From an uncultured Polaribacter sp. (lineage in GTDB: Bacteria > Bacteroidota > Bacteroidia > Flavobacteriales > Flavobacteriaceae), in contig CANMHT010000003.1 in NCBI GenBank assembly GCA_947497755.1, forward strand, positions 248,001 through 312,000: 64,000 nucleotides of DNA. Reading direction: 5' to 3'. The notes under the pieces are model-generated. The model saw only the letters and a program-made list of their open reading frames with translations. It had not been told where the DNA came from and made no database searches. A program made the translations under genes and the position numbers. Shown here piece by piece: positions 1 to 64,000 of this stretch (position 1 is the first letter of the stretch; each line of letters begins with the position of its first letter).

Positions 1-181
1 TATCGTCTTTAAGATATTTTTTTTCAATTGATGTTTTTTCTTCATTAGTTAATGGTGCTACTACCTGAGTTTCAGATACGTTATTTAACCACAAATCCAT
101 CTCACGAACATAAGGTTCGTAAGCCCATAAATTTCCATTACAAATTTTATGTTTTGAATGTGTAATTATTGCAAATTTCAA
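1..181 (-). CDS. Glycosyltransferase N-terminus, partial (runs off left edge)
   Basis: This reading frame is not in the ORF track. Reading leftward from a TTG at 181-179, the frame stays open to the window edge and encodes MKFAIITHSKHKICNGNL followed by WAYEPYVREMDLW. That start (hydrophobic strand, His-containing loop, then AYxPYVREM) resembles the N-terminus of group 1 (GT4-like, GT-B fold) glycosyltransferases of flavobacterial polysaccharide loci. The TTG overlaps the TGA stop of the upstream asparagine-synthase-like gene (ATTGA), the tight coupling seen elsewhere in this operon. No ATG is available nearby. About 60 residues are visible, so donor and acceptor cannot be guessed. Confidence 0.6.
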   Translation of the reverse strand, partial: MKFAIITHSKHKICNGNLWAYEPYVREMDLWLNNVSETQVVAPLTNEEKTSIEKKYLKDD

Positions 182-1785
182 TTATCTAAAAATTTTAAAG
201 TATTGTTTAATGTTACCATTACTCTTTTTAATGCGTAAGCTATTCTTGGATCTTCTAAGTTTGTTTTTAAATCATTTATAAAATATTTAGATAAATCTTT
301 ATGCTCATCTACATTAATATTGGCTAATATTTCTTTATCGTATCCTTTTAAAAACTTTCTTCTTTCGGTAAACTTTCTAACAAGCTTATATAAATATTCG
401 TGATAAATTTTATAAAAATCAATTACAATTGGAAGTTTAGAATGAAAAGATCTTCCATCAGAATAGTCAATTTGTAGTTCTTTAGTAAATAATTTCTGGT
501 TAATTTTTCGTAATCTTTCTTTATAAAAATTAGAATAACCAGAACTGCTTAACCCCAATTCTACCGATTTTTTATCTCCTAATAAATAAACTGGATAAAT
601 ATAAAAACTAGCATCAGCCATAGTACTATTTGACCAATTAATCCCTCTATTGATATGATAAAACCAGCCAGCCCATTGCTTTCTTTTTTTAAAGTTATAA
701 TATTGTTTTTGATACTCTAACTCTTTACTTAAATAAGATTTTATTTCCTCTTTGGTAACGGTACGGTTTAATCCAAACATTTCTTTTCTTATATTACCTA
801 ATAAAGCGTGGTCTATTAAGTCTTCGAAAATTGTTTTTAAAAGTCCAGGCTTCTTCCATGCAGTTTTAAATGCATTCTCTATTGTTGGATCTGACCATAA
901 GCCATTATGCAATATCTCATCTTTATTATAAAATTCTTTTAATTGGTTATAGTTTCCTCCTCTATAATAAATTCTTGCATCAGAACATAAAGTATAGGAA
1001 TACTCATCTAAAGAATCTCCTTTTTCAATATAACAATCTAAATCTAATTTATCTGAAATCTTTTTAACAATCTCATCTTCCCCATCAGATCTAGAATAAA
1101 CTGTTGGTTTAATGTTTTCTGCTAATAAAATTCCTAATATGAATCTACTATCTAACCCTCCAGATAAACTTAAACCAGTTTTTACATTTTTAGGCACTAT
1201 TTCTTTATAACGATCTATCAATAAATCATCATTATTTTTCTTTAACTCAAATTTGTCTTCTCTTTTTTGTGTAAACTCCAAAAAATTAAGTGAATGTAGG
1301 TAAGAAATTTTTCTAACTTCTTTAAATAGTGTTAAGTCACCAGGAAAATATCCAACTGCACCTAAAACAGCAACATTAAAAAAATCTGGAATAATTTTTT
1401 CTGATTTACCAATTAATAATTGATAATCTGAAACAGAATTTTTAGAATAATATACGTTAAACTGTTCATTTGGATAAACATTAATGTCTTCTGCTTCTAG
1501 TCTAATCTTACAACTTTGTAATAATGTATTATAACTTTGAGGTAAATTTGAATCATGTATAATAGGCTCTTTACTTAATTCTTCAGAAAAATTAGCTTTT
1601 CCTATAACATATCCATCATTGTATACATGTAAATTATCTGATGGTTTTACTGATGTCCAAAATAATTTATAACCATTAATTAAATTGAATGCATATATTT
1701 TTTCAGTTTTAGAAACCTTAACCAATTCATTTTGATAGTGTTTCAAAGCTTCTTCACTATTTTTATTCTTTGATATAATAAACAT
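178..1785 (-). CDS. Asparagine-synthase-like protein of the glycan locus, lacking the glutaminase cysteine
   Basis: The protein has 535 residues and an SGGLDSRF P-loop near residue 208. This is the ATP-pyrophosphatase signature of asparagine synthase B, which activates a carboxylate as an acyl-adenylate. The N-terminal 170 residues sit where AsnB has its class II glutaminase domain, but the protein begins MFII rather than Met-Cys, so the nucleophile needed to release ammonia from glutamine is absent. Such proteins occur in O-antigen and capsule clusters, where amidation of a uronic acid or a related amide-forming step is the usual suggestion. It lies in the long minus-strand operon, 1 bp after the GT2 gene and overlapping the next glycosyltransferase. 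The family call is firm; the substrate is unknown. Confidence 0.75.
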   Translation of the reverse strand: MFIISKNKNSEEALKHYQNELVKVSKTEKIYAFNLINGYKLFWTSVKPSDNLHVYNDGYVIGKANFSEELSKEPIIHDSNLPQSYNTLLQSCKIRLEAEDINVYPNEQFNVYYSKNSVSDYQLLIGKSEKIIPDFFNVAVLGAVGYFPGDLTLFKEVRKISYLHSLNFLEFTQKREDKFELKKNNDDLLIDRYKEIVPKNVKTGLSLSGGLDSRFILGILLAENIKPTVYSRSDGEDEIVKKISDKLDLDCYIEKGDSLDEYSYTLCSDARIYYRGGNYNQLKEFYNKDEILHNGLWSDPTIENAFKTAWKKPGLLKTIFEDLIDHALLGNIRKEMFGLNRTVTKEEIKSYLSKELEYQKQYYNFKKRKQWAGWFYHINRGINWSNSTMADASFYIYPVYLLGDKKSVELGLSSSGYSNFYKERLRKINQKLFTKELQIDYSDGRSFHSKLPIVIDFYKIYHEYLYKLVRKFTERRKFLKGYDKEILANINVDEHKDLSKYFINDLKTNLEDPRIAYALKRVMVTLNNTLKFLDN

Positions 1786-1786
1786 C

Positions 1787-2788
1787 TTAATTTATAATTT
1801 TTGGTTTTTTAAAAAGGAGTATTACCAATCCAAATAACCTCCCACAAGCTTCAAAAAAAGATTCTCTCTTTTTTGATTTTGTAAATACATTACTAAACTT
1901 AATTGCAGTTAGTAATAACATTATACTATACCATTTAAGCTTGTATTTGAATGGCAATTTAGGATATTTGGTTCTCCATACATACCATCCATTTTTTATT
2001 ACCATCCTACCATATTTATATTTATTTGGTCTTCCTCCTTCTTCATGATAATGATAAAGTTTTGCGTCTGTATTTACATATAACTTATATTGTTTTGAAA
2101 CTCTTAAACAATATTCTAAATCTTCATACAATCCATATCCAATAAAATAAGTAGAAAACTTCACTTTATCTACTACTTCTTTTTTAAATGAAGAAACACC
2201 ACCTAAAAAAAAATCTACAAAGTAAGTTTCTTTATTGGGTGGTAAATAAGTAATTGGAAAATCATTAGAATGTTTTGACATAATCGAAGGTCTTTCTTTA
2301 GAAAGCAGTCCAAATTTTTTCCGCAATACATTTCTGCTTCCTAAATTTCGTACATAACCATCTATTTCGTATTCTTCATATCTAGGTTTCTCATTTGGTT
2401 TTAGTTGACGCCAAGAAATTTCATTAATAATATAACCTCCTACTCCGCCTGCATTAGGATAATGAGAATAAGTGCCAATTAAATTTTTAAAATAATTCTC
2501 TGTCAAAACAATATCATCATCTAAAAAACAAACAATATCAATATGAGCTGAAACTTTTTCTATTCCATAATTACGCTGCTTTGTTAAGCCTCTATCTTTG
2601 TCTTCAACTTTAAAATATCTAAGATTCTTAAATGAATTCTGTTCAAATACATGCTTTGTATCTTCATTAGTAGAACCATCAACAATAATAATTTCATCTG
2701 GGTATAAAATCTGCTCATTTACAGATTCTAACAAGGTTAATAAAGCCTTGGGACGCATATATGTACAAACAATTAAACTAAACTTCAT
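1787..2788 (-). CDS. Family 2 glycosyltransferase (GT-A fold)
   Basis: A 333-residue protein that opens with SLIVCTYMRPKALLTLLESV, the classic GT2 nucleotide-binding start. It has an IIIVDGST strand near residue 35 and a FLDDDI acidic motif near residue 90 that would bind the metal and UDP-sugar. A FFLGGVSSF segment near residue 192 and an YGLYEDLEY segment match the acceptor-side and catalytic-base region of the fold. The C-terminal 60 residues are basic and hydrophobic and probably associate with the membrane. It overlaps the upstream gene by 11 bp, so translation is probably coupled. It should add one sugar to the lipid-linked glycan on the cytoplasmic side. glf is in the same operon, so a galactofuranosyl donor is possible but unproven. 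Confidence 0.85.
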   Translation of the reverse strand: MKFSLIVCTYMRPKALLTLLESVNEQILYPDEIIIVDGSTNEDTKHVFEQNSFKNLRYFKVEDKDRGLTKQRNYGIEKVSAHIDIVCFLDDDIVLTENYFKNLIGTYSHYPNAGGVGGYIINEISWRQLKPNEKPRYEEYEIDGYVRNLGSRNVLRKKFGLLSKERPSIMSKHSNDFPITYLPPNKETYFVDFFLGGVSSFKKEVVDKVKFSTYFIGYGLYEDLEYCLRVSKQYKLYVNTDAKLYHYHEEGGRPNKYKYGRMVIKNGWYVWRTKYPKLPFKYKLKWYSIMLLLTAIKFSNVFTKSKKRESFFEACGRLFGLVILLFKKPKIIN

Positions 2789-4178
2789 TCTTGTCTAATA
2801 AATAGTTCCACATTCTTTCATTTGTTCTCTTAATAGGCAATAATGTTATCCTATCAATCCATTTTTTTCTGCCATCAGCTGTTTTTTCTGGGTTATTTAA
2901 CGCCTGATTTATGACGGCAAACATTTCATCTTGATTATTTATCCAGAAAACTGGATCTATTTCTTTAATCATCTTAAAATGAATAAAGTTGTATGTTCTT
3001 TTAACAGTCCAGTTATATTCACTTTTCACATCATAATTAATATAACAAGAAGGCACATTTAACAAAGCTGCATCTAGAGCCATAGTAGACCCCATATTTA
3101 CAATAATTTCTGAATGTAAAATAGTGTTTACGAGTAATAGTAAATCTTTTTTACTTGGTCCACCTTTATTCCATACAAAAGTTTCACTTCCAAACCAATC
3201 AGGCTTTAATTCAGTTACTATTGCTTTATAATCTTCCAAAACCTTGTCAAAACCATCATTTCTATCTATAGGATTAGGGCGAAAAACAATATTATAAACA
3301 GTACTAGAAATAGTATTTAATTTTAATACAACTTCGCATAAATCTTTTAAATATCTAGGATCGTTGGGTGAGGTTGTTTTATCATTTCCAGAGAAAAGAA
3401 TGTATTTTTTATTTACATCTAAACTAAACTTTGATAAAAATTCTTCTCTAGTAAGCCTATAATCATCACTAAAATAAGAAACAAATTGTGGTGTTCCTGT
3501 TACTTTTATACTGTCAGCATTTATAAAAGGGTAATGAGTTTCCATCTCATTTTTCATATAATTACTCCAAACAAAATACTGATCTGCTTTCACTAATTGA
3601 ACACCCTTAGGAATATTATCCCAAGAATGAATAAAACATACAGTTCTTATTCCTAAATCTCTAGCTGCTAACATTGGAGCTACAGCATTACTTGCGCGCT
3701 GATGTGTACAAAAAACAACAGTAGGATTGTGCTTTTTTAATTGTTTTACACACTCTTTATAATAATCAGTCTTTCTTGTTTCTTTATAAAAAGGAATATC
3801 TAGTTTTTCTATACCTTTTTCAGTCGCATAAAATTTAGCTATAGAACTTGTGATGCTATTTTTAAACTTTACTTTAATTGATTTTGAATCATTGATCCCA
3901 ATTAAATAAGAAAGATAGTTTTTATTCTTAAACTTCTTAGTATTGTAAAACAGTTCTGCTTTGTTTTTAATTTTTTGTATAAAATTTAATTTGCCGTTAT
4001 AAGCGTATTCAGGAAGTTTTATATAATCATTATCTATATCGTATTCATTAATATAATCTTGATCTGACCAAAATGTTATTTTGGCCTTATCTTGATTTAA
4101 AAAACCAGATAAAATAAAGTTTTTTGCACTATATCCTGATTGTACTAGTAAGAAAATATGTTCTTTAGTATTACCCAT
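2778..4178 (-). CDS. GT-B-like glycosyltransferase family protein of the polysaccharide locus
   Basis: A soluble 466-residue protein without signal peptide. The first half reads like an acceptor-binding Rossmann domain. The second half has VTGTPQF, then YILFSGNDK, an RPNP segment and IIVNMGSTMALDAALLNVPS. This resembles the donor-binding half of GT-B enzymes of the CDP-glycerol glycerophosphotransferase, UDP-GlcNAc 2-epimerase and capsule-transferase group, where a conserved Ser/Thr-rich loop holds the donor phosphate. Because the operon makes a CMP-nonulosonate, a role as the nonulosonic acid transferase is conceivable, but no GT52 or GT38 signature is visible. It is 1 bp downstream of the GT-C gene and overlaps the GT2 gene. 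Transferase activity is inferred from fold-like motifs and context. Confidence 0.6.
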   Translation of the reverse strand: MGNTKEHIFLLVQSGYSAKNFILSGFLNQDKAKITFWSDQDYINEYDIDNDYIKLPEYAYNGKLNFIQKIKNKAELFYNTKKFKNKNYLSYLIGINDSKSIKVKFKNSITSSIAKFYATEKGIEKLDIPFYKETRKTDYYKECVKQLKKHNPTVVFCTHQRASNAVAPMLAARDLGIRTVCFIHSWDNIPKGVQLVKADQYFVWSNYMKNEMETHYPFINADSIKVTGTPQFVSYFSDDYRLTREEFLSKFSLDVNKKYILFSGNDKTTSPNDPRYLKDLCEVVLKLNTISSTVYNIVFRPNPIDRNDGFDKVLEDYKAIVTELKPDWFGSETFVWNKGGPSKKDLLLLVNTILHSEIIVNMGSTMALDAALLNVPSCYINYDVKSEYNWTVKRTYNFIHFKMIKEIDPVFWINNQDEMFAVINQALNNPEKTADGRKKWIDRITLLPIKRTNERMWNYLLDKNEV

Positions 4179-4179
4179 T

Positions 4180-5631
4180 CTATTTCAAAGTATAAAAACC
4201 TACTCCATTTATTGTTTCACTTAAAGTATAGTTTTCTTCTACAAAAGAAAAATATTCTTTTAAATTTTCTTTTTGAAAATCATCTATATTATTCTTATTC
4301 GATTTATCTAAAAATAATAAAGACGGAGTCTTTATATCTACGATAACTTCTGGTTTTGTATTTACTACTTGATTGGTAAAGTCTATTATTAATTCTTTTG
4401 TTATCGGACTTGGTAACTTAAAATTTGTTTGGTAAAAATTCTTAACAGGAGCATTTTTTTTAGTTAAGTTATAAACTGTACATTCATTACCCCAAACTAA
4501 AATTGATGCATTTTTATATTTAGTATTTAAATAATCTGCTACTAATTCATTTTTGTTTTTACTTTTACTTATTATCTTTTTATAACTAGAAAGAGTATTA
4601 AAAATTGGTACTTGAAAAAATAAATACATGGCTACAAAAGCAATGATTACTTGCTTTTCTCTTTTTATCTGCTCCACTTTAAAATAATCTAAAATATAAA
4701 CAACAGATAAAATTATAATTGGTACCCACATCATATAATAATGAGAAAACATTTTACCAGACATATTACCTAAATACAACTCTAAAGGAATCCATAAAAA
4801 TAACAATAGATTAATAAAGTCTATTCTCTTTTTATATATTGACACAAAAGAAATTACCAAGCTAAAAATCATCAATAACGATACTTCGTACAATCTTAAA
4901 CTTTTAATTACAACAATTAAAGTTTGTAGCATTCCTTTTTTACTATAAGAAAAATTATAAGTAAATGCTGCTTTGTAAAATTCTTCGAAACTGTTAGTAT
5001 ATGTAAAATACATAGCTAATAATCCACAAATAATTATTGCACCTATACCCATTTGAATAATTGGTTGTAACAGCTTTTTTAAAGATTTTTCTTTTATTAA
5101 ATTTTGCAATAACAGAGCAAAAAATAAAGCTATCCAAAAAGTTATTAGGTTTGCTCTTATTGTAAAGTTAATTACAAATAACGCTCCTACAATAATCCAA
5201 TCTAGATTACTTTTCTGATTTTTCAGAACCTTTGATAAGGCTATTAGAACAAATATCACTCCGTATTCTTCTGTTAAATTACCTCCATCAAAAAAGTATC
5301 TTAATGTAAGTAACCCAAATGCAACTGCTATAAATGAAAGTTTTTCTGAATACCTTAAAATTAATGATTTATAAATACTTATAAAAGAATAAGTAATTAA
5401 TACAATCTCTAAAATTCGAATACCTATAAAGCTTTTAAACCCTATCAAATACCCAAAAGCATTAATAAAATATAAAGATATCCCTTTATGATCCCAACCA
5501 TCAATGTAAGGTATTTTATTTTCAAAAAACAAACTTCCCATATAAGCATAGACCGAGGCATCTCTAGAGAAAACTGAAAATAAAATTGGTAAAAAAAACA
5601 AAAGCACAAGTGCTACAATATATTTCTTCAT
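4180..5631 (-). CDS. GT-C fold membrane glycosyltransferase (ArnT/PMT-like)
   Basis: A 483-residue polytopic membrane protein with roughly ten hydrophobic segments in the first 350 residues and a soluble C-terminal domain of about 110 residues. The first extracytoplasmic loop contains SRDASVYAYMG followed by PYIDGWDHKGI. This acidic loop with a WDHKG motif is typical of GT-C enzymes of the ArnT/PMT (GT39/GT83) type, which use polyprenyl-phosphate sugars on the periplasmic side. The next gene in the cluster is a DPM1-like GT2 (5759-6463) that could make exactly such a donor. The 127-bp gap upstream is one of the larger ones in the operon and holds no small ORF. Family assignment is likely; the sugar transferred is unknown. 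Confidence 0.75.
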   Translation of the reverse strand: MKKYIVALVLLFFLPILFSVFSRDASVYAYMGSLFFENKIPYIDGWDHKGISLYFINAFGYLIGFKSFIGIRILEIVLITYSFISIYKSLILRYSEKLSFIAVAFGLLTLRYFFDGGNLTEEYGVIFVLIALSKVLKNQKSNLDWIIVGALFVINFTIRANLITFWIALFFALLLQNLIKEKSLKKLLQPIIQMGIGAIIICGLLAMYFTYTNSFEEFYKAAFTYNFSYSKKGMLQTLIVVIKSLRLYEVSLLMIFSLVISFVSIYKKRIDFINLLLFLWIPLELYLGNMSGKMFSHYYMMWVPIIILSVVYILDYFKVEQIKREKQVIIAFVAMYLFFQVPIFNTLSSYKKIISKSKNKNELVADYLNTKYKNASILVWGNECTVYNLTKKNAPVKNFYQTNFKLPSPITKELIIDFTNQVVNTKPEVIVDIKTPSLLFLDKSNKNNIDDFQKENLKEYFSFVEENYTLSETINGVGFYTLK

Positions 5632-5758
5632 CTGCTAAATTTTTAAGTTTACTGAACTTCAAGAATTAAAAATCTCTTTACATTCATAAACTTCTTCACT
5701 AAGTTTAATCACTCTTTGCTTATAACTTAGAATGATAAAAAACGTTATATCTTTTTAA

Positions 5759-6463
5759 TTATTTAAATCTATAAAAAATAGTTTGTTTAAATGATTTAAA
5801 TGCTGCTTTAAACAATTTCCATTTTTTTATAGAAACTTCACCTGTTTCTCTATTATAGTGCGTAACATCAAATTGTTTTATTCTCATTTTTTTTGAACAC
5901 GCAATCCCAGAAACTATCAAATTAGGAGCAAAAGTATCATTAGGTATCTTATTCAAATGATTTTTAAATGAAGATACTCTTATCAATCTATAAGGAGCAT
6001 TAACATCTAGAATTCCTGAACCATAGAATAAACTCACAACAATTCTAGAAATTTGTGTGGTAATAATTCTAGCTAATGGGCTAACTCTATTAATTCTTTT
6101 TCCAATTAAAAAATCATACTCATATCTAGCATTCCAAAATTTATCAAAGTCTTCTGCTTTTAATTCATTATCAGAATCTACTTGAAATAACCAATCAGCA
6201 TCAATATTATCTTTATAACCTTTTAATATTGTTGGTCCGTGCCCAGAATTTGGTTTATCTACTACTACCAAGTTTTTATTATTTTCAGCTAAACTGTGTA
6301 AAATACTAGAGGTATTATCTTTGGAACCATCATTGTAGGTATAAATTTTAAATTCTATACCCAAAGAAGTTAGCTTATTTGTCCAGTCTTCAATCACTAA
6401 ACCAATTGCACCTTCCTCATTGTAAACAGGAATTATTAATTTTAATGTATCGTTATTTTTCAT
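5759..6463 (-). CDS. Polyprenyl-phosphate sugar synthase-like GT2 (DPM1-like)
   Basis: A 234-residue GT-A protein beginning LKLIIPVYNEEGAIGLVIED, with YNDGSKDNT near residue 45, a GHGPTILKGY segment near 75 and a QVDSDNE metal-binding motif near 95. This layout (VYNEE, NDGSxDxT, Q-D-D) is that of dolichol- or polyprenyl-phosphate mannose/glucose synthases. There are no C-terminal membrane helices, so it matches the short soluble DPM1 form. It would move a sugar from an NDP or GDP donor to undecaprenyl phosphate for use by a GT-C transferase, and such a protein is the next gene in transcription order. It follows glf directly, with the glf stop codon abutting its ATG. The family is clear; the sugar is not. 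Confidence 0.8.
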   Translation of the reverse strand: MKNNDTLKLIIPVYNEEGAIGLVIEDWTNKLTSLGIEFKIYTYNDGSKDNTSSILHSLAENNKNLVVVDKPNSGHGPTILKGYKDNIDADWLFQVDSDNELKAEDFDKFWNARYEYDFLIGKRINRVSPLARIITTQISRIVVSLFYGSGILDVNAPYRLIRVSSFKNHLNKIPNDTFAPNLIVSGIACSKKMRIKQFDVTHYNRETGEVSIKKWKLFKAAFKSFKQTIFYRFK

Positions 6464-7603
6464 TTATAGGGGTTTCTTAATCTCTGTCTCAAAAATTTGT
6501 AATGCTCTTTCTATTGTATGGTGCATATCATAATATTTATAGTCTCCTAATCTACCACCAACAATTATATTTTCTTGAGCATTTACTTCATCCATATATT
6601 TGTTAAAAATCTCTTGATTTCTCTTTCCTCCAATTGGATAATATGGATCATCTCTTTCATCTTTTTTTGAAAACTCTTTAATAATTAGAGTTTTATCAAT
6701 TTTATGTTCTCTTTCTGGGTGCAAATGATGTGGCTCATGAATTCTTGTATAAGGAACATTTGTTTCTGCATAATTCATAACAGAAGTCCCTTGATAATCA
6801 TTTACATTAATTACCTCTTCTTCAAATTCTAAAGTTCTCCACTCTAAATCTCCATGCTTATAATTAAAAAGTTTATCTATAGGTCCACTATAAATAATTT
6901 TTGTAGTTGTAGGAATTGTATCTTTTATTTCAAAAAAATCTGTATTTAAATGAACATCAATATTAGAATGGTCTAACATTTTATTAAAAATATTAGTAAA
7001 ACCATCTAATGGAATTCCTTGATATTTATCAAAAAAATAACTCTCATTATAATTGGTTCTAAATGGCAACCTCTTCAAAATATGTGCTGGTATATCCTTT
7101 GGATCTTTTTCCCACTGTTTTTGTGTATACCCTTTTAAAAAGGCTTCATAAAGAGGTCTTCCGACAAAATTAATTGCTTGTTCTTCAAAATTAGCTGGAG
7201 TTTCATAATGCTCTTTGGCTTTTTCTTTTTCTAAAAAGGCCTCTACTTCAAAAGGTTTTAGATTTACATTGTAAAAACTGTTGATAGTTTCTAAATTTAT
7301 TGGCATTTGATATACCTTACCTTTATACTCCGTTAATACTTGATGATAGTATACATTAAACTCTGTAAATTTGGTAATATACTCCCAAACCTTTTCGTTT
7401 GATGTATGAAAAATATGAGTTCCGTATTTATGATATTCTATTCCTGTTTCTTGATGAACTTCTGAGTAACAATTTCCTCCAACATGATTTCTTCGTTCAA
7501 TTACTGCTACTTTTTTATTTAATTGGCTTGCTATTCTTTCTGCAATAACACTTCCAAAGAAACCTGCACCAACTACTATATAGTCGTATTTTGTATAATC
7601 CAT
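6464..7603 (-). CDS. glf: UDP-galactopyranose mutase
   Basis: Glf interconverts UDP-galactopyranose and UDP-galactofuranose using reduced FAD, supplying Galf for cell-surface glycans. The sequence opens with YIVVGAGFFGSVIAERIA, a Rossmann FAD-binding loop, followed by VIERRNHVGGN. Downstream it has YGTHIFHTS, FVGRPLYEAF, a YTQKQW motif and a C-terminal VGGRLGDYKYYDM block, all hallmarks of prokaryotic Glf. The track start at 7618 is TTG. The ATG at 7603 (MDYTKYD) gives the normal length of 379 residues and removes the overlap with legG, leaving 1 bp between the genes. The enzyme is cytoplasmic and indicates that galactofuranose is one component of this glycan. Confidence 0.95.
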   Translation of the reverse strand: MDYTKYDYIVVGAGFFGSVIAERIASQLNKKVAVIERRNHVGGNCYSEVHQETGIEYHKYGTHIFHTSNEKVWEYITKFTEFNVYYHQVLTEYKGKVYQMPINLETINSFYNVNLKPFEVEAFLEKEKAKEHYETPANFEEQAINFVGRPLYEAFLKGYTQKQWEKDPKDIPAHILKRLPFRTNYNESYFFDKYQGIPLDGFTNIFNKMLDHSNIDVHLNTDFFEIKDTIPTTTKIIYSGPIDKLFNYKHGDLEWRTLEFEEEVINVNDYQGTSVMNYAETNVPYTRIHEPHHLHPEREHKIDKTLIIKEFSKKDERDDPYYPIGGKRNQEIFNKYMDEVNAQENIIVGGRLGDYKYYDMHHTIERALQIFETEIKKPL

Positions 7604-7604
7604 T

Positions 7605-8732
7605 TTATGTAATGTCAATAAACTGTTTTTGTTTTGATATTTTCCATATTTCTTTACTCTTTAAAGAGTTTAAGAAAAGTGAAGCTGAATCTCCAACTCC
7701 AAAAGATGTATTATCTTTTTCAATTTTTGTTAAGTCTAACTTTAAAGCTTTAGAAATTTCTTCTACTGAATAACCAATATTTACAATTTGATTATGCAGT
7801 GCTCTATTATTTTGTCTACTACCAATATTAATTGTACCCACGCCATAATAAGGAGCTTCTCTAATACCCGCACTAGAATTACCAATAATAAAATCACTGT
7901 TTTTTAATAGAGTTAAAAAATATTCAAACCTAATAGAAGGGAAAACTCTAAATCTTTCGTTTCCTAAAAACCTTTTATAAGCTTTTAGAATAGCTTTAGA
8001 ACCTAAATCATTATTTGGGTAAATTACTACATAGTTTTTGTTGTCTGCTAATAAAGCATCAACAAATTGATTGGCATAATCTTCTATCTGATTAAATTCT
8101 GTAGTAACAGGATGAAACATCACTACAGCAAAAGATTCGAAGCTAATCTCATAGTATTTTTTTACCTCATCAATTGTCGGTAAACTTTTAGAAAACATTA
8201 TGTCTACATCTGGTGAACCAATAACTTTTACAGAGTTCTCTATTTCTCCTAATTGAATGATTCTTCTTTTAGCATCTTCATTGGCTACAAAATGAATATG
8301 ACTCATTTTACTTACAGAATGACGAATTAATTCATCAATAGTTCCAGAAATTTCTCCTCCTTCAATATGAGCTACTAAAATATTATTTAAGGAACCTACA
8401 ATTGCACCAGCTAGAGCTTCTACTCGATCTCCGTGTACAACAATTAAATCTGGATTAACCTCTTTAATATAAGCAGAAAAACCTTCAATAGTTTTCGCTA
8501 AGGTTAAATCCATAGTAGTTTCTGAAGTATGATTTGAATAACTATAAATATTAGAAAAATTACATCTTTCTATTTCAATTAAAGTCATTCCATATTCAGG
8601 CATTAGATGCATCCCGGTTACAAAAACATGTGGTTCAAAATTATCATCTTCTTCTAAAACTTGAATCAATGATTTTATTTTTCCAAAATCAGCTCTTGTT
8701 CCCGATAAAAAAACAACCTTTCTAATATCCAT
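7605..8732 (-). CDS. legG: UDP/GDP-sugar hydrolysing 2-epimerase (LegG/NeuC type)
   Basis: A 375-residue GT-B-fold enzyme of the hydrolysing UDP-GlcNAc 2-epimerase family. Visible motifs are [15 protein letters not shown] at the N-terminus, [13 protein letters not shown] near residue 95, [18 protein letters not shown] near residue 122 and a [11 protein letters not shown] donor-binding loop near residue 285. In the legionaminic acid pathway this enzyme removes the nucleotide and inverts C2, giving 2,4-diacetamido-2,4,6-trideoxymannose for LegI. NeuC (sialic acid) is the close alternative. The LegB, LegC and acetyltransferase genes in the same operon favour LegG. The track M1 is TTG and the next codon is ATG at 8732, used here. 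It overlaps legI by 11 bp. Confidence 0.88.
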
Positions 8733-9768
8733 CAATGTCTGTAAACTTTAATTGCTCGTCTTTTTCAATATCTTTCGTAGCTTTTTTTCCAATAATATCG
8801 TTAAATTGTTCAGCTAAAATCTCTCCACTTCCAGGTCTTTTTACCCAAATATTTTCAGCACTAAACACATCTCCTGCTTTTATATCTTTAATTGTACAAA
8901 CTGTAGCAAAAGCAAAATCAATGGTTACTTGTTCTTCTTTTGCAGCTTCTTTAGTACCTCCTCTCATTTTCCACATTAAAGCAGAACCATCAATTAATTC
9001 TTTACAAGCATTTTCATCCATTGAACAAATAATATCTGGTCCTTTACGATTCATATGATCTGTAAAATGACGTTCTAATATACTTGCACCTAAAGCTACC
9101 GCTCCTAAACATGCATGGTTAGTTACTGTATGATCTGATAAACCAAAAACTTTATTAGGAAAAGCCTCATTCAATGCCGTCATTGCTCCAAATCGAACCA
9201 ATTCAGGAGGAGTTGGATATAAATTTGTTGTATGTAATAAGGCTAATGGAGTATTATACTTTTCAAAAATGGCAACTGCTTTAGAAACACTTTCAATAGT
9301 ATTCATCCCAGTACTTAAAATTACTGGTTTATTAAATTTAGCTATATGCTCTAATAAAGGGTAATTATTACATTCTCCTGATCCAATTTTATAAGCAGGA
9401 ACATTCATTTTTTCTAACCTATTTGCTGCCGCTCTAGAAAATGGAGTTGAAATAAATATCATCCCTTTACTTTCTACATATTCTTTTAGCGAGATTTCAT
9501 CTTCCTCATTTAAAGAACATCTTTCCATTATTTCATAAATAGAAACATCTGCATTACCTGGTATCACTTTCTTTGCAGCCTTACTCATTTCATCTTCTAC
9601 AATATGAGTTTGGTGCTTCACAACTTCCACACCAGCTCTTTTTGCTGCATCAACCATTTCAAACGCAGTTTTTAAACTACCCTCATGATTTATTCCAATC
9701 TCTGCAATTACCAATGGAGGATAATCTAAACCAATTTTTCTATTTGCTATTTCGATATAGGGGCTCAT
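8722..9768 (-). CDS. legI: Nonulosonic acid synthase (legionaminic acid synthase, NeuB family)
   Basis: This 348-residue enzyme condenses a 6-carbon diacetamido sugar with phosphoenolpyruvate to form the nine-carbon acid. The TIM-barrel NeuB domain starts with [13 protein letters not shown] and carries FISTPFS, YKIGSGE, ILSTGMN and GLSDHT blocks and an ERHFTDHM motif with metal-ligand histidines. Residues from about 285 form the C-terminal SAF (antifreeze-like) domain, which completes the active site of the partner subunit in the domain-swapped dimer. It sits between legF and legG in a tightly packed trio. NeuB (sialic acid) and LegI cannot be told apart by motif alone. The 4,6-dehydratase and aminotransferase upstream in the operon point to legionaminic acid. 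Confidence 0.9.
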
Positions 9769-9779
9769 AAATAGTATGA

Positions 9780-10451
9780 TTATTGTTTATTGTATTTATT
9801 GTAATAATATTCTGCTAGTTCAAAATCTTCTTCTTCGTCAATATCTATTCTAGCAAGAAAATTTCTCTCAATATAGGGGTAATTTTTCTCTCCAATGATT
9901 TCCCCTTTTTTTACCAATGCCACTTTTGATATATAAAGTAATCCATTTTCATAATACAGTGGTTCTAAATCTTGACTTCTTTGTCCGAAATGATAATTAT
10001 AAGGAATGAATTTATCATTAGAGATTTTCCCAAACTTTTGACGATTTTCTGATACAGTAATTAAACTATCATAATTATGATCATTATAAATTTTAAATGC
10101 TTTTGTTAGCAAATTCTTTTCCCTAAATGGGTTTGTTGCTTGCAACAATATTACATTATCAAAAGTACCGTCTATTGTATCAATAACATGCTTTAATACA
10201 TCTTTAGTTGGGGTTGTATCTAAAGCTAATTCTTTTGGTCTATCGATTACCTTTACTCCATGTTCTTTTGCAATTCTTTTTATAGTTTCATCTTCTGTAG
10301 AAACAACTATTTCATGACACAATTTAGAATTGTTTTTTGCATAATTAACACTATGTATAAACAAAGGAATACCACCTAAAGGTTTAATGTTTTTTTGTGG
10401 TAATCTTTTAGAATTTCCACGTACTGGTATTATAACAATATTTCTTGACAT
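9780..10451 (-). CDS. legF: CMP-nonulosonic acid cytidylyltransferase (LegF/NeuA family)
   Basis: A 223-residue enzyme that activates the nine-carbon acid with CTP to the CMP-sugar used by the transferases. The N-terminus [20 protein letters not shown] is the canonical CTP-binding motif of acylneuraminate cytidylyltransferases. It also has VSTEDE, a LLQATNPFR block near residue 105 and a [12 protein letters not shown] metal-binding C-terminus. It is the first gene of the legF-legI-legG block. A 66-bp gap upstream carries a TAnnTTTG element, so this block may have its own promoter. The assignment to LegF rather than NeuA rests on operon context. Confidence 0.9.
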
Positions 10452-10481
10452 TGCTGTTTAACGATAGAATTTTGAGGGACT

Positions 10482-10489
10482 CAAATTTA
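10482..10489 (-). promoter_or_regulatory. Candidate internal promoter (-7 TAAATTTG) before legF
   Basis: The minus strand reads TAAATTTG, an exact match to the Bacteroidetes -7 consensus TAnnTTTG, 30 bp upstream of the legF ATG in one of the few sizeable gaps of the operon. No clear -33 TTG was found at the expected distance, which weakens the call. An inverted repeat, TTTGAG-TCC-CTCAAA, begins within the -7 element and covers the expected transcription start. Confidence 0.4.
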
Positions 10490-10517
10490 TAATAATAATT
10501 CCATTTTTACTCATATT

Positions 10518-11708
10518 TTACAATAATTCTGTAATATATTTATTCAATCTTCTTACATGATTATTTACCGTAAAATATTCTATAAAAGTTTTTTTCCCTT
10601 CAGAACTTAATTTTTCAATTTCTTTTGAATTTTGAATTAGAGAATTAATTTCCTTACTCATATGCTCTAAATCAGAACACAAAATAGCATTTTTATTATG
10701 GATAAGCTCTGGGAAAGCCTTAACTGATTCCTTGGTTGCAACCAAAGCCTGCTCATAATTTAAGACTACTGGAATTCTTGTTCTTGTTCCTGTATTATAT
10801 TCCCATGGAATAATATGAATATCATTAGGTCTTAATACTGTATTCAAATCTTTTACAAAACCTTTACAAACAATATTTTTCCCTTTTAACTTTTTTAATA
10901 ACTCTGGAGATGCTTGTTTCAAACCTCCAACCACAATTAATTTCACATTAGGATTATTAGCTAAAATCTGCTTCCAACAAACATCTAAAAATCGTTCTAA
11001 ACCTAAACGGTTTGCTGTTGTTCCCATTCCGCCTAAATGTATAATATTTGGGGGCTTTGAAGCTTTTAAAGTTGGGGTTATCTTATCATAAGTAGTTGGT
11101 ATATATAATGATTTTTTTAATGATATTTTTTCTATCTCTCTAGTTTCTGTATATGATCCTGAAGTACTACCATTAACAATTTTCACTAGTTTATACTCTA
11201 CTCTTTTCTTTTGAAAAGTATGAAACTTCTGTATAAGCGTTCTTTTGCTTCTTAATCTAGCTAATTTGTATTCCCAATCATGATGAGCATAAATTATAGG
11301 TGTTTTTAGTTGAGAAAAACCAGCTAAAATTGCTGCCCATCTCCACTCACACCACAATAAATCAGCTTTATTTTTTGTAATTATTTTTTGTAAATTTTCT
11401 TTATTTCTAGTATTTAAAAAATAGTACTCAAATTTTTCAGGTCTAAAAACAGCATTCAACAAACGTTTTATATTCTTTTTTGGCTTTTTACTTTCAATTT
11501 TTAAGGTATTTATTGACTTTACAAAACCAACAATTTCTTTATAATCCTCTTCTAAAAATTGATTATTATTTGACCATTGTAAAGCCAAAACATCTACATC
11601 AAAGCCCGCTTTATATAACAATTCTAAATGGCTATAATATACCGATGCACCTCCATTAGCATTGGATGATATTTCTCCTGTATTAACTAAAAAAAGTATG
11701 CGTTTCAT
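10518..11708 (-). CDS. Group 1 glycosyltransferase (GT-B fold)
   Basis: A 396-residue protein beginning KRILFLVNTGEISSNANGGA, a GT4-type N-terminal strand and glycine-rich acceptor loop. The donor half starts around residue 215 with IIHLGGMGTTANRLGLERFL and continues through VKLIVVGG, IVCKGFV and IHIIPWEYNTGTRTRIPV, where the GTR-containing segment occupies the usual donor-phosphate loop. The segment is related to the Glyco_trans_1_4 form that lacks the exact E-x7-E motif. It overlaps the upstream glycosyltransferase by 4 bp (ATGA). It is cytoplasmic or peripheral and adds one sugar of the repeat unit. The specificity is unknown. Confidence 0.8.
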   Translation of the reverse strand: MKRILFLVNTGEISSNANGGASVYYSHLELLYKAGFDVDVLALQWSNNNQFLEEDYKEIVGFVKSINTLKIESKKPKKNIKRLLNAVFRPEKFEYYFLNTRNKENLQKIITKNKADLLWCEWRWAAILAGFSQLKTPIIYAHHDWEYKLARLRSKRTLIQKFHTFQKKRVEYKLVKIVNGSTSGSYTETREIEKISLKKSLYIPTTYDKITPTLKASKPPNIIHLGGMGTTANRLGLERFLDVCWKQILANNPNVKLIVVGGLKQASPELLKKLKGKNIVCKGFVKDLNTVLRPNDIHIIPWEYNTGTRTRIPVVLNYEQALVATKESVKAFPELIHNKNAILCSDLEHMSKEINSLIQNSKEIEKLSSEGKKTFIEYFTVNNHVRRLNKYITELL

Positions 11709-12856
11709 TTATTTGTTGCTATTTCGTTATATGTTTTTAGTACTTCACCCTTAATCAGGTCATATCTTAATTGATTCGATTTATTCTTATTTATTAAAAA
11801 TGCCTGCTTTAACAAATCTACATCGTCCAAGGCTTGTTTAATTAAACCTGCAATTTCTTGAGTATCTTCAGGGTTGTTAATTAAGAATCCATTTGCTCCA
11901 TTTTCTATATAATCTTCAGATACATTTCCTGGGTTAGATTGTATCGGAAAAGCTCCACAAATTATAGCTTCAATAAGTGTATTAGGAATCCCATCTGAAA
12001 TACTATTTCCAATCGCTATTCTTGCTTTGCCAAATTTCTCTAGCAACTCATTTTGACTAATTTCCTTTTGTCTAGAACTATATTGAATATCTAATTCGTA
12101 TTTCTTATTAATCTCTTTTATTTTATCAACTACAATTTGGTGTGCAGAGTATACATAAATATCAAAATCTCTTATTTCTTCAACTATATGTGTAATCGCA
12201 TCTAACACACAAATTGCTCTACCAGCCCAATGATGATATCCTTTTATTAGAATTAAATTTCTCTGCTCAATTGGTTTTATAAAATCTTGATACTTTTCAA
12301 TATGATATCCTCCACCTCCAGGAAAAATTCCATTTGCATCGTTTTTATAACCTAGCTCTTTTGCTAAAGAGACATCTCTAGTGTTATCAACAAAAAGATG
12401 ATTTATATTTGAAAAAATTTTCTGCATCAATTTACGGTGATACTGCTGATTTTTATATAAATAAATATCACTTCCCCAAGAAAAATAAGCCCATTTAAAA
12501 TCTAACTTTTGTCTTACTTTTAAAAGGGGATACGTTTGAGATTGCATTTCTAAAGAATGTACTAGATCTGGCTTAATCTCTTTAATAATTTCTTCAAGTT
12601 TTTCTGATGCTGTTACTTTTAAAATAGGCTCTATCTTTTTATAAAATTTGGCTGCTTTTTTCTGCAAAAAATATTCTCCTTTAAATTTAGGCAATTTCCT
12701 TTTTGACCAATTTGTATAATAGTTTGTCCAAAGTAAATCTTTATGTATCGACATGTCTAAACAATCAAAAAGAAAAATTTCATGTTCAGAATCTTTCAAT
12801 TGATTAATCCATCTTGCAGCATGAATATATTGTTGGCAAACAAATAGAATTTTCAT
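11705..12856 (-). CDS. Group 1 glycosyltransferase (GT4-like)
   Basis: A 383-residue GT-B protein starting KILFVCQQYIHAARWINQL. The donor half, after about residue 195, contains LILIKGYHHWAGRA, then IAIGNSISDGIPNTLIEAIICGAFPIQSN. The S-DG-PN-LIEA block is the modified E-x7-E donor-binding motif of GT4 enzymes, followed by GNVSEDYIENGANGFLI. It is translationally coupled on both sides through ATGA overlaps with the SGNH gene upstream and the next glycosyltransferase downstream. That coupling suggests the three proteins act in the same part of assembly. The sugar donor cannot be read from the sequence. Confidence 0.82.
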   Translation of the reverse strand: MKILFVCQQYIHAARWINQLKDSEHEIFLFDCLDMSIHKDLLWTNYYTNWSKRKLPKFKGEYFLQKKAAKFYKKIEPILKVTASEKLEEIIKEIKPDLVHSLEMQSQTYPLLKVRQKLDFKWAYFSWGSDIYLYKNQQYHRKLMQKIFSNINHLFVDNTRDVSLAKELGYKNDANGIFPGGGGYHIEKYQDFIKPIEQRNLILIKGYHHWAGRAICVLDAITHIVEEIRDFDIYVYSAHQIVVDKIKEINKKYELDIQYSSRQKEISQNELLEKFGKARIAIGNSISDGIPNTLIEAIICGAFPIQSNPGNVSEDYIENGANGFLINNPEDTQEIAGLIKQALDDVDLLKQAFLINKNKSNQLRYDLIKGEVLKTYNEIATNK

Positions 12857-13740
12857 TTTTCCTTTTTTAAAATACTATCTAATTTTCTTGTAAAAACATC
12901 AGCTCCGTAAATGTTTAAATGATCTGAATTTTCAAATAAAGAATCCTTTACAATTTTTAGTTCTCTACCATTCACAAAAATCATATTATTCTTTATTGCC
13001 ATATTTTTTAATTGCAAAGCACTTTGTTTTTGATATAATTTATTACCATATTTATAAAAATCTGGATGATATGGCGGAATTAATAAAACCATTTTTTTAT
13101 TATATCGTTTACATAGTTTATTCATTTTTTCTAAATAAACATTACTACAATTTATAGTACCATTAACATAACTTTCATCTTCAGACATAGACAACCTTTC
13201 TTTTATTGCCTCAATATCTTTTTTATAAATACTCTTACTTGCTCTCCATCCAAAATCATTAATGTCTTTGTTTTTAAAAATAGAATTGTTTACTAGCTCT
13301 CTAAAAGGTTCATTTAAAAGTAAACTATTTTTAAGAAAAGACTGTTTGTATTCTTGAACCTTAAAATAATTATAATACAATCTTTTCTCTTTCTCTCCCA
13401 AACTCACCGCATGCATTTTACAATGAGATACTGGAACGATAACTAGTTTTACATCTTTAATTTTATCTATGTTGTTTTTCAGTATATAATAATCTGTTTC
13501 TATTTTTCTTCCTTTGTTCGCTAAGTTTAGCATCTTAAACTCTGACTTTTGGGGATTGATTCCAAAAAAAGTATGAGAATTTCCTAAAACTAAAACTTCT
13601 ACTCCATTGGCATTGTTTAATAAGTTATACTTAGAAAACATTTGATTTTTATTATTTGGAAAAACATATGTATCTAGTAACAAGAACAACAAAAGCAATG
13701 ATGTTAAAAGAGTGAATATTTTCGTCAAAAATTTTTTCAT
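12853..13740 (-). CDS. SGNH/AlgX-like membrane-anchored protein, partner of MBOAT acyltransferase
   Basis: A 295-residue protein with an N-terminal signal anchor (about residues 5-25, rich in Leu), so the rest should face the periplasm. It has a VLVLGNSHTFFGINP motif near residue 50, where the GDS/GNSH nucleophile serine of SGNH hydrolases lies, and a C-terminal NSDHLNIYGAD motif near residue 270 supplying the Asp-x-x-His type dyad. This layout matches AlgJ/AlgX and DltD-like proteins that transfer acetyl groups onto polysaccharides together with an MBOAT membrane protein. The MBOAT gene lies 4 bp upstream. The exact acyl group and glycan position are unknown. Confidence 0.75.
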   Translation of the reverse strand: MKKFLTKIFTLLTSLLLLFLLLDTYVFPNNKNQMFSKYNLLNNANGVEVLVLGNSHTFFGINPQKSEFKMLNLANKGRKIETDYYILKNNIDKIKDVKLVIVPVSHCKMHAVSLGEKEKRLYYNYFKVQEYKQSFLKNSLLLNEPFRELVNNSIFKNKDINDFGWRASKSIYKKDIEAIKERLSMSEDESYVNGTINCSNVYLEKMNKLCKRYNKKMVLLIPPYHPDFYKYGNKLYQKQSALQLKNMAIKNNMIFVNGRELKIVKDSLFENSDHLNIYGADVFTRKLDSILKKEK

Positions 13741-13744
13741 TTAG

Positions 13745-15169
13745 TTAAAATTGAAAATAGATAAATGATGTTTCTTCTTTAATTGAAGAAGAATACAAAA
13801 TAGCAAATATCAATAATACATAAAAAATATACCTATATTTAAACCTAAGGATTAATGCTATTTCATTTCTTCTAGAAAACCATTCTACAATTAAAAACAA
13901 TATTAGAATTGGCAACATTCTTTTTTGTCTTATAACATCTGGAAAAAAGTTATTAAAACTAAATATCTTATAGATGTATTCAAAAGCTGAACTAATATTA
14001 GGAGCTCTAAAAAAAATCCATGCAATTACAGTAAAAGAAAAAGTTGTTATAATTTGTATTGTTTCTTTTAAAGATGGGAATAATCTATCTTTAGCTAAAA
14101 CATCTATGTTCTTTCTGTTATTATTTGTAAGTAACAAAGGGAGAAATAGCAAAGCATTAAGTCCACCCCAAAAAACAAATGTCCAATTAGCTCCATGCCA
14201 AAATCCACTAATTAAAAATATAGCAAAAACGTTTCTTATTTGTTTCATCTTTGTTCCTCTAGAGCCACCTAAAGGGATGTATAAATAATCTCTAAACCAA
14301 GTAGACAAACTAATATGCCAACGTCTCCAAAACTCTGCAATATCTCTAGAAAAATATGGATAATTAAAATTCCTCATAAGATTAAATCCAAATAACCTTG
14401 CAGTTCCAATTGCTATATCAGAATATCCAGAAAAGTCTCCATAAATTTGAAAAGCAAAATATACTCCACCTAAAATTAACGTCAGCCCACTTTCTTCTTG
14501 ATAATTTGAAAAAATCTCATTTACATACAAAGCACAATTATCTGCTATTACTACTTTTTTAAATAGTCCCCATAAAATTAATCGCATTCCAGAAACGGCT
14601 ATCTCATAATTAAAAGCCCTATTCTTAAAAAACTGTGGCAATAGATTAGTTGCTCTTTCTATTGGACCAGCTACTAATTGAGGAAAAAATGATACAAAAC
14701 CAGCAAAAGCAATAAAGTTTTTTGTTGCTGGTATCCTTTTTTTATACACATCTATAGTATAACTTAATGTTTGAAATGTATAAAAAGAGATTCCAACAGG
14801 TAATATAATATTTAAAGAGCTTTTATGCATCTCTACACCGATACTATTCCAAGTATTTACCCAGTTTTCTACAAAAAAATTGTAGTATTTAAAAAAACCA
14901 AGCATTCCTAAATTAAAAAATAAACTTAACCAAAGTAAGTATTTCCTATAGCGCTGTTTATTAGTCTTTTCTAAGTTATTAGCAATAGTAAAATCAATAA
15001 TTGTACTTAATAAAATTAAAGATAAAAATCTCCAATCCCACCAACCATAAAACAAATAACTGGCTACTAAAATTAGTATGTTTTGTTGCTCGTGTTTTTT
15101 TAGTATAAACCAATATAAAAAAAATACAATTGGTAAAAACAACAAATAATCTATTGAATTGAAAAGCAT
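13745..15169 (-). CDS. MBOAT family O-acyltransferase (AlgI/PatA-like)
   Basis: A 474-residue integral membrane protein with about ten or more helices. It begins LFNSIDYLLFLPIVFFLYW and has INTF-like FYTFQTLSYTIDVY, FFPQLVAGPIERA and FGDFSGYSDIAIGTARLFG-like blocks. The central FWRRWHISLSTWFRDYLY and GFWHGANWTFVFWG contain the conserved Asn/His region and invariant catalytic His of AlgI, DltB and PatA. It would carry an acetyl group across the inner membrane to the SGNH partner encoded 4 bp downstream, for O-acetylation of the glycan. Family assignment is very firm. Confidence 0.93.
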   Translation of the reverse strand: MLFNSIDYLLFLPIVFFLYWFILKKHEQQNILILVASYLFYGWWDWRFLSLILLSTIIDFTIANNLEKTNKQRYRKYLLWLSLFFNLGMLGFFKYYNFFVENWVNTWNSIGVEMHKSSLNIILPVGISFYTFQTLSYTIDVYKKRIPATKNFIAFAGFVSFFPQLVAGPIERATNLLPQFFKNRAFNYEIAVSGMRLILWGLFKKVVIADNCALYVNEIFSNYQEESGLTLILGGVYFAFQIYGDFSGYSDIAIGTARLFGFNLMRNFNYPYFSRDIAEFWRRWHISLSTWFRDYLYIPLGGSRGTKMKQIRNVFAIFLISGFWHGANWTFVFWGGLNALLFLPLLLTNNNRKNIDVLAKDRLFPSLKETIQIITTFSFTVIAWIFFRAPNISSAFEYIYKIFSFNNFFPDVIRQKRMLPILILFLIVEWFSRRNEIALILRFKYRYIFYVLLIFAILYSSSIKEETSFIYFQF

Positions 15170-15172
15170 TAA

Positions 15173-16165
15173 TTATAGTGTTATTTTTTGTATTCCAAAA
15201 TTTGCTCCATCCAAAGCTATTAGATGATTGTTTTTTTCTTTTAAAACAGAGATATGATGAATTGCATCTTTTATTTTATCTGATTCTTTAAAAAACAATG
15301 CATTTTTCACTTCTTTTTCGTTGAAATGATTTTTTGAAATAGTATTAATCTCATATAAATTAATCCCACTTCCATATCCTTTTGTTGCATCTTGCGCTAC
15401 TCTATATATTGTATTGTTTTCTTGTATAATTGCTCCTGCATTTCTATTATTCTTTGGTAGTTTTGATATTGGAGACTCTGGATGCTTAATCCATTTTTCT
15501 TTTAATCCTAAAGAATAATATAATTCTAGTGTATCATTTTTTAAGTCTGTAGTAAACCAATAAAATACAGAATCTACCTCTATAAAAACTGTATCTACAA
15601 GTTCTATCCCTTCATATAAGATTGCATCTAACTCCCATTTATTTGGGAAATTTATCGCTTTATATAATCTCACTTGCTTAGACTGATAACTTTCTGGAAG
15701 CATATAAAACTCATCATTTTTTTTAAATACATATGGAAAAGATTGATGAAAATTTTCCTGAAGAATTTTTTGCTTAAAAACCCAATCAATACCATTAGTA
15801 CTCACGGCATAAGCAATATCTGCTCCTTTATTTTTTGTTTTTTTGTATTCGTATTCAAAAAACAAATAGTATTTCTCTTTTTCTTTTATTAAAAATGGAT
15901 CTGCAACACCACTACACTCAGAATTAAAAATTTGGAACCAGTTTTTCTTATTTATAAAACTATTATTGAGAGTCACTATTGATTTTTCTGTTCTAAAAAA
16001 AGTTATTGCCCAACCTTGTCTTTTTAGTTTAATAAGATTTAACAATCCTATTTTTTTTATTGCCTTTTCTACAAATTTATTCGAATGTTTCTTTGCTCTA
16101 TACTTTAGGTATAGATTTAAAAGAAAATAAAGTAAACATAAAATTACAACAGAATAATAAATCAT
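15173..16165 (-). CDS. GINT1-N-like / GH43-like beta-propeller protein
   Basis: A 330-residue protein with an N-terminal hydrophobic segment (residues 2-18) followed by a soluble domain of about 250 residues. It has repeating blade-like motifs: GVADPFLIKEKEKYYLFFEY, SFPYVFKKNDEFYMLPES, VFYWFTTD and a RNAGAI...YRVAQD...YGSGINLYEI run. This pattern resembles the N-terminal five-bladed propeller of glucosamine inositolphosphorylceramide transferases (GINT1-N) and GH43-like propellers found in bacterial polysaccharide clusters. The glycosyltransferase (GT64) half of plant GINT1 is absent. It may bind or modify the glycan, but no catalytic role can be assigned. It lies 3 bp upstream of the MBOAT gene in transcription order. 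Confidence 0.6.
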   Translation of the reverse strand: MIYYSVVILCLLYFLLNLYLKYRAKKHSNKFVEKAIKKIGLLNLIKLKRQGWAITFFRTEKSIVTLNNSFINKKNWFQIFNSECSGVADPFLIKEKEKYYLFFEYEYKKTKNKGADIAYAVSTNGIDWVFKQKILQENFHQSFPYVFKKNDEFYMLPESYQSKQVRLYKAINFPNKWELDAILYEGIELVDTVFIEVDSVFYWFTTDLKNDTLELYYSLGLKEKWIKHPESPISKLPKNNRNAGAIIQENNTIYRVAQDATKGYGSGINLYEINTISKNHFNEKEVKNALFFKESDKIKDAIHHISVLKEKNNHLIALDGANFGIQKITL

Positions 16166-16177
16166 TTACTCCTAATT

Positions 16178-17146
16178 TTAATAAGTTTTTTCAATAACAA
16201 GATATGCATTTCCTACAATAAAATCTTCAATAGGTAATTTTCTATATTTTGGTCGGATATCTTTTTGTTGTGTTTTTACTAACTCTTTATAATAAGCAAT
16301 AACTTCGTTATCAAAATTTGGATATACTACTGGACCATTTTTTAATGCTTTTTTATTTAAAAAAGTAGAATACACAATAAACTCATATTTAATTCCGTCT
16401 ATTTTATCTAAAAACTCAATATACTCAGATATTCTTTTCCTATTAGTCATACCTCTTTTATTAACCATCCATTTATACAAAAACTCTTGGTAGGTTAAGA
16501 AATCATATTCTTTTGGCGAGTTTGCTCTAAAATAATTATAAGGCTCAAAATCTATGTGATGTATCATTTTTCCACCAACGGATAAAAGCTTTATCATTTT
16601 TTTAAATGCAGGCTTAGGGTTATATATCTCTTGCAATACTTGATTCGATATAATCAAATCAAACTTTTTTGAATAAAAGTCAGTATTTTTTTTAAGCTTT
16701 ATTTTTTCTATCCCTTTACCATAATAATACTTAATAGGATTTATAGGCAACAACTCTTTATCAAAAAGAGTTTCAAATCTATATTTATTTTGACCCGAAA
16801 CTATTTCTTGGTAAACTTCTTTTAAAAGTTTTTTATCTCTATTGGCATAAAACTTGTCAAAACAAATAACTTCTTCTGCTCCTTTAAATAAAAACTTTAG
16901 CGCAACTCCAAAACTATCACCTGGACCAATTTCTAAAACTTTTGCTCCTTCAATAGATTTTGCTTCTATTTTTCCGTAAGCTAAATAATTTTTAAAAACC
17001 TTATTAATGGTTTTTAACACTTCTTCCACATCAGAATTAATAAACCTGTTACCTGCAACGTGTTCTTTAATACCTAATTTAAATTTAATCCAAACTTTGA
17101 GGTTCTTCTTTATACTTTTATAAATAAATTTATTTCTAGCGTTCAT
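16178..17146 (-). CDS. Class I SAM-dependent methyltransferase
   Basis: A 322-residue soluble protein. Motif I is KVLEIGPGDSFGVALKFL near residue 70, binding S-adenosylmethionine. It is followed by VICFDKFYA (motif II) and FDLIISNQVLQEIYNP (motif IV), then LLSVGGKMIHHIDFE (motif V/VI). This is a Rossmann methyltransferase of the Methyltransf_11/23 group. Within the operon it most likely methylates a sugar of the repeat unit or caps the chain. ABC-exported glycans are often terminated by a methyl group that is recognised by the C-terminal domain of Wzt. The wzt in this cluster does carry such a domain, which makes chain termination a reasonable but unproven role. Confidence 0.8.
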   Translation of the reverse strand: MNARNKFIYKSIKKNLKVWIKFKLGIKEHVAGNRFINSDVEEVLKTINKVFKNYLAYGKIEAKSIEGAKVLEIGPGDSFGVALKFLFKGAEEVICFDKFYANRDKKLLKEVYQEIVSGQNKYRFETLFDKELLPINPIKYYYGKGIEKIKLKKNTDFYSKKFDLIISNQVLQEIYNPKPAFKKMIKLLSVGGKMIHHIDFEPYNYFRANSPKEYDFLTYQEFLYKWMVNKRGMTNRKRISEYIEFLDKIDGIKYEFIVYSTFLNKKALKNGPVVYPNFDNEVIAYYKELVKTQQKDIRPKYRKLPIEDFIVGNAYLVIEKTY

Positions 17147-17163
17147 AGATTATATCGCTCTCA

Positions 17164-18414
17164 TTAATTAGGTTTGTATATAGAAATCCAATTTTCTACT
17201 ATTCTTTCTGACAAGAACTTTTGCCTAATAAAAGAATTATTCTTCTTACACTGTTCTTTTTTATGCATTAGGTTTTTACAAATGTTTTCAATTTCAACAC
17301 CTAATTCATTTATAGCACTTATTTCTTCATGATATATATTATTCCTTTTATAAACTCCATATGGCAACCATGCCCCCAAAACTCCAATACCTCCTGCATA
17401 CATCACTTCTAGTACAGCACTACTAAGAGCATCGTTTTTAGGCAATTGAATTACTATATCAATAATAATTTTTAACAATGATAAATCCTCCCAATCCATA
17501 TATTCATCAATTGTAATAATATCAATCAATGATAACTTATCAATACAATCATTCAGTTGTGCTAAATACTCCTTATTCCTATCATAAGTTAGCGGTAAAA
17601 TAATGGTTAAATTCTTTTTTAAATTGTCAGGCAACGTATTTAACTCATTCAGTATTTCTATATGGCGAGCATTGGGTTCTGCATTATAACCTACAGATAA
17701 AATTATTTTATCTTTCTCAATACCTAACTTTTTTTTGTAGCTATCTATTTTTTCTGGTTGAGTTTTATAATCATCTATTAATGTGAATATTTTTTTGCTG
17801 AGCGGAAAAGTAATAACCTCTATCTTTTTTTCTAAAGCTCTTCCAAATTTAGCCATCATAACTTCTTTCATTTCTAATGATTGTACCGTAATGACATTTG
17901 CCTTATTTAAAGCTAAAGAAATATAGTAGTAATTGTTCACTCCGCTTCTTTGGTATAAATCTAACCCCCAAAAAGAACAGACAATTTTTTTATCATCAGG
18001 CAGGTATTGTAAAAACTTAACATGAGGTTTAACTAATGAATTGCAATGATAAACATCAAAATTTAAAGGGAGAATTTTTTTTTCTACAAGGTATAAATCA
18101 TGAATACTTTCTTTTATAAAAACCATTAAAGAATTAACTCCTTTAAGATGTAATTCTAAAAAAAGCTGTTTCCAAAATAGTTTTCTTCTTATAGATTTAA
18201 AAAAATAGATAATAGAATATAAAAAGGATATCTTTTCATTTTCAAAGTTATAAAGAGTATCTATAATTCCTTTCTTTAATGCAATATTACCATGGTTAAA
18301 AAAGTTATCAGCATTAAATGAAAAAATATCTTCCTTCTCTTTAATTTTTCCAAATAATTGTTCTAAAAAATTAATTTGGCTAAGTCCTAATGATAAAACT
18401 TTAATTTTTCCCAT
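17164..18414 (-). CDS. Group 1 glycosyltransferase
   Basis: A 416-residue protein with GT-B features. The first half has DVYHCNSLVKPHVKFL and a VCSFWGLDLYQRSG segment typical of acceptor-side domains of GT4 enzymes. The donor half begins with DKIILSVGYNAEPNARHIEIL near residue 240 and has LTIILPLTYD, IDIITIDEYMDWEDLSLL and DALSSAVLEVMYAGGIGVLG, which corresponds to the E-x7-E donor loop (here S-x-x-x-E-V-M-YAGG). It directly follows the ptmE-like gene (1 bp apart). The sugar added is unknown. Confidence 0.72.
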   Translation of the reverse strand: MGKIKVLSLGLSQINFLEQLFGKIKEKEDIFSFNADNFFNHGNIALKKGIIDTLYNFENEKISFLYSIIYFFKSIRRKLFWKQLFLELHLKGVNSLMVFIKESIHDLYLVEKKILPLNFDVYHCNSLVKPHVKFLQYLPDDKKIVCSFWGLDLYQRSGVNNYYYISLALNKANVITVQSLEMKEVMMAKFGRALEKKIEVITFPLSKKIFTLIDDYKTQPEKIDSYKKKLGIEKDKIILSVGYNAEPNARHIEILNELNTLPDNLKKNLTIILPLTYDRNKEYLAQLNDCIDKLSLIDIITIDEYMDWEDLSLLKIIIDIVIQLPKNDALSSAVLEVMYAGGIGVLGAWLPYGVYKRNNIYHEEISAINELGVEIENICKNLMHKKEQCKKNNSFIRQKFLSERIVENWISIYKPN

Positions 18415-18415
18415 T

Positions 18416-19507
18416 TTAGATAAAAGGAGTTTCTCCTAGCTTTTTTAAAGTCTCATTATACTCTGACCAGTTTCCAACATCCATCCAAGAGTTTTCTCCG
18501 ATTGGAAAAACTCCAACTCTACCTTTTCGTTTGATAATTTTTTCCATTAAGTCTGTTATATGAAAAAATGTATTCTTTGGTATTTCATTTAACAAATGTG
18601 GTTCTATAATATATACTCCCGTGTTAACCATAAAATTAAGCTCGGGTTTTTCTTTTATTTCTTTTAATAAATTATCTTTTCCAACTTCAAGAATTCCGTA
18701 AGGAATATTAGAAGTTTTTAACGCTCCTATTAAAGTTAATTCATTTTTATTTTCTACATGATATTGATACATTGTTTCAAAATCTTGATCGATTAAAATA
18801 TCACAATTAGAAACAAAAAAAGTAGATTTTATTTTATTTGTTAATAAAGATAAACTACCAGCAGTACCTGATGGTTTTTCTTCTTCAAAAAAGTTTACAT
18901 TATAGCTCTTTCCTTTTAATTCAGAAAAATAATTTTGAATCATTTCTGATTTATAATTCACAGATAGGTAAAAATGTTTTGAACCAGAAATGAGAAATCT
19001 ATCTATTATTCTTTCCAAAATGGTTTTATCTCCTAAAGGAATTAAAGGTTTAGGAATAACATTAGTTATTGGTTTTAATCGTGTTCCTTTTCCTCCAGCC
19101 ATAATGATTACTGGAATTTCTAATTTACCTTTATTAGATTTATATTTTTCATTAAATAAATCCTCCCAAAAAACAACATCAATTAAAACATTATTATCAT
19201 TTACAATGGGCATAAATTCCATTCTAAATTTTAACATTTCAGATTTAATTTCTTCAATCTTTTGTGATGATTTAGCAACACGAATATTTGCTCTTAAAAC
19301 ATCTTTTACAGATGCATCTAAATTTTGAGTTTTAATCAAATACCTTTGAATATCACCAACACTAATTATACTCTTATAATTATTTAGCTGATCAACAACT
19401 AACAACAACTTCTTATCTATGCTGTCCATTAATTTTAATGCTTCAGAAATTGGTTCTAAATCATTAATAAATAAATGTTTAATTTTTTGATAGAGTTCTT
19501 GTTTCAT
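18416..19507 (-). CDS. CBS-domain sugar-1-phosphate nucleotidyltransferase (PtmE-like)
   Basis: The track start at 19537 is TTG. The ATG at 19507 (MKQELYQ) gives 363 residues and stops the overlap with the acetyltransferase gene. Residues 1-125 form a CBS-domain pair, and residues from about 130 form a nucleotidyltransferase with IIMAGGKGTRLKPITNVIPKPLIP. This is the same order as Campylobacter PtmE, the glucosamine-1-phosphate guanylyltransferase that starts the GDP-linked legionaminic acid pathway. It is followed upstream by legH-like, legC and legB, so it most likely supplies the NDP-sugar to LegB. Guanylyl versus uridylyl specificity cannot be read here. PtmA and PtmF homologues are not in the window. 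Confidence 0.8.
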   Translation of the reverse strand: MKQELYQKIKHLFINDLEPISEALKLMDSIDKKLLLVVDQLNNYKSIISVGDIQRYLIKTQNLDASVKDVLRANIRVAKSSQKIEEIKSEMLKFRMEFMPIVNDNNVLIDVVFWEDLFNEKYKSNKGKLEIPVIIMAGGKGTRLKPITNVIPKPLIPLGDKTILERIIDRFLISGSKHFYLSVNYKSEMIQNYFSELKGKSYNVNFFEEEKPSGTAGSLSLLTNKIKSTFFVSNCDILIDQDFETMYQYHVENKNELTLIGALKTSNIPYGILEVGKDNLLKEIKEKPELNFMVNTGVYIIEPHLLNEIPKNTFFHITDLMEKIIKRKGRVGVFPIGENSWMDVGNWSEYNETLKKLGETPFI

Positions 19508-19511
19508 TACT

Positions 19512-20147
19512 TTACATTTTTCTTGCTGGATTTCCAATATACACGCCTTTTTCTTGTATATTTTTTACAACGACTGCTCCCATTCCTATAACACTTTGAT
19601 TTGCTATTTCAATACCTTCTCTAAGTGCTGCTCCAGTTCCAATATATACCTGTTCTCCTATTTTACAATTTCCACTAACATTTACAGAAGGTGATGCTGT
19701 AAAATAATCTCCAATGACACAATCATGTCCTATTGTAGTATTTAAATTTAACTGAGAATGCTTACCAATTACTATATTACAAGTAACTTTTACTCCAGAA
19801 GTAATAATTACTCCTTCGTTAATAGTAACAAAATCTGACACGTCCGCATTGGGGTGTATTAATGTAGTGTAACTTGTATTACTAGGCATTTTTTCTACTA
19901 TTTTTTTTCTTAAAACAGGATCTCCTACAGCAACTACTACTTCGTATAAATTAGGGTCAAAATCAGATTCTTTTAGTTGAGGCACATTCATAATCAACTC
20001 TCCATTCCAATCTTCATCCTTAACTAAAAAAAACGTGTTTTCACTATAATCGACACCTTCTAGTTTGAACAACTCTATTGCTATTAATAATACTTCTCTA
20101 GCAAAACCTCCAGCTCCAACAATACATAGTTTTTTTATATTCATCAT
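19512..20147 (-). CDS. Left-handed beta-helix acetyltransferase (PglD/LegH-like)
   Basis: A 211-residue protein with an N-terminal Rossmann-like domain, LCIVGAGGFAREVLLIA, as in PglD and NeuD. It is followed by hexapeptide repeats (IVIGKHSQLNLNTTIGHDCVIG and onward) and ends VYIGNPARKM, the standard end of LbH acyltransferases. A His in GHDCVIGD is the likely catalytic base. In the legionaminic acid pathway such an enzyme acetylates the 4-amino group produced by LegC. It lies between legC and the ptmE-like gene with gaps of 3 and 4 bp, which supports that function. Starts with tandem ATGs; the first is used. Confidence 0.8.
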   Translation of the reverse strand: MMNIKKLCIVGAGGFAREVLLIAIELFKLEGVDYSENTFFLVKDEDWNGELIMNVPQLKESDFDPNLYEVVVAVGDPVLRKKIVEKMPSNTSYTTLIHPNADVSDFVTINEGVIITSGVKVTCNIVIGKHSQLNLNTTIGHDCVIGDYFTASPSVNVSGNCKIGEQVYIGTGAALREGIEIANQSVIGMGAVVVKNIQEKGVYIGNPARKM

Positions 20148-20150
20148 CTT

Positions 20151-21290
20151 TTATGGTGTTATACTACTAGGAATATTTACAATTCTATCTGCCAACCATT
20201 TAGAGTTTTCTAATGGAGATTTCTGAGAATTCTCGAACATTTTCATAGTATTCATTAATTGCCATACTGGTCTTGACATAATACCATTATCATTCATATA
20301 ATCAAGAAAAGTATCTCTTTCTTTCTTATTTTCTAAAAATAAAACATTTAACCAATAATTAGAGTAACAATTTTCTATTTCAGTTTTAAACTTAATGGAA
20401 CTATCCTTAAAGAAGTTTTCATATTTTTTAGCTAGTTCTCTTTTATTTTGAACAAAAAAATCTAATTTTTCTAATTGTCCTACTAATAAAGCTGCGTTTA
20501 AATTTGGCATTCTGTAATTATACCCAATTTCATCATGAACATACTCATATCTATGAGGTACTTTAGCTGTAGTTGTTAAATGTTTTGCTCTTTTTGCCAA
20601 TTCAACGTTATCAGTAACAATAACTCCACCACCTCCTGCAGTAATAATTTTATTCCCATTAAAACTAAATACTCCTAATTCACCAAAAGTTCCTAAGTTT
20701 TTATTTTTATATAAACTTCCTAAAGATTCGGCTGCATCTTCTACAACAGGAATACAAAAAGTATCACATATTGCTACAATTTCATCTATTCTACTTGCAT
20801 GTCCAAAAGTGTGCATTGGTACGCATGCTGAAATTTTTCTTTTTGTTATTTTATTATAACATTCTCCATTTTTAACAATTGCATGTTTTCTTAAATGCTC
20901 TTTTAAAATAGTTGGAGACAATCCCATAGAGTCTTTATCAACATCAACAAAATGCGGTTTTGCTCCTAAATAATTAATTGCATTACAAGTCGCTATAAAA
21001 GTTAATGGTTGAGTTATAACTTCTGTATTTTCTTCTACACCTGCCAATAATAATGCTATATGTAATGCCGATGTTCCGTTTACTGTTGCAATTGCATATT
21101 TACTATCTATCTTTTCAGCAAATTCTTTTTCAAAACGATTTACATATTCTCCTATTGAAGACACAAAAGTAGAATCAATTGTATCTAAAACATATTTTTT
21201 CTCATTACCAGTAAATGCTGGTACATGTAACGGAATAAACTCTTTCGTTTTATATAGGTCTTGAATAAAATTAACAATATGCTTATACAT
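20151..21290 (-). CDS. legC: PLP-dependent sugar aminotransferase LegC
   Basis: A 379-residue DegT/DnrJ/EryC1 family enzyme. It begins HIVNFIQDLYKTKEFIPLHVPAFTGNE-like and has VNGTSALHIALLLAGV, ITQPLTFIATCNAI, DVDKDSMGLSP, VVEDAAESLGS (PLP-binding Asp) and FSFNGNKIITAGGGG, where the Lys forms the PLP Schiff base. The LHVPAFTGNEKKYV start is typical of LegC rather than PseC or DesV-type enzymes. It transfers an amino group to the 4-keto-6-deoxy sugar made by LegB. legB overlaps it by 8 bp. Confidence in the subfamily is high because of both sequence and neighbours. Confidence 0.9.
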   Translation of the reverse strand: MYKHIVNFIQDLYKTKEFIPLHVPAFTGNEKKYVLDTIDSTFVSSIGEYVNRFEKEFAEKIDSKYAIATVNGTSALHIALLLAGVEENTEVITQPLTFIATCNAINYLGAKPHFVDVDKDSMGLSPTILKEHLRKHAIVKNGECYNKITKRKISACVPMHTFGHASRIDEIVAICDTFCIPVVEDAAESLGSLYKNKNLGTFGELGVFSFNGNKIITAGGGGVIVTDNVELAKRAKHLTTTAKVPHRYEYVHDEIGYNYRMPNLNAALLVGQLEKLDFFVQNKRELAKKYENFFKDSSIKFKTEIENCYSNYWLNVLFLENKKERDTFLDYMNDNGIMSRPVWQLMNTMKMFENSQKSPLENSKWLADRIVNIPSSITP

Positions 21291-22278
21291 TGTATATATT
21301 AGATTTATAACCTTTTAAATTTTCTTTTTCAGAAAACCAATCGATTGTTTCTTGCATAGCTTCATCAAAGGTATAATTAGGTTTCCAATTAGAATGAGTT
21401 AACAATTTTTTATTATCTCCAAACAACCTAAAAACTTCACTTTTTGATGGTCTTAAACGAGTTTCATCTAAGATGATATTTGCTTTTGGGTTAATCATTT
21501 TTATTAACTTATTTGCCACATCTCCTATGCTAATTTCTGAGTTCGTAGCTATATTTACCTCTTCTCCTATAAAGGCATTTGTATTGGCAATAGTCATAAA
21601 ACCATTAACAGTGTCTTTTACATATAGTAAATCTCTAGTCGGAGTTAAATCTCCTAATTTTATTTCATTAGCCCCATTTAATAATTGAGAAATTATTGTT
21701 GGAATAAAAGCTCTTGCAGACTGTCTTGGACCAAAAGTATTAAAAGGTCGTACAATTGTTACAGGTAAATCAAAACTTCTATAAAATGAATCTGCAATTG
21801 CATCAGCTCCTATTTTAGAAGCTGAATAAGGTGATTGTCCTTGTTTAGGGTGCTTTTCATCAATTGGAACATATTGAGCAGTTCCGTATACTTCAGATGT
21901 AGATGTAACTAAAACTCTTTCTATGTTATAATCTCTCGCTGCTTGTAAAATATTCAAAGTACCTTTAACATTAGTATCTATATAAGAGTCTGGAGAATGA
22001 TAACTAAACGGAATTGCTATTAAAGCTGCCAAATGATAAACTACTGATACATCTTTCATAGCAGTTCTAACACCGTTTGGGTCTCTTATATCTCCCGAAA
22101 AAATTTCTACATTTTCTAATATTTCTTTTGGTAAAGTATCTAACCATCCCCAAGAATTAAATGAATTATAATAACAAAAAGCTTTTACACTATAACCTTT
22201 TATAATTAATTCTTCTACCAAATGAGAACCGATAAAACCATCTGCACCGGTAACTAAAACTTTTTTATTATTACTCAT
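21283..22278 (-). CDS. legB: NAD-dependent NDP-GlcNAc 4,6-dehydratase LegB
   Basis: A 331-residue extended short-chain dehydrogenase. The Rossmann motif is KVLVTGADGFIGSHLVEEL. Catalytic residues are visible as TSTSEVYGT and the YSASK motif (Tyr-x-x-x-Lys) near residues 151-155. The FCYYNSFNSWGWLD segment and RPFNTFGPRQSARAFIPT are characteristic of LegB-type dehydratases, which make the 4-keto-6-deoxy intermediate of legionaminic acid. It is the first committed step here. The gene is followed by legC (8-bp overlap) and preceded by an acetyltransferase gene that it also overlaps by 8 bp. Confidence 0.92.
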   Translation of the reverse strand: MSNNKKVLVTGADGFIGSHLVEELIIKGYSVKAFCYYNSFNSWGWLDTLPKEILENVEIFSGDIRDPNGVRTAMKDVSVVYHLAALIAIPFSYHSPDSYIDTNVKGTLNILQAARDYNIERVLVTSTSEVYGTAQYVPIDEKHPKQGQSPYSASKIGADAIADSFYRSFDLPVTIVRPFNTFGPRQSARAFIPTIISQLLNGANEIKLGDLTPTRDLLYVKDTVNGFMTIANTNAFIGEEVNIATNSEISIGDVANKLIKMINPKANIILDETRLRPSKSEVFRLFGDNKKLLTHSNWKPNYTFDEAMQETIDWFSEKENLKGYKSNIYNV

Positions 22279-22819
22279 TATTCTTTTCTCTTAAATATTT
22301 TTCTTGGAATTCTACGATATGTTCATCTGTTAATTTATCTACATAAAAGTTTTCGAAAGAACTAGGAGTATCAAATAACACTCCTCTTTTTTTACACTTC
22401 TCAATATAATCCTCAACATTGCAAATAAATTTGGCAGGATTTCCTGCTACAATTGTATTGGATTTTACATCTTTAGTTACTATAGCTCCTGCTCCAATTA
22501 TAGCTCCATCACCTACTTTTATTCCTGGTAAAATAATAGCACCTGCACCTAAAAAAACATTATTTCCTATTACTGTTTCTTCAACTCTATGTTTCCTTAC
22601 GTGATTATAAGTCGATGCATCATGAGCTAATATAATTGATTGAGGTGCTGAAATAAAATTATCTCCAATGGTTACAGCTTGTGGAATTAATTCATCAACA
22701 AGAGAATTATGGATTTTTACATTTCCAATTTTATAAGCAATGGTTTTGCTTTTTTTAGTTTCTAAAAGCCCTAAAACAAGACCAATTTTTATATATATCT
22801 TTCTTATAATTCTTTTCAT
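22271..22819 (-). CDS. Hexapeptide-repeat O/N-acetyltransferase
   Basis: A 182-residue LbH acyltransferase of the WbbJ/maltose-acetyltransferase type. It has a short hydrophobic N-terminus, then VTIGDNFISAP, a HDASTYNHVRKHR loop with the catalytic histidine region, and the repeats VIGNNVFLGAGAIILPGIKVGDGAIIGAGAIV. It ends with IVAGNPAKFI. It probably acetylates a sugar nucleotide or the glycan in the cytoplasm. Its ATG overlaps the wzt stop codon (TAATG) and it overlaps legB by 8 bp, so the three are translated together. It could alternatively be the N-acetyltransferase of the nonulosonate pathway, but the PglD-like enzyme between legC and ptmE-like fits that role better. Confidence 0.8.
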   Translation of the reverse strand: MKRIIRKIYIKIGLVLGLLETKKSKTIAYKIGNVKIHNSLVDELIPQAVTIGDNFISAPQSIILAHDASTYNHVRKHRVEETVIGNNVFLGAGAIILPGIKVGDGAIIGAGAIVTKDVKSNTIVAGNPAKFICNVEDYIEKCKKRGVLFDTPSSFENFYVDKLTDEHIVEFQEKYLREKNNE

Positions 22820-24108
22820 TATTGATAATATCTAGCTGGCATTATTGAAGAAAACCCTTCTCTATTTAATTTACCCACTTTAAAAACATCTGCTTTGAGT
22901 ACATTTATAAATGTTACATCTTCAATTATATCTAAAGCTTCTTCCATTTTCGTTTCTCCGTTAAAAGATAGTAACATAATTTCATATCTCTCACTTCTCA
23001 GATATAAATTAGGTATTTCTAACTTAATTTTCCCTGTACTTTTTCTAATTTCAGCTTGATTAGGTATTTCATCAGAAACAAAAGATGTTGCTATTTGTTT
23101 TAAATTATCTCTAAATATTAAACTCCATATAATTCTAGATCCATCAAAATCCTCATCCTTTTCATAATCAATTTCTACTAGGGCTTTATCTCCACTTATA
23201 AATTCATTAGCTTCAACTCCTGCTTTGTTTTTAAACTTAATATCTACAAACTTAAATTTACCATTTCCTATCCTGTCATTTCTTAATATTAAGCTACTTA
23301 TCGATTTTTTTCTTTCAGAAGTTATATAGTAATTTACTGCTTCTTCAGATGTTCCTGTAAATGTTATTTTTCCATTTTCCAAAACCAACCCTGTTTTACA
23401 TAAAGATTTAACAGCTCCCATATTATGACTTACAAACAAAACAGTTCTTCCGTCTGAATTAGAAATGTCTTGCATTTTACCAATGGCTTTTTTCTGAAAT
23501 TCTGCATCTCCAACTGCTAATACTTCATCAACTACCAAAATATCAGGTTCTAAAAATGCTGCTACTGCAAATGCTAAACGCACTTTCATTCCGCTTGAAT
23601 AACGTTTTACAGGAGTATCAATATAACGTTCACATCCAGAAAAACTCACAATTTCATCTAGCTTAGATGCAATTTCTTTCTTGGTCATTCCTAGAATAGC
23701 TCCATTTAAAAAGATATTCTCTTTTCCTGTCATTTCTGGGTGAAATCCTGTACCAACCTCTAGTAATGATGCTATTCTTCCTCTTGATTTTATTGCTCCT
23801 GTAGTTGGTCCTGTAACTTTAGATAAAATTTTTAATAAGGTAGATTTTCCCGCACCATTTTTTCCAATAATCCCTAATACTTCACCACGTTTTACTTCAA
23901 AATTTATGTCTTTTAATGCCCAAACATATTCAGAACTTCCTTTGGTTGCTCTATCATTAGATTCTCCTACTTTTAAAAACGGATCCTCTTTTCCTCTTAT
24001 TTTAGCAAAAAATCGATTTAAATCATGACTAATTGTTCCAGTTCCAATGGTTCCTAATCGGTACTGCTTTGATACATTCTCTACTTTTAAAATAACTTCC
24101 TCTCTCAT
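22819..24108 (-). CDS. wzt: Polysaccharide ABC exporter ATP-binding protein with C-terminal carbohydrate-binding domain
   Basis: Wzt powers export of a finished lipid-linked glycan across the inner membrane. The Walker A motif is GIIGKNGAGKST, the signature YSSGMKVRLAFAVAAF and Walker B PDILVVDEVLAVGD. All match the teichoic-acid/O-antigen ABC subfamily (TagH/Wzt). The first 260 residues form the ATPase. The last 165 residues are a beta-rich extension like the Wzt C-terminal domain, which in E. coli O9a recognises the terminal modification of the chain. The track M1 is a TTG. The ATG at 24108 (MREEVILK) gives 429 residues and is preferred. It lies a few bases after the wzm stop. Confidence 0.92.
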   Translation of the reverse strand: MREEVILKVENVSKQYRLGTIGTGTISHDLNRFFAKIRGKEDPFLKVGESNDRATKGSSEYVWALKDINFEVKRGEVLGIIGKNGAGKSTLLKILSKVTGPTTGAIKSRGRIASLLEVGTGFHPEMTGKENIFLNGAILGMTKKEIASKLDEIVSFSGCERYIDTPVKRYSSGMKVRLAFAVAAFLEPDILVVDEVLAVGDAEFQKKAIGKMQDISNSDGRTVLFVSHNMGAVKSLCKTGLVLENGKITFTGTSEEAVNYYITSERKKSISSLILRNDRIGNGKFKFVDIKFKNKAGVEANEFISGDKALVEIDYEKDEDFDGSRIIWSLIFRDNLKQIATSFVSDEIPNQAEIRKSTGKIKLEIPNLYLRSERYEIMLLSFNGETKMEEALDIIEDVTFINVLKADVFKVGKLNREGFSSIMPARYYQ

Positions 24109-24114
24109 AATCAA

Positions 24115-24984
24115 TTAAATAGTATCTATAAAGCTTTTTTCAGTTTTATTAAAAATAACAATACCGACCAATAATACCAACACAGATACTGATACTGTAT
24201 ATAGTACACCAAACTGAGAAACTGTACCTTCATCCAATATCATATATCTTCCTATTTCTATGATATGAGCTAACGGATTATAATCTATAAGCCAAGAATA
24301 ATCATAACCATTTTCTACACTTACCAATTTCTCTTTCATCAAATTAATTGGATACATTACTGCAGACATATACATTAACAATTGTACTCCAAAAGCAACC
24401 AAAAATGTTAAATCTCTGTATTTAGTAACCATTGAAGAAATAATCATTCCCAGTCCTAAGCCAATCATTCCCATTAATAAAATTAAAAAAGGAAAAAAGA
24501 CGATGTATATATTGGGTTTAATATCAGAGCCTGTAGCTACATAATACACATAAAAAGCAATCAATATAAATAACTGAATTCCAAACTTTAGTAGATTTGA
24601 AATTATAATAGACATTGGCATAATAATTCTTGGAAAGTATACTTTTCCAAAAATTTGTTCATTTTTTTTAAAGGTATCAGAAGTTGCTGTTAAGCACTCT
24701 TTAAAATAATTCCATGTAGTTACACCCGCCAAATTAAATAAAAACGGTGGAATTGCTCCTGTTGAAATTCCTGCTACGTTGTTAAAAATAAGTGTAAAAA
24801 TTAGAGAAGTAAACAACGGTTGAATTAGATACCAAAGGGGTCCTAAAATTGTTTGTTTATATAAAGTGATTACATCTCTTTTAACAAAAAGCATCAATAA
24901 ATCTCTATACTTCCAAACTTCTTTTAAGTTTAAATCAATGAGCTTTGTTTTAGGGGTAATCACAAAAAGCCACTTTTGCTCCAT
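24115..24984 (-). CDS. wzm: Polysaccharide ABC exporter permease
   Basis: A membrane protein with about six hydrophobic segments, of the ABC-2 (TagG/Wzm/KpsM) family. Cytoplasmic N-terminal WKYRDLLMLFVKRDVITLYKQTILGPLWYLIQPL is the diagnostic amphipathic entry of O-antigen permeases, and IFGKVYFPRIIMPMS follows the third helix region. It pairs with wzt to form the exporter. The track start at 25011 is a TTG that lies inside the -7 promoter element. The ATG at 24984 (MEQKWLFV) gives 289 residues and is the likely start. It is the first gene of the cluster, read away from the divergent ftcD. Confidence 0.92.
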   Translation of the reverse strand: MEQKWLFVITPKTKLIDLNLKEVWKYRDLLMLFVKRDVITLYKQTILGPLWYLIQPLFTSLIFTLIFNNVAGISTGAIPPFLFNLAGVTTWNYFKECLTATSDTFKKNEQIFGKVYFPRIIMPMSIIISNLLKFGIQLFILIAFYVYYVATGSDIKPNIYIVFFPFLILLMGMIGLGLGMIISSMVTKYRDLTFLVAFGVQLLMYMSAVMYPINLMKEKLVSVENGYDYSWLIDYNPLAHIIEIGRYMILDEGTVSQFGVLYTVSVSVLVLLVGIVIFNKTEKSFIDTI

Positions 24985-25008
24985 AGAATTCTGATAGTTT
25001 ATCAATAA

Positions 25009-25016
25009 CAAATATA
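25009..25016 (-). promoter_or_regulatory. Promoter of the glycan operon (-7 TATATTTG)
   Basis: On the minus strand TATATTTG matches the Bacteroidetes -7 consensus TAnnTTTG exactly, 24 bp upstream of the wzm ATG at 24984. It covers the TTG proposed as the start in the ORF track, so that TTG cannot be in the mRNA if this promoter is used. No good -33 TTG was found. With short gaps downstream it probably drives most of the 25-kb cluster. Confidence 0.55.
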
Positions 25017-25070
25017 CTTTTTTTAACTTTTATTTTTAGCATTAAACTTCTTTTATTCTTTCAAAAAAAT

Positions 25071-25078
25071 TAAATTTG
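25071..25078 (+). promoter_or_regulatory. Candidate ftcD promoter (-7 TAAATTTG)
   Basis: TAAATTTG matches TAnnTTTG exactly and lies 23 bp before the ftcD ATG. It diverges from the wzm promoter, 54 bp away. No -33 TTG is apparent at the expected spacing, so the call is moderate. Confidence 0.45.
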
Positions 25079-25101
25079 GTTAAACCTAATCATAAAACAC
25101 A

Positions 25102-26796
25102 ATGAACAAACAACTTATAGAATGCGTTCCTAATATTAGCGAAGGTAGAGACTTACAAAAAATCAACGCAATTGCTAACATTGTTACTACCGTAGAAGGA
25201 GTAAAACTTTTAGATGTTGATCCAGGTAAAGCCACTAACAGAACCGTAATTACTTTTGTAGGAGAACCCGAGCAAGTTATTGATGCTGCTTTCCTTTTAA
25301 TCAAAAAAGCGGCAGAACTTATTGATATGAGTAAACATTCTGGTGAACATCCTCGTTTTGGTGCTACAGATGTGTGTCCGTTAGTACCTATTGCAAACAT
25401 CTCTATGGATGAAACAGCTAATTACGCCCATAAACTAGGAAAACGTGTTGGAGATGAGTTAGGTATTTCTGGATATTTCTATGAAAATGCTGCAAGCTCT
25501 GATGACAGAAAAAACTTAGCTACGGTTCGTTCGGGAGAATATGAAGGCCTAAAAGAAAAACTCTCTGATCCTATTTGGAAACCTGATTTTGGACCGTCTG
25601 AATACAATAATCAAGTGAGTACTTCTGGAGTAACAGCAATTTCTGCTCGTGATTTTTTGATTGCTTATAATGTAAACTTAAACTCTACTTCTACTAGACG
25701 TGCAAATGCCATAGCTTTTGATGTTAGAGAAGCGGGACGTGTAAAAAGAGAAGGAAATCCAATTACAGGAAAAAAAGTATTAGATCAACACGGAGAAGTA
25801 GTTCGTATTCCAGGTAAATTAAAAGCCGTAAAAGGAATTGGTTGGTATATTGAAGAATACGGAATTGCTCAAATTTCGTATAATTTAACTAATATCAGTA
25901 TTACTTCTATGCATGAAGCTTTTGATGAAACAGTTGCCTCTGCAACTCGAAGAGGGTTACGAGTAACGGGTTCTGAGTTAGTAGGGTTAGTTCCTTTACA
26001 AGCAATGTTAGATGCAGCAGATTATTTCTTAATCAAACAACAACGGTCTTTAGGTATTAGTGAAAGTGAAAAAATAAAAATTGCTATTAAATCTTTAGGC
26101 TTAGATGATTTAAAACCATTCAACCCAAATGAGAGAATTATAGAATATGTTATGAATGGAAATGCAGAAAAAAAACTAATTGATTTTTCTGTAAAAGATT
26201 TTGCAGAAGAAACTGCTTCTGAATCTATGGCGCCAGGAGGAGGAAGTATCTCTGCTTATGTTGGTGCATTAGGAGTTTCTTTAGGGACTATGGTGGCAAA
26301 TTTATCTGCTCATAAACCTGGTTGGGATGATCAATGGGAATATTTTTCTAAATGGGCTCAAAAAGGGCAAGCTTATAAAAATGAATTGCTTTTTTTAGTT
26401 GATGAAGATACCAACGCTTTTAACAAAATTATTGACGGTTTTCGATTACCTAAAACTACCGAAGAAGAAAAAGCATACAGGAAACAAGCTATTGAAGACG
26501 CTACAAAATATGCAACCGAAATTCCTTTTAAAGTAATGCAAACATCTTACAACTCTATGGAAGTCATGATGGAAATGGCTAAAAAAGGATTACAAAACTC
26601 TTTATCTGATGCTGGAGTTGGAGCTTTATGTGCAAGAACTGCAGTAATTGGAGCTTATTTTAATGTAAGAATTAATGCCAAAGATATTAAGGATAACGTT
26701 TTTGCAGAACAAATATTAGAAAAAGCAAAAGATGTCTATTTAAAAACTTTACAACTAGAGCAAGAAATGATGGACATTATTGACTCAAAAATATAA
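25102..26796 (+). CDS. ftcD: Glutamate formimidoyltransferase / formimidoyltetrahydrofolate cyclodeaminase
   Basis: A 564-residue bifunctional enzyme of histidine degradation. It transfers the formimino group of N-formiminoglutamate to tetrahydrofolate and then deaminates the product to methenyl-THF. The N-terminal transferase domain (about 1-330) starts LIECVPNISEGRD and has HSGEHPRFGATDVCPLVPI with the catalytic His. The cyclodeaminase domain (about 360-564) starts FAEETASESMAPGGGSISAYVGALG. The full fused two-domain form, as in animals and many Bacteroidetes, is intact. No hutH, hutU or hutI is adjacent, so the rest of the pathway must be elsewhere. A hairpin terminator follows directly. 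Confidence 0.95.
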   Translation: MNKQLIECVPNISEGRDLQKINAIANIVTTVEGVKLLDVDPGKATNRTVITFVGEPEQVIDAAFLLIKKAAELIDMSKHSGEHPRFGATDVCPLVPIANISMDETANYAHKLGKRVGDELGISGYFYENAASSDDRKNLATVRSGEYEGLKEKLSDPIWKPDFGPSEYNNQVSTSGVTAISARDFLIAYNVNLNSTSTRRANAIAFDVREAGRVKREGNPITGKKVLDQHGEVVRIPGKLKAVKGIGWYIEEYGIAQISYNLTNISITSMHEAFDETVASATRRGLRVTGSELVGLVPLQAMLDAADYFLIKQQRSLGISESEKIKIAIKSLGLDDLKPFNPNERIIEYVMNGNAEKKLIDFSVKDFAEETASESMAPGGGSISAYVGALGVSLGTMVANLSAHKPGWDDQWEYFSKWAQKGQAYKNELLFLVDEDTNAFNKIIDGFRLPKTTEEEKAYRKQAIEDATKYATEIPFKVMQTSYNSMEVMMEMAKKGLQNSLSDAGVGALCARTAVIGAYFNVRINAKDIKDNVFAEQILEKAKDVYLKTLQLEQEMMDIIDSKI

Positions 26797-26802
26797 AATT
26801 AT

Positions 26803-26834
26803 ATATCCTCTATTTTGTAAAGAGGATATTTTTT
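26803..26834 (+). terminator. Rho-independent terminator after ftcD
   Basis: ATATCCTCT at 26803-26811 pairs perfectly with AGAGGATAT at 26821-26829 around a 9-nt loop and is followed by a run of T. It ends ftcD. The loop also contains the TTTG that may serve as the -33 element of the next promoter. Confidence 0.75.
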
Positions 26835-26843
26835 ATACATTTG
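26814..26843 (+). promoter_or_regulatory. Promoter of the MarR-GNAT gene (TTTG-N18-TACATTTG)
   Basis: TACATTTG at 26836-26843 matches the Bacteroidetes -7 consensus TAnnTTTG and has a TTTG at 26814-26817, 18 nt upstream, as -33. It lies 23 bp before the ATG. Its -33 is embedded in the loop of the ftcD terminator. Confidence 0.6.
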
Positions 26844-26844
26844 C

Positions 26845-26856
26845 ATAAGTACTTAT
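26845..26856. promoter_or_regulatory. Perfect 12-bp palindrome ATAAGTACTTAT, candidate MarR operator
   Basis: The palindrome starts 1 bp after the -7 element and covers the expected transcription start of the MarR-family gene. MarR proteins are dimers that usually repress their own gene by binding such palindromes, so autoregulation is the simplest reading. This is inference from position and symmetry. Confidence 0.5.
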
Positions 26857-26866
26857 ATAATTCATT

Positions 26867-27799
26867 ATGGATAAATTGCAACAATTTCAAGAATTGGCTT
26901 TTGGCTCTCGACTAAAAAGATTGAGTGATCTTTTTATGAAAGATGCAAAAAGAATATATAAACATTTAAATATAGACTTTGAACCTTCTTTAATGCCTGT
27001 GTTTAAAACCATTATTGATGAGAAAGAAATTAGTGTTGGAGAAATTGCTTCTATGCTAGAAATTAGTCAACCTGCAGTAACTCAATTTGTTAATAATCTA
27101 CAAAAAAGAAAGCTGTTAAAAATTGTTTTAGATAAAGATGATAAAAGAAAAAAGAAAATTACCCTATCTAAAAAAGGTATTGAAATAAAAGAAAGATTAG
27201 AACCAATCTGGAAAATTATTGAAGAAGAATTGAAAAAAATGACAAACAATACTCCTGTTAGTTTTATGGAACATATTCGTTTAACTGAACAAAAACAAAA
27301 GGAAAACTCAATGTATAATAGAATAATAAATCGATTAAAAGAAACTGTAGAAATCATTGATTTTAAAAATGAATTTGCAAATGATTTTTACAATTTAAAT
27401 GTAGAGTGGTTAGAAAAGTATTTTTATGTTGAACCTTATGATAAAAAAGTTCTTAGTCAACCTAAAGAATACATTATAGATAATAACGGTTATATCTTCT
27501 TTGCAACATATAACAATAAAGTGGTAGGGACAGTTGCCTTAATCAATCAAACAGATTTTTACGAACTAAGTAAAATGGCCGTCTCACCTAAATATCAAGG
27601 ATTAAAAATTGGGCAAAAGTTAATGAATCACTGTATTGAATTTGCAAAAAAACAGGGATGGGAAAGCATTACTTTATACTCACATAGAAGTTTGGTACCA
27701 GCAATAAACTTGTATAAAAAAGTAGGTTTTGTAGAAGTAGAACTAGAAAAAGATTCTCATTATGAAAGGTCAGATATCAAAATGAAAATGAGCTTATAA
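26867..27799 (+). CDS. MarR-family regulator fused to GNAT acetyltransferase
   Basis: A 310-residue fusion. Residues 1-145 are a MarR winged helix: MPVFKTIIDEKEISVGEIASMLEISQPAVTQFVNNL is the helix-turn-helix, and DKDDKRKKKITLSKKG is the wing. Residues 165-310 are a GNAT domain with VGTVALINQTDFYELSKMAVSPKYQGLKIGQKLM, where the Q-x-x-G-x-G/K acetyl-CoA loop is visible (QGLKIG), and IYLYKKVGF at the end. Such fusions occur in many bacteria. The ligand sensed or acetylated is not known. It has its own promoter and palindrome, and its end overlaps aroQ by 6 bp tail-to-tail. Confidence 0.88.
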   Translation: MDKLQQFQELAFGSRLKRLSDLFMKDAKRIYKHLNIDFEPSLMPVFKTIIDEKEISVGEIASMLEISQPAVTQFVNNLQKRKLLKIVLDKDDKRKKKITLSKKGIEIKERLEPIWKIIEEELKKMTNNTPVSFMEHIRLTEQKQKENSMYNRIINRLKETVEIIDFKNEFANDFYNLNVEWLEKYFYVEPYDKKVLSQPKEYIIDNNGYIFFATYNNKVVGTVALINQTDFYELSKMAVSPKYQGLKIGQKLMNHCIEFAKKQGWESITLYSHRSLVPAINLYKKVGFVEVELEKDSHYERSDIKMKMSL

Positions 27800-28207
27800 A
27801 AAACTCTGAATTGCTAATTCATAACCTTTTACGCCAAAACCAAAAATAACACCTTTAGCGTTTGGAGCAATATAACTTGTATGCCTAAACGCTTCTCTTG
27901 CGTGTACATTAGAAATATGTACTTCTACAACTGGAGTTTCAATACCTTTTACAGCGTCTCCAATACCAACAGAAGTATGTGTATACGCTGCTGCATTTAA
28001 TATAATTCCATCATAATCAAAACCAACTTCGTGCAATTTATCTATCAACTCCCCTTCTATATTTGATTGAAAATAATCAATCTCAATTCCAGAAAATTTG
28101 CTTTGGAGTTCTTTAAACAATTCTAAAAAAGATTTTGAACCATAAATTTCTGGTTCTCTTTTTCCTAATAGATTTAAATTAGGCCCGTTAATAATAATTA
28201 GTTTCAT
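27794..28207 (-). CDS. aroQ: Type II 3-dehydroquinate dehydratase
   Basis: A 137-residue enzyme of the shikimate pathway that converts 3-dehydroquinate to 3-dehydroshikimate. It has the canonical start KLIIINGPNLNLLGKREPEIYG, whose Asn and Arg are active-site residues. It also has FDYDGIILNAAAYTHTSVGIGDAV and VEVHISNVHAREAFRHTSYIAPNAKGVIFGFG, with the catalytic His and Arg. The length is normal for the family. It diverges from xerD across only 41 bp, so their promoters must overlap, and it is convergent with the MarR-GNAT gene. Confidence 0.96.
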   Translation of the reverse strand: MKLIIINGPNLNLLGKREPEIYGSKSFLELFKELQSKFSGIEIDYFQSNIEGELIDKLHEVGFDYDGIILNAAAYTHTSVGIGDAVKGIETPVVEVHISNVHAREAFRHTSYIAPNAKGVIFGFGVKGYELAIQSFL

Positions 28208-28248
28208 AATTTATTTTAAGTTGTAAATATATACTTTATTTTTAGCTA

Positions 28249-29145
28249 ATGAAATGGCAACACGCAATTAAAGATTACCAATTATATCTTAAAATAGAAA
28301 GAGGGCTTTCACAGAACTCAATAGACAGTTATTCTAGAGATATTAAAAAGCTAATATTTTATTTAGAAGAACGTGATATTGCTATTTCTCCAATTAAGTT
28401 AGGTACAGAAATTGTTCAAGATTTTATCTATCATATTGCTAAAGAAGTAAAACCTGCTACACAATCTAGAGTTATTTCTGGACTCAGAAACTTTTTTGAT
28501 TATCTTGTTTTTGAAGATTATAGAGAAGACAATCCAACCGATTTGATTGAAACTCCAAAAATTGGTAGAAAATTACCAGATACTTTATCAAAAAACGAAA
28601 TTGATGATTTAATAGAAGCTATTGATTTGAGTCATCCACAAGGAGAAAGGAATAGAACTATTATTGAAACGATTTATTGTTGTGGCCTACGTGTCAGCGA
28701 ATTAGTCAATCTTAGGCTTTCTGATTTATTTTTTGATGAAGGTTTTATTAGAGTTTTAGGAAAAGGAAACAAAGAACGATTTACTCCTATCAATTATGCT
28801 ACACAAAAATACATTCGTTTTTATATTGATCATATAAGAATTCATAGCGCTCCAAGCAAAGAAGATGAAGATACTTTGTTTTTAAATCGTAGAGGAAAAA
28901 AGTTAACACGTCAAATGATTTTCACGATTATTAAAAATTTAGCAACAAAAATCAACCTAAAGAAAAAGATTGGACCACATACGTTAAGACATTCTTTTGC
29001 GACACATTTATTAGAAGGTGGTGCCGACTTAAGAGCAATACAACAAATGTTAGGACATGAAAGTATTACTACTACAGAGATATACGTACATTTAGACACT
29101 TCATATCTCAAAAAAGTAGTAGAACAATATCACCCAAGAAATTAA
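28249..29145 (+). CDS. xerD: Tyrosine recombinase XerD
   Basis: A 298-residue XerC/D recombinase that resolves chromosome dimers at dif with the help of FtsK. The SAM-like N-terminal core-binding domain covers residues 1-90. The catalytic domain has CGLRVSELVNLR (first Arg), LGKGNKER (Lys), HTLRHSFATH (His-x-x-Arg), LGHES (second His) and TTEIYVHLD, whose Tyr is the nucleophile. It is a housekeeping copy: neighbours aroQ and rny are core genes and no mobile-element features surround it. A strong bidirectional terminator follows. Confidence 0.93.
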   Translation: MKWQHAIKDYQLYLKIERGLSQNSIDSYSRDIKKLIFYLEERDIAISPIKLGTEIVQDFIYHIAKEVKPATQSRVISGLRNFFDYLVFEDYREDNPTDLIETPKIGRKLPDTLSKNEIDDLIEAIDLSHPQGERNRTIIETIYCCGLRVSELVNLRLSDLFFDEGFIRVLGKGNKERFTPINYATQKYIRFYIDHIRIHSAPSKEDEDTLFLNRRGKKLTRQMIFTIIKNLATKINLKKKIGPHTLRHSFATHLLEGGADLRAIQQMLGHESITTTEIYVHLDTSYLKKVVEQYHPRN

Positions 29146-29178
29146 AAAAAGCTTTAAGAAAAATCTTAAAGCTTTTTT
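29145..29178. terminator. Bidirectional terminator between xerD and rny
   Basis: AAAAAAGCTTTAAGA (29145-29159) pairs perfectly with TCTTAAAGCTTTTTT (29164-29178) around an AAAA loop. The A/T flanks give a U-tract on both strands, so it can terminate both convergent genes. Confidence 0.85.
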
Positions 29179-29205
29179 ACACTAATATAACTATATAATT
29201 AAAAC

Positions 29206-30771
29206 TTACTTGGCTACATTCACTGCTCTAGTTTCTCTAATAACAGTTACTTTTACTTGTCCTGGATAGGTCATATCATTCTGAATCTTTTGCGAAATTC
29301 CAAATGATAATTCCGCAGCTTTTTCATCATTTACTTTGGTGCTTTCTACCATAACTCTTAATTCACGTCCCGCTTGGATTGCATAAGCTTTTTGTACTCC
29401 TGTAAATCCGAAAGCAATATCTTCTAAATCTTTTAAACGTTGAATATAAGAATCTAGTACTTGTCTTCTAGCTCCAGGACGAGCACCTGAAATAGCATCA
29501 CAAACCTGCACTATTGGAGAAATTAAACTCTTCATTTCAATTTCATCATGGTGGGCTCCAATTGCATTACAAACATCAGGTTTTTCTCCATACTTTTCTG
29601 CCCATTGCATTCCTAATAATGCGTGTGGTAATTCACTTTCTGTTTCTGGTACTTTACCTATATCATGTAATAATCCAGCTCTTTTTGCTGCTTTAGCATT
29701 TAAGCCCATCTCAGCAGCCATAATACCACATAAATTAGCTACTTCTCTAGAGTGTTGCAATAAGTTTTGTCCGTAAGAAGAACGATACTTCATTCTACCT
29801 ACAGTTTTTATCAACTCTGGATGTAAGCCATTAATACCTAAATCAATAACAGTACGCTTTCCTACCTCAATAATTTCTTGATTGATTTGTTTTTCTGTTT
29901 TCTTTACAATTTCTTCAATTCTTGCTGGATGAATTCTTCCATCAGTTACTAATTTATGTAAAGACAAACGCGCAATTTCTCTTCTTACAGGATCAAAGCA
30001 AGATAAAATAATCGCTTCTGGAGTGTCATCAACAATAATTTCTACTCCTGTTGCAGATTCAATTGCTCTAATATTTCTTCCTTCTCGACCAATAATTCTA
30101 CCTTTAACATCATCAGATTCTAAGTTAAAAACAGAAACACAATTTTCTACAGCCTGCTCTACTCCAACTCTTTGAATCGTGTTTAAAACCACTTTACGTG
30201 CATCTTGTTCTGCAGTTAATTTGGCTTCTTCAATTGAGTTTTGAATAAAAGCCATGGCTTCAGTTTTTGCTTCATCTTTTAGAGAAGAAACCAATTCTTT
30301 TTTAGCTTCATCTGCAGACAAACCAGAAATTTCTTCTAACATGTCTACATGTCTTTTATGCAACTTTTCTAGTTCGTTTTCTTTTTTCTCTAAGAATTCA
30401 AGCTTATAATTATAATCTGATTCTTTTTGTTCTAAAGATTTATTTAATCTTTTATTTTTATCTACTTCTGATGCCACTTGAGATTCACGATCTCTGATTC
30501 TTTTTTCTACATCAGACATTTTCTTTTCTCTTGCTAAAATTACCTTTTCATGCTCAGATTTAAGCTCGATAAACTTTTCTTTAGCTTGTAAAATTTTATC
30601 TTTTTTGATTGATTCTGCATCAACTTTAGCTTCTTTAAGTATTGTTGCAGCTTCTTTTTTAGTACCTTCTATTAGTTTTTTCCCTTTAGATTTCTCTATT
30701 ACTTTCGCAATAACAAATCCTATAACGGCTCCTACTACACCTAGTGTAAAAGGAAGTATCATTCCATCCAT
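29206..30771 (-). CDS. rny: Ribonuclease Y
   Basis: A 521-residue membrane-anchored endoribonuclease that initiates mRNA decay. It has an N-terminal transmembrane helix (about residues 4-24), a long Lys/Glu-rich coiled coil (30-200), a KH RNA-binding domain with [17 protein letters not shown] near residue 220, and an HD phosphohydrolase domain with [13 protein letters not shown] and [13 protein letters not shown], whose His-Asp pair binds the metals. The last 90 residues include the conserved [18 protein letters not shown]. All domains and the usual length are present. It follows a 6S-like RNA gene and zapA on the same strand. Confidence 0.96.
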
Positions 30772-30787
30772 AATTAATTATTTGTAT

Positions 30788-30951
30788 AAAAAAAGCCTAC
30801 ATCAGTTGGGTTTTTAAACTCCATTATGACATTTATAGGGCTAACTAATTGGTCAAGGATCCATCTAAAATGGCTTGCTTTTGCAATTAAGACTCACCCT
30901 TCATAATTGAATAGTGTTGAGTTTAATAAACTAATTACTAACGTAGGCAGT
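30788..30951 (-). ncRNA. ssrS: 6S-like RNA between zapA and rny
   Basis: The 205-bp gap contains two strands that would form a long terminal helix on the minus strand: GCCTACGTTAGT (30948-30937) pairs over 12 positions, two of them G-U, with ACTGATGTAGGC (30806-30795), and is followed by seven T. A second helix, TTAAACTC with GAGTTTAA, lies just inside. A GGG...CUUAAUUG arm can pair with CAAUUAG...CCC, around a small CCAU/AUGG hairpin, leaving a large open centre. A closed end-to-end rod with a central bubble is the shape of 6S RNA, which sequesters RNA polymerase. The place directly after zapA matches ssrS of E. coli. Ends are estimated; the family call needs a covariance search. Confidence 0.65.
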
Positions 30952-30976
30952 GTATTTTTAATCTATTTTAAAGAAC

Positions 30977-31273
30977 TTATTCTAAATGACTTTGTAATAA
31001 TTCATTTAGGGTATTTATTTTTTCTAATGCTTTTGTATTCGTATCCACCGCATCAATAGATGCAATTTCTACTTGGGATGCAAAACGCAAAGCACACATT
31101 GCTAATACATCTTGCTTATCATTTACAGCATAGTTTTGTTCATATAAAGAAATTAAATGGTTAATATTTGCTGCAGCTTTTCTCATCCCTTCTTCTTCTT
31201 GAGTGTTTTTTACACTCAAAGGATAAGATCTACCTGCAATAACCACATTAATTTTTAACTTTTCTGACGACAC
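30977..31273 (-). CDS. zapA: Cell division protein ZapA
   Basis: ZapA binds FtsZ and bundles filaments at the division ring. The protein has KLKINVVIAGRSYPLSV, then EEEGMRKAAANINHLISLYEQNYAVNDKQDVLAMCALRFAS, the standard ZapA N-terminal domain followed by a helical dimerisation region. The track start at 31312 is a GTG that overlaps the upstream gene by 25 bp. The GTG at 31273 (MSSEKLKI) gives 98 residues, fits family starts and leaves a 14-bp gap, so it is used here. It is cytoplasmic and lies between a coiled-coil protein gene and the 6S-like RNA. Confidence 0.88.
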   Translation of the reverse strand: MSSEKLKINVVIAGRSYPLSVKNTQEEEGMRKAAANINHLISLYEQNYAVNDKQDVLAMCALRFASQVEIASIDAVDTNTKALEKINTLNELLQSHLE

Positions 31274-31287
31274 TGTTAATGAACTTT

Positions 31288-31578
31288 TTATTCGTTTAAC
31301 TGAATAATACACTTATCGATTTCTCGAATTAAAGCATTTATCTTGAGTTTTGTTTCTCTTGTATTTTCTTTACTGCCATTGATAGTTTTTGCAAGTTTTA
31401 AAAGATCATATTTTTTTTGTTGTTCTTCTAATTGTTGCTGATTTAATAATAATTGATGCTGTAATTTATTCACATTCTCGAGAAGAATTTCATTTTCTTC
31501 TTTTAAAAATTCATAGTTCGTTAATAAGTTTTTTAACCTATCTTCCAGTAAATGAATTGCTTCTAATGTTTTACTCAT
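31288..31578 (-). CDS. Small coiled-coil protein upstream of zapA (ZapB-like in form)
   Basis: A 96-residue, almost wholly helical protein with heptad-like Leu/Ile spacing: LEAIHLLEDRLKNLLTNYEFLKEENEILLENVNKLQHQLLL, then a Gln/Glu-rich segment and a Lys-rich C-terminus. It lacks a signal peptide. Position directly before zapA and its short coiled-coil form suggest a ZapB-type divisome role, but no sequence signature proves this. The track M1 is TTG; the following ATG at 31578 is taken. A good promoter lies 29 bp upstream. Confidence 0.7.
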   Translation of the reverse strand: MSKTLEAIHLLEDRLKNLLTNYEFLKEENEILLENVNKLQHQLLLNQQQLEEQQKKYDLLKLAKTINGSKENTRETKLKINALIREIDKCIIQLNE

Positions 31579-31606
31579 CAATTGTTAAGAATCAAAACTA
31601 TTCCAA

Positions 31607-31638
31607 CAAAGTTAACATTCTGATTCTTAAAACCCAAA
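31607..31638 (-). promoter_or_regulatory. Promoter of the coiled-coil/zapA operon (TTTG-N20-TAACTTTG)
   Basis: On the minus strand TAACTTTG (31614-31607) matches TAnnTTTG, and a TTTG at 31638-31635 lies 20 nt upstream, the spacing of the Bacteroidetes housekeeping promoter. It should drive the coiled-coil gene and zapA, and possibly the 6S-like RNA and rny by read-through. Confidence 0.6.
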
Positions 31639-31671
31639 AAAAACAGTTCTTTTTACGGTTTTATTTCTAAT

Positions 31672-31692
31672 TAGTTGTGAAATAGACAACTA
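31672..31692. repeat. Inverted repeat TAGTTGT-N7-ACAACTA in a divergent promoter region
   Basis: TAGTTGT (31672-31678) and ACAACTA (31686-31692) are perfect 7-bp arms separated by GAAATAG. It lies between the divergent zapA operon and the M23 peptidase gene, 55 bp before the latter. A T-rich stretch follows on the plus strand, but there is no gene upstream for it to terminate. It may be a regulator-binding site. Confidence 0.4.
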
Positions 31693-31747
31693 TATTTTTT
31701 ATTCAATACTACTTTTATTTTTTATTACATTAGCTTAAAATTCTAAG

Positions 31748-33445
31748 GTGAGGTTACTAGTTACATTTTTTATCTTTCTTATTGCTATTTCTTCTGTTGG
31801 ACAAAAAAAATACCCAACAAAAGATTTTAGAAATCCATTAGACATACCTCCTATTTTAGCAGGTACTTTTGGTGAGCTTAGAAACAATCATTTTCATGCC
31901 GGAATAGATATCAAAACTCAACGTAAAGAAGGATTAAATGTTTATGCGGTTGCAGATGGATATGTTTCTAGAATTAAAGTAGCTCTTTGGGGATATGGAA
32001 AGGTAATTTATGTAGATCATCCCAATGGATATACGAGCGTTTATGCACATTTAAGTAAATTTGGAAATGGCATAGAAGAATATGTAAAAGATATTCAATA
32101 CAAAAAGCAACGCTACGAAACTGGAAATATTTTTCCTAAAAAAGGAGAAATTCCAGTAAAAAAAGGGCAAATAATTGCCTATTCTGGTAGTACTGGTGGA
32201 TTTGTTGCTCCACACTTACATTTTGAAATTAGAGATACAAAAACAGAAAAAATAATCAATCCTTTTTTATTTGGCATCAAAGTAAAAGATACAATTCCGC
32301 CAAAAATTAGAGGATTGCTAGTGTATCCACTATCAGATTCATCCAGAGTAAATCAAAAGAATCAAAAATCTCTCTTAGCTTTTAAAAAGGTAAAACCGAA
32401 TCTATATACCACAAATCGTATCACAGCCAAAGGTCCAATTGGCTTTGCCATTAACGTATATGATAAATTGAATAAGGCACATAATAAAAATGGTGTTTAT
32501 AGCATCTCAATGAAAGTGAATGGCCATAAAGTATATCATCATAATTTAGAAACTTTTTCTTTTGCAGAAAGTAAGTTTATCAACTTGTTAATTGACTATT
32601 CGCATTATGCTGAGTATAAAAAAAGATATCAACGAACTCATTTAGTAAAAGGAAACCAATTAGATATCTATAAAGATCTTTTAAACAACGGGGTTATTAC
32701 CATTAAAGAAGGTTATAATTATACTGTAGAAATTATTATTTCTGACTTTTCTAAAAATAGAACCACCATTAGAATTCCTGTAAAAGGTGTTAAAAACAAC
32801 CGAATTTTTACACAAAAAAAGGATACTACAGCTTATAAAATCACCACTTCTAAGTTTCATAAATGGACTCAAAAAGGAGTTACAATTGCTTTTCCTAAAC
32901 ACACTTTTTACGAAGATGTTTATTTAGACTTTAGGGTTGATTCGTCAATTGCCAAAATTCATCAGCCAACAATTCCTTTAAATAAAAGCTTTACTTTAAC
33001 TTTTGATGTAACAAAATATACCGAAAAAGAAAAAGAGCAATTGTATATTGCAAACATCAACAACAAAAAATATCCATCCTATCAAAATACAAGAAAGAAA
33101 AAAGACAAGTTCTTTACTACTACTAAAACTTTAGGAGCTTATACCTTATTAAAAGATACTATTAAACCTAGTATTTATCTTAAAAATTTTAAGGACAAAC
33201 AATGGATAACTAAACTGAATAAAATCATTGTAAAAATTGCTGATAAAGGCACTGGTATTAAATCTTACAAAGCTACTTTAGATGGTGAATGGATATTAAT
33301 GGAGTACAATCTTAAAAAGAAGCAAATCGTATATCAGTTTAAAGATAAAAAATTGGTTGGCGCCAAACATCAGTTAGTTGTAGAAGTAGAAGATAATGTT
33401 GGAAATACGAATACGCTACATGCAACGTTTTATAAAAAAGAATAA
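31748..33445 (+). CDS. Secreted M23 family metallopeptidase
   Basis: A 565-residue protein with an N-terminal signal peptide (about 1-18, ending SVGQ). The M23 (LytM/DD-endopeptidase) domain lies at about residues 35-175: NNHFHAGIDIKT supplies the first zinc ligands (His-x3-Asp), GYTSVYAHLSKF the middle block and PHLHFEIRD the His-x-His pair. All catalytic residues are present, so it should cut peptidoglycan cross-links or act as a murein-binding factor. The remaining 380 residues are a long beta-rich extension without recognised domain. The start is GTG. A TonB-type receptor gene follows 24 bp later. Confidence 0.88.
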   Translation: MRLLVTFFIFLIAISSVGQKKYPTKDFRNPLDIPPILAGTFGELRNNHFHAGIDIKTQRKEGLNVYAVADGYVSRIKVALWGYGKVIYVDHPNGYTSVYAHLSKFGNGIEEYVKDIQYKKQRYETGNIFPKKGEIPVKKGQIIAYSGSTGGFVAPHLHFEIRDTKTEKIINPFLFGIKVKDTIPPKIRGLLVYPLSDSSRVNQKNQKSLLAFKKVKPNLYTTNRITAKGPIGFAINVYDKLNKAHNKNGVYSISMKVNGHKVYHHNLETFSFAESKFINLLIDYSHYAEYKKRYQRTHLVKGNQLDIYKDLLNNGVITIKEGYNYTVEIIISDFSKNRTTIRIPVKGVKNNRIFTQKKDTTAYKITTSKFHKWTQKGVTIAFPKHTFYEDVYLDFRVDSSIAKIHQPTIPLNKSFTLTFDVTKYTEKEKEQLYIANINNKKYPSYQNTRKKKDKFFTTTKTLGAYTLLKDTIKPSIYLKNFKDKQWITKLNKIIVKIADKGTGIKSYKATLDGEWILMEYNLKKKQIVYQFKDKKLVGAKHQLVVEVEDNVGNTNTLHATFYKKE

Positions 33446-33469
33446 CTTAGCAGCTTAATTAATTACTTA

Positions 33470-35917
33470 GTGAAAAAACTTTTATTTCTCTTATTTATTA
33501 TTCCTATCTCTGTCGTTTCTCAGCAAACTACCATTATTAAAGGATACATTTTAAACAAACAAAATACGCCAATTAAAGATGTTGCTGTAAGTTATAACAA
33601 TAAAGGTACTGTCTCTAATGCTCAAGGATATTATGAATTAATTATCCCCATAAGAAAAACCATACGTATTACTTTTAAGCATATTGCTTACAAAGAACAT
33701 GTAAAAAAAGTTACTCTGAGAGGGAAAAGAGTTCTTAATTATTCTCCTGTTTTAATTGCGATTAACAATCAACTAAACGAAGTAATAGTAAAAAACAACA
33801 AGAACGAAGCTAAAGGAATTAAAACTATAGACATTGCCAATGTAAAAAAACTACCAGGAGCAAATGCAGGTGTAGAAAATTTGTTAATGACTTTTGCTGG
33901 AGTTAATAACAATAATGAGTTAAGTACTCAATACAATGTAAGAGGTGGAAATTTTGATGAAAATCTTATTTATGTTAATGGTATTGAAGTATATAGACCA
34001 TTTTTAGTCCGTTCAGGGCAGCAAGAAGGCTTGAGTTTTATCAACTCTAATATGGTACAAAATATTCATTTTTCTGCCGGAGGTTTTCAAGCTAAATATG
34101 GAGACAAACTTTCTTCTGTATTAGATATTACCTATAAAAAACCAACAAAATTTAATACACAAGTAGAGTTAAGTTTGGTTGGTGGTAGTGCTACCATAGA
34201 AGGAGTTACAAAAAATAAAAAGGGAACCGGAATTGTAGGAATTAGACATAGAAACAATAGTTTATTTGTAAATAGTAAGCAAATAGAAACAAATTACAAG
34301 CCTAGTTTTACAGACATTCAATCTTATTTTACCTACCAACTAAATGATAAGGTAAATGTTGCTTTTCTAGGAAATTTCTCTTTAAACAAATACAACTACA
34401 CTCCTATTTCACGTAGAACTAGATTTGGTACTGTCGCTAACCCTGTAGAGCTAATTGTTTTTTATAATGGGCAAGAAAAAGATAGTTATCTTACTAGTTT
34501 CGGTGCTTTTACTGCTAATTATGTTTTAAATGAACATATTCATTTTACTGCTACTACCTCTTTATACAATACACAAGAAGAAGAATATTATGATATTTTA
34601 GCCGCTTATAATTTAGGAGAAGTTAATAGTAATATTGGTTCTGAAAATTTTGGAGAAGTAGAATTTTCTCAAGGAATTGGGTCACAACTAAATCACGCAA
34701 GAAATGATTTGGACGCTTTAATTGCCAACATTCAAGTAAAAGGAAGTTACAAAAAAGACAATAATCATATAGAAGTTGGAATTAAATATCAATCAGAAGA
34801 CATAAAAGATCGAATTAGAGAATGGGAAGTGATAGATTCTGTTGGCTTTGCTATTAGACCTCCACATCATGATATTAACAAACAACCTTATGATCCTTAT
34901 AGAGGAAGTATTACGCCTTTTCAAAGCATACGAGAAACCAATAATGTAACCATTCATAGAGTTTCTGGATTTTCTCAATTTAGTAGAAGAGATTTTATTG
35001 GTGAGCATCAGGTTTGGTATAATTTCGGAATCCGTTTTCAAAATTGGTCTGTAAATGCAAACAATACTGCAAAAAAAAGCCATTTTATATTTAGTCCAAG
35101 AGCACAATTTGCTATCAAGCCAGATTGGGAAAAAGACATGCTATTTAGAATCTCTGGTGGATTGTATTACCAACCTCCTTTTTATAAAGAATTAAGAAAT
35201 AATCTTGGAAAAGTAAATACTTCTGTTAAAGCTCAAAGATCTATTCATGCTGTTCTTGGAAATGATTATAGCTTTACTTTATGGGAAAGGCCTTTTAAAT
35301 TAACCACAGAACTCTATTACAAAAGCTTAACTAATGTAAATCCTTATACAGTAGATAATGTTCGTATTCGCTACCAAGCAACAAATAATGCAACGGCTTA
35401 TGCAACAGGAATTGATGTACGTTTAAATGGTGAATTTGTTCCTGGTAATGAAAGTTGGATTAGTTTAGGTATCTTAAAAACTCAAGAAAATATTAATAAT
35501 AGAGGTTATATTGCTCGTCCTACTGATCAACGTTTTAAATTAGGAATTCTATTTCAAGATTATGTCCCAAACTTACCAGACTTAAAAGCCTATTTAAATT
35601 TAGTGTACAATTCTGGTGTTCCTGGTGGTGCTCCAAGTTATGCAGACCCATATCAATTTCAAAGTAGATTAGGTGCCTACAAACGTGCAGATTTAGGAAT
35701 CTCTTATATTTTTGTAGATCAAAATAAAAAAGCTACATCACCTTGGCTACGTAATTTTAAAGAGCTTACTGCTGGATTGGAACTTTTTAATTTGTTTGAT
35801 ATACAAAATTCAATTACCAATACTTGGGTTAGAGATGTGTATTCTAAAACAATGTATGGAATTCCGAATTTTATGACAGGTAGAGTCCTAAATTTTAAAA
35901 TAGGAATGCAGTTTTAA
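33470..35917 (+). CDS. TonB-dependent outer membrane receptor with carboxypeptidase-regulatory-like domain
   Basis: An 815-residue protein starting at GTG, with signal peptide MKKLLFLLFIIPISVVSQ. Residues 22-100 form a CarboxypepD_reg-like domain (IIKGYILNKQNTPIKDVAVSY), typical of Bacteroidetes SusC-like receptors. The plug domain follows (NVKKLPGANAGVENLLMTFAGVN, TQYNVRGGNFDENLIYVNGIE), then a beta-barrel ending with a terminal Phe (KIGMQF). No SusD partner is adjacent, so it is probably not a polysaccharide-utilisation locus. Being cotranscribed with the M23 peptidase hints at an envelope-related substrate, but the ligand is unknown. Confidence 0.85.
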   Translation: MKKLLFLLFIIPISVVSQQTTIIKGYILNKQNTPIKDVAVSYNNKGTVSNAQGYYELIIPIRKTIRITFKHIAYKEHVKKVTLRGKRVLNYSPVLIAINNQLNEVIVKNNKNEAKGIKTIDIANVKKLPGANAGVENLLMTFAGVNNNNELSTQYNVRGGNFDENLIYVNGIEVYRPFLVRSGQQEGLSFINSNMVQNIHFSAGGFQAKYGDKLSSVLDITYKKPTKFNTQVELSLVGGSATIEGVTKNKKGTGIVGIRHRNNSLFVNSKQIETNYKPSFTDIQSYFTYQLNDKVNVAFLGNFSLNKYNYTPISRRTRFGTVANPVELIVFYNGQEKDSYLTSFGAFTANYVLNEHIHFTATTSLYNTQEEEYYDILAAYNLGEVNSNIGSENFGEVEFSQGIGSQLNHARNDLDALIANIQVKGSYKKDNNHIEVGIKYQSEDIKDRIREWEVIDSVGFAIRPPHHDINKQPYDPYRGSITPFQSIRETNNVTIHRVSGFSQFSRRDFIGEHQVWYNFGIRFQNWSVNANNTAKKSHFIFSPRAQFAIKPDWEKDMLFRISGGLYYQPPFYKELRNNLGKVNTSVKAQRSIHAVLGNDYSFTLWERPFKLTTELYYKSLTNVNPYTVDNVRIRYQATNNATAYATGIDVRLNGEFVPGNESWISLGILKTQENINNRGYIARPTDQRFKLGILFQDYVPNLPDLKAYLNLVYNSGVPGGAPSYADPYQFQSRLGAYKRADLGISYIFVDQNKKATSPWLRNFKELTAGLELFNLFDIQNSITNTWVRDVYSKTMYGIPNFMTGRVLNFKIGMQF

Positions 35918-35931
35918 GTACATTCCTATTT
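35898..35931. terminator. Terminator hairpin overlapping the receptor stop codon
   Basis: AAATAGGAATG (35898-35908) and CATTCCTATTT (35921-35931) are perfect 11-bp complements around a 12-nt loop that holds the TAA stop of the receptor gene. It separates this gene from the convergent small membrane protein gene. A U-rich but interrupted tail follows. Confidence 0.55.
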
Positions 35932-35936
35932 CTTCT

Positions 35937-36236
35937 TTAGTTCTTTTTAGAAGCATTTAACTTCTTCATTGTTTCTTGTAGCTTTTTTCGTTTCTCAGCA
36001 ATTTCATCGTATTTTTTGTTGAACTTTTGTAAACGAATCTTATTTATCGAATCCTGAACCTGCTTTTTTCGTATACTGTCTTTCTTTTTTTGAAATTCAT
36101 ATATCTTTCGTGCCTGTTCACGTTGTACTTTCTGTTGTTCTTCTCGTAATTGTGCTCTACGATATTTACGATACATAATACTTGCAGTAATCAAAAGAAT
36201 TCCTATGATTACTAAAAACGTACTCTTCTTTTTCAT
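35937..36236 (-). CDS. Small single-pass membrane protein with charged coiled coil
   Basis: A 99-residue protein with one N-terminal hydrophobic helix (about residues 6-20, STFLVIIGILLITASIM) and a highly charged Lys/Arg/Glu/Gln-rich helical tail of about 75 residues. The tail is probably cytoplasmic given the many basic residues after the helix. I do not recognise a family. It lies 12 bp downstream of bcp on the same strand and probably shares its transcript. Lys-rich composition is unusual but is seen in other small Bacteroidetes envelope proteins. Confidence 0.65.
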   Translation of the reverse strand: MKKKSTFLVIIGILLITASIMYRKYRRAQLREEQQKVQREQARKIYEFQKKKDSIRKKQVQDSINKIRLQKFNKKYDEIAEKRKKLQETMKKLNASKKN

Positions 36237-36248
36237 TGACTTATGTTT

Positions 36249-36701
36249 TTAAGATATAATTTGAGCTGTATGGTCTTTCGTTTTAACTTTTGTTATTATA
36301 TCTTCTATCACTCCGTTTTCATCTATAACAAAAGTAGTTCTGTGTATTCCATCATACTCTCTTCCCATAAACTTTTTTGGTCCCCAAACTCCAAATGCAT
36401 TAATTACAGCTTTGTCTTCATCTGCCAATAAAGGAAAAGGCAAATCGTGTTTGTCAATCCAGTTTTGTTGTCTTTTTGCAGAATCTGCACTTGCGCCTAA
36501 AATAGCATAGCCTTTCGCTAAAAAGCTTTGGTAATTATCTCTTAGATTACAAGCTTCTGCCGTACAACCTGGTGTGCTAGCTTTTGGATAAAAAAACAAT
36601 ACTAGTTTTTTTCCAGAATAATCAGCTAATTTAATGGTATTCCCTTGATTGTCTTTTGCTTCAAACTGTGGCGCTTTATCTCCTATTTTTAATGTTGTCA
36701 T
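36249..36701 (-). CDS. bcp: Thioredoxin-dependent peroxiredoxin (Bcp/PrxQ)
   Basis: A 150-residue peroxiredoxin that reduces hydrogen and organic peroxides with electrons from thioredoxin. The start LKIGDKAPQFEAKDNQGNTI and FFYPKASTPGCTAEACNLRD are diagnostic of the Bcp family. The first Cys of PGCTAEAC is the peroxidatic cysteine and the second, five residues later, is the usual resolving cysteine of alpha2-type PrxQ. The C-terminus THVI-like FVIDENGVIEDIITKVKTKDHT is intact. Cytoplasmic. It diverges from nth. Confidence 0.95.
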   Translation of the reverse strand: MTTLKIGDKAPQFEAKDNQGNTIKLADYSGKKLVLFFYPKASTPGCTAEACNLRDNYQSFLAKGYAILGASADSAKRQQNWIDKHDLPFPLLADEDKAVINAFGVWGPKKFMGREYDGIHRTTFVIDENGVIEDIITKVKTKDHTAQIIS

Positions 36702-36791
36702 CTTTGTTCAATTTCTAAATTATATTGTAGGCAATTTACAAAGTCTTCCTTTAAAAAGTTGTATAGTTTCTAAAAAAACTCGGCAACTTTG

Positions 36792-36799
36792 TATATTTG
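36792..36799 (+). promoter_or_regulatory. Candidate nth promoter (-7 TATATTTG)
   Basis: TATATTTG matches the Bacteroidetes -7 consensus exactly and lies 19 bp before the nth ATG. No -33 TTG at the usual distance was found. Confidence 0.5.
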
Positions 36800-36818
36800 T
36801 TCGACTTAAAAAGAAAAA

Positions 36819-37472
36819 ATGACAAAACAAGAAAAGGTAAACTTTGTAATAGATACACTCAACTCATTTTACCCTGAGATTCCAGTTCCTTTAGATCATA
36901 AAGATCCATATACCTTATTAATTGCAGTATTATTATCGGCTCAATGTACAGATGTTAGAGTGAATCAAATTACTCCGCTACTTTTTGCAAAAGCAGATAA
37001 TCCTTTTGATATGGTTAAAATGACCATAGAAGAAATTAAAGAGATTATCAGACCTTGTGGATTATCTCCTATGAAAAGTAAAGGAATTTATGGTTTGTCT
37101 AAGATTCTTATTGAAAAATACAACGGTGAAGTTCCTCAATCTTTTGAAGGACTAGAAGAATTACCAGCTGTAGGTCATAAAACGGCAAGTGTTGTAATGA
37201 GTCAAGCTTTTGGTGTACCAGCTTTTCCTGTAGATACTCATATTCATCGTTTAATGTATCGTTGGAATTTAAGTAACGGAAAAAGCGTACAACAAACAGA
37301 GAAAGATGCAAAACGCTTGTTTCCAAGAGAGCTATGGAATGATTTGCATTTACAAATTATTTGGTATGGTAGAGAATATTCTCAAGCAAGAGGTTGGGAT
37401 TTAGAAAAAGACATCATTACCAAAACTATTGGTAGAAAATCTGTTTTGGCAGCATATCATAAGAAAAAATAA
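36819..37472 (+). CDS. nth: Endonuclease III-family DNA glycosylase without the iron-sulfur loop
   Basis: A 217-residue HhH-GPD glycosylase/AP lyase for oxidised pyrimidines. LIAVLLSAQCTDVRVNQ, the hairpin LEELPAVGHKTASVVM with the catalytic Lys, and FPVDTHIHRL with the catalytic Asp are all intact. In E. coli Nth the C-terminus holds a [4Fe-4S] cluster bound by four Cys (C-x6-C-x2-C-x5-C). Here the corresponding stretch, WYGREYSQARGWDLEKDI, has no cysteine, and the only Cys in the protein are in the N-terminal half. The protein is therefore a cluster-less form. It has its own promoter and a hairpin terminator. Confidence 0.88.
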   Translation: MTKQEKVNFVIDTLNSFYPEIPVPLDHKDPYTLLIAVLLSAQCTDVRVNQITPLLFAKADNPFDMVKMTIEEIKEIIRPCGLSPMKSKGIYGLSKILIEKYNGEVPQSFEGLEELPAVGHKTASVVMSQAFGVPAFPVDTHIHRLMYRWNLSNGKSVQQTEKDAKRLFPRELWNDLHLQIIWYGREYSQARGWDLEKDIITKTIGRKSVLAAYHKKK

Positions 37473-37481
37473 TTCCAACAA

Positions 37482-37510
37482 AAAAGCCTCAACTGGCTGT
37501 TAAGGCTTTT
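37482..37510. terminator. Terminator between nth and the convergent 47-codon ORF
   Basis: AAAAGCCT (37482-37489) pairs with AGGCTTTT (37503-37510) around a 13-nt loop, with A-rich and T-rich flanks on both sides. It ends nth and, on the minus strand, lies 6 bp after the small ORF. Confidence 0.65.
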
Positions 37511-37515
37511 CCCTC

Positions 37516-37659
37516 TTAATTCAAATTCAATTCAATAACAAGGTCGGATTTAGTTTTAATTACTTTTAACGATTTAGAAAAGTTAATCAAAAATTGAATT
37601 GTTTCTTTTTTAGGTTGCTCACTATAATTAGGAGACTTCTTAGAGTAAAGTTGCATCAT
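37516..37659 (-). CDS. 47-residue conserved-looking small protein downstream of sigma factor gene
   Basis: This ORF is too short for the track. It has two tandem ATG codons and encodes MMQLYSKKSPNYSEQPKKET followed by IQFLINFSKSLKVIKTKSDL and a short Leu/Asn tail. It is Lys-rich, mixed helix/strand in character, with no signal peptide or membrane segment. It lies 58 bp after the sigma factor gene on the same strand and ends 6 bp before a terminator, exactly where the last gene of a transcript should be. Function is unknown. The location suggests cotranscription with the ECF sigma factor, so it might be a small modulator, but that is a guess. Confidence 0.55.
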   Translation of the reverse strand: MMQLYSKKSPNYSEQPKKETIQFLINFSKSLKVIKTKSDLVIELNLN

Positions 37660-37717
37660 ATAAATGGTTTTATCACTTGATTACTAACCTTATAACGATG
37701 CATTTACTACTTTATTG

Positions 37718-38305
37718 TTAATTCACTAAAATAATTTTATTTTTTTCTATCAGCTTTCTTAAATTGATCAATGCATAACGCATTCTACCTAATGCTGTGT
37801 TAATACTTACTCCAGTATTTTCTGATATTTCATTAAAACTCATATCATTATAAATACGCATTACTAGCACTTGCTTTTGTTCTTCTGGCAATTCTTTTAT
37901 CAACTCTCTAACATCTGCATGTATTTGGTCTTTGATAATTCTTTTTTCTGCATTTAAACTACCATCACCCAAGACAGAAAAAATATCAAACTCTTCTGTA
38001 TTTTTAAAAGTTGGTAACCTGTTAGATTTTCTAAAATAATCGATTACTAAGTTGTGAGCAATACGAACCACCCACGGTAAAAACTTTCCTTCTTCATTAT
38101 AACTTCCTCTTTTTAAAGTTCTGATTACCTTAATAAAAGTATCCTGAAAAATATCTTCTGTAATATCTTTATCTTTTACTTTACTATAAATAAAGCTATA
38201 TAAACGCTGTTGATGTCTCTTTATTAAAATTTCAAGAGAAGCTTCATTACCTTTAATGTAATTACTAACTAATGTACTGTCAGGGATTAAATTATCATGC
38301 ATCAT
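37718..38305 (-). CDS. ECF-type RNA polymerase sigma factor
   Basis: A 195-residue sigma-70 family protein of the extracytoplasmic function class. Region 2 spans about residues 25-95 with YSFIYSKVKDKDITEDIFQDTFIKV and FLPWVVRIAHNLVIDYFRK. Region 4 (about 135-190) has LPEEQKQVLVMRIYNDMSFNEISENTGVSINTALGRMRYA, a helix-turn-helix that contacts the -35/-33 region. No anti-sigma gene lies next to it, so it is not of the FecI/FecR type by context. Tandem ATGs are at the start. A strong hairpin lies in its 5' leader. The regulon is unknown. Confidence 0.9.
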   Translation of the reverse strand: MMHDNLIPDSTLVSNYIKGNEASLEILIKRHQQRLYSFIYSKVKDKDITEDIFQDTFIKVIRTLKRGSYNEEGKFLPWVVRIAHNLVIDYFRKSNRLPTFKNTEEFDIFSVLGDGSLNAEKRIIKDQIHADVRELIKELPEEQKQVLVMRIYNDMSFNEISENTGVSINTALGRMRYALINLRKLIEKNKIILVN

Positions 38306-38316
38306 AAAATACTTTA

Positions 38317-38336
38317 AGAAAGCAAAGCTGCTTTCT
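38317..38336 (-). promoter_or_regulatory. Hairpin in the 5' leader of the sigma factor gene
   Basis: AGAAAGCA and TGCTTTCT are perfect 8-bp arms around a 4-nt loop. The hairpin ends 11 nt before the first ATG of the sigma factor gene, where a ribosome would bind. It may limit or regulate translation. There is no T-run, so it is not a normal terminator. Confidence 0.4.
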
Positions 38337-38522
38337 GATTCTTATTAGTTTTACTAAATAGTTAAAGTATTTTTATACTATATGCATGTGTTTTAAGTGA
38401 ATAACTAAGCCAAATATCAAAAAAAAAAATGATTCAAACAAATAATATCAAAAATAATTAAATCAAATAATGGACTCTTTTATTTTAAAAATTGGTAATT
38501 TTAGCGCTTACTTTTTTTAGAA

Positions 38523-41315
38523 ATGAAATTAGACCTAAGCAAGATAAATCCAAAGGAAAATATAATTATTAAAGGTGCAAAATTGCACAACCTTAAAGAT
38601 ATTGATGTTGTTATTCCAAGAAATAAATTAGTTGTAATAACTGGACTTTCTGGGTCTGGAAAATCTTCATTGGCATTTGATACTTTATATGCCGAAGGAC
38701 AACGAAGATATGTAGAAAGTTTATCTTCTTATGCAAGACAGTTTTTGGGGAAATTACACAAACCAAAAGTAGATTATATTAAAGGGATTGCTCCTGCTAT
38801 TGCTATCGAACAAAAAGTAAACTCTACCAATCCTAGATCTACTGTTGGTACTTCTACTGAGATTTATGATTACATCAAATTGTTATATGCTAGAATTGGA
38901 AAAACCTTCTCTCCTATTTCTAATAATGAGGTAAAAAAACATACTGTTACTGATGTTCTTAATTACCTTAAAGGATTAGAAGTTGGTTCAAAATTATTAT
39001 TACTTGCTCCTATTCAACGTAATGAAGACAGGGATTTAAAAACTTTATTAAATATTTTTAACCAACAAGGGTATGTTAGAATTAAATTAAATGATACTGT
39101 TGTTAGAATTGAAGAATTTCCTTTTGATACATACAACAACGAAGACTTGCAATTGGTAATCGATCGAATTGTACTTAAAGATGATGAAGATTTTTACAAT
39201 CGACTTGCCGATGCTATTCAAACTGCTTTTTTTGAAGGAAAAGGGATTTGTAGTATCGAAAACTTAAATACTAAATCTATTACAGAGTTTAGCAATAAGT
39301 TTGAATTAGACGGAATTACTTTTTTAGAACCAAATACACATTTGTTTAGTTTTAATAATCCTTATGGAGCATGTCCTACTTGTGAAGGTTACGGGAATGT
39401 GATTGGTATTGATGCTGATTTGGTTATTCCAAATACAGGATTGTCTATTTATGAAGATGCTATTTTACCTTTCAAATCAGAATCCTTTAGAAAATATAAA
39501 GACGATTTGGTGAATCATGCTTTTAATTTTGACATTCCTATCCATAAACCTTGGTTCGAACTTAGTGAGCAACAAAAAGAATTGGTATGGAATGGTAATA
39601 AAAGTTTTAACGGAATTCACCATTTCTTCGAAAAACTAGAAGAGAAAAGTTACAAGATTCAAAATAGAGTCATGCTTTCTCGTTATCGTGGTAAAACACA
39701 ATGTACAGAATGTAATGGAAAACGCTTACGTAAAGAAGCCAATTATGTAAAAGTTAACGGAAAAACAATTTCAGAGCTTGTTTCTATGCCAATAGATGAA
39801 CTGGCTAGTTTTTTTGCTACAGTAACCCTAAATAAATACGAATTAAAAATTGGAAAACGCTTATTGACAGAAATCAACAATCGTCTTCAGTTTTTACAGG
39901 ATGTAGGATTGAGTTATTTAACACTTAATAGAACTTCTAATACGCTATCTGGTGGTGAAAGTCAACGTATTAATTTAGCCACTTCGTTAGGAAGTAGTCT
40001 AGTTGGTTCTATGTATATTTTAGATGAACCCAGTATCGGATTGCATCCTAAAGATACAGAACGTTTAATTGGAGTACTTCAAAATTTACGCGATTTAGGA
40101 AATACTGTTATTGTGGTAGAACATGATGAAGATATTATGAAAGTTGCTGATTATATTATTGATATTGGTCCAGAAGCTGGAACTTATGGAGGAAATGTAG
40201 TAGCTGAAGGGACTTTTAAAAATATTCTTAGTTCTAATTCTTTAACTGCACAATATTTAAATACCCAATTACAAATTGAGCTTCCAAGTAAAAGAAGAAC
40301 TTCTAAAAATAGCATACAAGTTGTTGGTGCAAGAGAAAACAATCTTAAAAATATTGATGTTACTTTTCCTTTAAACAATTTAACCGTAATTACAGGTGTT
40401 TCTGGAAGTGGAAAAAGTACTTTAGTTAAAAAGATTTTATATCCTGCTATGCAGAAAAAAATCATTGGTTATGGAGATAAATTAGGACAATTTACAGAAA
40501 TTAAAGGTTCGTATGACAGTTTAAAACATATTGAGTTTATAGATCAAAATCCTATTGGGCGCTCTTCACGTTCTAATCCAGTAACTTATATAAAAGCTTA
40601 TGATGATATAAGAAGTTTATTTTCTAGTCAGAAATTGGCAAAAATTAGAAACTATAAACCCAAACATTTTTCATTTAATGTAGAAGGTGGTCGTTGTGAA
40701 ACTTGTAAAGGTGAAGGCGAAGTTACCATAGAAATGCAATTTATGGCAGATGTGCATTTGCAATGTGAAACTTGTAAAGGAAAACGCTTTAAAAAAGAAG
40801 TATTAGAAATTACTTTTCAAGACAAATCTATAGACGATATTTTAAACGCTACTATTGATGATGCTGTTGCCTTTTTTACTGAACACGAACAGAAAAAAAT
40901 CGTTCAAAAATTAAAACCTTTACAAGATGTTGGTTTAGGTTATGTACAATTAGGACAATCTTCTTCTACTCTTTCTGGTGGAGAAGCGCAACGTATTAAA
41001 CTAGCATCGTTTTTAGTAAAAGGAAACACCAAGGATAAAGCCTTATTTATCTTTGACGAACCTACAACTGGTTTGCATTTTCACGATATAAAAAAACTAT
41101 TAGATTCTTTCAATGCTTTGATTGAAAGAGGTCACTCTATTATTGTAATTGAACACAATATAGAACTCATTAAATGTGCTGATTATATTATTGATTTAGG
41201 AGCTGAAGGTGGTAAAAAAGGTGGTGAATTAGTATTCCAAGGAACACCAGAAGAATTAATTACAAATAAAAATTCTCACACAGCAACTTATTTAAAAGAG
41301 AAATTAGTAATTTAA
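38523..41315 (+). CDS. uvrA: Excinuclease ABC subunit A
   Basis: A 930-residue damage-recognition ATPase of nucleotide excision repair. Both ABC modules are complete: GLSGSGKSS near residue 42 and GVSGSGKST near 625 as Walker A, and LSGGESQRINLA near 477 and LSGGEAQRIKLA near 818 as signatures. Zinc-finger cysteines appear as CPTCEGYG and CTECNGK in the first half and CETCKGEGE and CETCKGKRF in the second. VRYVESLSSYARQFL-like (RRYVESLSSYARQFL) near residue 65 is the UvrA hallmark. The length is standard. A membrane protein gene follows 25 bp downstream. Confidence 0.96.
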   Translation: MKLDLSKINPKENIIIKGAKLHNLKDIDVVIPRNKLVVITGLSGSGKSSLAFDTLYAEGQRRYVESLSSYARQFLGKLHKPKVDYIKGIAPAIAIEQKVNSTNPRSTVGTSTEIYDYIKLLYARIGKTFSPISNNEVKKHTVTDVLNYLKGLEVGSKLLLLAPIQRNEDRDLKTLLNIFNQQGYVRIKLNDTVVRIEEFPFDTYNNEDLQLVIDRIVLKDDEDFYNRLADAIQTAFFEGKGICSIENLNTKSITEFSNKFELDGITFLEPNTHLFSFNNPYGACPTCEGYGNVIGIDADLVIPNTGLSIYEDAILPFKSESFRKYKDDLVNHAFNFDIPIHKPWFELSEQQKELVWNGNKSFNGIHHFFEKLEEKSYKIQNRVMLSRYRGKTQCTECNGKRLRKEANYVKVNGKTISELVSMPIDELASFFATVTLNKYELKIGKRLLTEINNRLQFLQDVGLSYLTLNRTSNTLSGGESQRINLATSLGSSLVGSMYILDEPSIGLHPKDTERLIGVLQNLRDLGNTVIVVEHDEDIMKVADYIIDIGPEAGTYGGNVVAEGTFKNILSSNSLTAQYLNTQLQIELPSKRRTSKNSIQVVGARENNLKNIDVTFPLNNLTVITGVSGSGKSTLVKKILYPAMQKKIIGYGDKLGQFTEIKGSYDSLKHIEFIDQNPIGRSSRSNPVTYIKAYDDIRSLFSSQKLAKIRNYKPKHFSFNVEGGRCETCKGEGEVTIEMQFMADVHLQCETCKGKRFKKEVLEITFQDKSIDDILNATIDDAVAFFTEHEQKKIVQKLKPLQDVGLGYVQLGQSSSTLSGGEAQRIKLASFLVKGNTKDKALFIFDEPTTGLHFHDIKKLLDSFNALIERGHSIIVIEHNIELIKCADYIIDLGAEGGKKGGELVFQGTPEELITNKNSHTATYLKEKLVI

Positions 41316-41340
41316 TAGCTGGTAAATTGTAACCGTTAAA

Positions 41341-42438
41341 ATGATACAAAACTTAACAACAGAGCAAAAAGTAAATGCGGTAAGAATCTTTGCTGTTCTT
41401 TCTACCGTTTCAATGATGTTGTATGCTCCAGATTTATGGATAACTGATAAAGTTTTCCCAGTTATTCCTTTGTTTGACTGGATGCCAATACCAACATCTC
41501 CTTTTGATACGATTTTTGCAGGCTTATTTTTTGTGAGTCAAGTTGTATATGTATTTAAACCTAAAAGATGGTTAGGCTGGCTTGTTTTATCGCTGTATGT
41601 ATTTTTATCTCTTGTAGATCAAAATAGATTACAACCTTATTTCTACCAAAGTGCATTAACTATTTTTGCCATTGTATTATTTCCTAAAAATGCTGACTCA
41701 AAAAGAATATTACATACAGTAATTCTTATTTTTTTAGCAACATATTTTTGGAGTGGTGTTCAAAAGTTAAATGGTATTTTTTACGAAGAATGGATGGGAG
41801 CCTTACTCAAACATTTTAGTTTTATCCCAGAAGTTTTACTACAAACGTTTACCTATATGGTACCATGGCTTGAGGCTTTATTAGGTATTTTATTACTCTT
41901 TAACAAAACAAGAAAATTAGGAGTTATTGGTGTTGTTTCTATGCACAGCATTATTATAGTCATGTTGTTATATTTAGGCTACGGATTTAATGTTATTCCG
42001 TGGAATGTTCAAAATATTCTAAGCGTAATTGTACTATTTTGGTTCTTAAAAACAGAGACATCTTTAGATTTTTTCACCAATTTAGTAAGTCCACAAAAGG
42101 CCGTAATTTTTGTATTTACTTTTCTTTTACCATTCAGTAATTTATTCGGTTATTGGGATCATCTATTATCGTTTAGTTTCTTTACTTCTAAACTAAATTA
42201 CTATTACATTCAAATAGATGATAGTCTCAAAGACAACTTGCCAAAAGCGGTTCAAAAATACTATCGTTCTAACGAAACTATGACTGTAATTTATTTAAAT
42301 GAATGGGCTGGAGATATCAATAAAGTTTTATTGTACCCACAACCTAGAGTAGCAAAAAAGGTAGAACAATATGTACTTTCTTTTGCCGATGAATCTACTA
42401 TAAAGAATCCTACAAAGTTGGTAGTATATAATAAATAA
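41341..42438 (+). CDS. Polytopic membrane protein, HTTM-like
   Basis: A 365-residue protein with about eight hydrophobic helices in the first 290 residues and a soluble tail of about 75 residues. Motifs such as LVDQNRLQPYFYQ and YFWSGVQKLNGIFYEEWMG recall the membrane part of vitamin-K-dependent gamma-carboxylase homologues (HTTM proteins), where a helix carries a YxxSGxxKL pattern. The resemblance is weak and by eye only. No catalytic motif stands out. It follows uvrA by 25 bp without a visible promoter or terminator between them, so it may be cotranscribed, but a link with DNA repair is not implied. Confidence 0.55.
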   Translation: MIQNLTTEQKVNAVRIFAVLSTVSMMLYAPDLWITDKVFPVIPLFDWMPIPTSPFDTIFAGLFFVSQVVYVFKPKRWLGWLVLSLYVFLSLVDQNRLQPYFYQSALTIFAIVLFPKNADSKRILHTVILIFLATYFWSGVQKLNGIFYEEWMGALLKHFSFIPEVLLQTFTYMVPWLEALLGILLLFNKTRKLGVIGVVSMHSIIIVMLLYLGYGFNVIPWNVQNILSVIVLFWFLKTETSLDFFTNLVSPQKAVIFVFTFLLPFSNLFGYWDHLLSFSFFTSKLNYYYIQIDDSLKDNLPKAVQKYYRSNETMTVIYLNEWAGDINKVLLYPQPRVAKKVEQYVLSFADESTIKNPTKLVVYNK

Positions 42439-42501
42439 AGCTGCTTAAAATCTCTTCTAAACAGCCTTATCATAATCGAATCAATCAACAATTCTATCTA
42501 A

Positions 42502-43110
42502 TTATTTTAGATTTTTATCTCCAACATTTGGATTGTAAGTATAGTTAAACGAATAGTAACGTGGATCTTTTGTAGAGTCTTCATCTTTGTAATAACTCAA
42601 GATTTCCATTTTAGCATAATGTCCATTGCTTGTTTTAATTACCAATACTTTTCCTGCTACTACACTAATTTTATGTGTTTGTCTGTTATAAGTATACCAA
42701 GTACTTTTTGGCAATGCCAATGCTCCAGATTTATCTTGTTTAAAATCTGCGTCATTAGGTGCAGTTACTATATTTCCAAATGTTCCTGTTTGTAATGAGA
42801 AAGCTCCTACTCCAGTTCTTTCTGGTTCATCTGTTAATCCAACTTTTGCTCCTCCATTAAAAATAATAGTAGTTCCTCTAAAAGCAACATCCCAGTTATT
42901 TCCTGTTACCACAGTACCAGTACTAAAACTAAATTTTGTAAAATCTCCAGATTCTGCTGGTGGATTTACCGTATAATCTGTAGTTACAGGCGCATGAATA
43001 TTTACCGCCTTTTTGGCTACCACCGGTACTACTTCTGTATCATTATTACTACAAGAAGTTATAAATAGTGATACTATTGCGATTAAAAAAATTGATTTAA
43101 TAGTTTTCAT
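42502..43110 (-). CDS. hmuY: HmuY-like haem-binding lipoprotein
   Basis: A 202-residue outer-surface lipoprotein. The signal ends SLFITSCSNN, with the lipobox cysteine near residue 20. The mature part has FTKFSFSTGTVVTGNNWDVAFRGTTIIFNGG and a C-terminal GKVLVIKTSNGHYAKMEILSYY block, both characteristic of the HmuY family. HmuY captures haem and passes it to the TonB receptor HmuR; axial His/Met ligands vary between members and are not assigned here. It follows the receptor gene by 28 bp on the same strand, the usual HmuR-HmuY pairing but with the receptor first. Confidence 0.88.
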   Translation of the reverse strand: MKTIKSIFLIAIVSLFITSCSNNDTEVVPVVAKKAVNIHAPVTTDYTVNPPAESGDFTKFSFSTGTVVTGNNWDVAFRGTTIIFNGGAKVGLTDEPERTGVGAFSLQTGTFGNIVTAPNDADFKQDKSGALALPKSTWYTYNRQTHKISVVAGKVLVIKTSNGHYAKMEILSYYKDEDSTKDPRYYSFNYTYNPNVGDKNLK

Positions 43111-43138
43111 TTTATTTGATTTTTGATTTATGTTATTT

Positions 43139-45193
43139 TTAAAAATTTACTCGAAGTCTTGCGTAGATGGTTCTTCCAACTCTTAATACAGCATCGTTTT
43201 TAGGAAATAGCTTTTCATTCTGCATTCCGTCTGAGTTCAGTAGATTATCTACTCCAATTTGAATCTCAGAAACGCTATAAATTGGTTTGGTTATTGAAGC
43301 ATTCAATAAAACATGTGGTTTTACAAAATCATCGTATCTATCTATAATTTGCTGACTACTATTTGTATCGTACAAAGCGTATTTACTTCTATAAATAGCT
43401 CTTAAATTTGCAAAAAAGTTGTGTTGAAAGTTTCTATAAGATAGCTTTAAATTTGCTGTATGTTTTGAACGATTTGCAAGTCCAACATAATCGTTTATAC
43501 TTAATTGTTGAGATGGAGAACTTGAGGTTTTTCTAAAATACACAACCCCAGATTTTATAAGCTTTTCTTGATCTTTATCTTTGGCAATCAAAAACTGATA
43601 ACCTCCAGAGACACTTATGTTGTCTGTAAATCTATAGTGAGCATCTAATTCTACACCTTGTGTATAAACTTTATTTCTGTTTTCGTAATAAAAAACTCTT
43701 GTTGTTGGATTTATTCCTGGTAATACTCCATTAAAAACCGCTGTATTGATTAGGTCTTTTATATCATTTCTAAAAAAGTTTACATTCAATTTTAGATTTT
43801 GAATGGGTTTCATTTGAAAGCTTAAATTATAACCAATAGAATTTTCGGGATTCAAATCTTTTGCAACCTGATTTTGTACAGCTGGTATTTGTCCAAATAA
43901 TTCGTGCATAGTTCTAACTCCATAAACAATATAACCACCAGCAGAATTATTAAAGTTGAAAAACAATTGTCTAAAATCTGGAGCTTTAAATCCATAACCT
44001 ACAGATGATTTTATAGCCAACCAATCATTTAGTTTGTATCTGGCAGAGATTTTTGGAGAAAAAGCAGATTTGTACTTGTTGTGATGATCAAATCTAGCTC
44101 CCAAAATGATATTTAAATCTTCTGTTAATTTATAGTCAAATTGTCCAAAAACATAATGGGTTTTAAATGATTCTTTCTTTGCAAAAAAAGTTCTATCTAA
44201 AGCATCAAAACTTGCACCTACACCAGTAATTAATTCATTTTTATTGAACTTAATTACAGCTCTAACTTCAGGTCTAATCAAAGATTGATTATAGTGAGAA
44301 GCATTCCCATTAAATATACTTTTGGTTTTATAATTTGTTGCATAAAAAGAGTAATCAACATCTACTTTTTCAGATAATTTATGATCAACCTTGGTATGAA
44401 AATTATACTCATTTACAGTATTGGTATGCGTTTCTAATTTTTGATTTTGCTGATAAAACCGATTGGATTGAACAATGTTTAATTGTTTACTCACTTCATA
44501 AGTTAGATCTAAGGTTCCAGTATAATTCTCATAAGGATTACTGGTTTTATACGAAGTACTTGGAGATAAATCATAAGCACCTACAGCATTTAAATTCAAC
44601 CCAGTTTTAATACCGAACTTTCCTTTTTTAAATGCATAATTAGTATTTAAATCTAGCTCGCTTCGATTCCCTCCTTTAAAATAAAACTGTAAATCTCCCT
44701 TGTTTGTATCTCTATTAAGTTTATGGGTAATAATATTTATCACTCCACCAATAGCTTCAGATCCATACAAACTAGAAGAAGGTCCTTTAACGATCTCTAT
44801 CTGTTTTACATCATTTACTGTTAACCTTCTTAAATCTAATGTTCCAGCACTTCTACCAACCAAAGGAACACCATCAATTAAAACCAATGTGTAAGCAGCA
44901 TTTAAACCTTGCATTTGTATGCCTTCAAAACCACTTGGATCTGTCACAAAAACAATTCCTGTTTGCTCTTGTAAAATATTTCTTAAACGTGTAGAGCCTG
45001 CCTTTTTTATTTCTTTATTAGAAATTAATGTTACAGCTAAAGGTACAGAAGACAATTGCCTTAATGTTCTGGTTGCAGTAATTACAACTTCATCTAACTG
45101 GCGTACTTTGGCAGTATCCTTTACCACTTCTTGAGAATAACCGATAAAAGACAAGAACAAAATACAACTGCACAAAATTCTATTTAGAATCAT
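43139..45193 (-). CDS. TonB-dependent receptor, probably haem/HmuR-like
   Basis: A 684-residue outer membrane receptor with signal peptide (ends IGYSQ). The TonB box-like region DEVVITATRTLRQLSSVPLAVTLIS leads into the plug: TRLRNILQEQTGIVFVTDPSGFEGIQMQGLN, then IEIVKGPSSSLYGSEAIGGVINIITHKLN, the standard end of the plug. A 22-strand barrel follows and ends YARLRVNF. Pairing with the HmuY-like lipoprotein gene makes haem or an iron-haem compound the likely substrate. It has an exact TAnnTTTG promoter and a Fur-like inverted repeat upstream, shared with the divergent operon. Confidence 0.85.
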   Translation of the reverse strand: MILNRILCSCILFLSFIGYSQEVVKDTAKVRQLDEVVITATRTLRQLSSVPLAVTLISNKEIKKAGSTRLRNILQEQTGIVFVTDPSGFEGIQMQGLNAAYTLVLIDGVPLVGRSAGTLDLRRLTVNDVKQIEIVKGPSSSLYGSEAIGGVINIITHKLNRDTNKGDLQFYFKGGNRSELDLNTNYAFKKGKFGIKTGLNLNAVGAYDLSPSTSYKTSNPYENYTGTLDLTYEVSKQLNIVQSNRFYQQNQKLETHTNTVNEYNFHTKVDHKLSEKVDVDYSFYATNYKTKSIFNGNASHYNQSLIRPEVRAVIKFNKNELITGVGASFDALDRTFFAKKESFKTHYVFGQFDYKLTEDLNIILGARFDHHNKYKSAFSPKISARYKLNDWLAIKSSVGYGFKAPDFRQLFFNFNNSAGGYIVYGVRTMHELFGQIPAVQNQVAKDLNPENSIGYNLSFQMKPIQNLKLNVNFFRNDIKDLINTAVFNGVLPGINPTTRVFYYENRNKVYTQGVELDAHYRFTDNISVSGGYQFLIAKDKDQEKLIKSGVVYFRKTSSSPSQQLSINDYVGLANRSKHTANLKLSYRNFQHNFFANLRAIYRSKYALYDTNSSQQIIDRYDDFVKPHVLLNASITKPIYSVSEIQIGVDNLLNSDGMQNEKLFPKNDAVLRVGRTIYARLRVNF

Positions 45194-45210
45194 TCTTTAT
45201 AATTTTGTTG

Positions 45211-45218
45211 CAAATATA
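45211..45218 (-). promoter_or_regulatory. Promoter of the receptor/hmuY operon (-7 TATATTTG)
   Basis: The minus strand reads TATATTTG, matching TAnnTTTG exactly, 18 bp before the ATG of the receptor gene. A TTG lies 15 nt further upstream, slightly closer than the usual -33 spacing. Confidence 0.5.
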
Positions 45219-45224
45219 TTCTTT

Positions 45225-45243
45225 ATTTTTATTCAATCTAAAT
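45225..45243. promoter_or_regulatory. Fur-like 19-bp inverted repeat between divergent haem-uptake promoters
   Basis: ATTTTTATT-C-AATCTAAAT is an imperfect palindrome with 7 of 9 arm positions complementary. It lies between the two divergent -7 elements (45211-45218 and 45252-45259), where a repressor would shut both. Fur is the expected regulator of haem uptake and binds AT-rich 19-bp palindromes. Binding here is inferred, not shown. Confidence 0.35.
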
Positions 45244-45251
45244 AAAATTTA

Positions 45252-45259
45252 TATTTTTG
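45252..45259 (+). promoter_or_regulatory. Promoter of the DUF6607/PepSY operon (-7 TATTTTTG)
   Basis: TATTTTTG matches TAnnTTTG exactly, 29 bp before the ATG at 45289. No clear -33 TTG was found, which fits regulation by an additional factor. Confidence 0.45.
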
Positions 45260-45288
45260 TCCCCGAAACTAATTTTAACATATAAGTG

Positions 45289-46191
45289 ATGAGAAAAACA
45301 TTTCTACTAACTCTAATAAGTATATTAACTATCAGCATTTCTTTTTCTCAGAGTAAAAAGAAAAAAGATAGAACAGCAATAAAAAAAATGAGCGGTTGTT
45401 TTGAAGTAACCTTCAATTTTGCTGAGACTTTCAATTATAGTGATGATAAAAACTACAAACCATCAAAAACAAAAAGTGATAAAGCCTTAGAGTGGGCACA
45501 ATTGGTTGTTGATGAAAAAAACAAAATATCAATTCAACATATATTACAAGTAGGTAATCCACAGAAACCACATATTGTTAAACACTGGAGGCAAGATTGG
45601 GTTTATCAAAATCAAAACTTATATAACTATGCAGGTAACAATACTTGGGACTTTAAAAAGAAATCTAAAAAAGAGGTAAGAAGACAATGGACTCAAAAAG
45701 TATATCAAGTAGATGATAGTCCACGTTACGAAGGATCTGGGACTTGGGTACATGTAGACGGAAAAAGTTATTGGGAGAATACTACTAATGCCCCTTTACC
45801 TAGAAGAGAATATACTAAAAGAAGCGACTACAACATCACTTCTAGAGGAAATAGACATGAAATTACAGATTATGGTTGGGTACATGATCAAGACAATGAA
45901 AAAGTATTAAGAGAAGGAAATAATTATACCGTAATCGCAAAAGAGAAAGGATATAATACTTATGTAAAAGTTGCTGATAGCAAATGTAAAGCTGCTCAAG
46001 ATTGGTGGGTGAAAAATGCTGATAAATGGCAAACAATTAGAAATAAATGGGACGATGTTTACAATAGAAATCAACAACTTACTTTAAAAAAGAAAGTAAA
46101 AAACAAGCTATTGTATAAATATCTTTTTTCAGAAAAAGCGAATCAAGAAGAAGAAGTAAGTAAAATCATTGAATCATTTGTAAAAAAATAA
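45289..46191 (+). CDS. Secreted DUF6607-like protein of the haem-uptake locus
   Basis: A 300-residue protein with a signal peptide (about 1-20, ending SISFSQ) and a Lys-rich mature N-terminus. The body is unusually rich in Trp, Tyr and charged residues: HWRQDWVYQNQ, YAGNNTWDF, SGTWVHVDGKSYWE and DYGWVHDQDNEKVL. This pattern resembles the DUF6607 family, which is found near haem-uptake genes in Bacteroidetes. The family name is recalled from composition and context and should be confirmed. The track start is GTG; the ATG one codon later is used. It is first of five tightly spaced genes. Confidence 0.65.
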   Translation: MRKTFLLTLISILTISISFSQSKKKKDRTAIKKMSGCFEVTFNFAETFNYSDDKNYKPSKTKSDKALEWAQLVVDEKNKISIQHILQVGNPQKPHIVKHWRQDWVYQNQNLYNYAGNNTWDFKKKSKKEVRRQWTQKVYQVDDSPRYEGSGTWVHVDGKSYWENTTNAPLPRREYTKRSDYNITSRGNRHEITDYGWVHDQDNEKVLREGNNYTVIAKEKGYNTYVKVADSKCKAAQDWWVKNADKWQTIRNKWDDVYNRNQQLTLKKKVKNKLLYKYLFSEKANQEEEVSKIIESFVKK

Positions 46192-46193
46192 CC

Positions 46194-47687
46194 ATGAAAA
46201 ATTCAATAAAAACCTTTCTAATTGTTTGTTTATTAAGTACAATTAGCACCATAAATGCCCAAACAAAAAATATCTTTTTAGAACGATCTTTTTGGAAAAC
46301 AAATCCAAGTATAAAAATTGTAGAGCAAAAAATAACTGCTGGTAATAGTGCTACTAAATTAAACCGTTATGGTTTTGATGCTGTGGTATATGCATTATTA
46401 GAAAATGCCAATCCTAAAGTAATTAAGCATTTACTTTCAAAAAAAGGAAATGATGTTAATAAACTTACACACGATGGTAGAACTTATATCTTTTGGGCAG
46501 CCTATAAAAACAATATGCCCATAGTAAAATATTTACTAAAAAATGGTGCAAAAACGGATGTAATTGATGACAAAGGTTACTCTATTTTAAATTTTACTGC
46601 TGTTGCAGGTGTAGAAAATACCAAACTGTATGATTTATTAATTAAACATGGTGCTAATGTAAAAGAAGACACAACACCAAGCGGAGCAAATGCACTTTTA
46701 CTAATTGTTCCCAACTTAAGTAATTTTAAGATGGTAGACTATTTTACATCTAAAGGTTTATCGTTAAATAGTACCGATAAAAATGGAAATGGTGTATTTA
46801 ACTATACAGCACAAAAAGGAAATAAAAAGATGCTAGAAATGCTTATCAAAAAAGGTGTTTCTTATAAAAAAGTAAATCGCAATGGTGGTAATGCAATGCT
46901 TTTTGCAACCAAAGGCTCTAGAAGTGGGTACAATTCTTTAGAGTTCTTTAAATATTTAGAAGAGTTAGGAATTACTCCAAACATTAGAAACAAAGATGGT
47001 AAAACTCCTTTACACAATTTAAGTTATAGTAATAAAGATTTAGCTACAATCAATTACTTTATTAACAAAGGTGTAGATGTAAATCAAACAGATAAAAACG
47101 GGAATATTGCTTTAATCAATGCCGCTTCTCGTAATTCATTAGATATTGTAAAACTTTATGCTAGTAAAACTAAAAACATCAATCATACCAACAAAGATAG
47201 TCAGTCTGCATTAACAAGAGCCATTAGAAATACTAATAAAGTATTTAGCTATTTGATTAACAATGGTGCAGATGTTAATGTGGTTGATAAAAAAGGGAAT
47301 CATCTAGGTTATTACTTATTTAACTGGTTCTCTGAAAAAAACATCAAAAATTTTGAATACAAATTGATGTCGCTAAAATCTAAAGGATTAGCAATTACTA
47401 AAAAGCAAAAAGACGGTACCACATTATATCATTTAGCAGTAAAAAAACAAAGTTTACCAATGTTAAAATATATTAGTAAATATGATATTGATATCAATGC
47501 TAAAAATGCCGATAACTTAACTGCACTACAGAAAGCTGTAATGATGGCGAAAGATGATAGCATTATTAAATACTTAATTGCACAAGGAGCAAATACAAAA
47601 ATTAAAACAGATTTTGACGAAAGCTTGTATGATTTAGCCAAAGAAAATGAAGCATTAAAAAATACAGATATCAGCTTTTTAAAATAA
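46194..47687 (+). CDS. Secreted ankyrin-repeat protein
   Basis: A 497-residue protein with a signal peptide (ends TINAQT) and about ten ankyrin repeats from residue 70 to the end. Repeats are seen as DGRTYIFWAAYKNNMPIVKYLLKNGAKTDVIDD, KNGNGVFNYTAQKGNKKMLEMLIKKG, DKNGNIALINAASRNSLDIVKLYAS and LTALQKAVMMAKDDSIIKYLIAQGANTKI. These make protein-protein contacts. Being exported, it most likely acts in the periplasm as a scaffold or protective factor; ankyrin proteins are also found beside catalase genes. Gaps of 2 and 6 bp to neighbours imply cotranscription with the haem-uptake operon. Confidence 0.85.
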   Translation: MKNSIKTFLIVCLLSTISTINAQTKNIFLERSFWKTNPSIKIVEQKITAGNSATKLNRYGFDAVVYALLENANPKVIKHLLSKKGNDVNKLTHDGRTYIFWAAYKNNMPIVKYLLKNGAKTDVIDDKGYSILNFTAVAGVENTKLYDLLIKHGANVKEDTTPSGANALLLIVPNLSNFKMVDYFTSKGLSLNSTDKNGNGVFNYTAQKGNKKMLEMLIKKGVSYKKVNRNGGNAMLFATKGSRSGYNSLEFFKYLEELGITPNIRNKDGKTPLHNLSYSNKDLATINYFINKGVDVNQTDKNGNIALINAASRNSLDIVKLYASKTKNINHTNKDSQSALTRAIRNTNKVFSYLINNGADVNVVDKKGNHLGYYLFNWFSEKNIKNFEYKLMSLKSKGLAITKKQKDGTTLYHLAVKKQSLPMLKYISKYDIDINAKNADNLTALQKAVMMAKDDSIIKYLIAQGANTKIKTDFDESLYDLAKENEALKNTDISFLK

Positions 47688-47693
47688 AATACC

Positions 47694-48173
47694 ATGATTA
47701 AAAAAATAACCTCTATACTAATTCTTGCAATTGTAGCAATGGCTTTTACAACTACTAAAAGTACTCGATACAAATGCATGATTCAAATGAAAAATTATTC
47801 TGGTGAAGGTGCTTATGTTGTCGTTTCATTATTAAATCCGAAAGGCGAATATGAAAAAACATTATATGTACAAGGAGATGATGACGAATGGTATCACGAC
47901 ATTACAGAATGGTGGAATTTTCAAGGAAAAACACATGAGAATATTGATGCAATAACTGGAGCAACCATTAGTGGTGGTAATAGAGCTATTAGTCATATAA
48001 ACATAGAAGATGACAAAATAGACAAAGGATATAAAATTAGATTTGAAAGTGCTGTAGAAGACAAAGAATACTACAAAGATGATGTAGAATTTGAACTTAC
48101 TTCACAAACAGTAAAAAGTAAAGTTGCAGGAAAAGGATTTATCAGATATATCAGAATGATTCCTCAAAAATAG
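47694..48173 (+). CDS. DUF2271 exported protein with flavinylation-like motif
   Basis: A 159-residue protein with a signal peptide (about 1-21). The body has YVVVSLLNPKGEYEKTLYVQGDDDEWYHDITEWW, typical of DUF2271 proteins that accompany PepSY membrane reductases. Residues 85-93 read DAITGATIS. This resembles the D-x-x-S/T-GAT-x-S/T motif where ApbE attaches FMN covalently in NqrC and RnfG. If flavinylated, it would carry electrons in the periplasm between the reductase encoded 7 bp downstream and the haem or ferric substrate. No apbE is in the window. Family and context are good; the flavin is inference. Confidence 0.75.
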   Translation: MIKKITSILILAIVAMAFTTTKSTRYKCMIQMKNYSGEGAYVVVSLLNPKGEYEKTLYVQGDDDEWYHDITEWWNFQGKTHENIDAITGATISGGNRAISHINIEDDKIDKGYKIRFESAVEDKEYYKDDVEFELTSQTVKSKVAGKGFIRYIRMIPQK

Positions 48174-48180
48174 TGTTTTA

Positions 48181-50358
48181 ATGACCATTTCTATTTGGAG
48201 ATATAGCCATCTTATGTTGGCTATATCTTCTTCTCTTTTTATTATTATTGCTGCTGTTACAGGCATTATTTTGGCTTTTGAACCTATTTCAAATCAGCTA
48301 GAACCTTTTGCTATACAAGAATTAGAAAAACAATCTCTTGCAAAAACCATTGCTGTATTAGAAACTACTTATGATGAAGTTGTTGAATTAAAAATTGACG
48401 ACAATCACTTTGTAGAAGCTTCTGTAATCACAAAAAATGGCGATGATAAAACTTTCTTTATCAATCCTTTTACAGGAAAAGAGATTGTAGGAAAAGCGGA
48501 GAAAAAACCAATATATAGATGGGCTACAAACTTACATAGATCCCTATTTTTAAAGTCTACAGGAAGAATTATTGTAGCAGTTTTCTCTTTCTTATTAGCT
48601 TTAATTACCATAACAGGATCTATTCTTATTATAAAAAGACAAGGCGGAATACGGAAGTTATTCTCTAAAATTGTCAAAGAAAATACAGCACAATACTATC
48701 ATATTATTTTTGGAAGATGGACACTTATTCCTATACTAATCATTACATGTACAGGAGTCTATTTATCTTTAGAAAAATTTTCTTTACTTCCAGAAACGAA
48801 GATTACTCACAATTATGAATCTACTGTAAAAAGTAGTACATCAAAAATTGTAGCAAAAGATTTTGAATTGTTTAAAACCATAAACTTAAGCGATGTTAAA
48901 AGCTTGGAGTATCCTTTTTCTGAAGATGAAGAAGATTATTTTTTCTTAAAAACTACCCGTAAAGAATATTTAGTACATCAATATACAGGTAAAATCATAA
49001 GCAATCAGGATCTGTCTTTTGTAAGCATCTTGTCTAACTGGAGTTTAATTTTACATACAGGAAGGGGCACTATTGTTTGGTCAATTATATTATTATTAAG
49101 CTGTTTTGCTATCTTATTTTTTATCTTTTCTGGCTTTACTATTAGCATTAAAAGAAAACAAAAAAACAATAATTTTGTAAAAAATAAATTTCACAAAGAC
49201 AAAGCTGAATTTTTAATTTTAGTGGGCTCAGAAACTGGAAGCACCTATCTTTTTGCAAATGCTTTATACAAAGCGCTATTAAATGCAGGAAAAGCAGTTT
49301 ATATAGATTCTTTAAACAACTTTACAAACTATAATAATTTAAGGCATTTAATTATACTTACAGCAACTTATGGTGATGGTGAACCTCCAATAAATGCTGC
49401 TCATTTTTTTAAGAAATTTAAAAAATATGCGAATGATGCTCCAATAAATTATAGCATTGTAGGTTTTGGGTCTTTAGCTTATGCTAAATATTGTCAGTTT
49501 GCCTTAGATATAGATAATACATTTAAAAATTACCCTAATTATACTCCTCTCCTACCACTTAAAAAAATCAATAATCAATCTTTTAGTGATTTTAAAAAAT
49601 GGAGTTTAGCCTACTCACAAAAAATCAATACTGAGCTTACTGTAAAACAAGAAGTTCAAAAGATAAAAAAACAACAAACATTTACCTTGGTAGAGAAATC
49701 TCCAATTAACAAAGACGATACTTATTTAGTACGTTTTAAACCTAATAAACGAGTACAATTTACTTCGGGAGATTTGTTATCTATCAGACCAACAGAAGAC
49801 AATGTAGAACGTCTATATTCTATTGGAAAAATAAATAACGACATTCTATTAAGTATTAAAAAACATGAATACGGAGTTTGTTCTAACTTACTATTCAATC
49901 TTCCTACAAATGGACAATTACAAGCAAAAATTAGTAAAAATAAAGGCTTTCATCTTCCAAAAAGAAATAGAAAAATAATCTTGATTGCTAATGGAACTGG
50001 GATTGCTCCATTTTTAGGAATGCTAAATGATAAAACAACCAATATGCATTTGTTTTTAGGAATAAGAACCAACGCTTCATTAGAATTATACCAACCTTAT
50101 TTACATAAAATTTCATCTCAACACATACACATAGCTTATTCTCAAGAAAAAGAAAGAACATATGTTCAAGAAATTCTATTAGATCAAAAAGAATTGATTG
50201 CAGACGTTTTAAGCAATAAGGGAGTTATTATGATTTGTGGTTCAATTGTAATGATGAAAGGTGTGTTAAAGAACTTAGAAAAAATAACCTTAGAACAATT
50301 GAATAGTCCACTGAAAAAATTTCAACATGCCAATCAGATTAAAACTGATTGTTACTAA
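48181..50358 (+). CDS. PepSY membrane / flavodoxin / ferredoxin-reductase fusion (ferric or haem reductase)
   Basis: A 725-residue fusion. The N-terminal 320 residues contain four hydrophobic helices and PepSY-type periplasmic loops, with membrane His residues (SHLMLAI, NLHRSLF, YYHIIFGRW, LHTGRG) that probably bind haem b. A flavodoxin domain starts near residue 340 with LILVGSETGSTYLFANALYKAL (FMN loop) and LTATYGDGEPPINA. The C-terminal 240 residues form a FAD/NAD(P)H reductase with GDLLSIRP, RLYSIG, ILIANGTGIAPFLGML and ending near CY. It moves electrons from NAD(P)H across the membrane, fitting reduction of ferric iron or haem taken up by the adjacent receptor. Confidence 0.87.
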   Translation: MTISIWRYSHLMLAISSSLFIIIAAVTGIILAFEPISNQLEPFAIQELEKQSLAKTIAVLETTYDEVVELKIDDNHFVEASVITKNGDDKTFFINPFTGKEIVGKAEKKPIYRWATNLHRSLFLKSTGRIIVAVFSFLLALITITGSILIIKRQGGIRKLFSKIVKENTAQYYHIIFGRWTLIPILIITCTGVYLSLEKFSLLPETKITHNYESTVKSSTSKIVAKDFELFKTINLSDVKSLEYPFSEDEEDYFFLKTTRKEYLVHQYTGKIISNQDLSFVSILSNWSLILHTGRGTIVWSIILLLSCFAILFFIFSGFTISIKRKQKNNNFVKNKFHKDKAEFLILVGSETGSTYLFANALYKALLNAGKAVYIDSLNNFTNYNNLRHLIILTATYGDGEPPINAAHFFKKFKKYANDAPINYSIVGFGSLAYAKYCQFALDIDNTFKNYPNYTPLLPLKKINNQSFSDFKKWSLAYSQKINTELTVKQEVQKIKKQQTFTLVEKSPINKDDTYLVRFKPNKRVQFTSGDLLSIRPTEDNVERLYSIGKINNDILLSIKKHEYGVCSNLLFNLPTNGQLQAKISKNKGFHLPKRNRKIILIANGTGIAPFLGMLNDKTTNMHLFLGIRTNASLELYQPYLHKISSQHIHIAYSQEKERTYVQEILLDQKELIADVLSNKGVIMICGSIVMMKGVLKNLEKITLEQLNSPLKKFQHANQIKTDCY

Positions 50359-50374
50359 TCTATCAAAACCAATT

Positions 50375-50728
50375 ATGTGTCAAGCTATAAAAATCATATC
50401 TAAAGTTAAAAATGGAGAAATTACAAGATGTAATGCTTGTAAAATGTACCATTTGTCTTTTTACAATATCTATTTTGAATTTAATGAGAAACAACTTATC
50501 AAGTTTAGAAAACATATTTCTAAAATAAATCCTGATAACTGGGAAAAATCATATTCTAATTTAAGAGGAAAAAGAAAAATACCAATTCAAACCCTGCATC
50601 AAAACTTGTATTTAATTTTTAATCGTGAGGAATTAAATGAGTTAAAATCTTTGCTTTCAATTGAGACAGATTTTAAACAGCAGCTTATAGATTTAGATGA
50701 TATTGATTATAAATTGGTCCTCAATTAA
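50375..50728 (+). CDS. Small CxxC protein (DUF6686-like) at the end of the haem operon
   Basis: The track starts at 50327 inside the reductase gene; the ATG at 50375 (MCQAIKI) gives 117 residues and a 16-bp gap. It has a Cys at position 2 and RCNACKMYHLSFYNIYFEF with a CxxC, and no signal peptide. The rest is a compact alpha/beta protein with conserved-looking RGKRKIPIQTLHQNLYLIFNREEL. It resembles small DUF6686-type proteins that accompany iron-uptake genes in Flavobacteria, an identification from memory. The three Cys and nearby His could bind a metal. Function is not known. Confidence 0.6.
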   Translation: MCQAIKIISKVKNGEITRCNACKMYHLSFYNIYFEFNEKQLIKFRKHISKINPDNWEKSYSNLRGKRKIPIQTLHQNLYLIFNREELNELKSLLSIETDFKQQLIDLDDIDYKLVLN

Positions 50729-50738
50729 TTTCATTTTC

Positions 50739-50771
50739 TACGAATTCTAATTGAACTAATACGAATTCTAA
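50739..50771 (+). repeat. Two perfect 12-bp direct repeats, 21-bp period, upstream of the VIT/VWA promoter
   Basis: TACGAATTCTAA occurs at 50739-50750 and again at 50760-50771, separated by 9 bp. The 21-bp period places both on the same face of the helix, two turns apart, as in sites of LytTR and other tandem-binding activators. The second copy ends 30 bp before the -7 element. Confidence 0.6.
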
Positions 50772-50801
50772 AAGGCACCAAATTTTAAAGAGTTCTCCTA
50801 C

Positions 50802-50809
50802 TACTTTTG
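50802..50809 (+). promoter_or_regulatory. Promoter of the VIT/VWA operon (-7 TACTTTTG)
   Basis: TACTTTTG matches TAnnTTTG exactly, 27 bp before the ATG. There is no TTG at the -33 position, and two direct repeats lie just upstream, which suggests dependence on an activator. Confidence 0.5.
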
Positions 50810-50836
50810 ATGTATAATCATTAAAAACCTGTAGTT

Positions 50837-52993
50837 ATGAGAACTTTTATTACTTTACTTCTACTCTGCATAAGTAGTTTTACTTTTTGTCAAAAAGCAG
50901 AAAGTCCTTATTTAAAAGTGCTAACAAAAGATGCACTAATTCCGTTAAAAAGTAGCAAAGCTAACATTCAAATTACGGGTACAATTGCACATGTTCAAAT
51001 TACCCAAACCTATCAAAATTTAGGAGACACTCCTATTGAAGCCACTTATGTATTTCCTATGTCTGCAAAAGCAGCTGTACATAAAATGCAATTAGCAGTA
51101 GGCAATAGAATTACACAAGCAAAAGTTTTTGAAAAGAAAAAAGCTAAGAAAGTATATCAACAAGCTGTAAAAGAAGGAAAAAGAGCGGCAAAATTAGAAC
51201 AACATAGACCTAATGTTTTTCAAATGAAAGTAGGCAATATTATGCCTAATGAAAACATCAGTATTATCATTTCTTACACAGAAATGGTAAGCTTAGCAAA
51301 CAAAGAATATCAATTTATTTTTCCAGGAGTAGTTGGACCTAGATATACTGGCGAAAGCACTAAAAAAGAAAGTGTTTTTAATCAAGCTTATGTTCAGAAT
51401 AGTGGTAGCAATACTATTGATTATGAAATAAAAACAACAATTAATGCTGGGATGATGATCCAACATTTATCATCGTCATCTCATAAACTAAATATACATT
51501 ACCCAGATGCAAATACCGCAGAAATTGCCTTGTCGGCAGAAAATAAAAACCCATCGAATAGAGATTTTGTAATCAACTATTCATTAAGAACAAGTAACAT
51601 CAATACAGGATTGCTGTTGTATGAAGGAGAAAAGGAAAATTATTTTTCATTATTGTTAGAACCAAAAGCTACAATTCAAAAAAATGAAATTCCTGCAAGA
51701 GAATATCTATTTGTTGTTGATGTATCAGGTTCTATGATGGGATATCCAATAGAAGTAAGCAAGTCTTTATTGAGAAATTTATTAGGGGATTTAAGTAAAA
51801 ATGATCGATTTAACATCTTACTTTTCTCTGCTGACAATGCAATTTTTAAAGAAAAGTCGGTAGAGGCAAGTCAAGAAAACTTAGCTGAAGCCTTGCAATT
51901 TTTAACAGGAACTTTTGATAACTATGGATATGGGACAAGAATATTAAACGCTTTAAAAACAGGATATCAACTCCCTAGAGAGTTTCCAAATACAGCAAGA
52001 AATGTTGTAGTAATTACTGACGGATATGTATCTGTAGAAAAAGATGTATTTGAATTCATTGAAAACAATTTAAACAAAGCCAATGTATTTACATTCGGAA
52101 TTGGTAATGGTACCAACAGATATTTAATTGATGGAATGGCAAGAGTTAGTAATAGTTTGTCTTTTAATGCGAGTTCAAAAGACGAAGCATATAAAGTAGC
52201 AAAAACATTTAAAAAATACATTGCGACACCAATGCTAACACAAATAAAAATGCATAGTAACGATTTTGAAATCTATGATGTTGAACCCAAAACGATTCCA
52301 GATGTTTTTGCCGATAGACCCGTATTGATTTATGGAAAGTACAAAGGAGCACCTAAAGGTACAATTGAAATTGAAGGCTTTCAAGGAAATAAAAAATACC
52401 GTCAAACTATTAGAGTTCAAAATGGCAAATTGAGTCAGCAAAATGAAGCATTAAAATACTTATGGGCAAGAAAAAAAATTGAACGTTTAATTGATTATAA
52501 AAAGAATTTTGGAGAACAAGTAAAACAAGAAGTAATTCAACTTGGAATTCAATACAATTTAGCAACAGCATTTACCTCTTTTGTTGCTGTAGATTATGAG
52601 GTTGTTAACCAAAATGGTAGACTAAAAAAAGTAAAACAACCTTTGAATTTACCTAAAAATGTTAATCTATCTGCTGTGGGTGCAGAGGCTAAAATTACTG
52701 GAAAATCAAAATTTAGAAAGTCATTTAAAATTCATATTGAATCAATCATCAACAACAATCAAAAAAGAGCAATTAAAATGTGGTTAAAAAGTAACTATTC
52801 GGCAATTATTCGCATGTATCTAAAGAAATACAAACAAATAAGAATACATATAGATGCCAGTGGGAACATTGTAAAAATTGAAAAAGAAAAAAACAATACC
52901 TGGGTCGTTGGTAGTCAATTAAAAAGCGATTTAAAAAAGCTTCCAAATAACCTTGTAAACAATCATAAATTAGTAATAACCTTAAAACAGTAG
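50837..52993 (+). CDS. Exported VIT and VWA domain protein
   Basis: A 718-residue protein with a signal peptide (ends SFTFCQ). Residues 28-155 form a VIT domain: IPLKSSKANIQITGTIAHVQITQTYQNLGDTPIEATYVFPM and KVFEKKKAKKVYQQAVKEGKRAAKLEQHRPNVFQMKVGNI. Residues 290-455 form a von Willebrand A domain with VVDVSGSMMGY, the complete metal-dependent adhesion motif (D-x-S-x-S), and RNVVVITDGYV. The last 150 residues are basic and unclassified. The layout is that of inter-alpha-trypsin inhibitor heavy chains and their bacterial relatives. It probably binds a ligand in the periplasm or at the surface. The next gene starts 4 bp later. No exosortase sorting tail is seen. Confidence 0.88.
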   Translation: MRTFITLLLLCISSFTFCQKAESPYLKVLTKDALIPLKSSKANIQITGTIAHVQITQTYQNLGDTPIEATYVFPMSAKAAVHKMQLAVGNRITQAKVFEKKKAKKVYQQAVKEGKRAAKLEQHRPNVFQMKVGNIMPNENISIIISYTEMVSLANKEYQFIFPGVVGPRYTGESTKKESVFNQAYVQNSGSNTIDYEIKTTINAGMMIQHLSSSSHKLNIHYPDANTAEIALSAENKNPSNRDFVINYSLRTSNINTGLLLYEGEKENYFSLLLEPKATIQKNEIPAREYLFVVDVSGSMMGYPIEVSKSLLRNLLGDLSKNDRFNILLFSADNAIFKEKSVEASQENLAEALQFLTGTFDNYGYGTRILNALKTGYQLPREFPNTARNVVVITDGYVSVEKDVFEFIENNLNKANVFTFGIGNGTNRYLIDGMARVSNSLSFNASSKDEAYKVAKTFKKYIATPMLTQIKMHSNDFEIYDVEPKTIPDVFADRPVLIYGKYKGAPKGTIEIEGFQGNKKYRQTIRVQNGKLSQQNEALKYLWARKKIERLIDYKKNFGEQVKQEVIQLGIQYNLATAFTSFVAVDYEVVNQNGRLKKVKQPLNLPKNVNLSAVGAEAKITGKSKFRKSFKIHIESIINNNQKRAIKMWLKSNYSAIIRMYLKKYKQIRIHIDASGNIVKIEKEKNNTWVVGSQLKSDLKKLPNNLVNNHKLVITLKQ

Positions 52994-52997
52994 CACC

Positions 52998-54074
52998 ATG
53001 AAAAACACAATTAAAAGAGCAGGATTCGTAATGACATTACTACTGCTAATCGGACAATTAACAAGTTGTAAAAAAACAGTAAAAGAAGTAGAAATTGCTG
53101 ACAATGTAATTACAACTGAGGCTATCACAGAAACTGCAGTAATTAGAGAACCAATCGTTTTTATTACCGGTGTAGATAAAAGTGATAATAACTTTTACAA
53201 AAGTGCTAGACAGTATTTTATAGAAAAGGAATACGAGGTTGTAGATGATGCTTTTTCTTTAGAAGAAATCATTAACTGGTTAAATAAAAATTATGACGAT
53301 AGATTATATGGAGAAATTCATATTGTTAGTCACAGTAATCCATGGAGAGGTATGAGTTTAGAAACAGTTATTAAAGGTGATAGAATTACAGTAGCATCAT
53401 TGCAAAGAAATGCTATAGAAGGTAATTTACCAACATTGCAAAATGTAATTGCTACGGATGCTAAAATTGTTTTTCATGCTTGTGGACTAGGAGAAAACAA
53501 AGCTTTATTACAATTGTTTAAGAGTATTTTTACTACAAATAGTACTCCACAAATTGTTGCTTCTCCTTATTATGCTGTATTCGGAAGAGAATTTTCTAGC
53601 CACTATTTAGCAAAACCTTATTACGGTTTTTACCCAACTGCAAATTCGCCAGGAAATGTAGATTTATCAAAAGAATTTGCTAGAAAATACCCTGAAGAAA
53701 AAGATATTGATTGGCTGGAAACATTGTATAATGATGTAGAAAGATATGTTGGAGAAGCCTATACTTTTAAATTTAATATTCCGGTAAAATGGATTGTAGA
53801 TTTTAATGATTCAGATCAAAATGCTCCGGTATTTAAATCTCAAGAAGAAATTATGGACTGGATTGCAGAAGATGAAAACATTTCAAAAGAATTTAGCAGC
53901 TATAACATTCCATTAGAAAAATTCAGATGGAGAACATCAATCAAAGATGGAAAGTTAATTATTAAAGGAAAAACAAGTGTGGTTTGCATCTTAAAACCAA
54001 TTATTAAACCTTACGGAGATTTAGAACATGTTACTCCAGAAATAGACAACTTACGTTTGTACAATGTAGAATAA
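52998..54074 (+). CDS. Lipoprotein with caspase-like His/Cys pair
   Basis: A 358-residue lipoprotein; the signal peptide ends GQLTSC, with the lipid-bearing Cys at residue 24. From residue 51 the fold-like pattern is EPIVFITGVDK, then EIHIVSHSNPWRGMSLE with His112, and DAKIVFHACGLGENKALLQLF with Cys162. A beta-strand ending in His, then 50 residues later a strand ending in A-C, is the catalytic layout of clan CD peptidases (caspases, CHAT, gingipains). It is also followed by QIVASPYYAVFG. I do not recognise an established family, so proteolysis is a hypothesis. It lies 4 bp after the VIT/VWA gene, so the two should be made together. Confidence 0.6.
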   Translation: MKNTIKRAGFVMTLLLLIGQLTSCKKTVKEVEIADNVITTEAITETAVIREPIVFITGVDKSDNNFYKSARQYFIEKEYEVVDDAFSLEEIINWLNKNYDDRLYGEIHIVSHSNPWRGMSLETVIKGDRITVASLQRNAIEGNLPTLQNVIATDAKIVFHACGLGENKALLQLFKSIFTTNSTPQIVASPYYAVFGREFSSHYLAKPYYGFYPTANSPGNVDLSKEFARKYPEEKDIDWLETLYNDVERYVGEAYTFKFNIPVKWIVDFNDSDQNAPVFKSQEEIMDWIAEDENISKEFSSYNIPLEKFRWRTSIKDGKLIIKGKTSVVCILKPIIKPYGDLEHVTPEIDNLRLYNVE

Positions 54075-54077
54075 TAA

Positions 54078-54105
54078 AAAAGGCAGAACTTAGGTTCTGC
54101 CTTTT
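54078..54105. terminator. Bidirectional terminator after the lipoprotein gene
   Basis: AAAAGGCAGAAC (54078-54089) and GTTCTGCCTTTT (54094-54105) pair perfectly over 12 bp around a TTAG loop. It serves both the lipoprotein gene and the convergent protease gene. Confidence 0.88.
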
Positions 54106-54115
54106 ATTTTTGTTA

Positions 54116-57100
54116 TTATTTTATCTTTTTGAGTAAGATATCAATAGCTTTATTTAACTGTGGTGTATTGTTTTCTAAACGATCTTTAAAGTTTTTACCA
54201 ACATAAACATCAGGAGCTACTCCACTCATCTCTAAATCTTTTCCATCAAGAGTATAACATCCCCAAGAAGGTAATCTATAAAAAGAACCATCTACTAAAG
54301 AGCTACCCGTTGTAAAAATAATCCATCGGTAAGTTTCTGTACCTACAATCGTTCCTAATCCAAGTTCTTTAAAACCTGCAGCAGTCATTTCTGCATCAGA
54401 TAAAGATTGCTCATTTATTAATAATACAATTGGTTTATTTCCATAACTAAAGTTAGACTGACTCGTTAATTTTCCTTCTCTATATTTCCAGTTTAAATAT
54501 TGTTTTTGTTGTAAGAAGTTCAACACAGCATCATGTACATTACCTCCAGTATTATAACGTAAGTCTAAAATTAAGCCATCTTTATAGGCTTCACTGCTCA
54601 TTAAATCTTGATAGAATTTAGTTAACTCTCCACCTCCCATGTTTTTCATATGTACATAAGCAATTTTTTTATTCGTCTTTTTATCTACATAAGCTTGGTT
54701 ATTATCTTGCCATTCGTCATAAACTAAATTCTTTATAGTTCTATAACTTGTTGGATGCACATTCACATCAAACTCTTTTCCATTTCTACTAAATCTTAAA
54801 CTTAGTTCAGCATTAAACTTTGGATTTGTAAAATAAGATTCTCTATTCATTTTTGAGTTGATCTTATTATCGTTTACAGCAATCAATCGATCTCCTTTTC
54901 TAATATTCTTTCCTCTAACATCAGTTGGTCCGTCAGTAACTATACTTTCAACTACAAAAGGATTTTCACTGTTAAACACTATTCCAGTTGATAATGTACG
55001 AGTACCATGATAAACTTGTTCTTCTTTTCCGCTAGAATTAAATCCAAAATGTGAAGTGTTTAATTCTCCTAACATATCATTAAAAATCAATCTTAAATTT
55101 GCTCTGCTAGCTACGTATGGTAAATATTTTGCATAGTTATCTCTTAGTTTCTGCCAATTTTCTCCATGAAACTTTTCATCGTAAAAATTTTCTTCCATTC
55201 CAGCCCAAGCTTCATAATACATTTGCTCAAACTCCTCAGAAAGCGATTTATTAAAACGATAACTTATTGCTATCGGTTTTAGCTTGTTTGCTCCTAAGTT
55301 TACGGTTTGTATTGTTCCACTAGATAAGAGGTAATGCTTTTTACCAATTGTTACAAACTGATAACCATACACCGGCTTATCTCCCATTTTAACAGTCTTG
55401 TTATTTTCAAAAGGCTCCATAGTTGTTTTCCATAATTTACTACGACCTTCATCATGATTAGAAATGTACAATACATGAGTTTTATTCCCGTCTTTAATCA
55501 AAGTAATACCTCTTTGATTTCCAAAACTCGGACTGATTCTTGTAAGTCTTTCCATCAATCCATTAGGGTTAATAGATACCTTAATTTTAGATTTTTTAGA
55601 TGCTTTCTTCTCTTTTTTATCCTTCTTATCTTTCTTTACTTCCTCTCTAAAAAGCGCATTTACTTTATCTAACTTAAATGGTTTTTCGTACTTATCTAAT
55701 GCCATTTGATATACTTTAGAATTTCCATTTCCTCCACTAGGAAAACTAGGCGCTGTTCTTTCAGATGAAAAATAAATATACTTTCCATCTGCAGACCACA
55801 CAGGTCCTATTTCTGACACCTTGGTATTCGTTAAATTTAAGGTCTTTTTTGTAGTTAGATTGTATGCAAAAATATCTGCTTCGAAATCTCTATATGCATT
55901 GTACACTATATAGTTTCCATCAGGAGAAAAATATGGATCTGAATTATAGAATCCCCAAAGTTCATCTTTTACAATTAACTCATTCTTAAACGAATCTAAA
56001 TCAATAGTATAAATTTCATTTCTTCCTCTAAGATATACCCCTTTAGTTCTTTCATTATTAAGGGTTATCTGCCTATTATTTCTGCTACTTTTAGTTATTT
56101 GTTTTGTAGCAATCTTTCCATTTGCACTCGTAACAAACCAATTGTAATACCCCTTATAAGATCTAGAATACAATAGTGAGTTATTATTTTTTAACCATTT
56201 TACTTCTTGCACAGCTTCTAACGGATCTGTATTAATTTCTTTAATAAACTTTCCTTTAATATCTGAAACAAAAAGTTTTCCTCTAGAAATGAATGCTAAT
56301 TTTTTTCCATCAGGAGAAACATCAAAATAGGTAATGTTTCCTTTTACATCATAGGTTTGATTTTTCTTTATAGTCGAATTATTATTGCTATTTATTCTTA
56401 ATCTCTTAGTAGATTTTTTTGATACATCATAGATATATAATTGGTAATCTTTTCTAAACACAATCTTTTCACCATTTGCAGCAACTTTTGGCCACATAAT
56501 TGAAGTAGAAAAATTAGTCAATCTCTTTTTTACTCCATTTTCAAAAGTATATAAGTTGTATTCTCCTTTGTATTGATCTGATTGAAAATAAACTTTCCCA
56601 TTACGATCAATTGTAGCTCCAAAATCTTTTCCTCTATAACTTGTATGCTTGGTAAACTTCTTTGTTTTTTTGTTGTATGATTTTATATCTGGATTATAAT
56701 CTCCTTTGTATCTTTTTCTATGTGCAAAAACAGAACTCTCCCAAGATTCATTAAAATAAATGTCTTTTGTCTTTGGATGTTCAACTACATTGTGAACCGT
56801 ATTAAAATAATGTCCAAAAGTTCGTTTTGGCGTACCACCAGAAATAGCAACAGTAAAATTGCTCATTCTATTATCACGATCTGAAGTAAAATTGATGGTT
56901 TTACTATCCCAATTCCAAGAAGCAACCATATCTCCACTTTGATGATATGTTAATTGTTGAATCTCGCCTCCTTTTAAAGGCATAATATATACATCATAAT
57001 TACCATATTGATTGCTAGAAAACGCTAACCATTTTCCATCTGGAGAAACACTTGGATTGGTTTCTGTACCATCCATTGCTGTTAATCTAAAAGCATCTCC

Positions 57101-57259
57101 TCCATTAGAAGACACCTTCCATAAATCTCCTTCATAACTATAAATAACTTCTTTAGCATCTGGAGTTAATGTTGGTTTTAAAGTAAAAAAAACTTGTTTG
57201 TTTTGAGAATATACTGCCAGCGTGCTAAACAGTATAAAAATTCTAAAAAAAGATTTCAT
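54116..57259 (-). CDS. Tricorn-like S41 family protease
   Basis: A 1047-residue exported protease (signal peptide ends LAVYSQ). The N-terminal 550 residues contain repeated WD40/TolB-like blades such as NPSVSPDGKWLAFSSN, YFDVSPDGKKLAFIS and DPYFSPDGNYIVYNAYRD, forming one or two beta-propellers. A Lys-rich linker (KKDKKDKKEKKASKK) precedes the C1 helical domain, a PDZ domain (GIVFNSENPFVVESIVTDGPTD) and the S41 core. LILDLRYNTGGNVHD and LINEQSLSDAEMTAAGF supply the oxyanion region and catalytic Ser; GTETYRW follows. This order is that of archaeal tricorn protease. It probably degrades peptides in the periplasm. It has its own strand and terminator. Confidence 0.92.
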   Translation of the reverse strand: MKSFFRIFILFSTLAVYSQNKQVFFTLKPTLTPDAKEVIYSYEGDLWKVSSNGGDAFRLTAMDGTETNPSVSPDGKWLAFSSNQYGNYDVYIMPLKGGEIQQLTYHQSGDMVASWNWDSKTINFTSDRDNRMSNFTVAISGGTPKRTFGHYFNTVHNVVEHPKTKDIYFNESWESSVFAHRKRYKGDYNPDIKSYNKKTKKFTKHTSYRGKDFGATIDRNGKVYFQSDQYKGEYNLYTFENGVKKRLTNFSTSIMWPKVAANGEKIVFRKDYQLYIYDVSKKSTKRLRINSNNNSTIKKNQTYDVKGNITYFDVSPDGKKLAFISRGKLFVSDIKGKFIKEINTDPLEAVQEVKWLKNNNSLLYSRSYKGYYNWFVTSANGKIATKQITKSSRNNRQITLNNERTKGVYLRGRNEIYTIDLDSFKNELIVKDELWGFYNSDPYFSPDGNYIVYNAYRDFEADIFAYNLTTKKTLNLTNTKVSEIGPVWSADGKYIYFSSERTAPSFPSGGNGNSKVYQMALDKYEKPFKLDKVNALFREEVKKDKKDKKEKKASKKSKIKVSINPNGLMERLTRISPSFGNQRGITLIKDGNKTHVLYISNHDEGRSKLWKTTMEPFENNKTVKMGDKPVYGYQFVTIGKKHYLLSSGTIQTVNLGANKLKPIAISYRFNKSLSEEFEQMYYEAWAGMEENFYDEKFHGENWQKLRDNYAKYLPYVASRANLRLIFNDMLGELNTSHFGFNSSGKEEQVYHGTRTLSTGIVFNSENPFVVESIVTDGPTDVRGKNIRKGDRLIAVNDNKINSKMNRESYFTNPKFNAELSLRFSRNGKEFDVNVHPTSYRTIKNLVYDEWQDNNQAYVDKKTNKKIAYVHMKNMGGGELTKFYQDLMSSEAYKDGLILDLRYNTGGNVHDAVLNFLQQKQYLNWKYREGKLTSQSNFSYGNKPIVLLINEQSLSDAEMTAAGFKELGLGTIVGTETYRWIIFTTGSSLVDGSFYRLPSWGCYTLDGKDLEMSGVAPDVYVGKNFKDRLENNTPQLNKAIDILLKKIK

Positions 57260-57369
57260 AATCGATAAAAAGTTTGATTGAAAAGCGGAAGTTAATCAAT
57301 TTTAAATAGTATCTTTCTTTTAAAAATGTTAAATCCTTTATTTGGCATAATTCATGCTTAATTTTGTTC

Positions 57370-60126
57370 ATGCTGCAACTCAAAAAATATCTTAGTTTTT
57401 GTTTCTTTCTGATAATGTGCTCACTAGCTTTTGGTCAGAATCAACACTTTAAAAATATTTCTATAAAAGAAGGTTTACCACAATCTGATGTTTTAGATGT
57501 AGCACAGGATGAGATTGGTTATTTGTGGTTTGCTACTCAAGGTGGTGGTATAGCCAAATATGATGGTAAAACTTTCGAAAACTACAATCAGTCTAATGGG
57601 CTGTTATCTAATTTTGTGAATGCCTTGTCTATTCATAAACATAAATTATATGTAGGTACACACAAAGGATTGTCTATTTTTTACAAAGGAAAATTCACAA
57701 ATTATCCTTCACCTAAAGTCAATGCAATTACACAGCTAAATAATGAAACTTATTTAGCTACCAAAGAAGGAATTTATGTTTTTAGAAAAGATTACATACT
57801 TCCTTTAAAACTGAATTTAAAAATTGATTTATCAGAAATAAAATCTATTCGCTACACAGATTCTTTTTATTGGATAGAAACGCCATCTGATATTTGGAAA
57901 ACCAAAACATTACACAACCCTAAAGCGATAACAAAAGCTACAAAAAAAGAAAAAATCTTATGGTTAAATAAGCAACAAAAGACAATACAACATTATCAAA
58001 AGTTGCCTAGATTTAAAACAGTCAGTATAGTAAAAATATTCAGAGATAAACAAAACACATTATGGATTCTAACTCGTGGACAAGGTGTTTTTCAATCGAT
58101 TGTAAATAATTTCCAACATTTTGATCGTATCAATTCACAAAGAATTCGACAAATTACTGCCGTGCATACTTCTAGTGATACAGTTTGGTTTTCTGACGGA
58201 TTTTCACTCTTTAAAAATGACAGTATGGGTATTAAATCCATTCCCATACAGCAACATCAATTTAAAACTACCAGTATTACTACTGATGCATTTCATAATT
58301 TATGGGTTGGTTCTAAAAATAAAGGTATTTACATTTTTAGAAAAAAAACGGATAGTTTACAGTTAGAAACTTATCAAATTGAACGTTTACATACGCAAAA
58401 TGGTTTGCCTAATAATCAAATTCAAAAAATACAGATTCTAAATGATACTATTTGGATCACTACAAAAAACAAAGGAATTATTAAGTTAGATTATGATTTT
58501 AACAATGGTGTTGTTAAAAAGATTCGAACTTTTAATCAAAGTAACGGATTAAAAGATTTACAGATTACAACGACTCTTATACATAAAGGGAATGTTTGGT
58601 ACGCTACTAAAAATGGCGCAATTGGCTATATTAAAGACAATACCATAAGGCATTTTTCTCGTGTTTTAAAACAGCAAACTTCTATTAGTTCTTTAGCTTT
58701 TTATAAAAATCATTTGCTCATAGGAACTTTAGGCAATGGCATTTGGATGGCTAAACAAGCAGAAATAAATCAGTTAAAACCTTTGTCTTCTTCTCTTTTA
58801 AACTCTTTAAATGTGTATCAAATGTTAGTAGATAGTCAACATAAAATTTGGATGGGTACAGAAAAAGGATTGGATCAAATAGTCTTAAAAAATAATCGGG
58901 TTTTTGATGTTAAGCATTTTAATGCTAATGATGGTTTTTGGGGTATAGAAACTAGTTTAAATACTGCTATAGAAACAACTAATGGCAACCTATGGTTTGG
59001 AACCAAAAACGGAATCACAAAATACACTCCAACAAATAGCATTGCAAAAAAATACAAACCTATTATTTCTTTTGAAAAAATACTGGTTGAAAACCAGTAT
59101 CTAGACAGTATTTCTAATCCGATTATTGCTAAGATATTACAATTAAAACCTCTTCAAAACAGTCTCTCTTTTCGTTATAAAACAGTAGATTTAAGTCATC
59201 CAGATAGGATTTTATATCAATGGAAATTAAATGATAACACTAGTAATTGGACTACTCAAAACAACATCAATTTTGCCAATTTACAAGCTGGTAATTATGT
59301 GTTTAGTGTGGTTTCTAAAAATGCATTTAATGAAATTAGCAAGCCTCAAATTTTCAACTTTTTTATTGACAAACCTATTTACAAAAAAACTTGGTTTATT
59401 GTTAGTTGTATCATTGCTACATTCTTAGTATTATTATTGATTGTAGTAAACTATATACAGCAAAAAAATAAAGAAAAAGTACAAAAGTTACGTTTAGAAA
59501 ATCACCTAATAAATTTAGAGCAAAAAGCACTTCAGTTACAAATGAATCCTCATTTTATCTTTAATGTTTTAAACGGAATTAAAGCCTTGGGGTATAAAGA
59601 AGATAAAACAGAACTAAACCAAACCATTAGTCAATTTGCTACTCTATTACGGGCTATTTTACACAATTCTAGAGAAGAAAATATTAGCTTATCAGAAGAA
59701 ATAAAAACTTTACAAAATTATGTTGCTTTAGAACAAAAAATGACTTCAAATCCATTTGATTTTAAAGTAGAAATAGCTATAAATACTATTGATATTGAAG
59801 AAATATTGATTCCACCTATGCTTTTACAACCTTTTATTGAGAATAGTATTAAACATGGATTTAAAGGTATTTCTAAAACTGGAAACATAATACTTTACTT
59901 TACTATAAAAAATCACCAATTATATTGCTCAGTTACCGATAATGGTGTGGGTTACAAACATTCTCAAAAAACTAGTACACATAAATCTGTTGCTCTCCAA
60001 GTAACTAAAGAACGTATCAAAAATTTGTCTAAATATAGTAGCATAGAAATTGCCGAAATAAAAAAAGATGCAGAAATTATTGGGACAAAAGTAGAAATTA
60101 AGATACCTTTAGTAACTGATTACTAA
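57370..60126 (+). CDS. Two-component-propeller sensor histidine kinase (LytS/YehU-type catalytic core)
   Basis: The track start at 57364 is TTG; the ATG at 57370 gives 918 residues. It has a signal peptide (ends SLAFGQ) and a periplasmic sensor of about 560 residues with propeller repeats such as LWFATQGGGIAKYDG, LYVGTHKGLSIF, LWVGSKNKGIYIF and LWFGTKNGITKY. A Y_Y_Y domain (SFRYKTVDLSHPDRILYQW) follows, then one transmembrane helix (about residues 675-697). The kinase domain has LQMNPHFIFNVLNGI with the phospho-His, PMLLQPFIENSIKHGF (N box) and VTDNGVGY. This PF06580 core pairs with LytTR regulators. One is encoded two genes downstream in the same operon. Confidence 0.92.
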   Translation: MLQLKKYLSFCFFLIMCSLAFGQNQHFKNISIKEGLPQSDVLDVAQDEIGYLWFATQGGGIAKYDGKTFENYNQSNGLLSNFVNALSIHKHKLYVGTHKGLSIFYKGKFTNYPSPKVNAITQLNNETYLATKEGIYVFRKDYILPLKLNLKIDLSEIKSIRYTDSFYWIETPSDIWKTKTLHNPKAITKATKKEKILWLNKQQKTIQHYQKLPRFKTVSIVKIFRDKQNTLWILTRGQGVFQSIVNNFQHFDRINSQRIRQITAVHTSSDTVWFSDGFSLFKNDSMGIKSIPIQQHQFKTTSITTDAFHNLWVGSKNKGIYIFRKKTDSLQLETYQIERLHTQNGLPNNQIQKIQILNDTIWITTKNKGIIKLDYDFNNGVVKKIRTFNQSNGLKDLQITTTLIHKGNVWYATKNGAIGYIKDNTIRHFSRVLKQQTSISSLAFYKNHLLIGTLGNGIWMAKQAEINQLKPLSSSLLNSLNVYQMLVDSQHKIWMGTEKGLDQIVLKNNRVFDVKHFNANDGFWGIETSLNTAIETTNGNLWFGTKNGITKYTPTNSIAKKYKPIISFEKILVENQYLDSISNPIIAKILQLKPLQNSLSFRYKTVDLSHPDRILYQWKLNDNTSNWTTQNNINFANLQAGNYVFSVVSKNAFNEISKPQIFNFFIDKPIYKKTWFIVSCIIATFLVLLLIVVNYIQQKNKEKVQKLRLENHLINLEQKALQLQMNPHFIFNVLNGIKALGYKEDKTELNQTISQFATLLRAILHNSREENISLSEEIKTLQNYVALEQKMTSNPFDFKVEIAINTIDIEEILIPPMLLQPFIENSIKHGFKGISKTGNIILYFTIKNHQLYCSVTDNGVGYKHSQKTSTHKSVALQVTKERIKNLSKYSSIEIAEIKKDAEIIGTKVEIKIPLVTDY

Positions 60127-60132
60127 ATTATT

Positions 60133-60969
60133 ATGAATAGAAGAAAGTTTATTAAAAGCTCCATCATTGGAGCTATCGGCACCAGTATACTTGGAAGTTT
60201 TTACTCCTGGCAAGTTGAACCCTTTTGGTTAGAATTTGTGACATTAAAAATGGATATTAAAAATTTACCAAGTGATTTGAAGGGAAAAACACTAATGCAA
60301 ATTAGTGATGTACATGTTGGAAACAACTTCGATTATCAATACATTATTGATTCATTTAAAAAAGCGCAAAAATTTAATCCAGATTTTGTGGTGTATACGG
60401 GTGATTATGTTTCGTATGAAAATGAAGAACAATATGCCCAACTAAAACAGGTTTTTAAACATGCAGTTACTGGCACTTATGGCACTATAGGTGTATTAGG
60501 AAATCATGATTATGGAATCAATTCTGTACAACAAGATGTTGCAGATGAAATTACCTCCATACTTGAAAGTTCTGGAATAACAATTTTAGGCAATGAGCAA
60601 AAGAGTTTTCATGGATTGAATATTATCGGAATTGATGATTATTGGAGTTTAAATTTTGAACCCAAAAAAGTAATGCGACATATAGATCATCAAAAAGCCA
60701 ATTTGGTTTTATGTCACAATCCCGATGTTTGCGATTTAAATGTTTGGAATAACTATAAGGGGTGGATTTTATCTGGTCATACTCATGGTGGTCAAGTAAA
60801 ATCTCCTTTTCTTAACCCACCAATTTTACCAGTAAAAAATAAAAAATATTCTTCTGGAAAAATTGATTTAAACGATGGAAGAACTTTGTATATTAACCGA
60901 GCTTTAGGACATTTGTGGCAACTTAGATTTAATGTAAGACCAGAAATTACAATTTTTGAATTAGAATAA
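60133..60969 (+). CDS. Tat-type exported metallophosphoesterase
   Basis: A 278-residue calcineurin-like phosphoesterase. The start MNRRKFIKSSIIGAIG is a twin-arginine signal, so it is probably exported folded with its metals. Metal-binding motifs are all present: ISDVHVG, YTGDYVS, LGNHDYG, LCHNPD and GHTHGGQV. This set belongs to the YkuE/YaeI-type group acting on phosphodiesters, often in lipid or nucleotide metabolism. It sits 6 bp after the histidine kinase gene and 4 bp before the response regulator gene, an unusual place in a two-component operon. It might act on the signal or the envelope. The substrate is unknown. Confidence 0.88.
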   Translation: MNRRKFIKSSIIGAIGTSILGSFYSWQVEPFWLEFVTLKMDIKNLPSDLKGKTLMQISDVHVGNNFDYQYIIDSFKKAQKFNPDFVVYTGDYVSYENEEQYAQLKQVFKHAVTGTYGTIGVLGNHDYGINSVQQDVADEITSILESSGITILGNEQKSFHGLNIIGIDDYWSLNFEPKKVMRHIDHQKANLVLCHNPDVCDLNVWNNYKGWILSGHTHGGQVKSPFLNPPILPVKNKKYSSGKIDLNDGRTLYINRALGHLWQLRFNVRPEITIFELE

Positions 60970-60973
60970 CTGA

Positions 60974-61723
60974 ATGAAAATACAAACTGCAATTTTAGTA
61001 GATGATATGCCTCAGGCATTAGAAATGTTACATACAGACATCACTAATAAATATCCAAATATTGAAATCATAGGAACTGCTAAAAGTGTAGTTGAAGCAG
61101 CAAAGTTATTACGAAAACGCCAACCAGACATTCTTTTTTTAGACATTATGTTGGGTGATGGTACTGGTTTTGATGTCTTAGAAATCATTCCAGATTTACC
61201 ATCAAAAATCATTTTTGTTACTGCTAGCGATGCGTATGCTATTAAAGCATTTAAGTTTGCTGCTATCGATTATGTATTAAAACCTTATTCTGATAATGAC
61301 CTTGAAGCTGCAATTAGCAAAGCGCTACATCATGTAAAACCAGAAAAAAAACAATTACATGTATTGCAAGAAACCATAACCAATCCTGCTGCTATTCCTC
61401 AAAAAATTTCTTTACACACCTTAGATAAAATTGTAGTTGTGCCTTTAGAAGAAATTGTTAGATGTAAGTCTGATAACAATTACACCACATTTTATTTTGA
61501 AAATAGCAGCAAGTTAATGGTTACTAAAACCTTAAAACACTTTGCAGATTTGTTAAAAGGAAGTCATTTTATTAGAGTACACCAAAGTCATTTAGTGAAC
61601 ACTAAGTACATTAAAGAATTTATTAAATCAGATGGTGGTTATCTCGTATTAAAAGACAAAAGTACCGTGCCTGTTTCTGTTAGAAAAAGAACAGAAGTAA
61701 TTGAGGCTCTAAATAACATATAA
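60974..61723 (+). CDS. LytTR-family response regulator
   Basis: A 249-residue regulator. The receiver domain (about 1-120) has AILVDDMPQALEML with the acidic pair, LFLDIMLGDGTGFDVLE with the phospho-acceptor Asp near residue 56, IFVTASDAYAIKAFKFAAIDYVLKPY and the conserved Lys. The LytTR DNA-binding domain (about 150-249) has VVVPLEEIVRCKSDNNYTTFYF, KTLKHFADLL and FIRVHQSHLVNTKYI. Such proteins bind pairs of direct repeats about 21 bp apart. It is the partner of the kinase encoded at 57370 and closes the operon. A candidate target in this window is the repeat pair at 50739-50771. Confidence 0.94.
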   Translation: MKIQTAILVDDMPQALEMLHTDITNKYPNIEIIGTAKSVVEAAKLLRKRQPDILFLDIMLGDGTGFDVLEIIPDLPSKIIFVTASDAYAIKAFKFAAIDYVLKPYSDNDLEAAISKALHHVKPEKKQLHVLQETITNPAAIPQKISLHTLDKIVVVPLEEIVRCKSDNNYTTFYFENSSKLMVTKTLKHFADLLKGSHFIRVHQSHLVNTKYIKEFIKSDGGYLVLKDKSTVPVSVRKRTEVIEALNNI

Positions 61724-61733
61724 GGCTTTATTC

Positions 61734-62807
61734 TTAAAAATTAACTCCCAATTTAAATTGAATACCATAATTGCTTTTATAAACTTTTGAGGTTTTAAAT
61801 TTTTGATAAATACCGATACCAGCTACAAAACCATATTCTTTCCATGGAATAAATAGTATTCCTTGTTTTGCTCCAATACCAATTACAAAATTGTGTGTTT
61901 TATTAGCTCCTGTCTTCTTTAAAACTTCTACGCCTAAAGGTATAGAAACTCCTAAATCTATATAAATATTAGGATCTATTTTTAGCAAACCATTAAACCC
62001 TGCATCAAAATCAAAACTCTTTACAGTATCATAGCCCATTTTTTTTACAATATTAGTTTTTGCAACAGAATGCCCGTAACCAATAGTAAATGGAATGATA
62101 AAATCTTTATCGCTATCAACAAAACCTGTATAGCTTACCTCCCAACCTTTATAATATTTATCAACTGTTTTTTGGTATGTCAATAAATTGATCCATCGAT
62201 CCAATGGTGCAATTGTTTTTGACAGTGATTTGCTCTTCTTAAAGTGCAATTTGTTATTAGTTATTATTTTTGATTGTTGTTGAGAAGTATTCTTTTGATT
62301 ATTTATAAAACCTAACAAACAATACTCTAAAGCTGCTCTTATTCTCTTTTCATGAGTTTTTGATATTTTATTAGTGTCTGAAGATGAAAATATGTCATCT
62401 TCTTTATGAGTAATTCGATATATCTCTTTTTCTTCTTGCTGAATTGTCTCATAAAAAATAAGCTCAATATAAACTCTAGCTGTTGTCTGATTGATACTAG
62501 ATTGTTTTTGCTGAATCTCTAAACTTTTTATTTCAATAATAATTGGCTTTTTTTCTTTACTACTTTTTAGTGTTTCATTCATAAATGCTAATACAGCATT
62601 AGATGCTCCATTTTTAAGTTTGTACTTTATAGAAGTATCTTCTTTCGTAATTCCCAGATATTTTTCTAATCGATTATCCAGTACATTACTAATAAAAAAT
62701 GATTGTGTTTCAATTGGGATTGGTTGTGTTTTCAATTCAATTTCTACTTGCGATACTCCAATTGTGCTAGTTAAAAGCAGTATTAGTACTGCTATATTTT
62801 TTTTCAT
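61734..62807 (-). CDS. Exported protein of unknown function, possible C-terminal beta-barrel
   Basis: A 357-residue protein with a signal peptide (ends TIGVSQ). The first 190 residues are mixed alpha/beta with Gln/Lys-rich segments. From residue about 220 the pattern alternates (DFIIPFTIGYGHSV, DAGFNGLLKIDPNIYIDLGVSIPLGV, FVAGIGIYQKF, YGIQFKLGVNF). It ends with an aromatic residue, as outer membrane beta-strands do. A small eight-stranded barrel joined to a periplasmic domain is thus possible. I do not recognise a family. It overlaps the upstream lipocalin-like gene by 4 bp (ATGA), so both come from the same transcript. It is convergent with the LytTR operon. Confidence 0.6.
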   Translation of the reverse strand: MKKNIAVLILLLTSTIGVSQVEIELKTQPIPIETQSFFISNVLDNRLEKYLGITKEDTSIKYKLKNGASNAVLAFMNETLKSSKEKKPIIIEIKSLEIQQKQSSINQTTARVYIELIFYETIQQEEKEIYRITHKEDDIFSSSDTNKISKTHEKRIRAALEYCLLGFINNQKNTSQQQSKIITNNKLHFKKSKSLSKTIAPLDRWINLLTYQKTVDKYYKGWEVSYTGFVDSDKDFIIPFTIGYGHSVAKTNIVKKMGYDTVKSFDFDAGFNGLLKIDPNIYIDLGVSIPLGVEVLKKTGANKTHNFVIGIGAKQGILFIPWKEYGFVAGIGIYQKFKTSKVYKSNYGIQFKLGVNF

Positions 62808-63205
62808 TTGGATGCTTTAATTTTCTTATAATGAACCTCAACTTCTCTAAGTTCCTTAATATCAAATATCAACACCAATTTCTCTTGTGTTAAAGAAGTT
62901 ATTGTTGCTTTTAGTTTGTTATTATATGCATCTATCAATTCTACATAACTTCCATTAATGTTTAGCATAAATGTTCCTTGTTCCTCCTTACCTTCTGTTT
63001 TTGAAACAAAGCTCATATCACTTTTAAAACTTATAAAATCATGTTTTTCCTTTTTCGTTGGAGGGTACTTTTTTCCTTTTATCACATAGGTATTCAGCTT
63101 CCAAGTATTCAATAATTGTTCTTTCTTAATACTTTGCCCATATGTACTACTTGCTACAATTATAAAGAAAGAAGCAAGTATGATATTTTTTAAATTTAGT
63201 TTCAT
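62804..63205 (-). CDS. Small exported lipocalin-like protein
   Basis: A 133-residue protein with a signal peptide (ends SSTYGQ). The mature part opens KKEQLLNTWKLNTYVIKGKKYPP, a GxW-like beta-strand start, and continues with strands HDFISFKSDMSFVS, QGTFMLNINGSYVELID and KLVLIFDI. This matches the small lipocalin-like proteins common in Bacteroidetes (Lipocalin_4/5 style, described from pattern only). A ligand is unknown. The stop overlaps the start of the next gene (ATGA), implying that the pair work or are at least made together. A 26-bp gap separates it from the upstream membrane protein gene. Confidence 0.6.
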   Translation of the reverse strand: MKLNLKNIILASFFIIVASSTYGQSIKKEQLLNTWKLNTYVIKGKKYPPTKKEKHDFISFKSDMSFVSKTEGKEEQGTFMLNINGSYVELIDAYNNKLKATITSLTQEKLVLIFDIKELREVEVHYKKIKASK

Positions 63206-63231
63206 TTTTTAATGTTTTTTGATTTTTAATT

Positions 63232-64000
63232 TTATCTTGTTATCGATCTCATCAATAATGACAATGGCCCTCTTTTAAACTTCTTCCTCCATAAAACAGA
63301 AAACCCCATTAACAGCAAACAAAATATACCAGCATATAGAAATGCTTGGGAAACGCTTAAACTATTTTCTCCAAAAAAGAGATAAGCACTAAGAATTCCA
63401 ACAATAATGTGAGCTATATAATGTGTAAATGCTAATTGACCAGTCGTTGCTAAAACTTGTAAGTACTTATTCTCTTTTGCTCTTTCTGAAGCGGCAATAC
63501 AAATAGTAATTGCAACAAAAGACCAACTAATACCAGAAATCATAAATAATGGTAATGGAGGCATTGGTTGTGTTCCAAAAATTGCCGTTGCATCTTCTAC
63601 TGAAAATTCTAAAAAAGATACTGCAGATTTAATCAATTGCATTGATAGTAATTGAGTTGAAACAAATACGATTAAGGATATCCAAAAAATAGTTTTTCTT
63701 TTTTTAGCTGAGCTCAAATCTTGTCTTCCCATCCAAATACCTGCAATTACAAAAGAAACCCAAGGAAGTAAAGGATGAAAACCATTAAATAAAAGGTTTC
63801 TAAAAAAACCACTTACAGTCCAAAAACCAATATATTCATTAAGTTTCCAGTTCCATCCAGTTTCATAATCTACAAACATCATTAGCAATGGGAAAGCCCC
63901 AATTATTAAGATTATTGATGTCCATAAAATCTTATTATTAAACCTTATAAATAAAGCAGCTATTAAAAGATAGAACCCATAATAATGTAAAATATCTGCT
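63232..64000 (-). CDS. DUF418/HGSNAT-like membrane acyltransferase family protein, partial (N-terminus beyond right edge)
   Basis: The track begins at a TTG at 63888, but the frame is open to the window edge: upstream codons read ADILHYYGFYLLIAAL and onward. The LHYYG motif and NGFHPLLPWVSFVIAGIWMGR are hallmarks of the heparan-alpha-glucosaminide acetyltransferase-like (DUF1624/DUF418) superfamily. About seven hydrophobic helices are visible, with FTHYIAHIIVGILSAYL near the C-terminus. These proteins carry acyl groups across the membrane or are of unknown function. The N-terminal part lies outside the window. It precedes the lipocalin-like gene by 26 bp on the same strand. Confidence 0.78.
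   Translation of the reverse strand, partial: ADILHYYGFYLLIAALFIRFNNKILWTSIILIIGAFPLLMMFVDYETGWNWKLNEYIGFWTVSGFFRNLLFNGFHPLLPWVSFVIAGIWMGRQDLSSAKKRKTIFWISLIVFVSTQLLSMQLIKSAVSFLEFSVEDATAIFGTQPMPPLPLFMISGISWSFVAITICIAASERAKENKYLQVLATTGQLAFTHYIAHIIVGILSAYLFFGENSLSVSQAFLYAGIFCLLLMGFSVLWRKKFKRGPLSLLMRSITR

What the first reader, a model, noticed from the sequence alone, without database searches (positions are those of the whole stretch)
50837..54074. VIT/VWA protein paired with a caspase-like lipoprotein: possible new envelope protease system
The lipoprotein has His112 in IVSHS and Cys162 in FHACG, spaced 50 residues, as in caspase-fold peptidases (48 in human caspase-1). It follows a VIT/VWA adhesion-type protein by 4 bp with no other genes in the transcript. 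A membrane-anchored clan CD-like enzyme with a VIT/VWA partner that could act as substrate, inhibitor or scaffold is not a system I recognise. Inter-alpha-inhibitor-like domains being cleaved or coupled by a cysteine protease is an attractive model.
Basis: partly seen in the sequence, partly recalled or inferred. Interest (0 to 1): 0.65.

Follow-up and report, generated by a model that had tools for sequence, protein, structure and literature searches.

The report
Sortase-less partner enzyme for VIT/VWA protein
Some marine flavobacteria pair a surface-type VIT/VWA protein with an exported enzyme-like protein whose three likely catalytic residues (Cys, His, Arg) survive only where the VIT/VWA protein survives, which suggests that this enzyme does the job a sortase does for the same kind of protein in proteobacteria.

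Summary
The gene pair is real and as described: VIT/VWA at 50837-52993, lipoprotein at 52998-54074, 4 bp apart, followed by a terminator. The way they fail is the finding. In 35 homologues from 33 genomes, H112 and C162 are both present in 22 and both lost in 13. All 22 genomes with the dyad have the VIT/VWA gene (21 adjacent) and all 11 genomes without it lack the gene entirely. Scanning all 358 columns, exactly three track VIT/VWA presence perfectly: H112, R129 and C162, a Cys-His-Arg set. Dyad-less copies do not form one clade (AU p = 1.6e-7). They stay next to a Reg_prop sensor kinase and LytTR regulator. The enzyme is related to DUF4347 by profile comparison (E = 2e-8), not demonstrably to caspases. 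The VIT/VWA protein is related to the 'marine proteobacterial sortase target' family, whose members sit beside a class GN sortase and end in LPxT-TM. Here that tail is absent, and none of 27 tested genomes has a sortase. Best reading: an envelope Cys-His-Arg enzyme dedicated to the VIT/VWA protein, replacing the sortase. Proteolysis or transpeptidation itself is inferred, not shown.

The parts
50837..52993 (+). VIT/VWA protein (718 aa), signal peptide, relative of TIGR03788 'marine proteobacterial sortase target protein'
   Evidence: PF08487 E 2e-32, PF13768 E 8e-17, TIGR03788 E 1e-114 but 384 bits against cut-off 551.65, matched to profile position 596 of 629 only
50945..51277 (+). VIT domain, aa 37-147
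51707..52153 (+). VWA domain, aa 291-439, MIDAS start DVSGS
52637..52690 (+). conserved linker QPLxLPxNVxxSAVGAEA (aa 601-618), end of the region shared with the proteobacterial sortase targets; candidate processing zone (inferred)
52691..52990 (+). C-terminal domain (aa 619-718) in place of the LPxT-TM-basic tail of proteobacterial homologues
52998..54074 (+). exported enzyme-like lipoprotein (358 aa), distant relative of DUF4347
52998..53069 (+). lipoprotein signal ending LTSC24; lipobox absent in several homologues
53331..53333 (+). codon of His112: 22/22 VIT/VWA-linked homologues, 0/13 of the others
53382..53384 (+). codon of Arg129: 22/22 versus 0/13, found by unbiased column scan
53481..53483 (+). 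codon of Cys162: 22/22 versus 0/13
54078..54105 (.). two-way intrinsic terminator (12 bp stem) after the pair
54116..57259 (-). S41/tricorn-type peptidase lying between the pair and its usual downstream neighbours (also in L018, absent in L017)
57364..60126 (+). Reg_prop / Y_Y_Y / His_kinase sensor, the usual downstream neighbour of this enzyme family
60133..60969 (+). calcineurin-like metallophosphoesterase (YaeI/LpxG-like) between sensor and regulator
60974..61723 (+). LytTR response regulator

Best explanation
The lipoprotein is an exported Cys-His-Arg enzyme of a DUF4347-related family whose chemistry is dedicated to the neighbouring VIT/VWA protein. Shown here: the three residues H112, R129 and C162 are kept if and only if the VIT/VWA protein is present, and are lost together more than once; the family has a second tie, independent of these residues, to a Reg_prop sensor kinase and LytTR regulator. 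Inferred: C162 attacks a peptide bond of the VIT/VWA protein, probably in or near the conserved linker after the VWA region or in the C-terminal domain, and either releases it or transfers it to an envelope acceptor, standing in for the class GN sortase that serves the homologous protein in proteobacteria. The enzyme's non-catalytic body would report envelope or processing state to the kinase, which explains why it survives as a pseudoenzyme once the VIT/VWA protein is lost.
For: Perfect association: per genome 22 dyad+VIT, 11 neither, 0 mixed; per locus 21/1/0/13 for adjacency (whole-genome searches). In a sample of 301 family genomes all 13 with the VIT/VWA gene carry the intact enzyme, and the two others with the enzyme gene have the dead form. 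Unbiased scan of 358 columns gives only H112, R129 and C162. Loss of the dyad is not one event: one clade rejected, AU p 1.6e-7, tree built without the columns around H112 and C162; replacements differ (K/S, Q/S, E/P, N/A, K/Q, K/N). Within-genome control: in G181 and G355 the intact paralogue sits by VIT/VWA without a kinase, and the dead one sits by the kinase without VIT/VWA. DUF4347 relation E 2e-8 with His and Cys aligned, both invariant in a DUF4347 set. Proteobacterial homologues are followed by 'class GN sortase' and end in LPQT-TM-basic tails. Sortase PF04203 in 0 of 27 genomes, with controls positive. Precedent: PorU, a C25 Cys/His enzyme with a conserved Arg, is the proposed sortase of Bacteroidota type IX secretion (PMC4560394).
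Against: No activity shown, and the fold was not confirmed (low-confidence models). Few independent events: the parsimony minimum is 3 changes, 5 co-losses if regain is excluded, so Fisher values overstate significance. R to K at 129 in 9 of 13 is conservative. The linker motif also occurs in a Pontibacter VIT/VWA-TonB fusion whose plasmid encodes no such enzyme, so the motif need not be the cleavage site. No Arg is evident at this place in DUF4347.
Confidence: 0.6

Rival explanations
1. The pair acts together on a third substrate: the VIT/VWA protein is a scaffold, inhibitor or metal-dependent adaptor of an active cysteine enzyme, not its substrate.
For: VIT/VWA proteins of animals (inter-alpha-inhibitor heavy chains, PARP4) act as binding modules; the association fits any obligate partnership.
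Against: The homologous proteobacterial protein is annotated as the target of its neighbouring cysteine transpeptidase, and its C-terminal tail changes together with the enzyme type.
Confidence: 0.2
2. The Cys-His-Arg site is a hydrolase or transferase for a non-peptide envelope substrate and shares only a pathway with the VIT/VWA protein.
For: No peptidase family reached significance; DUF4347 has no assigned function.
Against: The exact one-to-one dependence on a single protein is more easily explained by direct action; motif order resembles clan CD.
Confidence: 0.1
3. The association is historical: a cluster of VIT/VWA plus intact enzyme is inherited together without working together, and dead copies are simply decaying relics.
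For: Few independent changes on the tree; family distribution is patchy (15 of 301 genomes).
Against: Dead copies keep about 80% of the other conserved columns, keep H108 and H160 in all 13 and stay open; exactly three columns change; paralogues split by neighbourhood.
Confidence: 0.07
4. A protease with a true caspase fold (clan CD). This concerns fold and ancestry and does not exclude the best explanation.
For: His-Cys order, 50-residue spacing, strand-then-His and strand-then-Cys in the predicted secondary structure.
Against: Profile comparisons with C14, C25 and C11 are within controls; no Foldseek match to clan CD.
Confidence: 0.4

Closest known systems
TIGR03788 sortase target + class GN sortase pair of Pseudomonadota
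   Same: Homologous VIT/VWA protein (E 1e-114 to 1e-123) followed directly by a gene for an exported cysteine enzyme
   Different: Enzyme is of an unrelated sequence family (no PF04203 in 27 genomes); LPxT-TM-basic tail absent; below the family cut-off
DUF4347 (PF14252)
   Same: Profile-profile E 2e-8, His and Cys motifs aligned
   Different: Below gathering score (17.7 of 24.6 bits); small stand-alone lipoprotein, whereas the DUF4347 hits sampled lie mostly in large open frames; R129 not evident; extra C-terminal region
PorU, peptidase family C25, type IX secretion
   Same: Bacteroidota Cys/His enzyme with a conserved Arg, proposed to work as a sortase (PMC4560394)
   Different: No significant sequence relation; PorU serves many CTD cargo proteins; the window genome has a separate C25 protein
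Caspases / clan CD (C14, C11)
   Same: His then Cys, similar spacing and secondary-structure order
   Different: No significant profile or structural match obtained

Membership tests
Caspase-like, clan CD | His-Cys dyad in that order after consecutive beta strands | tested here: met
   dyad invariant in the 22 VIT/VWA-linked homologues only
Caspase-like, clan CD | caspase-hemoglobinase fold | tested here: inconclusive
   pLDDT 62 and 67, no Foldseek hit at E <= 0.001
Caspase-like, clan CD | profile similarity to C14, C25 or C11 | tested here: not met
   hhalign E 0.11, 0.3, 0.012; unrelated and reversed controls reach 0.008
DUF4347 PF14252 | score above the family gathering cut-off | tested here: not met
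   17.7 of 24.6 bits; 16 of 27 members match weakly, best E 6e-4
DUF4347 PF14252 | homology with aligned His and Cys | tested here: met
   hhalign prob 95%, E 2e-8; reversed control E 0.58
TIGR03788 sortase target | VIT plus VWA with similarity along the core | tested here: met
   E 1e-114, profile 3-596 of 629
TIGR03788 sortase target | score above curated cut-off and C-terminal LPxT-TM-basic sorting signal | tested here: not met
   384 against 551.65 bits; tail absent
TIGR03788 sortase target | sortase encoded beside it or in the genome | tested here: not met
   0 of 27 genomes with PF04203
Sortase-like transpeptidase (by mechanism) | Cys-His-Arg active site | tested here: inconclusive
   H112, R129, C162 conserved together and lost together; spatial proximity could not be checked with the models obtained
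Sortase-like transpeptidase (by mechanism) | acyl transfer of the target to an acceptor | not testable with these tools
   needs biochemistry
PorU / C25 | C25 profile match | tested here: not met
   not listed in the Pfam scan

The most novel reading that the evidence does not exclude
A further, independently evolved cysteine transpeptidase (beside C60 sortases and C25 PorU) that anchors or matures a single VIT/VWA protein in the Bacteroidota envelope, with a body that also signals to its own two-component system and persists as a pseudoenzyme once the target is lost.
Probability: 0.3. Interest if true: 0.88.

Novelty: new variant of a known kind. Interest (0 to 1): 0.68.

Why it matters
It gives a function hypothesis and named catalytic residues to an uncharacterised protein family, and possibly to its relative DUF4347. 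It supplies a natural experiment in which a catalytic site and its one likely substrate vanish together while the protein survives as a sensor-linked pseudoenzyme. If right, the same VIT/VWA protein is served by unrelated cysteine enzymes in two phyla, a case of non-homologous replacement in protein sorting.

Tried and rejected
Caspase homology by profile comparison: an early 9-sequence C14 set gave E 0.006 with His and Cys in register, but the fuller set gave only 0.11 and controls reach 0.008, so it was dropped. Two AlphaFold models from 12 sequences were too weak for fold assignment; Foldseek returned only generic Rossmann-like or spurious matches. Defence-system reading: no PADLOC match. 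Weak hit G476 (L077) looks like an alpha/beta hydrolase and was excluded. The conserved QPLPLPxNV linker as a proven cleavage site was rejected because it also occurs in a fused Pontibacter protein and, in altered form, in proteobacteria. Paper searches on the pair, on DUF4347 function and on the dedicated sortase system found nothing relevant.

Full report
Observation. The window belongs to a Flavobacteriaceae-type genome (3.7 Mb; G000:C3; nearest named relatives are Flavobacteriaceae records). The first has VIT and VWA domains. The second starts with a lipoprotein signal, has His112 and Cys162 fifty residues apart, and has no family match except a sub-threshold hit to DUF4347 over residues 87-177. 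A 12-bp two-way terminator follows at 54078-54105. Each gene is single copy in this genome.

Relatives. Homologues of the lipoprotein were found in 15 of 301 sampled family genomes, in 11 further loci from the GTDB contigs including six Polaribacter, and in 19 of 400 family genomes and three genomes outside the family with a profile. Fetching flanks gave 35 homologues in 33 genomes.

Conservation. The first alignment showed that His112 and Cys162 are not invariant: Polaribacter and several others have K or Q and S instead. The loss is always joint. The nearby His108 is invariant in all 35, and Phe159 and His160 in nearly all. Tabulating neighbours, the dyad is intact in 22 homologues, 21 of which have the VIT/VWA gene upstream on the same strand within about 2.1 kb. 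It is lost in 13, none of which has it. Whole-genome searches with the VIT/VWA protein showed that the 11 genomes with only dyad-less copies have no such protein anywhere, whereas the one intact case without an adjacent copy (G051) has it on another contig. In the reverse direction, 13 of the 301 family genomes have this VIT/VWA protein and all 13 have the intact enzyme. Per genome the table is 22, 0, 0, 11. The Fisher values (5e-9 and 9e-9) ignore common descent and should be read as description.

An unbiased scan. Splitting the 35 proteins by VIT/VWA presence and scanning all 358 columns, three and only three columns are invariant in the 22 and absent from the 13: H112, R129 and C162. No column shows the reverse. 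Conserved columns in general are kept at about 80% in the dyad-less group, so this is specific loss of three residues. Cys, His and Arg are the catalytic residues of sortases (established knowledge, also stated in PMC4560394), and that paper points to a conserved Arg in PorU, the C25 enzyme proposed as the sortase of type IX secretion.

Tree. On a maximum-likelihood tree built without the columns around H112 and C162 (R129 stayed in), the dyad-less proteins do not form one clade. Holding them together costs 75 log units, AU p 1.6e-7. The minimum is three changes. Excluding regain of three residues plus a partner gene, five joint losses are needed (L031/L072; L029/L073; L028; L021; L020 with Polaribacter). 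The different replacement residues agree with several losses. The VIT/VWA tree puts the window clade together with L019, as vertical descent with losses predicts. Two genomes hold both kinds: in G181 and G355 the intact copy is next to VIT/VWA and has no kinase nearby, and the dead copy is next to the kinase and has no VIT/VWA nearby. This is the clearest sign of two separable functions.

Neighbourhood. In most homologues, active or dead, the next genes are a Reg_prop/Y_Y_Y/His_kinase sensor and a LytTR response regulator. In the window these lie at 57364-60126 and 60974-61723, separated from the pair by a minus-strand S41/tricorn-type gene. Many relatives also have a small secreted protein and an SH3-domain protein between VIT/VWA and the enzyme.

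Family of the enzyme. Profile-profile comparison with 30 DUF4347 domains gives E 2e-8, probability 95%; the reversed control gives 0.58. In the alignment shown, SHS pairs with SHG and HAC with YGC. In a spread of eight DUF4347 domains the His and Cys are among only seven invariant columns. Comparison with C14, C25 and C11 peptidases is no better than unrelated or reversed controls. Two AlphaFold models (mean pLDDT 62 and 67) show the order strand-helix-strand-helix-strand-His-helix-strand-Cys-helix, compatible with a clan CD fold, but Foldseek gave no significant match. The caspase fold therefore remains a reasonable guess, not a result.

Family of the partner. The VIT/VWA protein is a relative of NCBIfam TIGR03788, 'marine proteobacterial sortase target protein' (E 1e-114; outgroup members 1e-119 and 1e-123). 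In all three proteins scanned the match stops at profile position 592-596 of 629, and none reaches the cut-off. In Phyllobacterium and Novosphingobium plasmids the annotated family member is followed directly by a 'class GN sortase' gene and ends in LPLPQTAT or LELPQTGT, a hydrophobic stretch and basic residues. The flavobacterial proteins end in a different domain of about 100 residues without that tail. None of 27 genomes tested, including 22 with the VIT/VWA protein, encodes a PF04203 sortase, while three control genomes ring. From general knowledge, not tested here, marine proteobacterial versions also have their own histidine kinase and response regulator (TIGR03785, TIGR03787), which would make the parallel closer.

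Mechanism. The best-supported step is that the Cys-His-Arg site of the lipoprotein is kept only when the VIT/VWA protein exists. The simplest cause is that the VIT/VWA protein is its substrate or obligate partner. By analogy with the homologous sortase target, with PorU, and with animal inter-alpha-inhibitor heavy chains (general knowledge: their C-terminal part is cut off and the new end is linked to a glycan), I propose cleavage after the VWA region with release or transfer. This part is inference. The survival of dead copies beside the kinase suggests that the protein body has a signalling role that does not need catalysis; this too is inference.

Verdict.

Noticed in passing
L190:5998-10692 (Pontibacter sp. 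G13 plasmid): The same type of VIT/VWA protein (39% identity) is fused to a SusC/RagA TonB-linked outer membrane protein, suggesting an outer-membrane role for the C-terminal part.
   Followed up: partly
L071:4649-5221 and L034:7543-8118: A small lipoprotein similar to the C-terminal domain of the VIT/VWA protein (aa 642-717) sits downstream of the intact enzyme in the two genomes with two paralogues.
   Followed up: partly
window 57364-61723: Reg_prop sensor kinase and LytTR regulator with a YaeI/LpxG-like metallophosphoesterase between them; in most relatives directly downstream of the enzyme.
   Followed up: partly
L036:7284-8762: A 297-aa SH3-domain protein and a 187-aa secreted protein without family match lie between VIT/VWA and the enzyme in many relatives but not in the window.
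   Followed up: no
PDB 9qpe chain G: A solved chain named 'DUF4347 domain-containing protein' matches the DUF4347 profile weakly (E 0.015); its structure could settle the fold question.
   Followed up: no
window 178-25011: A run of over twenty genes all on the minus strand, nearly without gaps, not examined here.
   Followed up: no
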